Made by a program: the position numbers and the translations under genes
Shown: positions 1 through 26,422 of the stretch, in pieces
Numbering within the stretch: position 1 is the stretch's first letter
How the letters are laid out: the number at the start of each line of letters is the position of its first letter
The notes under the pieces: generated by a model
Told to the model about the DNA's origin: nothing
What the model saw: only the letters and a program-made list of their open reading frames with translations
The model's database searches: none
From: Adhaeribacter sp.
Lineage (GTDB): Bacteria; Bacteroidota; Bacteroidia; Cytophagales; Hymenobacteraceae
Direction: 5' to 3'
Length of the DNA stretch: 26,422 nucleotides
NCBI GenBank assembly: GCA_028288395.1
Contig: JAQBNV010000161.1
Coordinates: 1 to 26,422, forward strand

Positions 1-516
1 GTAAAATTTGTAATTTTTTTGCAGTTCTTCCCCTGCCGTTTCCATATTCGATAGAAAAGACGTACGGCGACTGAGTCCGGTCAGGGACCGGCTGATTCCT
101 TCCAGGTTGGCGTAGTTCAGCAGCCAGTTCTGTTTAATCATATAAGGCAAAAAATATTTAACTTTTTCGGGCAAAATAGCCTCGTAGCGGTTGATAAGCG
201 CATACACCCGTTGAGAATAATTTGCTAAACTTTCGCCGGAATAATTATTAAATTCTTTCGCCAGGAAATGATCGTAATAAATATCGGCAATTACCCCGGC
301 AAATTTTTTGTAACCTGGCCGTAACCGGTCCTTGGATTGGTGAACCACGGGGTGCGTATCGGTAAAAGTATCGATCTGGCGGTGCAAGACAACACCCTGG
401 GCTATTTTTTCGGGTAGTAACTGTACCTGCTTGCCCCGCACAGAATCGGCAATAAAATTACCAACCAATAATTCTTCATCGTCGCCGGAAAGAAAAGAAT
501 GCGCTAAATAATTCAA
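1..516 (-). CDS. Acyl carrier protein phosphodiesterase-like protein (DUF479/AcpH family), 3' end outside the window
   Basis: I translated this by hand; the frame is open from 516 to the window edge (172 codons). It begins NYLAHSFLSG and contains LVGNFIADSVRGKQ, then HRQIDTFTDTHP, then YYDHFLAKEF, the conserved blocks of the AcpH/DUF479 family. That family is predicted to remove the phosphopantetheine arm of acyl carrier protein and is an HD-type metal hydrolase in the cytoplasm. Full-length members run about 190-200 residues, so only some 20 residues are missing. There is no ATG; TTG at 516 fits the family N-terminus (usually MNYLAH), though an in-frame TTG also lies further upstream. It is divergent from the PNPOx-like gene, with about 140 bp between them. 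The family assignment is firm; the exact biochemical role in Bacteroidota is inferred. Confidence 0.85.
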   Translation of the reverse strand, partial: MNYLAHSFLSGDDEELLVGNFIADSVRGKQVQLLPEKIAQGVVLHRQIDTFTDTHPVVHQSKDRLRPGYKKFAGVIADIYYDHFLAKEFNNYSGESLANYSQRVYALINRYEAILPEKVKYFLPYMIKQNWLLNYANLEGISRSLTGLSRRTSFLSNMETAGEELQKNYKFY

Positions 517-655
517 ACCAATCTGTTTTAAAATTCTAAATATAATAAACAATACATACCTGCCAGGGTTTATAGTGTGGTACTGCCAGAAAGGGCTGAG
601 CATAACTTTTGCTTTATCGTCGCGTACCCTTAACCATAATTACAGACCTAAAACT

Positions 656-1153
656 ATGGAAAATAAACCAAATGAAAATTTGCAAACCTTGGCAGAAAAA
701 ATAAAAGATATTAAAACGGCTATGCTGGTAACCGCTGAAAGTGACGGCACGCTCCGGGCGCGCCCCATGCAAACGTTGAAGTTTGAAGGAAATTACCTTT
801 GGTTTTTAACCAGTAGCGATTCGGCCAAATCGCAGGAAATCAGAAATGAGAGCCATGTAAACCTTACCTATGCCCAGGAAAGCGATAAATTATACGTTTC
901 CGTTTCGGGTATTGCAACCATTAGCCGGGATCGCCAGAAAATAGAGGAATTATGGAGTGCGCCTTTTAAAGCCTGGTTTCCGGAAGGGAAAGAGGACCCC
1001 AATATTGTGGTGTTACGCGTAGAAATTACCCAGGCCGAATATTGGGACACCCCCACCAGTCCCGTGGTACATTTGATTGGCTTTGCCAAAGCAGTGGTAA
1101 CCGGGGAAAGCTACCATCCCGGCGATAATGAAAAAATAAATGTGACAAAATAA
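656..1153 (+). CDS. Pyridoxamine 5'-phosphate oxidase-like general stress protein (GS26 type)
   Basis: A 165-residue protein from the ATG at 656. The frame is open further upstream, but the extra 27 residues look non-coding. It has the split-barrel flavin-binding fold of the general stress protein 26 / Pyrid_ox_like group: KTAMLVTAESDGTLRARPM near the N-terminus, then LWFLTSSDSAKSQEI, VNLTYAQ, YVSVSGIATI, and a C-terminal AEYWDTP segment typical of this group. Such proteins bind FMN or F420-like cofactors and are linked to stress responses; the substrate is unknown. It stands alone, divergent from the DUF479 gene, and is followed by a clear intrinsic terminator, so it is probably monocistronic. 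Not a biosynthetic PdxH, which is longer and has other motifs. Confidence 0.85.
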   Translation: MENKPNENLQTLAEKIKDIKTAMLVTAESDGTLRARPMQTLKFEGNYLWFLTSSDSAKSQEIRNESHVNLTYAQESDKLYVSVSGIATISRDRQKIEELWSAPFKAWFPEGKEDPNIVVLRVEITQAEYWDTPTSPVVHLIGFAKAVVTGESYHPGDNEKINVTK

Positions 1154-1161
1154 GCAACACG

Positions 1162-1186
1162 AAAAGGAGAACCAGTTTCTCCTTTT
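1162..1186 (+). terminator. Intrinsic terminator after the PNPOx-like gene
   Basis: AAAAGGAGAA and TTCTCCTTTT form a perfect 10-bp stem around a 5-nt loop, followed by more T. It starts 8 bp after the stop codon at 1151-1153. Confidence 0.85.
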
Positions 1187-1236
1187 TTATTTTAAATAAG
1201 TAAAATTAGGATCAACTTTAATTTCAGGTTAATACC

Positions 1237-1950
1237 TTGCCTTCTTTGCCCGCCGCTGCTATTACAACCTTAACTTTATTTGGCATCCGGCCGGGTCATT
1301 GGCGCTGGGGCCTAGCCCAAATGGGCACCATGCCACCCCGCTTAAAGCAAACCGAAGGATTGCAGTTTTTTAAATTACTGGGTAGTGGCAAAGGACGTGT
1401 TTTTAGTTTAACGCCCGATTTTTATTTGTACGGTTTAATAGCCGTTTGGGAAAACGAAACCACTGCCGACCAATTTCTGAATCATTCCGCTGTTATAAAA
1501 GAATACGATGTACACTGCCACGAGCGCTGGACAGTTAAATTGCAGGCCCTGAAAGCCCACGGGCTTTGGGATGGGCAGGCACCTTTTGTACCTACGGCTG
1601 ATATAAAAAACACATCCGGGCAAATGGCCGTTTTAACCCGCGCCGCCATAAACCTGCGGGCCTTACCGGCTTTCTGGAAATACGGAAAAGAAACGAGTAA
1701 AGCTTTAGATGCCGCACCTGGACTCGTGGCGGCCGTTGGTCTTGGAGAATTGCCATTTGTCCGGCAGGCAACTTTCAGCATCTGGGAGAGCGAACAGCAC
1801 ATGGTCCAATACGCTTACAAAAATGCCCACCACCAACAGGTAATCCGAAAAACCCGCCAAGACAATTGGTACAGCGAAGAACTGTTTGCCCGCTTCCGGG
1901 TTATTTCCGCCGCCGGGTCCTGGAAAGGCCGCAACCCCTTAGCCATTTGA
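1237..1950 (+). CDS. Spheroidene monooxygenase-like protein (CrtA family)
   Basis: A 237-residue protein starting at TTG 1237; the family N-terminus (TTLTLFGI..) lies before the first internal ATG at 1321, so the TTG is favoured. Blocks resembling CrtA are QMGTMPPRLKQTEGLQFFKLLGSGKG, LIAVWENETTADQFL, the central APGLVAAVGLGELP, TFSIWESEQHMVQYAYKNAHH, and WYSEELFARFRV near the C-terminus. CrtA is a heme monooxygenase that adds a keto group at C-2 of acyclic carotenoids in purple bacteria; relatives occur in non-phototrophic pigmented Bacteroidota. No carotenoid gene lies next to it, so the substrate here is an inference. It is probably transcribed alone; about 300 bp separate it from leuS. Confidence 0.8.
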   Translation: MPSLPAAAITTLTLFGIRPGHWRWGLAQMGTMPPRLKQTEGLQFFKLLGSGKGRVFSLTPDFYLYGLIAVWENETTADQFLNHSAVIKEYDVHCHERWTVKLQALKAHGLWDGQAPFVPTADIKNTSGQMAVLTRAAINLRALPAFWKYGKETSKALDAAPGLVAAVGLGELPFVRQATFSIWESEQHMVQYAYKNAHHQQVIRKTRQDNWYSEELFARFRVISAAGSWKGRNPLAI

Positions 1951-2256
1951 TTATTTTTCTGCTGTAAAATTTTAATAATATTATCTAATTTTAATATTTC
2001 CACCCTAAGAGCTCTTCTGTTACGCTATCTCCCTGCATTCTGGTTAACGTACAACCAATCTTCCAGGGTACATGGCTAGGAATAACAGGTTTTAAAGAAA
2101 AAGCCCAAGTGCTTATTATTTTCAATAGGAAAGCTCATTCTTGTTGAATATTTATAACTAATTGACTTATATTGCAGAATTAATCAAAATGAAAACCGGC
2201 TGGTTAGTCCGGCAATATTTTCCTTAACAGCCAATATCCGAATTACTAATAAAAGC
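1951..2256. other. Intergenic region before leuS, no gene seen
   Basis: AT-rich, with stops in all frames I read. It must carry the leuS promoter, but I cannot assign -33/-7 elements of the Bacteroidota type with confidence. No T-box-like or other riboswitch structure was recognised. Confidence 0.5.
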
Positions 2257-5079
2257 ATGTCAGATTACAACTTTAATCAGATAGAAAAAAAGTGGCAACA
2301 CTTCTGGGCCCAGAAACAAACCTATAAAACCACCACCGACCAAAACAAACCCAAGTACTACGTGCTGGATATGTTCCCGTACCCCTCGGGCGCCGGTTTA
2401 CACGTGGGACATCCGCTGGGTTATATTGCTTCGGATATTGTGGCGCGTTACAAAAGACAAAAGGGTTTTAACGTATTGCACCCCATGGGTTTCGACGCGT
2501 TTGGTTTACCGGCCGAGCAATACGCCATCCAGACCGGGCAGCATCCGGCTATTACCACGAAAGAAAACATCTCCCGCTACAAAGAACAATTAAGCAGCCT
2601 GGGATTTTCTTACGACTGGAGCCGCGAAGTGCGAACTTCTGATCCGAATTATTATAAGTGGACCCAATGGATATTTTTGAAATTATTCCAAGCCTGGTAC
2701 AACCAGGAAACTGATAAAGCCGAACCCGTTGCCACCCTGCTGGCTAAGTTTGAGCAGAATGGAACGGCCGGCGTAAAAGCCGCCTGCGACGAAGAAGAAA
2801 GAACACTTTTCTCTGCCGCCGAATGGCAAGCCATGTCGGAGAAGCAACAATCCGATATATTGCTGCAATATCGCCTGGCTTTTTTGTCGGAGGCAACGGT
2901 GAACTGGTGCCCGGCCTTGGGAACGGTATTGGCCAACGACGAGGTAAAAGATGGCGTAAGCGAACGCGGCGGCTATCCGGTGGAGCGCAAGAAAATGCAG
3001 CAATGGAGCCTGCGCATCACGGCTTACGCCGAACGCCTGCTGAACGATATAGAAAACCTGGACTGGACCGAAGCCATCAAAGAAATGCAGCGCAACTGGA
3101 TTGGCAAATCTTTGGGTGCCGAATTGAATTTTAAAGTAAAAGATTCGGAACGGCAGCTTAAAGTATTTACGACCCGGGCCGATACCATTTACGGCGTTAC
3201 TTACCTGGCGATTGCGCCCGAGCACGAATGGGTGCCGGAGCTAACTACCCCGGAACAACGGCAGGTTGTGGAAGAATATGTGAGCACCGCCAAAAACCGC
3301 TCTGAACGCGACCGGATGAGCGATGTTAAAACCATTAGCGGTGTGTTTACCGGCTCCTACGTGCTGAACCCCCTGAACGGTGAAGAAACTCCGTTGTGGG
3401 TGGCCGATTACGTGCTGGCAGGTTACGGAACCGGCGTGGTGATGGCCGTACCGGCAAGCGATATCCGCGACTTTAATTTTGCTAAGCATTTTGACTTGCC
3501 TATTGTAGCGGTAATTGAAGGTACTACCACCGACGAAGTATACGAAGCCAAAGAAGGTAAAATAATCAATTCCGACTTCCTGAACGGACTAGAGGTAAAA
3601 GACGCGCTGGTAGCCGCCACCGCTAAATTCGAAGAAATGGGTATCGGCCAGGGAAAGGTAAACTACCGCATGCGCGACGCTATTTTCGGCCGGCAACGCT
3701 ACTGGGGCGAACCCATTCCGATATATTACAAGGACGGTATTCCGCAGCCCTTGCCGGAATCGGAATTGCCTTTGGTTTTGCCCGAAATTGATGCCTATCT
3801 GCCCACTGAAACCGGAGAGCCGCCTTTGGCCCGCGCCAAAGACTGGAAGTATAAAGGAGAATATCAATATGAACTGAGCACCATGCCGGGTTGGGCAGGC
3901 TCCAGTTGGTATTATTTGCGCTATATGTCGCCGGATAATAACGAACGTTTCGTTACAGCTGAAGACGAGCAATATTGGCAAACCGTAGATTTATATATTG
4001 GTGGCTCAGAGCACGCCACCGGCCATTTGTTATATTCCCGTTTCTGGTACAAGTTCCTGTACGATTTAGGCTTGGTTTCTCAAGTCGAGCCATTCCGGAA
4101 ACTAATTAACCAGGGCATGATTCAGGGCCGGTCAAATTTTGTTTATAGGGTAAAAGGAGATAAGAATATATATGTTTCCAAAAACAGAATAGGTGATACT
4201 TGGACACAAGAAGAATTAGAAAGAACAGGATTAAGTGAAACCCCTATTGGAGAATACACCCCGCTGCACGTAGATGTGAACATTGTGGAGAATGATGTGC
4301 TAGATTTAGAAGCCTTTAAAATTTGGCGTGCTGAAAACGTGGAGGCTGAATTTATCCTGGAAGACGGAAAATACCATTGCGGTGTGGAAGTGGAAAAAAT
4401 GTCCAAATCTAAGTACAACGTGGTGAACCCGGATGTGCTGGTAGACCGGGTGGGTGCTGATACGCTGCGCATGTACGAGATGTTTTTGGGCCCGCTGGAG
4501 CAGTTTAAACCCTGGAATACGAACGGCATCGACGGCGTACACAAGTTCCTGAAGCGCTACTGGAAATTATTCTTTGATAATAATGGCAACTTTGCCGTTT
4601 CGGAAGAAGAACCGACCCCGGCCGAACTGAAAACCTTGCACAAAACTATAAAAAAGGTAGAAGAAGATATGGAGCGCCTGTCGTTTAATACTTCGGTGAG
4701 TACCTTTATGATTTGTGTAAACGAGCTTATCACCCTCAAAAGCAACAAAAAAGCTATTCTGGAACCGCTCACCGTTATTCTGGCTCCTTACGCGCCGCAC
4801 ATTACCGAAGAAATCTGGTCTTTGCTGGGCTACTCCGAAAGCATCACGTACGAAGCATTCCCGGCTTGGCAGGAAAAATATTTAATAGAAAGCTCATTTG
4901 AATACCCTATTTCGGTTAATGGTAAAATGCGGGGCAAACTGGCTTTCCCCACCGATACCCCAAAAGAAGAAATTGAAAGAGAAGTTATCGCTTCAGGTAT
5001 TCTGGAAAAGTACCTCGAAGGAAAAGCCCCCAAGAAAATAATTGTGGTGCCTAATAAAATTGTAAACGTTGTGGTTTAA
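2257..5079 (+). CDS. leuS: Leucyl-tRNA synthetase
   Basis: A 940-residue class I aminoacyl-tRNA synthetase that charges tRNA-Leu. The HIGH motif is HVGH at residues 49-52 and the KMSKS loop is at 714-718. Between them lie the CP1 editing domain ([10 protein letters not shown] and [19 protein letters not shown]; both aspartates of the D-x-x-D pair are kept, but Ser replaces the His often found just before it), the [11 protein letters not shown] block, and the [12 protein letters not shown] and [18 protein letters not shown] blocks. The anticodon-binding domain and a C-terminal domain ending NKIVNVVV follow. Length and the extra segment near residues 140-210 fit Bacteroidota LeuRS. Residues about 628-668, just before KMSKS, are encoded by an unusually AT-rich stretch with AGA, AGG, ATA and GGA codons that the rest of the gene avoids. 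Expressed as a single gene with its own terminator. Confidence 0.99.
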
Positions 5080-5119
5080 ATTTGTTACAAGTTTTACTTT
5101 TTAAAATTTAATTCCATTA

Positions 5120-5154
5120 AAAAGTGAGCCGCTAATAATTAGTGGCTCACTTTT
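5120..5154 (+). terminator. Intrinsic terminator of leuS
   Basis: AAAAGTGAGCCGCT pairs with AGTGGCTCACTTTT (one weak position) around a 7-nt loop and runs into T residues, 40 bp after the leuS stop. The A-tract on the other side lets it work for the opposite strand too. Confidence 0.85.
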
Positions 5155-5253
5155 ATTTTGATGATACCAGTACTGGTGAACTACGCTCCATCCAACATTT
5201 ATAAATTCGGGAAAAAATAAAATTGGTCCCTCTCGCAGGAAATTAATTTATTA

Positions 5254-5435
5254 GAGCATGTTTAAATTTTGAAGAACCTACTTATCCCGGTCATTCTGGA
5301 AGATTCTTCTGCGTAGGTCACGCACAAGATTCTTCCAGAATGATGCAGGTGAAGGGTAATAAGGGACGTTTTTATTAAAGTTATCGGAAATATTCCCTTT
5401 CAATAAAGCCCAGGTTCTAAATTTTAAACAAGCTC
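5254..5435. mobile_element. MITE-like palindromic element, 182 bp, flanked by TA
   Basis: The ends are imperfect inverted repeats: GAGCATGTTTAAATTTTGAA on the left, and GAGCTTGTTTAAAATTTAGA reading in from the right, both leading into an AACCT block. TA dinucleotides sit directly outside both ends (5252-5253 and 5436-5437), as expected of a target duplication. The core is a hairpin: TCATTCTGGAAGATTCTT at 5291-5308 pairs with 5326-5343 at 17 of 18 positions, extended inward by TGCGT/ACGCA around a 5-nt loop. No ORF lies inside, so any transposase would act in trans; a TA-target family (IS630/Tc1-mariner or part of IS5) is the likely source. I see no second copy in this window. Confidence 0.65.
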
Positions 5436-5847
5436 TAAAAACCTTACCGGCAACTAACCTATTCGGCTAGGTTACCTGAATTATACCAAATCGTTTAAAC
5501 TACCTCCCAAGTTTATATCTTCCGCCTTGGAATTTTACATCAGGATTATATTTTACCCAGTAGTAGTCTTTCAACCGAGTTATGATTTGTAATTTATGTA
5601 TTTTATTTACACTTAAACAGGCAAACGCTGCCGGAAACTCTATTGGATAGGAGAATCTTCACCGAGAAGCTTTAACACGTTGCATGTATGAAACCCAGAC
5701 TCCCGGTTTAAAAACGAGAAATTTTTAGAATTTTATGGAAAATCTTTCATCAGTTTGATATAACTAATATTATTGACTTCAAAATTCTATCGGATTTAAT
5801 ATTTGATAGAATTCAATGGGCAAAGCATTTCGGACAAAAGAATATTT
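5436..5847. other. Intergenic region, no gene seen
   Basis: About 410 bp between the MITE-like element and the convergent GT87 gene. The longest open stretch I noticed is about 50 codons on the minus strand (roughly 5505-5660), with no ATG, atypical AGA/AGG/ATA codons and no family I recognise. No RNA gene was identified. Confidence 0.4.
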
Positions 5848-7062
5848 TTAATTTTTGCTTTCTAATTCTTTCCGAACCATTTTTAGCCGTAAGTAGAACA
5901 TCAAAACCAGCAAGGTGAGCGCGCCGAAACTATATACCGAATGGTTTTCGAGCACTTTAAACGCCGCAGCGCCAACTAAATCCCGGATATTTCCGCCAAT
6001 CAATACACAGCTCAAAACCAAAGCTATTTTACCGCCAGTTGGCAAATGCCCGAAGTGGTAGAGTAAAAAAACAATGCAGGGCAGTAAAAATAAAAAAGCA
6101 TTGAGGCTGGTAAAAGCAAACAAAGGAATTAACCCTATTAAAACCGCTCCCTCAGCCACCGCGGGTTGCGGCAGGGAACGACCTTTCCGGATAAAGTATA
6201 GCAGCAAAACTCCAATGCCGGCCAGAATTATCAATTGAAAAATCCGGGCAGCCTTAGCATCAATAAGCAATAATTTAAGCGGCGTATACCGGCCCAGGAC
6301 AGAAAATATGGTATGATTTCCTTCCTGCAATAAACCTTGCTTGGCTGCCAGTTCTATAGCCAATTCCCTGAACCAACTTAAATAAAGTGCCTTAAAATCT
6401 GCTAAACCGGGGTAAAATATTAACGGTAATAAACCTAGAATTAAAACCAGCAGGATGGTAAAGCCCAAGCTTAAATATTTTTTCTTCAGGAAAAAATAAG
6501 GTAAAAATATTAACCCGAAAGGCTTAATAAATAAACTGAAAGCCAGGATAAAAGACGCTGTTTTGTACCTTTTCTGAATAAATAGGTGCAGCATCAAAAC
6601 GTATAAAGCCAGCAACAACAGGTTAACCTGTCCCAGATGCCACTCCCGGTGAATATGCACACCCACTCCTAAAAATGCCAGGAACAAAACCCTATTTTTC
6701 TGAAAAGCAGATTTATTTACTTCCGGTCCGGTTGTAAGTTTATAATAAGCATTTAATACATAACCCGCCAGAAAAGTTAAGAGAAACCAGTAAACAATTT
6801 TAGCCGCTGAAAAAGGCAACACCAGGAGCGGAATAAAATAGAAAGCGCTGGTGGGCGAATATTTAAAAACGTAATGCCCATCGGCTTTAATGCGGTATAG
6901 CTCCTCCCCTTGCCACAAACGACTGGCAGATTTGTAATAAACCTCTAAATCGGGGGAGTAAAAACGTTGGTTAATTATTTCGCCGATTAACAAAATCAGG
7001 CTGATGAAAACCAGAAAATAAAACCAAATATTTTTTTGGTAAAACATTCGCCGCATAAGCAA
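5848..7062 (-). CDS. GT87-type polyprenol-phosphate-mannose mannosyltransferase-like membrane protein (DUF2029)
   Basis: A 404-residue integral membrane protein with about ten hydrophobic segments. The first loop after the first membrane segment reads SPDLEVYYKSASRLWQGEEL, followed by FKYSPTSAFYFIPLLVLPFS; this acidic Asp plus YKYSP pattern is the hallmark of the GT-C fold family GT87/DUF2029. Characterised relatives use a lipid-linked mannose donor and transfer mannose on the outer face of the cytoplasmic membrane. The acceptor here is unknown and the gene stands alone. Three candidate Met starts (residues 1, 3, 6) lie close together. I am sure of the family and less sure of the sugar. Confidence 0.75.
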   Translation of the reverse strand: MLMRRMFYQKNIWFYFLVFISLILLIGEIINQRFYSPDLEVYYKSASRLWQGEELYRIKADGHYVFKYSPTSAFYFIPLLVLPFSAAKIVYWFLLTFLAGYVLNAYYKLTTGPEVNKSAFQKNRVLFLAFLGVGVHIHREWHLGQVNLLLLALYVLMLHLFIQKRYKTASFILAFSLFIKPFGLIFLPYFFLKKKYLSLGFTILLVLILGLLPLIFYPGLADFKALYLSWFRELAIELAAKQGLLQEGNHTIFSVLGRYTPLKLLLIDAKAARIFQLIILAGIGVLLLYFIRKGRSLPQPAVAEGAVLIGLIPLFAFTSLNAFLFLLPCIVFLLYHFGHLPTGGKIALVLSCVLIGGNIRDLVGAAAFKVLENHSVYSFGALTLLVLMFYLRLKMVRKELESKN

Positions 7063-7208
7063 TCAGGGGTTTATGGCCGAAGCTATTGTTAAATTATTAG
7101 CCTGGTTTATGTTGCTGCGCACCCTCATTATTTTTAGCTGCATTATCTTAAGGCTTTCAGGAATATTAAGAATGAAAGAATAAATTTTAGTCCCTCGCTA
7201 TATTTTTC

Positions 7209-8546
7209 TTACCGGCCATTATAATTCAGGGTCTGGTACCCGATAATTAAATCCGTTCTGGCTCCGGGCGGGCGGTAATATACAATAATATCGTATTGGT
7301 TTTCGGTGAGGTTGTAGCTGCCTTCCAAGTAAGTCTCGTCGGGTATGGCGGAAGTTTGTACAGCGTAATCGTAGTTATAATAACCCTGCTTTAACAATGC
7401 CCTGCCGGTATATTGCTGCGTGGCGGCATTATAGCTCATTTGCAGTTCTTTTTTAAGTTGCCAATCGGCCAGCTCCCCGTATAAATAAACGTTGCCGGGG
7501 GCGGGCTGCGGAACAGCCAATGTAAAGGTTACCCAGTTATAATCGCCGTTTAAAGCGCCGTTGCCGTATTCCCGGTTGCCTATTAAGTATTTCCCGTTAA
7601 TATCTATTTGGGAACCAAACGCCTCCCGGGCCCGGTTTTGATCAGGTTGTAATAAAATTTCTTCCGGAACAGCTTCCCGGTTGGCAGTAGCTACGTTGGC
7701 TCCCAGCGAGCGCATGCTGCGGGTATCAAAAAAACGGTACTCGTTAAGCCCCGGAAAACTGTTTTCGTAGTTAAAATAGGTAAACTCCAGCTTCCGTTGG
7801 GCATCGCGCACGTACAAGGGTTTTAAATTCTGGATGGCATTATCCCACCGGTTATTTTGCCGCAATGCTACTTTTACTTCCTGGCTGGGGTTTACCAACG
7901 GATATTGGTTATACCGGATTTCAAAATCTATTTGCTGGTACGCCAAACGTTCTTTAACTCCCATGGGTAAAACAGCCCGGGCTCCCACGCTTACCCGCTG
8001 TTCGTAAACGAGTATGCGCCGCGAAATTACGGAGCGGCCGCTCTGGTCTGTTACCACCATCAAGTAATTACCGCTTAATTTTACGGGCGGCAATACAAAC
8101 CGGTAATGATAATATTTTACTTTTGTGTTGAAGGAGGGCGTTATATCGGTTATGTAAAACTCATTAAAATCCTGCATGAACTGGCTTTGCGTGATCCGGG
8201 CTTCCGTCCAATCAGCGTTACAATAAATAAATTTTACCAAAAACCGCTGTTGTGGCGCGTTCAGTTGATCGAATTCCAGCACAATGGGTTGCTCCTGCGA
8301 TAGCGGAATCACCGGCGGGTTCAATACTTCTTCGGGGTGGCCGCTCTTTACATAGCATTGCACCGTTTTTACATTGGCATCATAGGTGTAATCTTCGAAG
8401 CGTACCGGCGTATTGACATTAGCTGCGCCGACGCTACCGGCAGCAGATCCACCGGTTTGTTGGGCCAGTGGAACGCAGCCGTGCCAGCCCAAAGCGAGTA
8501 GCACCACCGATAAAAGAAAAAATTTATTTACTACCCTCGCTCCCAA
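7209..8546 (-). CDS. DUF5103 protein, type IX secretion system plug family
   Basis: A 445-residue exported protein. It has a hydrophobic leader (VVNKFFLLSVVLLALGWHGC); Cys24 could be a lipidation site, but the residues before it (WHG) are a poor lipobox. The body matches DUF5103: VRFEDYTYDANVKTVQCYV, then LEFDQL, the block KFIYCNADWTEARITQSQFM, NEFYITDITPSFNTKVKYYHY, and a C-terminal half rich in beta strands with GDYNWVTFTL and GYYNYDYAV. In Flavobacterium johnsoniae the homologous Plug closes the periplasmic end of the SprA translocon of the type IX system. It starts 13 bp after the ABC-F stop codon, so the two are probably cotranscribed. The family is confident; the plug role here is by homology. 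Confidence 0.85.
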   Translation of the reverse strand: MGARVVNKFFLLSVVLLALGWHGCVPLAQQTGGSAAGSVGAANVNTPVRFEDYTYDANVKTVQCYVKSGHPEEVLNPPVIPLSQEQPIVLEFDQLNAPQQRFLVKFIYCNADWTEARITQSQFMQDFNEFYITDITPSFNTKVKYYHYRFVLPPVKLSGNYLMVVTDQSGRSVISRRILVYEQRVSVGARAVLPMGVKERLAYQQIDFEIRYNQYPLVNPSQEVKVALRQNNRWDNAIQNLKPLYVRDAQRKLEFTYFNYENSFPGLNEYRFFDTRSMRSLGANVATANREAVPEEILLQPDQNRAREAFGSQIDINGKYLIGNREYGNGALNGDYNWVTFTLAVPQPAPGNVYLYGELADWQLKKELQMSYNAATQQYTGRALLKQGYYNYDYAVQTSAIPDETYLEGSYNLTENQYDIIVYYRPPGARTDLIIGYQTLNYNGR

Positions 8547-8559
8547 ATCGTGCCCTGAT

Positions 8560-10503
8560 TTAAACAGATTTTATTTTTATTTCCAGGTTTTCAACCGATT
8601 CCATCAGGGTTTCCCATTGGCTGTTTTTGGCATCCAGGGCTTTTTTCACGGCTTCAAATTTTAAGGTTATATCTTTCAGCGAGGATATATTACTGTATAC
8701 CTTCGGATCGGCCAATTGCTTTTCGTACCCCGCCAACTCCTGCTCAAAATTTTGTACTTCCTGTTCTACCTGTTTCAACTGGGTGTTCAGGCGTTTCAAA
8801 TCCTGTTGCAGGCTGCCGTTTTGGTTGGCGGCAACTGGTTGTTTTTCTTCGGCAATAGGTTTAGGAGCGGGGGCAGGTGGTTTAATGCCGTTTTTACGGG
8901 CGTCTTTATCCCGTTGTTCCATAAAATATTCGTACTCGTGGTAAGTACCCGGATATTCTTTCAGCTGGTAATCATCAATATACCAGATTTTATTCGCTAC
9001 GTTTTCGACAAAATACCGGTCGTGGGAAATAACCACAAAAGTGCCTTCGTACTGCTCCAAAGCCTGAATCAGAATATTCACCGATTGCATGTCCAGGTGG
9101 TTCGTTGGTTCATCGAGCAACAGAAAGTTAGCTTCCGAAATAAGGGTTTTGGCCAATGCTACCCGCGATTTCTCACCACCCGATAAAACCTTTATTTTTT
9201 TGAATACCTGGTCGCCGGTAAACAGGAAGGAGCCCAGGATGGTACGTAGCTCCATTTCGTTGCGCTTGCTGCCGGCTTCAGTTAGTTCCTGCAGAATTTC
9301 GTTTTCTACGTTCAGCGACTCCAACTGATGCTGCGCGTAAAAAGCCATAATTACATTATGGCCCAACTGGCGCTTGCCTTCCACGGGCTCAGTACCCGCG
9401 ATAAGCCGCATGAGCGTAGATTTACCTTTACCATTGGCCCCAATTAAGGCAATTTTATCGCCCCGCTCAATATTTACGTTGGTATCCCGAAAAATCAATT
9501 TTTCGCCGTAACGTTTACTTATGTGCTCGAGGCGCAGAATATGACGTCCGGGTTGGGTATTAAACTGGAATTTAAAATTAACTTTTGGTGCGTCGGAAGC
9601 TACGTCTTCTATCCGCTCTAACTTATCCAACGCCTTTACCCGCGATTGGGCTTGCTTAGCTTTACTGGCTTTGGCTTTAAACCGCTCGATAAACCGCTCC
9701 GCCTGCCGTATCTGGGCCTGCTGGTTTTCGAAAGCGCCTTTCTGAATTTCGTTGCGCTGCTCTTTTTCTTCTAAATAAAAGCTGTAATTACCGGCATATA
9801 CATTTAATTTTTGCTGGGCCACCTCAACGGTCATGTTGGTGGTTTTATCTAAAAATTCCCGGTCGTGCGATACAATTACTACCGCGCCCTCGTAAGCTTC
9901 CAGGTAAGACTCCAGCCATTTAATAGAAGGTAAGTCCAGGTGGTTAGTAGGCTCATCGAGTAATAAAAGCGAGGGCTCCTGTAGTAATATTTTAGCCAGC
10001 ATTACCCGCATGCGCCACCCACCCGAAAAAGTTTTAAGCGGTTGCTGCAATTCCTGCGTAGAAAAACCTAAACCTTCGAGTATCTCCTCGGCTTTGCTTT
10101 GAATATTATAACCGTCCAGGGCTTCAAATTGCTCCTGAAACTTGGCTAGTTTATCTACCAGTTCGTCGCGGTAATCGGTTTCAAACTCCTGCAGTACCTC
10201 TTCTATTTTTTTCTGCAAAGCCAACGCTTCGGAAAAGGCTTGCATGGCCACCGATAAAATACTTTCGTGGGTATCGTACGATAATAAATCCTGGTTCAGA
10301 AAGCCCAGCGAAGTTTCCCGGCTCATCTGAATGGAACCGCTATCGGGTTTGTACTCCCCTACCAATACGCGCAGCAAGGTAGATTTACCGGTACCATTCA
10401 GCCCGATCAGGCCGATTTTATCTTTTGGTTTTATGTGTAAGTTGGCATCCTCGTACAAGGCCCGGCTGCCAAAATGAAAGCTGAGATTATTAATTGAAAT
10501 CAT
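8560..10503 (-). CDS. ABC-F family ATPase (ribosome-associated, Uup/YdiF-like)
   Basis: A 647-residue protein with two ABC domains and no membrane segments. First domain: Walker A GLNGTGKST at 34-42, signature FSGGW near 159-163, Walker B LLLLDEP with TNHLD at 179-190. Second domain: GANGKGKST at 355-363, LSGGEKSRVALA at 440-451, LLLDEPTNHLD from 461. The linker between them (about 245-300) is the charged helical P-site tRNA-interaction motif of ABC-F proteins. Residues 575-645 form a coiled coil like the Uup C-terminal domain. ABC-F proteins act on the ribosome E site to relieve stalls or give antibiotic protection; which one applies here cannot be told from sequence. It leads the operon with the DUF5103 gene. 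Confidence 0.93.
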   Translation of the reverse strand: MISINNLSFHFGSRALYEDANLHIKPKDKIGLIGLNGTGKSTLLRVLVGEYKPDSGSIQMSRETSLGFLNQDLLSYDTHESILSVAMQAFSEALALQKKIEEVLQEFETDYRDELVDKLAKFQEQFEALDGYNIQSKAEEILEGLGFSTQELQQPLKTFSGGWRMRVMLAKILLQEPSLLLLDEPTNHLDLPSIKWLESYLEAYEGAVVIVSHDREFLDKTTNMTVEVAQQKLNVYAGNYSFYLEEKEQRNEIQKGAFENQQAQIRQAERFIERFKAKASKAKQAQSRVKALDKLERIEDVASDAPKVNFKFQFNTQPGRHILRLEHISKRYGEKLIFRDTNVNIERGDKIALIGANGKGKSTLMRLIAGTEPVEGKRQLGHNVIMAFYAQHQLESLNVENEILQELTEAGSKRNEMELRTILGSFLFTGDQVFKKIKVLSGGEKSRVALAKTLISEANFLLLDEPTNHLDMQSVNILIQALEQYEGTFVVISHDRYFVENVANKIWYIDDYQLKEYPGTYHEYEYFMEQRDKDARKNGIKPPAPAPKPIAEEKQPVAANQNGSLQQDLKRLNTQLKQVEQEVQNFEQELAGYEKQLADPKVYSNISSLKDITLKFEAVKKALDAKNSQWETLMESVENLEIKIKSV

Positions 10504-10830
10504 GAAACGAATAGGTAATAAAATGCAAAGATATGGTTTTAAAGAGTATATAAATAATTCCCTTTCTAAAACCCTTCATCCGTAAGTATAAAATTATTTT
10601 AAGCCGCCGGCTAGTGTCACTTTTAAAGATAAATTAGGGTAAATTATGGGGTTTCCGAAGAAAATATTACTACATTTCAAACCGTTCGGCGGACGCATTT
10701 ACGTTAGTTATTATTTTAATTGCTTTTGCTTCTATTGCGGACATGGCTCGTACAGTAAGCCCGCGCGGGTAGCTTATAGCCAGTAGAAACGCTTTGATAT
10801 TTTTAATCAATTTAAACTTAAACCAAACAG
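10504..10830. other. Divergent intergenic region, no convincing gene
   Basis: 327 bp between the ABC-F gene (-) and the 2H gene (+), so it should hold two promoters. A 46-codon ORF runs on the plus strand from the ATG at 10646 and an 88-codon ORF runs on the minus strand at 10670-10936; neither shows a family I can defend, and the second overlaps the 2H gene. Confidence 0.4.
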
Positions 10831-11394
10831 GTGATTGCCATTGTATCCTTATTAGACGAAGAACATAGCCGGAAGGTGAAGTCGCTGATTGACCAGATAG
10901 AAGAGCATTTTGGCTTAACCGGGGTTCAGATGACACCTTATCCGCACATTACCTGGCTTTTAGCGGATTTAGGAGGAGAATTCCAAAACCTGAAAGAATG
11001 CTTAAGGCAAGTTGCTGGTAAAGCAGTTCCTTTTAATATTTTAACAACTGGTCTGGGTATTTTTACCGGCGAAAACCCGGTATTACACATTCCGGTGGTC
11101 CGGAACCAGGCTACAAATAATTTTCACTACGTATTATTCCGGCAAGTAAGCAAACTAGGTGTTGGTATTCCAAAATATTACCAGCCCGATGCCTGGGTAC
11201 CGCATTTTTCGTTGGCGCTCGCCGATACAAATCCCGAAGTGGTGGCCGAAATATTACAATGGCTGAACGAGCAAAATTTCAACTGGAACATCCACATCAA
11301 TAACCTGGCCATCATGACCCAATGCAATAACCGGTTTCTGAAAGAGGATGTCTTTTATTTTAAAAAACAGGCGGTAACCGCTTTACCCGGTTAA
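10831..11394 (+). CDS. 2H phosphoesterase / 2'-5' RNA ligase family protein
   Basis: A 187-residue protein from a GTG start. The two signature motifs of the 2H superfamily are present: H39-I-T in YPHITWLL and H125-F-S in WVPHFSLAL. These histidines line a bilobed active site that cleaves or, in reverse, joins 2'-5' or cyclic phosphodiesters in RNA or nucleotide derivatives. The size and HxT/HxS spacing fit the bacterial LigT/YjcG-like set, whose natural substrates are mostly unknown. It has no operon partner and is convergent with the deoxyhypusine-synthase-like gene. An ATG start would cut into the first strand (IAIVSLLD), so GTG is preferred. Confidence 0.8.
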   Translation: MIAIVSLLDEEHSRKVKSLIDQIEEHFGLTGVQMTPYPHITWLLADLGGEFQNLKECLRQVAGKAVPFNILTTGLGIFTGENPVLHIPVVRNQATNNFHYVLFRQVSKLGVGIPKYYQPDAWVPHFSLALADTNPEVVAEILQWLNEQNFNWNIHINNLAIMTQCNNRFLKEDVFYFKKQAVTALPG

Positions 11395-11476
11395 ATCTTA
11401 AAAATGTAGCCCCTGAATTAAGTTCAGCGGGCTATATTTCAAGTTATCAAATTATAACTATGCAGAACGCCTTGTT

Positions 11477-12448
11477 CTACATATCCAAAACAATCGCAAA
11501 TATCAGCGGGGCCACAATAGTGGCGTCCGATTCGATAATATACTTGGGGGTATCTTTACCTAATTTCCCCCAGGTAATTTTTTCGTTGGGCACGGCGCCG
11601 GAGTAAGATCCGTAGCTGGTAGTGGAATCCGAAATCTGGGCAAAATATCCCCACAAAGGCACGCCGGTACGTTGTAAATCCTGGTGCAGCATGGGCACTA
11701 CGCAAATAGGAAAATCACCGGCAATACCGCCGCCAATCTGGAAAAAGCCCATGGTAGATTCTTCTTTAGCCGTTTGGGTATACCAATCGGCCAGGTACAT
11801 CATGTACTGAATACCGGTTTTCATGGTATGCACATTTTTAATATCGCCGCTGATTACGTGGCCGGCATAAATATTACCTAAGGTAGAATCTTCCCAACCT
11901 GGCACAATAATCGGCAGGTTTTTCTTCGCCGCTTCCAGCATCCAGCTATTTTTGGGATCGATTTGGTAATATTGTTCTAAGTCGCCGGAAAGCAGAATCT
12001 GGTAAAAGAATTCGTGCGGGAAGTAAGATTTTCCTTCCTGATCGGCTTTAATCCAGAATTTTAGTACGGTATCTTCCAGGCGGCGCATGGCTTCCATTTC
12101 GGGAATACAGGTATCGGTTACCCGGTTCATGTGCCGGTTAAGCAGGTCTTCTTCGTCCTGGGCCGTTAAATCCCGGTAATGCGGAATCCGTTCGTAAAAA
12201 TCATGCGCTACCAGGTTAAAAATATCCTCTTCCAGGTTAGCGCCGGTGCAACTGATGGCATGAATTTTATCCTGCCGGATCATTTCGGCCAGAATAATGC
12301 CTAACTCCGCGGTGGACATAGCGCCAGCCAGTGTTACCAGCATTTTATTGCCATTAGCTAAATGGGTTTTATAACCTTCGGCAGCATCAATCAAAGCAGC
12401 CGCATTAAAATGACGGAAGTGATGTTTTAAAAACTGAGTTACCTGCAT
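11477..12448 (-). CDS. Deoxyhypusine synthase-like protein without the catalytic lysine
   Basis: A 323-residue cytoplasmic protein of the DHS family. Conserved parts include TLAGAMSTAELG at 39-50, CTGANLEEDIF at 67-77, PGWEDSTLGN at 183-192 (an NAD-binding block), IGGG at 238-241 and SGAVPNEKITWGKL at 283-296. Eukaryotic DHS moves the aminobutyl group of spermidine to a lysine of eIF5A by way of an enzyme lysine in the GGG-x-x-K-HH motif. Here the GGG is followed by IAGDFPI, so that lysine is absent. Bacteria have no eIF5A, so this subfamily must do something else, perhaps polyamine or NAD chemistry; the function is unknown. It is probably expressed alone: 195 bp separate it from hslV upstream. 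Confidence 0.85.
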   Translation of the reverse strand: MQVTQFLKHHFRHFNAAALIDAAEGYKTHLANGNKMLVTLAGAMSTAELGIILAEMIRQDKIHAISCTGANLEEDIFNLVAHDFYERIPHYRDLTAQDEEDLLNRHMNRVTDTCIPEMEAMRRLEDTVLKFWIKADQEGKSYFPHEFFYQILLSGDLEQYYQIDPKNSWMLEAAKKNLPIIVPGWEDSTLGNIYAGHVISGDIKNVHTMKTGIQYMMYLADWYTQTAKEESTMGFFQIGGGIAGDFPICVVPMLHQDLQRTGVPLWGYFAQISDSTTSYGSYSGAVPNEKITWGKLGKDTPKYIIESDATIVAPLIFAIVLDM

Positions 12449-12643
12449 TTTTTTTATTATCTTTTATTTTATAGTTGTTAAATATTACGCTTCAGAAATA
12501 TTAACTTCTGAAAAGTTAAAATGGTTTACTGCCTGGTGACGAATACCGGAAATTATCTATAATAATTGCTTTCGCGGATAAGTAAACCAGCCCTTAATAA
12601 CCCGAAAAGATCGGGTAAAATTCAATGTTTATATTAAATTTGG

Positions 12644-13189
12644 CTAAGTAGGCTTCTCTACAATCAGGTTGTGGTTGGTGAAAACACAGATATCAGCGGC
12701 AATATTTAAACCTTCGCGCACTATTTCTTCGGCGGTCAGATGCGGAGCATGTTTTTTCAGGGCGGTGGCTGCAGCCTGGGCAAACATACTGCCGGAGCCG
12801 ATGGAGGCAATGCCGTTATCGGGTTCCAATACATCGCCGGTGCCCGAAATTATCAGCAGTTCACTTTTATTAGCCACCACCATCATGGCTTCGAGCTTGT
12901 GCAGGTACCGGTCTTTGCGCCATTCTTTGGCCAACTCAATTGCCGCACGCTTCATGTTGTGACCAAAGGCGTTCAGTTTTTCTTCGAATTTTTCCAGTAA
13001 GGTAAAGGCATCGGCGGTAGAACCGGCAAAACCCGTAATTATTTTTCCATCCTGTAATTTCCGGATTTTTTTAACATTGCTTTTAGCAATGGTATTGCCC
13101 ATACTGGCTTGTCCGTCGGCGCCCAGGGCTACTTCGCCGTTGTGGAAAACACCCAGCACCGTGGTTGATCTTACTTGGGGGAGTGACAT
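12644..13189 (-). CDS. hslV: ATP-dependent protease proteolytic subunit HslV
   Basis: A 181-residue proteasome-like peptidase that forms a double ring capped by the HslU ATPase. The short leader MSLPQVRS precedes TTVLGV, so the mature N-terminal catalytic residue should be Thr9. Further family blocks are GEVALGADGQASMGNT, VKKIRKL, KIITGFAGSTADAFTLLEKFE, EWRKDRYLHKLEAMM and the C-terminal IAADICVFTNHNLIVE. Length is normal. hslU is not beside it in this window, as is common in Bacteroidota. It shares its strand with the DHS-like gene, but with 195 bp between them cotranscription is uncertain. Confidence 0.97.
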   Translation of the reverse strand: MSLPQVRSTTVLGVFHNGEVALGADGQASMGNTIAKSNVKKIRKLQDGKIITGFAGSTADAFTLLEKFEEKLNAFGHNMKRAAIELAKEWRKDRYLHKLEAMMVVANKSELLIISGTGDVLEPDNGIASIGSGSMFAQAAATALKKHAPHLTAEEIVREGLNIAADICVFTNHNLIVEKPT

Positions 13190-13344
13190 ATTTTATCTTT
13201 AATTTTCTTTTGAATCTGGTATTAATTATTCTCTATAACTTTAAGCGGCCTAAGCTTTGTTTAATTCTTTGCTAGTAGCGCTTTTTAGTCGAAAAGAAAC
13301 GCAAAGCTATCTCAAAAAATACAGTATTTTAAAATTTATTTCTT

Positions 13345-13926
13345 TTGAATATTTTAACTACTTCTGCCCGGACCGCTATTTGGGGCTACTGCTTTTTGCT
13401 ATTTTCCTGCTGCAACGATGCAGATTTAAAATTAAAATCACCCATAAAGGCCTGGATTCCTTACCGTGCCGTACAGGAAATAAAATTTAAAAGTCCGGCC
13501 GGCGATACCATTACATTTAAGGCCACCACGCAGGAACTAAACGAAAAGGGCAATGACAAGGCTTGCGGCACCTACGATATTCAAACCATCCAAACAGCGT
13601 TAACTTCCTACTCAGACCCAAGCGTAAGAACTATTATATCCATCAGCCACGAAGTAGTCGTTGGCATTAAAGTTATTAACCAGGTTACGAAAGACACCAA
13701 TCTGGATATTAAGTTCAATACGGTTTCGGGTTTGTTTATTTCGGATGACTTCCGGGATAAATATTTGCCCGAACTGCAACTCGACGGAAAAACGTATCAG
13801 GAGGTGCTCCATGTGTACGGCAATCAGGTACCCGGTAATCTGGATTTTGCGGATATTTTGTACGCTAAAAATATTGGATTAATTGGCTTTAAAACCTTCG
13901 ATGATAAATGGTATTTCTTGCTTTAA
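13345..13926 (+). CDS. Putative lipoprotein of unknown function
   Basis: A 193-residue ORF from a TTG start. Its N-terminus has a short hydrophobic stretch (AIWGYCFLLFSCCND) with LFSC as a plausible lipobox, so it is probably secreted and lipidated at Cys22. The rest is mixed and soluble, with strands such as EIKFKSPAGDTITFKATTQ and TIISISHEVVVGIKVIN and a C-terminal GLIGFKTFDDKWYFL. I recognise no family. The pattern resembles small Bacteroidota lipoproteins of unknown role. Upstream is the hslV promoter region (divergent), and downstream is the cruciform sequence that borders the toxin gene. The start is uncertain because no ATG occurs before the signal. Confidence 0.6.
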   Translation: MNILTTSARTAIWGYCFLLFSCCNDADLKLKSPIKAWIPYRAVQEIKFKSPAGDTITFKATTQELNEKGNDKACGTYDIQTIQTALTSYSDPSVRTIISISHEVVVGIKVINQVTKDTNLDIKFNTVSGLFISDDFRDKYLPELQLDGKTYQEVLHVYGNQVPGNLDFADILYAKNIGLIGFKTFDDKWYFLL

Positions 13927-13971
13927 AAATTAATAGACTATCCTGATATAGTGAATCTTGTAAAATGGTTA

Positions 13972-14016
13972 GTGTAAACGACGATGGAGGTCGTCGGCTG
14001 ATGCTGGCGTTTACAC
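13972..14016. repeat. Nested inverted repeat bordering the toxin-antitoxin pair
   Basis: GTGTAAACG (13972-13980) pairs with CGTTTACAC (14008-14016), and GACGA (13980-13984) pairs with TCGTC (13991-13995) inside it. There is no T-run on either side, so it is not a standard terminator. It lies 20 bp beyond the toxin stop codon and could be a cassette boundary or recombination site; the function is unknown. Confidence 0.5.
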
Positions 14017-14036
14017 ATTGTTGGCGGACGTGCTTT

Positions 14037-14381
14037 TTATTCTAAGTCAAGCACGATTTTGATGTTTTCTTTTATTTTATTCCTAGTTGAATCGTCTAAT
14101 TGACCAATTTTATGCAAGAGCCTAGAGTTGTCAATTGCTCTGATTTGGTCAATCATAATGTCGCAATCCTCTTTTACATTAGCTGTCCCTCGTTTCAGGT
14201 GAATTCTTAATATGTGTGATGCAGGCTGGACATTAGTGGTCACGGGGCAGACGACAGTAGATGGGTGGGATTTGTTAAGTAGGTCGGTTTGGATGATAAC
14301 GACGGGTCTTGCTTTTCCTGTTTTAGTTCCATTCCTTGGGTTTAAATCGGCAAACCAGAGTTCATACTGCTTAACTTTCAT
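14037..14381 (-). CDS. mazF: MazF/PemK-type endoribonuclease toxin
   Basis: A 114-residue toxin from the ATG at 14381 (a longer frame from 14396 would add five residues). It opens KQYELWFADLNPRNGTKTGKARPVVII, the beta-barrel core of MazF/PemK toxins, with a later TVVCPVTTN strand and DQIRAIDNSRLL near the C-terminus. These toxins cut mRNA at short sequence motifs. The start codon lies inside the last codons of the upstream antitoxin gene (11-nt overlap), so the two are translationally coupled. The AT-rich codon use (many AGA, ATA, GGA) differs from neighbouring housekeeping genes and suggests transfer. No terminator was identified; the nested inverted repeat lies just downstream. Confidence 0.88.
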   Translation of the reverse strand: MKVKQYELWFADLNPRNGTKTGKARPVVIIQTDLLNKSHPSTVVCPVTTNVQPASHILRIHLKRGTANVKEDCDIMIDQIRAIDNSRLLHKIGQLDDSTRNKIKENIKIVLDLE

Positions 14382-14601
14382 CGCCCAGCGCTTCAAATTC
14401 CGCTAATACTGAAAGAGAGTCTGAAGCTACAAGCTTTGATTCCTTGTCAAGCTGCTTCCTGAGGAGCTTTCGCTTTTGAAGCTTGTTGTAAAACGCCAAA
14501 GCTTCATTTATATATCTGTTTCTGTTTTTATTTATTTTGGACAGAATATGCTCTGTTTCCTGAAAAATATCGTCCTCCAGCTTTAATGATAAATTTTTCA
14601 T
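14371..14601 (-). CDS. Ribbon-helix-helix-type antitoxin partner of the MazF toxin
   Basis: A 76-residue protein. The N-terminus KNLSLKLEDDIFQETEHIL followed by NRNRYINEALAFYNKLQKR has the strand-helix-helix pattern of RHH DNA-binding antitoxins; the lysine-rich middle and acidic C-terminus (LAEFEALGDES) would wrap the toxin. It comes before the toxin and overlaps it by 11 nt. RHH antitoxins repress their own promoter, and paired palindromes GTATAC and GTATATAC lie just upstream. The left end of the IS element is 83 bp upstream of its start codon, so the IS may affect its expression. The assignment rests on context plus fold pattern. Confidence 0.8.
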   Translation of the reverse strand: MKNLSLKLEDDIFQETEHILSKINKNRNRYINEALAFYNKLQKRKLLRKQLDKESKLVASDSLSVLAEFEALGDES

Positions 14602-14622
14602 GCTAGTAAGTTTTACATAAAG

Positions 14623-14643
14623 GTATACTCTTTTTGTATATAC
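14623..14643 (-). promoter_or_regulatory. Likely antitoxin operator
   Basis: Two short palindromes, GTATAC at 14623-14628 and GTATATAC at 14636-14643, have centres 14 bp apart and lie 22-42 bp before the antitoxin start codon. RHH antitoxins usually bind such paired sites cooperatively. Inferred from position. Confidence 0.4.
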
Positions 14644-14684
14644 TACATGCTTTTGTTTTGTTTCTGTAAATATCCCTAAAAAAG

Positions 14685-14703
14685 GGACAGTTTAAAAGTA
14701 GAC
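14685..14703 (+). repeat. Left terminal inverted repeat of the IS3 element
   Basis: GGACAGTTTAAAAGTAGAC, identical to the complement of 15908-15926. Confidence 0.93.
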
Positions 14704-14733
14704 AAGAAAAGTGTTTATATTTAAACTGAACAG

Positions 14734-15024
14734 ATGAAAAAGAGCAGAATTAGCCAAACGCAGGTAGTAAAAGCTATCCAGGAAAATGAAGCCAGTCGCA
14801 AGCCGGAAGATATATGCCGGGAGTTGGAAGTTAGCCGGGCCACGTTCTACAAAAGGAAGAGCCGTTATGGGGGCATGGAAGCCTTCGCTGTAAAGCGGCT
14901 AAAAGAGTTAGCAGAAGAGAATAGCCGGTTAAAGAAGATGTATGCGGATTTGAGCCTGGACCATAACATCCTGAAGGAGGTTATCACAAAAAAGGGCTGG
15001 GGCTCTGGCAGCAAAAGCAATTAA
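14734..15024 (+). CDS. IS3-family transposase subunit OrfA
   Basis: A 96-residue DNA-binding protein. The N-terminal helix-turn-helix reads RISQTQVVKAIQENEASRKPEDICRELEVSRATFYKRKSRYGG, followed by a leucine-zipper-like helix (MEAFAVKRLKELAEENSRLKKMYADLSLDHNILKEVI) as in IS407-group OrfA proteins. At 14988-14994 the heptamer A-AAA-AAG lies exactly in the frame required for -1 slippage, so a fraction of ribosomes makes the OrfAB transposase and the rest end at 15024. Alone, OrfA usually binds the repeats and moderates transposition. Confidence 0.93.
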   Translation: MKKSRISQTQVVKAIQENEASRKPEDICRELEVSRATFYKRKSRYGGMEAFAVKRLKELAEENSRLKKMYADLSLDHNILKEVITKKGWGSGSKSN

Positions 15025-15881
15025 CCGAGGAGCATATTTCGGACTATGGCTTACCGGTTGCCAGGGCCTGCCGCTTAACCGGCCTGACCCGCTCGCACTT
15101 TTATTACCAGAGTTGCCGAGATGACTCAGAAGTAATTACGGCGCTGCAGGAGCTGGCTGATGCACATCCGGTATATGGTTTTCGCAAGCTGCTGGCTTAC
15201 CTGAAAAGAGCAGGAAAGCCGTGGAACCACAAGAAGGTGTACCGGGTCTATCAGCTCTTGAAGCTAAACAGAAAGAAAAAGGGCAAGCGAAGATTACCGG
15301 CACGGGTAAAGAACCCATTGGCTCAGCAAGTAACCCTGAACGGCAGTTGGAGCATGGACTTTATGAGTGACGGTTTGGCATCAGGTAATAAATTCAGGAC
15401 TTTGAATGTAATAGATGATTGTAACCGGGAGGCATTAGTCATTGAGATAGCCTCCTCTATCACGGCAAAAAGAGTAACCCGAACCTTGGAACAGCTGATT
15501 GACTGGCGCGGTAAGCCAGCCGCAATACGGGTAGATAACGGGACAGAATTTACCAGTGCTGATTTTACTAATTGGTGTAAAAAGGAAGAGATTACCATTC
15601 AATACACCCAGCCGGGAAAGCCCATGCAAAATGGTTTTATTGAACGCTTCAATGGCAGTTACCGCCGGGAAATATTATCGGCTTACCTGTTCTTTGACTT
15701 AGAGGAGGTCCGAGCGTTAACTACCCAGTGGATGGAAGAATATAATACCCGCAGGCCTCATGAAGCGCTGGGTAATCTTACCCCGAGCGAATGGCCCAGA
15801 AAAAACAGAAGTGGAAATATGGAAAACTTGCCTCTGCCCACAGGGCCCACACCGCAAGTTTACCACAGTCCCACTTCATAG
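14994..15881 (+). CDS. IS3-family transposase OrfB part (made by -1 frameshift from orfA)
   Basis: In the -1 frame the reading continues GLGLWQQKQLTEEHISDYG without a stop to 15881, so the fusion of 14734-14994 with 14994-15881 gives about 382 residues. An HTH_21-like part (YGLPVARACRLTGLTRSHFYY, later HPVYGFRKLLAYLKR) precedes the rve integrase core. The catalytic triad is visible: Asp in WSMDFMSD, Asp in RVDNGTEF and Glu in GFIERFNGSYRREIL, with the usual basic residue after the Glu. The C-terminus has YNTRRPHEALGNLTPSEW. No in-frame stop or deletion was found, so the enzyme looks functional. A GTG at 15237 is an internal codon, not a true start. Confidence 0.93.
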   Translation, partial: GLGLWQQKQLTEEHISDYGLPVARACRLTGLTRSHFYYQSCRDDSEVITALQELADAHPVYGFRKLLAYLKRAGKPWNHKKVYRVYQLLKLNRKKKGKRRLPARVKNPLAQQVTLNGSWSMDFMSDGLASGNKFRTLNVIDDCNREALVIEIASSITAKRVTRTLEQLIDWRGKPAAIRVDNGTEFTSADFTNWCKKEEITIQYTQPGKPMQNGFIERFNGSYRREILSAYLFFDLEEVRALTTQWMEEYNTRRPHEALGNLTPSEWPRKNRSGNMENLPLPTGPTPQVYHSPTS

Positions 15882-15907
15882 TAGTAATAGTAATGTATTT
15901 TGAATTA

Positions 15908-15926
15908 GTCTACTTTTAAACTGTCC
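15908..15926 (-). repeat. Right terminal inverted repeat of the IS3 element
   Basis: Perfect complement of 14685-14703; ends 61 bp from the stop codon of the permease gene. Confidence 0.93.
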
Positions 15927-15987
15927 TATTTATGGGGTACTGACAATGCCGCAATATTTCTGGCGGTAATATTTTAGAAAGGTTTCC

Positions 15988-16960
15988 TTATTTCAGGAAT
16001 GATAAAAACAAAATCCGTAGGCTTACCAATATTACAATTACCCCTACCATAATCATCAGAGTTTTAACCGGCAGCTTTTTAGATAAATTAGCGGCAATCG
16101 GCGCCGCTATAACGCCTCCCACAATTAGCCCGGCGATTATTTGCCAGAAGCCAATGCCAATCATGGTAAAAAACGTGAGAGAACTGGCAAAGGCAATAAA
16201 AAATTCGGCCAGGTTTACCGAGCCAATCGCAAAACGGGGCGAGCGGCCGCCGGCAATAAGGGTAGACGAAACAATCGGTCCCCAGCCGCCCCCCCCCTAC
16301 CGAATCCATAAAGCCGCCCAAAAGCGCCAAAGGTCCAATCCGGGCCGTTTTTAATTTCTTCCGGCGGGGTTTAAAGGCTTTTCTGATAATAAGCACTCCC
16401 AGCACCAAAGTATAAATTGCCACCAGCGGTTTCACCAGGTAACTGTAAGCCTCCAGGGAGGATAAAACATACGCCCCCAGAATGGCGCCGCATATGCCGG
16501 GAATAAGTAAAAGCCGGAATAATTTTTTATTTACATTTTTTAACTTCAGGTGCATTAACCCGGAGGCGCCACTCGTAAAAATTTCGGACATATGTACACT
16601 GGCACTGGCGGCACCGGGCGGCACCCCCATAGTTAATAAAAAGGTGGTAGAAGTGAGTCCATACGCCATCCCCAAGGCTCCATCTACCATCTGGGCCAGA
16701 AAGCCGCCCAGCACGTATAATAAAAATTCAGTGGTTATATTTTCGTTTAAAAATGCCACCACCTGGTTCCCGCTAATGGGCATGTAAAAAATAAACAGCA
16801 TAACCAGTACCAGGCCTGCAATAATAAACAGCAGCACCAGGTTTTGCTTTTTCATTAAACCGGAACGCGCTTGGTTAGTATCTGCCTGTACTTCGGGTAA
16901 GGCAATACTCGTAACCCTTTCTTCAGAACCTTTAGCTATTCCGGGATTGTCTTTGTTCAT
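15988..16960 (-). pseudogene. TauE/SafE family sulfite/sulfonate permease, frameshifted at a run of nine G
   Basis: The intended protein has about 323 residues and eight membrane segments. The N-terminal half is normal TauE/SafE (LGGFLAQMVDGALGMAYGLTSTTFLL, VHMSEIFTSGASGLMHLKLKNV). At 16289-16297 nine C on the plus strand (nine G in the gene) break the frame after GGFMDSVGGG: as written it goes on as RLGTDCF and stops at 16088. With eight G the reading becomes GGGGWGPIVSSTLIAGGRSP, then VNLAEFFIAFASSLTFFTM and so on to TAA at 15988, exactly the family's second half. The ATG at 16960 lies 7 bp after the DUF2490 stop, so these two form an operon. TauE/SafE proteins move sulfite, sulfonates or other small anions. 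This may be a phase-variable gene, a decayed gene or a sequencing error. Confidence 0.85.
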
Positions 16961-16967
16961 ATAAATA

Positions 16968-17753
16968 TTATCGGGAGAGAATGGAAGGGTCTTTTTTTCT
17001 GAAATCGAGGGTATGAAAGATAAAAAGCCGCAAAGCATGGGTTCTGTAAAAACGATTACCAGCCGGCAATTGCTGAAAAACCTGCATGTAACCTAGCTGG
17101 GCATTTAAATCTTTGGCGAACGGGAATCCAAAACCCGCAAAAAGCCGGTTCTGATCGAAATAATTATAGAGGATCTCTTTCCCGAAATTTACGTGCACCT
17201 CATCGTTCAGTACCAGAAACGGAATGCCCTTTTGGATAACATCTCCTTTTAAAGGGACCATTAAAGCAATCATGTACCGCGCCCGGAAGTTAAAACCATA
17301 GCCTTCCTGCAGTTCGTCGTTGGAAATATGCCGGTTAAAGCGTTCTTCGAGGCGCACCCATTGGTTGGTTTGCAGCTTTTTGCTGCGGCCCGACCAATTT
17401 ATTTGCTGCCAGGGCCGGTGTTCCGGCCGGATAGTGTGTTCGGATTCGGAGGCGGGCCAACTAGAAATATAAGCATAGCCCGCCGTAAAGCGGGTATGAT
17501 CCGAAATATGATAGGTCAATCCAGGGCGTACAATGGTTTGCGCCCAGCGATCTAAAAAATCGTTCCGGCGGGCATGTACGTCTAACCAAAGCGAAAATCT
17601 ATTTGATAAACGGGATTGGTTAAAGTAACCGAGCCAAACCTGCTCCCGATCGGTTAACTGTTTGGTCGGTGCTTGTCCGTAACTGCCACTCAAACCCACA
17701 CCCGCATAGGTAAATACCAGCAATAACCAATAATATACTTTGTTAATAGACAT
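16968..17753 (-). CDS. DUF2490 family outer-membrane protein
   Basis: A 261-residue exported protein with a signal peptide (VYYWLLLVFTYAGVGLSGSYGQA). The mature part alternates hydrophobic and polar residues like a small beta-barrel: EQVWLGYFNQSRLSNRFSLWLDVHAR, RWAQTIVRPGLTYHISDHTRFTAGYAYI, RLEERFNRH, GYGFNFRARYMIAL, LVLNDEVHVNFGKEI and FDQNRLFAGFGFPF. These are the marks of DUF2490, common in Bacteroidota and of unknown function. It ends 7 bp before the TauE/SafE start, so the two are cotranscribed; the barrel may pass the same small anion through the outer membrane, but that is a guess. A strong prx terminator sits immediately upstream, so a promoter must lie within the 75-bp gap or expression depends on read-through. 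Confidence 0.8.
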   Translation of the reverse strand: MSINKVYYWLLLVFTYAGVGLSGSYGQAPTKQLTDREQVWLGYFNQSRLSNRFSLWLDVHARRNDFLDRWAQTIVRPGLTYHISDHTRFTAGYAYISSWPASESEHTIRPEHRPWQQINWSGRSKKLQTNQWVRLEERFNRHISNDELQEGYGFNFRARYMIALMVPLKGDVIQKGIPFLVLNDEVHVNFGKEILYNYFDQNRLFAGFGFPFAKDLNAQLGYMQVFQQLPAGNRFYRTHALRLFIFHTLDFRKKDPSILSR

Positions 17754-17776
17754 ACTAGATTTATTAAGTAATAAAA

Positions 17777-17824
17777 AAACCGGCCAAAGAATAAACCATT
17801 GCTGGTTTAGTCTTTGGCCGGTTT
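17777..17824 (-). terminator. Long intrinsic terminator of the peroxiredoxin gene
   Basis: AAACCGGCCAAAGA pairs perfectly with TCTTTGGCCGGTTT, and inside it TAAACCA pairs with TGGTTTA around TTGC, with one mismatch between the two stems. On the minus strand it is followed by a run of T. It begins 5 bp after the peroxiredoxin stop codon and can also work in the other direction. Confidence 0.9.
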
Positions 17825-17828
17825 CTAA

Positions 17829-18464
17829 TTATAAATTAGGCTGCGGCGTGGTGCGCAGGTAAGGCTTTATAACCGTATGGCCTTTCGGGAATTTAGCCGG
17901 AATATCTTCGTCCTTCACAGCCGGCACAATTACACAATCCTGGCCGTTTTGCCAATCGGCAGGGGTCGCTACGCTGTAGTTAGCTGTTAGCTGCAGAGAA
18001 TCTAACACCCGTAGGATCTCAGCGAAATTACGACCGGTAGAAGCCGGGTAAGTTAACTGTAGTTTAATCTTTTTATCCGGACCAATAATAAATACCGACC
18101 GTACGGTAGCCGTATCGCTGGCATTCGGATGAATCATATCGTAAAGATTCGCTATTGTTTTATCGGGGTCGGCAATCAGCGGAAAATTAACTGTTGTATT
18201 CTGGGTCTCGTTAATATCCTTAATCCAGCCCGCGTGCGAATCGAGCGGATCAACACTAATTGCAATAACCTTCGTCTGGCGTTTATCAAATTCTCCTTTT
18301 ATTCGGGCCACCGCACCGAGTTCGGTCGTACACACAGGCGTATAATCACGCGGATGCGAGAAGAAAACTGCCCAGTTATTCCCACTCCATTCGTGAAAAT
18401 TAATGGTACCTTCTGAGGTCTCAGCGGTAAAATCGGGTGCTATATCGCCTAATCTTAATGTCAT
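17829..18464 (-). CDS. 1-Cys peroxiredoxin (Prx6 type)
   Basis: A 211-residue thiol peroxidase. The active site PRDYTPVCTTE carries the peroxidatic Cys45 with P38 and T42 of the PxxxTxxC motif; Arg122 in TATVRSVFIIG completes the site. The long C-terminal arm with VATPADWQNGQDCVIVP and FPKGHTVIKPYLR is typical of the Prx6 group, which lacks a resolving cysteine and uses an outside thiol to reduce the sulfenic acid. It removes hydrogen peroxide and alkyl peroxides in the cytoplasm. Own terminator downstream. An AT-only dyad AATTTATT-N4-AATAAATT (18506-18525) lies about 40 bp before the start and might be an operator. The tRNA-Cys-like gene lies next upstream on the same strand. Confidence 0.95.
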   Translation of the reverse strand: MTLRLGDIAPDFTAETSEGTINFHEWSGNNWAVFFSHPRDYTPVCTTELGAVARIKGEFDKRQTKVIAISVDPLDSHAGWIKDINETQNTTVNFPLIADPDKTIANLYDMIHPNASDTATVRSVFIIGPDKKIKLQLTYPASTGRNFAEILRVLDSLQLTANYSVATPADWQNGQDCVIVPAVKDEDIPAKFPKGHTVIKPYLRTTPQPNL

Positions 18465-18539
18465 AACATTATATATTTTAAGGTTTGAATTAATTATTAA
18501 ACTTAAATTTATTTATTAATAAATTAAAAACCAAAGCAG

Positions 18540-18609
18540 CGCCGTGAGCGGATTCGAACCGCTGTAGAAGGTCTTGCGGACCTACGCCTCTCCTCTCGGC
18601 CACTACGGC
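18540..18609 (-). tRNA. tRNA-Cys(GCA)-like gene with irregular features
   Basis: The minus strand folds as a cloverleaf: acceptor GCCGTAG, D arm GCCGAGAGGAGAGGC, anticodon arm TAGGT-CCGCAAG-ACCTT, variable CTAC and a perfect T arm AGCGG-TTCGAAT-CCGCT. The anticodon reads GCA (Cys), and the layout matches Bacteroidota tRNA-Cys. Irregular points: position 33 is C rather than U; the 3' acceptor strand reads CACGGC where CTACGGC would pair, leaving one base bulged; the discriminator is G rather than the U that CysRS prefers; the top pair of the anticodon stem is a mismatch; CCA is not encoded. It begins 5 bp after the stop codon of the unknown gene and may be cotranscribed with it. It could be a functional odd tRNA or a decaying copy. 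Confidence 0.65.
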
Positions 18610-18614
18610 TATTT

Positions 18615-19172
18615 TTACCCAGCCAACTTTTGCCGCTGAACGTTCCGGTGCCGTCGCTGCAACACCGTGAAAACATAATCGGTAGGCCGGATATTTTCCA
18701 GAATAATACTTAACTCCTGTTCTAAAGCCGCCATATCTGCCACCTTCAGCTTAACCTTCAGAATATTCTTTTCCAGGTCGGCGGTAGACCGATGGTGCAA
18801 GAATAAGCTCTTTTGCTTTAAGGTAGCCGTAAAAATCGAGAAAGCCTCTGCGGAACCAGGCAACCGGAACGACAGTTCTTCGCCCATGTCTATTCCGATT
18901 AAGGCAGGCTCGGCTCCACCCAAACCGTTGCCTGCCCGCACGATCCGTTTACGGATAAACTGATCCAGCGCCACCACATTGCGGACCTGGTTCCGGAAGG
19001 AGGTTTTCATTTCTTCCATTTCTTTCAGCTGAAATCTGGTAATGAGAAAAAAGGAATTATCGGCCGGCGCACCCGCTGGCTGACCGGCACTCCGGGTATT
19101 AAGGGACCAGTTGCCGGTAAATGTTTCCGGATTGGAAATAGATAACGATTGATTATTCAGGGGCACATTCAT
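18615..19172 (-). CDS. Hypothetical protein, 185 residues
   Basis: I do not recognise this protein. It is soluble and has no signal peptide or membrane segment. The sequence is mixed: a Ser/Asn-rich start (LNNQSLSISNPETFTGNW), a strand SFFLITRFQLKEMEEM, a basic helix FRNQVRNVVALDQFIRKRIVR, a middle EPALIGIDMGEELSFRLPG, then ILKVKLKVADMAALEQELSIILENIRP and a basic tail VLQRRHRNVQRQKLAG. Codon use matches the genome and the frame is long and clean, so it is a real gene. It lies 142 bp downstream of the TonB receptor on the same strand and ends 5 bp before the tRNA-Cys-like gene. Whether it belongs to the receptor's transcript is open. Confidence 0.7.
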   Translation of the reverse strand: MNVPLNNQSLSISNPETFTGNWSLNTRSAGQPAGAPADNSFFLITRFQLKEMEEMKTSFRNQVRNVVALDQFIRKRIVRAGNGLGGAEPALIGIDMGEELSFRLPGSAEAFSIFTATLKQKSLFLHHRSTADLEKNILKVKLKVADMAALEQELSIILENIRPTDYVFTVLQRRHRNVQRQKLAG

Positions 19173-19314
19173 GTTGCTGACTTTAACTTATAAAAATTCG
19201 CTTTTGTACTACCGGCCTTTTTTTATAAGCTATTGCCGGTTTTAGCCCTGGGGCCTACACATGTCGTCGGTACACATTGTTTTGTTACTTTAGATAAATA
19301 TTAAATATTAAACG

Positions 19315-22218
19315 TTATTTGTTCAGCAGGCCCTCTACGGTAATGGCTACATAGTATAATGCGCCAATGGTAGGGCCAGCAGCGTATTGTATATAACGCT
19401 GGTTAAAAATATTAGTACCCCCTACTTTTATCGCCGTTTTGCGGGCCGGCATCCGGTAAGTGGCCTGGGCATCAAAAGTATGATAAGCCGGAATCGAGCC
19501 GTTGGCTAAAGTACTTTCCCATAAAAATGAATTCTGCCACCGCCATACCAGGTTAAAACCTACATTTTTAATTACTTCGCGGTTTGCAACCGACAGGTTG
19601 GTGGTCCAGGTAGGGGTATTAAAACCCGTAACAAAGATATCGGCCTGTTTATTCTCTGATATATTATTGTAGTTTACGTTACCCGCTACGGCAAATTTGC
19701 GGTAAAAATTATACGTTAAACCTAAAGCTGATCCGTAGTTATTATACTTGTTTCTGGCATTGGTATAAACGCGGTACCGGGTTTGCTGGGCCGATCGGTT
19801 AGCCGCCAGCGAAGCAATAACGGCCTCGTCGGTGCCAACCTGCGCCTGCAAGGCAGGGTCAGTTTTGGTATAAGGTACTGCTACTTCTACCTGGCCCAGA
19901 AAGCCATCGTATTCATTTGCGTAGGCATCAATATCCAATATTAATTTATTTTCCAGCCAGGTACCTTTATAGCCTATCTCAAAAGAGTTTATCCGCTCGG
20001 GCCGGGTGGCCGAAAGATTGGTGGACTGGAGTAAAGCACGGTTTTTTAACGCGGCTTCGGTGGCATTGGCGGCTTTGCCATTAGCTACCTCTTTGTTTAC
20101 AGCGGCATTAAAAGTATTTATAGAAGCTTGGGTATAAGAATTATCCAAGTAATTAAGGCCTTCGTTGATGTAGCTTAAGCCCCCTACCCGCCGAACATTG
20201 CCATTATTTACGTAAGAAATTGCTTCGAATAACGCCGGAAAGCGGAAACCATTCTGGAAGGAGGCCCGGAAATTATGGTTCTGGGCCACGGTATAAACCG
20301 CTGCAATGCGGGGATTAGGTTTAGGCGCAAATTCCGGATTGTAATCTAAGCGCAGCGAACCAAACAGCTTCAGCTTATCCTGGAAAAAGGTTTTAGTAAC
20401 CTGGGTAAAACCACCGAACTTTTTGTAATAGACGTTATCTCCGCCGGGTTGGGTTCTCTCGGAAATGGGCCGCGAAAAATCCACAAAATTATTACCATCC
20501 GGTATTACTTCGTATACCCGGGCATCTACACCCACCAGAAAATTAGCAAATTTAATGCGGTCACTAAAGTCCCACTGCGCTTCGGTGTGATACATCCGGC
20601 TCTCCTGCTTCAGCCAGGCGCCGCCGGTAGCCGGTGCCCCCGCCACTACTTTGGCATGATCCCAATTGTTAATTTTCCGGATGGTATTTTTCAAGTCTTC
20701 GAAAGCCTGGGTACCGGGCTCTACCCGGCTCTGGTCGGCTACCTGACGGGCCAGCTGCATGGCAGTAGCCAGATCGGTGCCTTTATTCAGTTCGCTCTGC
20801 AAAGAAGATTTAAATTTATTTCCCCACTCGGCATTTGAACCGCCGCTGGAAATTTCCAGGTTGTCTACCATGGGTTTCAGGTTATAAGAATCACCGGTAT
20901 TTTCAAGGGAAGCATACGCCCGGATAAAATAATTAGATCCTTTCAGCTCGACATGATGGTTCTGCACCACCACATTATCTAGTTGTACTTTATTACCCCG
21001 CTGAAAAACGCCGTCCATTTTACCCACCCGGTAGCCATAAGAAAGCTCTGCCTTTTCGCCAAGTCGGTAATGCAAGGCCGCATCAAATTTCAGGTTATCT
21101 ACATGAGGACTTACCACATCTTTTTCCCAATAGCCGGTTCTTCTTAACAGGAAAGACTGATTGGGCCTATTATTGTAAGTAATACCGCTGATGGTTACCG
21201 GATTAGCGCCGGCATCATCGCCGTATTTATTCCAGGCATCGTAAGCCGGATTATTCGTCCCAGCCAATTCGGGATACAATGGGTTGGCGGTGCTCAGGTT
21301 ATTCGGGTTCTGGTCAGTGGTAGAACTGCCGCGCCAGTCGGTGCCCCGCATGTAGCTGGCGTTTATTTTAAAAGCCCATTTATCGTTGAAAGCTTTGGCG
21401 TAGCGAATGGCGGTTTCCGTTAAAATACTCGGATCGTAATCGCGGCCATCCACGTGATTTATCCCGGTTTTCTGATAGAGACTCAGGCCTTGGTGCAGGA
21501 ACGGACTTTTGGTAATCAGGTTGGCCATGCCATTGATGGCGTTCATGCCGTACAAAGCCGAAGCGGCACCTGGCGTTATTTCTACGCTGGCAATATCCAG
21601 TTCCGTGGGGCCAATGGCGTTACCCAAAGGCACTCCTAACGTAGCCGCCTGCATATCAATGCCGTCTACCAGTTGCATAAACCGAAAGTTGTTCGGGATA
21701 TTAAAGCCACGGGTATTGGGTACTTTAAAGGTCAGGCTGGAGGTAGTCATCTGCACCCCTTTTACATTTTCGAGCGCATCGTAAAAGCTGGGAGCCGCCG
21801 TTTCCCGGATAGCCCGGATATCGAGCTTTTCGATGGCAACCGGCGATTTCAAGATACTTTCTTCTACCCGCGAGGCCATAACCACTACCTCTTTGCCGAG
21901 ATAATTCTGGGTATTCAGGGCAATATTTACTTTAGCGCCTACGCCATCTACCCTAAATTCCTGGGTTTCGAAACCAACCGACGAAAAGATTAAGGTAAAC
22001 GGAAAACTAAATTTTGTTTTAAAAACAAACTCTCCGTTGTTATTTGTAATGGTACCGGCTACCCCGCCTTTTACATATACACTAACTCCGGGCAAAGGCA
22101 CTTTTGATTCCTGATCCGTTACCTGGCCGGTTATCTGCACAATATTTGTTTCCTGAGCTTGTAAAGAAAACAGTGGGAATAACACCCCAATATAAATAAG
22201 TAATAAAAATCTTTTCAT
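19315..22218 (-). CDS. TonB-dependent outer-membrane receptor with carboxypeptidase-regulatory-like domain
   Basis: A 967-residue receptor. Residues 1-21 are a signal peptide (MKRFLLLIYIGVLFPLFSLQA). A CarboxypepD_reg-like domain (ITGQVTDQESKVPLPGVSVYVKGG to about 110) is followed by the plug (VEESILKSPVAIEKLDI, LENVKGVQMTTSSL, TRGFN, VEITPGAASALYGMNAINGMANLITK) and a 22-strand-type barrel to the C-terminus (YYVAITVEGLLNK). It has no SusD partner, so it is not a glycan-uptake pair; such lone receptors import siderophores, cobalamin or small organic ligands. A cysteine-rich 29-codon leader ORF ends 37 bp before its ATG and a perfect dyad lies upstream of that. An Rrf2 regulator and TauE/SafE permease nearby hint at a sulfur compound as ligand. 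That is an inference. Confidence 0.93.
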   Translation of the reverse strand: MKRFLLLIYIGVLFPLFSLQAQETNIVQITGQVTDQESKVPLPGVSVYVKGGVAGTITNNNGEFVFKTKFSFPFTLIFSSVGFETQEFRVDGVGAKVNIALNTQNYLGKEVVVMASRVEESILKSPVAIEKLDIRAIRETAAPSFYDALENVKGVQMTTSSLTFKVPNTRGFNIPNNFRFMQLVDGIDMQAATLGVPLGNAIGPTELDIASVEITPGAASALYGMNAINGMANLITKSPFLHQGLSLYQKTGINHVDGRDYDPSILTETAIRYAKAFNDKWAFKINASYMRGTDWRGSSTTDQNPNNLSTANPLYPELAGTNNPAYDAWNKYGDDAGANPVTISGITYNNRPNQSFLLRRTGYWEKDVVSPHVDNLKFDAALHYRLGEKAELSYGYRVGKMDGVFQRGNKVQLDNVVVQNHHVELKGSNYFIRAYASLENTGDSYNLKPMVDNLEISSGGSNAEWGNKFKSSLQSELNKGTDLATAMQLARQVADQSRVEPGTQAFEDLKNTIRKINNWDHAKVVAGAPATGGAWLKQESRMYHTEAQWDFSDRIKFANFLVGVDARVYEVIPDGNNFVDFSRPISERTQPGGDNVYYKKFGGFTQVTKTFFQDKLKLFGSLRLDYNPEFAPKPNPRIAAVYTVAQNHNFRASFQNGFRFPALFEAISYVNNGNVRRVGGLSYINEGLNYLDNSYTQASINTFNAAVNKEVANGKAANATEAALKNRALLQSTNLSATRPERINSFEIGYKGTWLENKLILDIDAYANEYDGFLGQVEVAVPYTKTDPALQAQVGTDEAVIASLAANRSAQQTRYRVYTNARNKYNNYGSALGLTYNFYRKFAVAGNVNYNNISENKQADIFVTGFNTPTWTTNLSVANREVIKNVGFNLVWRWQNSFLWESTLANGSIPAYHTFDAQATYRMPARKTAIKVGGTNIFNQRYIQYAAGPTIGALYYVAITVEGLLNK

Positions 22219-22255
22219 GTTAAATATTAAATAAAAAAACGCAAATAGAATCTGA

Positions 22256-22345
22256 CTATAAAGCTAAACAGCAGCTACAACAGCGATGTTGTAGGAAGTG
22301 GGCCGGGCAACAAAGCATACAGATGTTTAAAGCAATTTTTTTCAT
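22256..22345 (-). CDS. Cysteine-rich leader peptide, 29 residues
   Basis: ATG at 22345, TAG at 22256-22258; too short for usual gene calling. It begins MKKIALNICMLCCPAH and ends HRCCSCCLAL: seven of 29 residues are cysteine (positions 9, 12, 13, 22, 23, 25, 26), about twenty times the usual frequency. It lies on the receptor strand, 37 nt before the receptor ATG. The Cys22-Cys23 codons form one arm of a hairpin (CTACAAC/GTTGTAG, 22275-22294), so ribosome stalling on Cys codons would change the RNA fold. Amino-acid-rich leaders of this type control biosynthesis or uptake by attenuation. I translated it by hand. Chance occurrence cannot be excluded without comparison. Confidence 0.65.
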   Translation of the reverse strand: MKKIALNICMLCCPAHFLQHRCCSCCLAL

Positions 22346-22387
22346 GAAAAAATAAATCATTTTAACCAGGACAAATGTTAATTTTAG

Positions 22388-22412
22388 TTTGTCTATAGAA
22401 TAAGTAGACAAA
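22388..22412 (-). promoter_or_regulatory. Putative operator dyad upstream of the leader/TonB receptor
   Basis: TTTGTCTA and TAGACAAA form a perfect 8-bp inverted repeat with a 9-bp spacer, 43 bp upstream of the leader start codon, where an operator would lie. The nearby Rrf2 protein is a natural candidate to bind it; that is inferred from proximity only. Confidence 0.5.
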
Positions 22413-22704
22413 TAAAGTTGGATTTTACGAAATCGCCAAAGCTTTAGCTATTTAATTTGATTAAATATTAAATTAAATTTATAAATGATTAATAACCAGA
22501 CGTTTGGGTTAATTATTAGAAACAATATTTATGCCGGCAGATTACCTGTTTAGTGAAATGACATCCCAAATGCAGAATACATAACAAATATTACCCGGAA
22601 GTTCTCCGGCAGCAATATAGAAGTGGATTTAAATAGGGTAATAAATAGCCAATCGCGGCAAAACAAGCAGACTTAGCTTGCAATTGGCGGGCCTAAAAGC
22701 AACC
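22413..22704. other. Rest of the intergenic region between rrf2 and the leader/TonB receptor
   Basis: Very AT-rich, with a second weaker dyad ATTTAATTT-N11-AAATTAAAT at 22450-22478. I see no ORF of note on either strand. It must hold the promoter of the leader/receptor transcript. Confidence 0.45.
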
Positions 22705-23145
22705 CTAAACAGGGTCTTCGTTTAAGAGAACTGTTATCTTCTGTAAATCGGAGAGATAAGTCGTATCCAGGATAGCCGCCGTGGCATCACGCACTTTTTT
22801 CATGACCAACCGGATTTCGCAGGTTTCTTCATCCAGGCACTCGTCGCATTTACGGTAATACAAATGGCTCACGCACGGAATAGCGGCCAAAGGGCCATCA
22901 ATCATCCGGATAATATTACCTATAGATATTTGACTGGGATTTTTTGCTAAAGTATAGCCGCCGTTTTTACCCCGGGTGCTTTGCAGCACGCCCTGGGTTT
23001 TCAGATCTACCAGTATAGCTTCTAAGAATTTGCGCGGTATGCGTTCTTGCGTAGCGATTTCGGATATAAGAACCAGACCATTATCAGCTTTCTTAGTTAG
23101 ATACAACAGCGCTTTTAGGGCGTATTTTGCCTTTTTAGAAAGCAT
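22705..23145 (-). CDS. Rrf2 family transcriptional regulator
   Basis: A 146-residue winged helix-turn-helix protein. The N-terminus LSKKAKYALKALLYLTKK, the recognition region ISEIATQERIPRKFLEAILVDLKTQGVLQSTRGKNGGYTLAK and the following IGNIIRMIDGPLAAIPC are classic Rrf2. Four cysteines (91, 100, 103, 109; spacing C-x8-C-x2-C-x5-C) lie where IscR and NsrR bind an iron-sulfur cluster, so it may sense Fe-S status, redox or sulfur supply; CymR-type members instead sense cysteine metabolism. The spacing is not that of IscR. It starts 12 bp after the dnaA stop codon and so is probably read from the dnaA transcript. The cysteine-rich leader and TonB receptor lie next downstream. Confidence 0.9.
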   Translation of the reverse strand: MLSKKAKYALKALLYLTKKADNGLVLISEIATQERIPRKFLEAILVDLKTQGVLQSTRGKNGGYTLAKNPSQISIGNIIRMIDGPLAAIPCVSHLYYRKCDECLDEETCEIRLVMKKVRDATAAILDTTYLSDLQKITVLLNEDPV

Positions 23146-23157
23146 ACCATTTTGCCG

Positions 23158-24591
23158 CTACCCGGCCTTTACTTTAAATTTTTTTTGCAGCTCCTGAATA
23201 GAAGCCTTAAACTTTTTATCGGTATCAATCAAATCCGAAACGGTTTGCACCGAGTGAATAACGGTACTATGGTCGCGGCCGCCAAAATGATAACCGATTG
23301 ATTTAAGCGAATGACTTGTAAATTCTTTCGCGAAATACATGGCTACCTGCCGGGCCGTAACAATTTCCTTTTTACGGGTTTTAGCCTTTAACGAATCGAC
23401 GGTTACTTCAAAATATTCAGCGACGGTTTTCTGAATAAAATCCAGGTTCACTTCGGCCTCTACATCTTCAATAATGTGTTTCAAAGCGCCTTTGGCCAGT
23501 TCCAGGTCAATTTCCTTGCGGTTTAGTAACGACTGTGCCATGAGCGAAGTCAACACCCCTTCGAGTTCCCGCATATTCGTATCAACAGAGTAAGCCAAAT
23601 ATTCGACTACATTATCCGGAATATCCAAGCCATCGGATTGCATCTTTTTCTGAATAATCGCTATCCGGGTTTCAAAATCCGGGCTTTGCAGGTCGGCGGT
23701 TAAGCCCCATTTAAACCGCGAAAGCAAGCGTTCTTCCAAGCCTTTGAGGCTGCGCGGCGGCAAATCCGAAGTCATAACAATTTGTTTGCCGGACTGGTGC
23801 AGGTGGTTGAAGATATGGAAAAACATCTCCTGGGTTTTTTCTTTCCCGCTCAGAAACTGCACATCGTCAATTATCAGAATATCGACCAGTAAATAAAAAT
23901 TGGCAAAATCCTGTACACTGTTGGTTTTCAGGGATTCGATAAATTGGTTCACGAACTTTTCTGAAGAAACGTACAGTACAAACTTTTCGGGGCTATTACT
24001 TTTGATGTGGTTGCCAATGGCCTGCACCAGGTGGGTTTTGCCTAACCCTACGCCGCCATATATCATCAAGGGATTAAACGAGGTGGTACCGGGTTTATTG
24101 GCTACCGCATAACCAGCCGATCGGGCCAGGCGGTTACAATCGCCTTCAATGTAATTATCGAAGTTATAAGAAGCGTTTAGCTGCGAATTGAGAAAATTCC
24201 GGTCGATCGTTTTGGATTCAAACGGATTTTTTAAAAAGTGCTGCTCCGGCTGGTACGAGTTGGCAATAGACTGAGGCACCTTTTTAGTCGGAATATTTAC
24301 CGTCTGGGGTTTATTAAAGCTATCGCCCCGGTCTACTATAATAGAATATTCCAGGCGACCTTCGTTGCCTAACTCCTGGTAAATAACCTTTTTGAGTAAG
24401 CTAACATAATGTTCTTCCAGCCACTCGTAAAAAAACTGAGTAGGCACCTGTATCGTCAGAATATTATCTTTCAGCATCAAAGGCACGATCGGCGCAAACC
24501 ACGTCTTGTAGCTTTGCTCGCCGATATTGTCTTTAATTACCTGCAGACAATTATTCCATACTGTAGTACAGTCCTTTACGGTCACATTCAC
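23158..24591 (-). CDS. dnaA: Chromosomal replication initiator protein DnaA
   Basis: A 477-residue AAA+ initiator that binds DnaA boxes, melts oriC and helps load helicase. Domain I (QSYKTWFAPIVPLML) is followed by a short linker, then the AAA+ core with Walker A GGVGLGKT at 179-186, Walker B LIIDDVQFL around 239-247 and the sensor region MTSDLPPRSLKGLEERLLSRFKWG. Domain IV ends with ARQVAMYFAKEFT and GGRDHSTVIHSV, the DnaA-box recognition helix. Length is normal. I found no TTATCCACA-type boxes near it, and dnaN is not in the window, so this may not be the origin; in Bacteroidota dnaA is often away from dnaN. The Rrf2 gene follows 12 bp downstream. Confidence 0.98.
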   Translation of the reverse strand: MNVTVKDCTTVWNNCLQVIKDNIGEQSYKTWFAPIVPLMLKDNILTIQVPTQFFYEWLEEHYVSLLKKVIYQELGNEGRLEYSIIVDRGDSFNKPQTVNIPTKKVPQSIANSYQPEQHFLKNPFESKTIDRNFLNSQLNASYNFDNYIEGDCNRLARSAGYAVANKPGTTSFNPLMIYGGVGLGKTHLVQAIGNHIKSNSPEKFVLYVSSEKFVNQFIESLKTNSVQDFANFYLLVDILIIDDVQFLSGKEKTQEMFFHIFNHLHQSGKQIVMTSDLPPRSLKGLEERLLSRFKWGLTADLQSPDFETRIAIIQKKMQSDGLDIPDNVVEYLAYSVDTNMRELEGVLTSLMAQSLLNRKEIDLELAKGALKHIIEDVEAEVNLDFIQKTVAEYFEVTVDSLKAKTRKKEIVTARQVAMYFAKEFTSHSLKSIGYHFGGRDHSTVIHSVQTVSDLIDTDKKFKASIQELQKKFKVKAG

Positions 24592-24689
24592 TTATTACTG
24601 CGAGTTAAATTAAGCCAGAAGACAATCCAATTTTGTTACTGGGGGGTTACAAAAATGTAAAAAAAATAGATAACAAAAAATTATTTTAT

Positions 24690-25628
24690 TCAGGAAGTTT
24701 TTACATGCGCCCCCACTGGCACTACCGCACTGGCAACGCTGTTTTTCTCTTTGGTACGGCGGTTGAAGGCAAAATCCAGGCGCCCCAAGTACAAGCCATC
24801 TTTACCCACTTGGTTAATAAGGGTTTCTGCGCCGTTGGCATGGGTGATTTTTTTCGGCTCCGCCATAAACAGGTGCGAATGGCCACCCAAAATCAGGTCG
24901 ATGCCCATTACCTCGCGGGCCAGTTTCTGATCATTTACTTTGGTGGGCTCATTCGAAAAATTGTAGCCCAGGTGCGACAAACAAATAACCAGGTGGCATT
25001 TCTCTATCTCCCGCAACTGTTTTACCATTTCCTGGGCGCGGGCCAGCGGGTCGAGGTATTGGGTCTGACCAAAATTTCGGCTATCTACCAAGCCGGTCAG
25101 TTCAATTCCTAAGCCAAATACCCCTATTTTCACTTCTTCTTTCACAAAAGTTTGATAGTCTTTGAAGCGGCCTTTCAGAATGGTGCGGCTAAAATCGTAA
25201 TTAGCGGTCAGGAAAGGAAAGCCGGCGTTGGGCAACTGACGTTGTAAGCCCTCCAGCCCGTTATCAAAATCATGGTTGCCCAGGGTAGCGGCATTGTACT
25301 GCATTTGGGTCATGAGTTTGTATTCCAGTTCGCCATCAAACAAATTAAAATACGGGGTTCCCTGCCAGATATCGCCTGAATCGAGGAGTAAAACATTTTT
25401 TTCCTGGCTCCGGATTTGCTTTACCAAGTGCGCCCGCCGCGCCATGCCGCCTAACCCGGCATTGGACCGGCCGTCGTTCGGGTAGGGATCGATGCGGGAG
25501 TGCACATCGTTGGTATGCAAAATAGTTAACTGTACCTGATCGGCGGCCCAGGTGGGAGTCGGCAAACCCAGTAAGCTTAACCCGGTTGCTCCGGCTACCG
25601 AAGTTCTGATAAAATCTCTTCTTTTCAT
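24690..25628 (-). CDS. 5'-nucleotidase-type metallophosphatase (N-terminal domain protein, Tat-exported)
   Basis: A 312-residue exported hydrolase. The N-terminus MKRRDFIRTSVAGATGLSLLG is a twin-arginine signal. The calcineurin-like metal site is complete: HTNDVHSRI, LLDSGDIWQG, ATLGNHDFDNG, CLSHLGYN and GGHSHLF. These match the catalytic half of UshA-type 5'-nucleotidases, which take phosphate from nucleotides in the periplasm. It lacks the substrate-binding C-terminal domain, which is encoded by the preceding gene 23 bp upstream, so the enzyme is probably a two-chain complex made from one operon. In the family the two domains are usually one chain. Confidence 0.92.
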   Translation of the reverse strand: MKRRDFIRTSVAGATGLSLLGLPTPTWAADQVQLTILHTNDVHSRIDPYPNDGRSNAGLGGMARRAHLVKQIRSQEKNVLLLDSGDIWQGTPYFNLFDGELEYKLMTQMQYNAATLGNHDFDNGLEGLQRQLPNAGFPFLTANYDFSRTILKGRFKDYQTFVKEEVKIGVFGLGIELTGLVDSRNFGQTQYLDPLARAQEMVKQLREIEKCHLVICLSHLGYNFSNEPTKVNDQKLAREVMGIDLILGGHSHLFMAEPKKITHANGAETLINQVGKDGLYLGRLDFAFNRRTKEKNSVASAVVPVGAHVKTS

Positions 25629-25651
25629 TTAAAATAAATGCCCCCGTTTTC

Positions 25652-26413
25652 TTACTGCACTTTCATCCGGCCGTCTACGTGGGCCTCAATGGGTTTCTTT
25701 TGGGCCGTTAGTTGCTTAATATGCCTAATCAGGGCCTCGCGAACCAAAATACCGGTTGGCTCTACATGGGTAGCCTCTTTCAGGAAAAACAAATCATCGC
25801 CCCCGTTGGCCAGGTAATCCGACATTACCAGGGTATAACTACGCCCAGGCTGTAGGGGCTTACCGTTTATGCTAATATTTTCTGCCTTGCCGTTCCGAAT
25901 AGTAAAGCTGGCATTTTTCATAATCAGGTTTTTGTATTGGGCACCGTGTTCGAACAACTTTTGCATAGTGGTCCCCGGCAAAGTAACCACAACCAACTGG
26001 TTTTCGAAGGGCGACAGCTCAAAAATATTACTCAGGGTAACGGCTCCCTGCGGGATAGAGGCCCGTAATCCCCCGGTGGTCATCAGGCTTATATCTATCG
26101 GCTTCTGATAAAGTGGCAAAACCTGGGCCATTTGCACATCCGCTACAAAGTTACCCAGCGCCGATTCGCCGCCACTTACCTTTTTGAGTTCCTGCGCCGA
26201 ATAACCCAGCACTTCGTTCATGCGCTGCTCTAATTGCTGGCGGTAAGGGGCTATCATGGCTTCGGCTAGGAGATTTACCGGAATACTGGCATCTACCTTA
26301 ATATCGGTATCCGGCCGCAGCCGGGCAGAAGGAACCAGCGTTTGCTGGCAGGAAAAGAACAGTAAACTAAAGCAGAGACTATAAATCAGTTGCCGATGGC
26401 GAATGAAAATCAT
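25652..26413 (-). CDS. 5'-nucleotidase C-terminal domain lipoprotein
   Basis: A 253-residue protein with a lipoprotein signal (LIYSLCFSLLFFSC, Cys22 the likely anchor). It matches the 5_nucleotid_C domain: SALGNFVADVQ, DISLMTTGGLRASIPQGAVTLSNIFELSPFENQLVVVTLPG and YTLVMSDYLANGGDDLFFL. This domain binds the nucleotide base through stacking aromatics and guides it to the metal site of the partner. Here it is a separate, membrane-anchored polypeptide, made first in an operon with the Tat-exported phosphatase. The start lies close to the window edge; another ATG just upstream cannot be excluded. Confidence 0.9.
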   Translation of the reverse strand: MIFIRHRQLIYSLCFSLLFFSCQQTLVPSARLRPDTDIKVDASIPVNLLAEAMIAPYRQQLEQRMNEVLGYSAQELKKVSGGESALGNFVADVQMAQVLPLYQKPIDISLMTTGGLRASIPQGAVTLSNIFELSPFENQLVVVTLPGTTMQKLFEHGAQYKNLIMKNASFTIRNGKAENISINGKPLQPGRSYTLVMSDYLANGGDDLFFLKEATHVEPTGILVREALIRHIKQLTAQKKPIEAHVDGRMKVQ

Positions 26414-26422
26414 TTATCAAAC

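Follow-up and report, generated by a model that had tools for sequence, protein, structure and literature searches.

A short cysteine-rich open reading frame (ORF) of 29 codons, which precedes the gene of a TonB-dependent receptor in Adhaeribacter sp., is, as judged by comparison of related sequences, a real and conserved cysteine-codon leader, and it can be read with good confidence as encoding a leader peptide that senses Cys-tRNA shortage from a position behind an Rrf2-type operator. Uptake genes of Bacteroidota, i.e., those for TonB receptors and SusC/SusD, are usually discussed as substrate-controlled. Here, sulfur-linked outer-membrane systems appear to be placed under the control of the cell's own cysteine supply via the ribosome on the leader. 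The initial annotation had proposed a cysteine-sensing leader for outer-membrane uptake, and this proposal is supported by the leaders of orthologous receptors, by sulfate-assimilation genes neighbouring the receptor in two genera, by leaders before other sulfur genes and by promoter-like elements upstream. The sequence analysed, here called the window, is a stretch of 26,422 nucleotides from a draft assembly (3.95 Mb, completeness 78.6%), and all unassigned positions refer to it. The nearest named relatives by receptor identity are Adhaeribacter aerolatus and A. rhizoryzae (92 and 91%).

The leader ORF and its gene row

Leader, hairpin, spacer and receptor are arranged as follows:

22256..22345, minus strand: cysteine-rich leader ORF, 29 codons plus stop codon, MKKIALNICMLCCPAHFLQHRCCSCCLAL
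22275..22294, minus strand: 8-bp hairpin CTACAACA-TCGC-TGTTGTAG, containing Cys codons 22 and 23
22219..22255, minus strand: 37-nt spacer that presumably serves as the receptor's translation initiation region
19315..22218, minus strand: TonB-dependent receptor of 967 aa (CarbopepD_reg_2, Plug, barrel)

The receptor starts with the ATG at 22218 on the minus strand. The seven Cys codons (9, 12, 13, 22, 23, 25 and 26) ascribed to the 29-codon ORF in the initial annotation were confirmed, as was the distance of 37 nt from its stop codon to the receptor ATG; the hairpin reported there does enclose codons 22 and 23, although its stem comprises 8 bp instead of 7. An alternative in-frame ATG at 22360 would give a leader of 34 codons, and the 29-codon version is the better reading because the leaders of the two closest species begin at the MKK/MKT position. 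In dinucleotide shuffles of 22219-22704, an ATG-initiated short ORF (sORF) with at least seven Cys codons arose in 6 of 2000 and four Cys within five codons in 3 of 2000. The predicted fold of the leader RNA was no better than that of shuffles (z -0.63), and an NCBIfam search with the leader gave no match up to an E-value of 10. A chance ORF was ruled out by the conservation of the leader among receptor orthologues.

Downstream of the receptor the row continues with the following features:

19242..19277, minus strand: second mini-leader MCTDDMCRPQG, between the receptor and the next gene
18615..19172, minus strand: 185-aa protein without Pfam or NCBIfam match
18539..18610, minus strand: divergent gene for tRNA-Cys(GCA), part of the same row
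17829..18464, minus strand: peroxiredoxin (AhpC-TSA, 1-cysPrx_C)
16968..17753, minus strand: DUF2490 protein
16088..17038, minus strand: TauE/SafE family protein

In Rufibacter latericius, a DUF2490 protein is likewise encoded downstream of the receptor. Upstream of the receptor lie an Rrf2-family gene and dnaA. The Rrf2 gene, the second mini-leader, the Cys identity of the tRNA and the promoter-like pair described below had escaped the initial annotation. Two adjacent ORFs at 24690-26413 (minus strand) correspond to two parts of UshA-type proteins, namely the metallophosphatase part and the 5'-nucleotidase C-terminal part. A PDB sequence search with the receptor returned the colicin I receptor alone (~1e-6), which is uninformative on the substrate.

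Conservation of the leader among receptor orthologues

Receptor orthologues were collected in two sets, one of 21 receptors that are 63-92% identical, drawn from 59 relatives with eight weaker loci (L024-L031) omitted, and one comprising the best 80 of 117 loci that came from named genomes or from metagenome-assembled genomes. After duplicates of named loci were dropped (L003, L004, L009, L010 and L012), the final sample consisted of 16 plus 80 loci plus the window, i.e., 97 loci, 95 of which had 300 nt of upstream sequence. An ATG-initiated sORF with at least three Cys in four codons was found upstream of 34 of these 95 receptors, the best 80 of 117 loci included, and in 18 of 828 control regions upstream of other ORFs in the same loci; this threshold was picked after examples had been seen. 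sORFs with the dipeptide CC were found upstream of 52 of the 95 receptors compared to 70 of the 828 control regions. Cys was the commonest clustered residue at all four thresholds applied, the runner-up at three in four codons being Leu (15/95). As the loci are phylogenetically clustered and the species related, these counts are descriptive and non-independent. Some of the control matches themselves belong to genes in sulfur neighbourhoods, such as a PhyH gene (L046) and a SusC-type gene that shares its row with a sulfatase (L084). The expectation that orthologous upstream regions carry the Cys-rich ORF holds across several Bacteroidota families, although a dense Cys sORF is absent upstream of 61 of the 95 receptors.

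The Cys-rich leader is kept in six of the eight Adhaeribacter loci (weak in L007, absent in L005 and L008) and in all seven loci of the Rufibacter group. It is also present in Pedobacter, Mucilaginibacter, Flavihumibacter, Ferruginibacter, Chryseobacterium and others, with a different remaining peptide, and no such leader was seen upstream of the receptor in Chitinophaga, L005, L008 and L011. Examples are SCCCCYFA (A. rhizoryzae), QPCCCCR (Rufibacter latericius), SASCCCCR (Mucilaginibacter), MMLKRCCC (Pedobacter), DRCCC (Flavihumibacter) and ASRCCCK (Ferruginibacter). These peptides have the Cys run in common and little else, and the run is mostly located near the end. The leader stop codon lies 37-60 nt before the receptor ATG in 21 of 33 leaders.

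It is conceivable that the TGY run acts as an untranslated nucleic-acid element, i.e., as an RNA structure or a protein-binding site, since a TGTTG core recurs and is part of the hairpin in the window. This reading is extremely improbable, as the runs are in frame with an ATG, have a stop codon at the end and use both Cys codons (TGT 89 and TGC 45 times in the 33 leaders); moreover, the folds differ among species, and Rfam at gathering threshold gives the tRNA as its sole match in the window.

The second mini-leader recurs within the genus. The two nearest species encode MCTDDMCSPQG and MCTKDRCSPQG at this position, and an sORF with at least two Cys is found between the receptor and the next gene in all eight Adhaeribacter loci; in other genera, a Cys sORF occurs at this position in one of seven loci (L037).

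Promoter-like elements, operator-like dyad and Rrf2-family regulator

Upstream of the leader, putative elements of transcriptional control can be recognised:

22437..22440, minus strand: -33 promoter-like element TTTG, as part of TTTG-N20-TTTATTTG
22409..22416, minus strand: -7 promoter-like element TTTATTTG, overlapping the dyad
22388..22412, no strand assigned: operator-like dyad TTTGTCTA-N9-TAGACAAA
22705..23145, minus strand: Rrf2-family regulator, candidate binder of the dyad

The reading of TTTG-N20-TTTATTTG as a promoter leans on the Bacteroidota promoter consensus, and the same layout of promoter and dyad was seen by eye in relatives and at paralogous sites. The dyad is perfect, as had been claimed, although it lies 42 nt and not 43 before the leader ATG. 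It is the sole exact copy in its own, incomplete assembly. Some perfect dyad of 8 bp whose arms are 3-15 nt apart was found in 123 of 500 shuffles, so that the dyad alone is not significant and is regarded as real because it is conserved: when one mismatch at most is allowed, the 400 nt before the receptor contain GTCTA-N9-TAGAC in 48 of 94 cases (including the best 80 of 117 loci) compared to 36 of 825 control regions. In six of seven Rufibacter-group loci, dyad and promoter are located further upstream, before the tRNA gene that precedes the leader. With its start inside the second promoter-like element, the dyad has a repressor-like position, and it is more plausibly a putative operator for transcription than a component of the leader mechanism.

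The dyad would be occupied, probably by the neighbouring Rrf2-family protein. In 18 of the 97 loci, among them the window, an Rrf2 homologue is encoded in the fetched sequence, at a distance of up to ~9 kb, L013 being a match of 37 aa only. The Rrf2-family protein of the window scores 81.1 bits against the CymR model, its best match after the superfamily, which is below the cut-off of 195 bits.

A search for TTTGTCTA-N9-TAGA in ten close genomes gave 27 rows compared to 9 for the reversed control, and the 27 rows represent 26 distinct places: nine receptors, nine SusC-type genes, one peroxiredoxin-like gene and seven others, six of which have no clear sulfur link (L161 was left out). The dyad, for which a search of genomes had been suggested, is found upstream of receptors and SusC-type genes in close relatives. 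A general pattern of the dyad was not enriched in 12 more distant genomes (21 rows compared to 22 for the reversed control); its 17 loci there included three receptors with leaders, one PhyH gene with a leader and one peroxiredoxin-like gene. Peroxiredoxin look-alikes, identified by eye, directly follow the dyad in L149 (Rufibacter) and L193 (Chryseobacterium).

The dyad and the Rrf2-family regulator might alone control the receptor, with the leader of the window as a relic. Such a scheme would fit the dyads that are kept where the leader is missing, e.g., in Chitinophaga, L005 and L008, as well as the adjacency of the Rrf2 gene and the receptor in Adhaeribacter and two Adhaeribacter sulfatase loci (L171 and L172, which are the leaderless SusC sites L153 and L154) that have a dyad and no Cys leader. 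It is nevertheless distinctly unlikely, given that all seven Cys codons are kept though much of the leader differs from those of the two nearest species, and that a second Cys mini-leader lies behind the receptor.

Sulfur context and leaders before other genes

The locus presents a Cys-codon-rich short ORF upstream of a sulfur-linked gene, as expected of a cysteine leader attenuator. In Flavihumibacter petaseus, the receptor row encodes a CysJ-like flavoprotein, a NIR_SIR sulfite reductase, a PALP enzyme and two PAPS_reduct proteins, and the receptor is followed by a siroheme-TauE protein and a CysN-like GTPase. The receptor row of Chryseobacterium oranimense is similar, the NIR_SIR protein and the CysN-like GTPase being confirmed by Pfam and the others being named by eye. 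From these neighbouring genes we infer that the receptor supplies sulfur. Chromate-transporter and ChrB-type genes are also present near the receptor in L034 (by Pfam) and in L044, L066 and L084 (by eye).

Six of the nine SusC-type dyad sites have a Cys-rich sORF (L146, L155, L163, L164, L166 and L167) and three have none (L153, L154 and L158). An Oxidored_molyb protein is encoded downstream of three leader-bearing SusC sites (extended as L174, L173 and L169), and sulfatases are encoded downstream at the leaderless L171 and L172. Just before the SusC start, a conserved hairpin-like stretch (CCTCTGG, CAGGC) was aligned by eye in L155, L163, L164, L166, L146 and L167. The 5' regions of these leader-bearing SusC genes gave no Rfam match. 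The leader of Rhodocytophaga (L084) ends in GRCCCCR and stands before a SusC-type gene whose row also encodes a sulfatase, and in Pedobacter metabolipauper the dyad and MIKTQHILTAYRMRMPFSKGACCCYCCC are found before a PhyH gene. Among 30 CysD loci, there was one leader outside other ORFs and a dyad in none, so that CysD was discarded as a test of the regulon. The cysC gene of the same assembly has 410 nt of sequence before it, in which no leader was seen by eye.

The nascent Cys-rich peptide might instead sense a metal such as copper in the manner of CutF, so that metal-dependent arrest would regulate the receptor. In Bordetella, a TonB receptor is preceded by an upstream ORF that responds to copper, which would fit this idea. 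The regulation of metal genes by CutF-like proteins with Cu-binding motifs, described in PMC9973294, also speaks for it. The leaders, read by eye, do not show the CutF feature set of signal peptide, Cu motif and proline-rich C-terminus, the spacing of their Cys residues ranges between CC and CCCCC, and they lie in a sulfur-assimilation neighbourhood; metal sensing is therefore considered very unlikely.

Poly-Cys leaders at the cysteine-synthase operon

In the complete Adhaeribacter genome G004, TGYTGYTGYTGY gave 67 matches compared to 29 for the control, which represent 57 distinct CCCC sites; in a second genome (G033), there were 116 matches compared to 30, and sites were classed in G004 only. 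Four of the 57 sites are in-frame intergenic ATG-sORFs before a gene, and the others are inside or antisense to longer ORFs or have no class. The genes that follow the four sORFs encode a SusC protein, a PALP protein of cysteine-synthase type and a Pyr_redox protein beside a ferredoxin-like ORF, and the last one lies 460 nt away from its sORF, which is probably due to chance. The cysteine-synthase-type gene is the first of its row, in which Prok-JAB, ThiF and PAPS_reduct genes are also found. Two tandem poly-Cys leaders with an intrinsic terminator after each precede this operon in five of the six closest homologues (L267-L271, not L272), the terminators originating from a custom scan, while the tool's own scan gives the first of the two in L265. 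In 14 more distant cysteine-synthase homologues (L273-L286; L287-L296 were left out), no such leader was found. Terminators also follow two of 14 other leaders, i.e., L138 before cysC in a member of another family and the second leader of L020. As judged by the terminators at the cysteine-synthase and cysC genes, poly-Cys leaders are terminator-coupled at least at some cysteine genes of the phylum.

tRNA-Cys genes linked to the receptor

ARAGORN detected 25 tRNAs in 100 loci, i.e., 23 in 97 loci without those of the duplicates L009 and L010. In 19 of the 97 loci, the best 80 of 117 included, the receptor start has a tRNA-Cys gene, mostly divergent from the housekeeping type, at a distance of less than 4 kb (window, L032-L036, L038, L039, L042, L044, L055, L066, L069, L073, L081, L083, L084, L087 and L091). 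Eighteen are encoded on the receptor strand, and the one in L084 shares its strand with the SusC-sulfatase row; in the Pedobacter loci L044 and L066, opposite-strand genes lie between tRNA and receptor. Nine linked tRNA-Cys have A1 opposite G72, together with U73, those of Adhaeribacter and Rufibacter show other changes in the acceptor end, and the L084 copy is ordinary-looking by eye. A match to a housekeeping-type tRNA-Cys (83-100% identity) was present elsewhere in all ten genomes asked. In a class-wide search, the A1/G72 tRNA-Cys pattern was found in 0 of 395 genomes although it matches nine loci, and this type is therefore rare or patchy. In Rufibacter immobilis, a gene labelled tRNA-Phe(GAA) (L037, 8596-8667) aligns with the linked tRNA-Cys of Rufibacter, which suggests drift or a non-decoding role.

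Operator, poly-Cys leader, sulfur-linked receptor and variant tRNA-Cys may together form a cysteine-economy module of Bacteroidota, in which the variant tRNA joins in sensing or donates Cys; as a whole, this extended reading is unlikely. If it were true, the module would carry on its transcript, in Adhaeribacter and Rufibacter, a second tRNA-Cys of its own, the acceptor end of which is abnormal; elsewhere, the variant tRNA-Cys, with A1 opposite G72 in nine loci, is found nearby. A tRNA-Cys of this kind, induced upon starvation and poorly charged or excluded from translation, would tune the stalling on the leader, or, alternatively, it would act outside the ribosome as a donor of Cys. A separate and sharper question is posed by the variant tRNA-Cys genes linked to the receptor.

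Proposed mechanism and output step

The leader is supported by comparison, namely by its Cys codons, the sulfur-linked receptor, the promoter-like elements, other sulfur genes that share the dyad or the leader type, and the terminator-coupled leaders at the cysteine-synthase operon of relatives. We infer that it is translated, that the ribosome stalls on it, in which direction the receptor responds and by which output step. The transcript would start inside or just after the dyad, the occupancy of which would set initiation, and a ribosome would then translate the leader. With Cys-tRNA plentiful, the ribosome would pass the Cys codons and terminate, and the receptor would be poorly expressed; with Cys-tRNA scarce, it would stall at the Cys cluster near the leader end and receptor expression would rise. 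As stalling would raise receptor expression, sulfur uptake would be switched on by a shortage of its product. To judge from the sequences, stalling at the Cys codons is likely to be the sensor. Since the leader is conserved in several Bacteroidota families and occurs before other sulfur genes, it is most likely that a cysteine-short ribosome activates sulfur scavenging.

How stalling is passed on to the receptor is less certain. A translational route is a tentative choice, rated at slightly less than even odds. In a comparison with shuffles, the 5' codons of the leader pair with the receptor start region at p<0.05 in nine of 12 leaders of the Adhaeribacter/Rufibacter group and in 11 of 31 leaders overall, and this pairing is not significant in the window (p 0.46), L006 (0.745) and L033 (0.15). 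The swapped-arm control is weak, the means of cognate and swapped arms differing by less than 1 SD in each group, and RNAalifold did not recover the helix of leader and receptor start in the Rufibacter group. As a general feature, a long-range helix of the leader with the receptor start was therefore rejected, as it fails in the window, reaches 11 of 31 overall and is only slightly better than swapped arms. The modelled accessibility of the start region is nearly equal for ribosomes stalled at the Cys cluster and for those that have reached the stop codon, the window showing a decrease from 0.54 to 0.37; with no useful difference between a stalled and a terminating ribosome, this accessibility model was rejected. 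A stalled ribosome together with queued followers could keep the helix open.

As the main alternative, the same leader could have a transcriptional output, a moving or stalled ribosome deciding on termination by Rho or at an unrecognised terminator before the receptor. The leader-terminator pairs at the cysteine-synthase operon of the same clade and the terminators after two of the 14 other leaders point in this direction, and in the window the leader hairpin is terminator-like in a loose scan (tail CTGCTGTTTA). This is set against the custom scan, which gave a terminator between leader and receptor in one of 33 receptor leaders and in 0 of 6 SusC leader regions, and Rho-type or other termination is held to be fairly unlikely. 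A classical terminator/antiterminator attenuator at the receptor was rejected, with no terminator in 32 of 33 leaders in the custom scan, the looser scan giving the hairpin of the window.

Bacteroidota are a phylum with little use of Shine-Dalgarno sequences. The set of leaders offers testable target genes and a handle on translation-coupled control that operates without Shine-Dalgarno sites.

Comparison with known systems

The initial annotation had considered an undescribed regulatory system, which needs to be narrowed: poly-Cys leaders are known in Actinobacteria, although none was found described for Bacteroidota. A literature search, with supplements and most subscription papers outside its scope, returned no Cys leader for Bacteroidota or before TonB receptors. 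For Bacteroidota, the transcriptome of Flavobacterium psychrophilum gave clues of leader-peptide attenuation upstream of amino-acid biosynthesis operons, cysteine being unmentioned in the available part of the paper (PMC9723704), and a Bacteroides map, in its accessible text, contains sORFs in 5' UTRs (PMC7366714).

Like CymR, the regulator adjoining the receptor belongs to the Rrf2 family; unlike CymR, its score is far under the 195-bit cut-off, and the dyad is a candidate binding site. With CutF, as portrayed in the available portion of PMC9973294, the leader would share the control of the next gene's translation by an upstream ORF, whereas CutF is exported and has a signal peptide as well as Cu-binding and proline-rich motifs. 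In archaea and some bacteria, tRNA-Cys genes have SepCysS and sulfur genes as neighbours, and the parts of PMC5424206 at hand describe a tie to SepRS/SepCysS as a feature of these systems; what they have in common with the loci studied here is a tRNA-Cys gene among sulfur-metabolism genes. In Rhodobacterales, uORFC-8-2 has tandem Cys codons upstream of cysS, for which ribosome-mediated attenuation was proposed (PMC8632094, available sections). It resembles the present leaders as an upstream ORF with tandem Cys codons and differs by its conserved stems and terminator, its occurrence only before cysS and its restriction to alphaproteobacteria, as given in these sections.

The leaders of Actinobacteria, as far as the excerpts of PMC1262725 and of PMC9094748, which cites Canestrari et al. 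2020, report, are poly-Cys leaders before cys genes. Likewise, both groups comprise short ORFs with Cys runs near the stop codon before cysteine genes, common descent not being claimed, and for the Mycobacterium leaders, too, no conserved terminator hairpins are recorded in the accessible part of PMC1262725. Unlike the actinobacterial leaders described there, those presented here belong to Bacteroidota, precede TonB receptors and SusC-type genes, lie behind a dyad and often have a tRNA-Cys gene in their vicinity.
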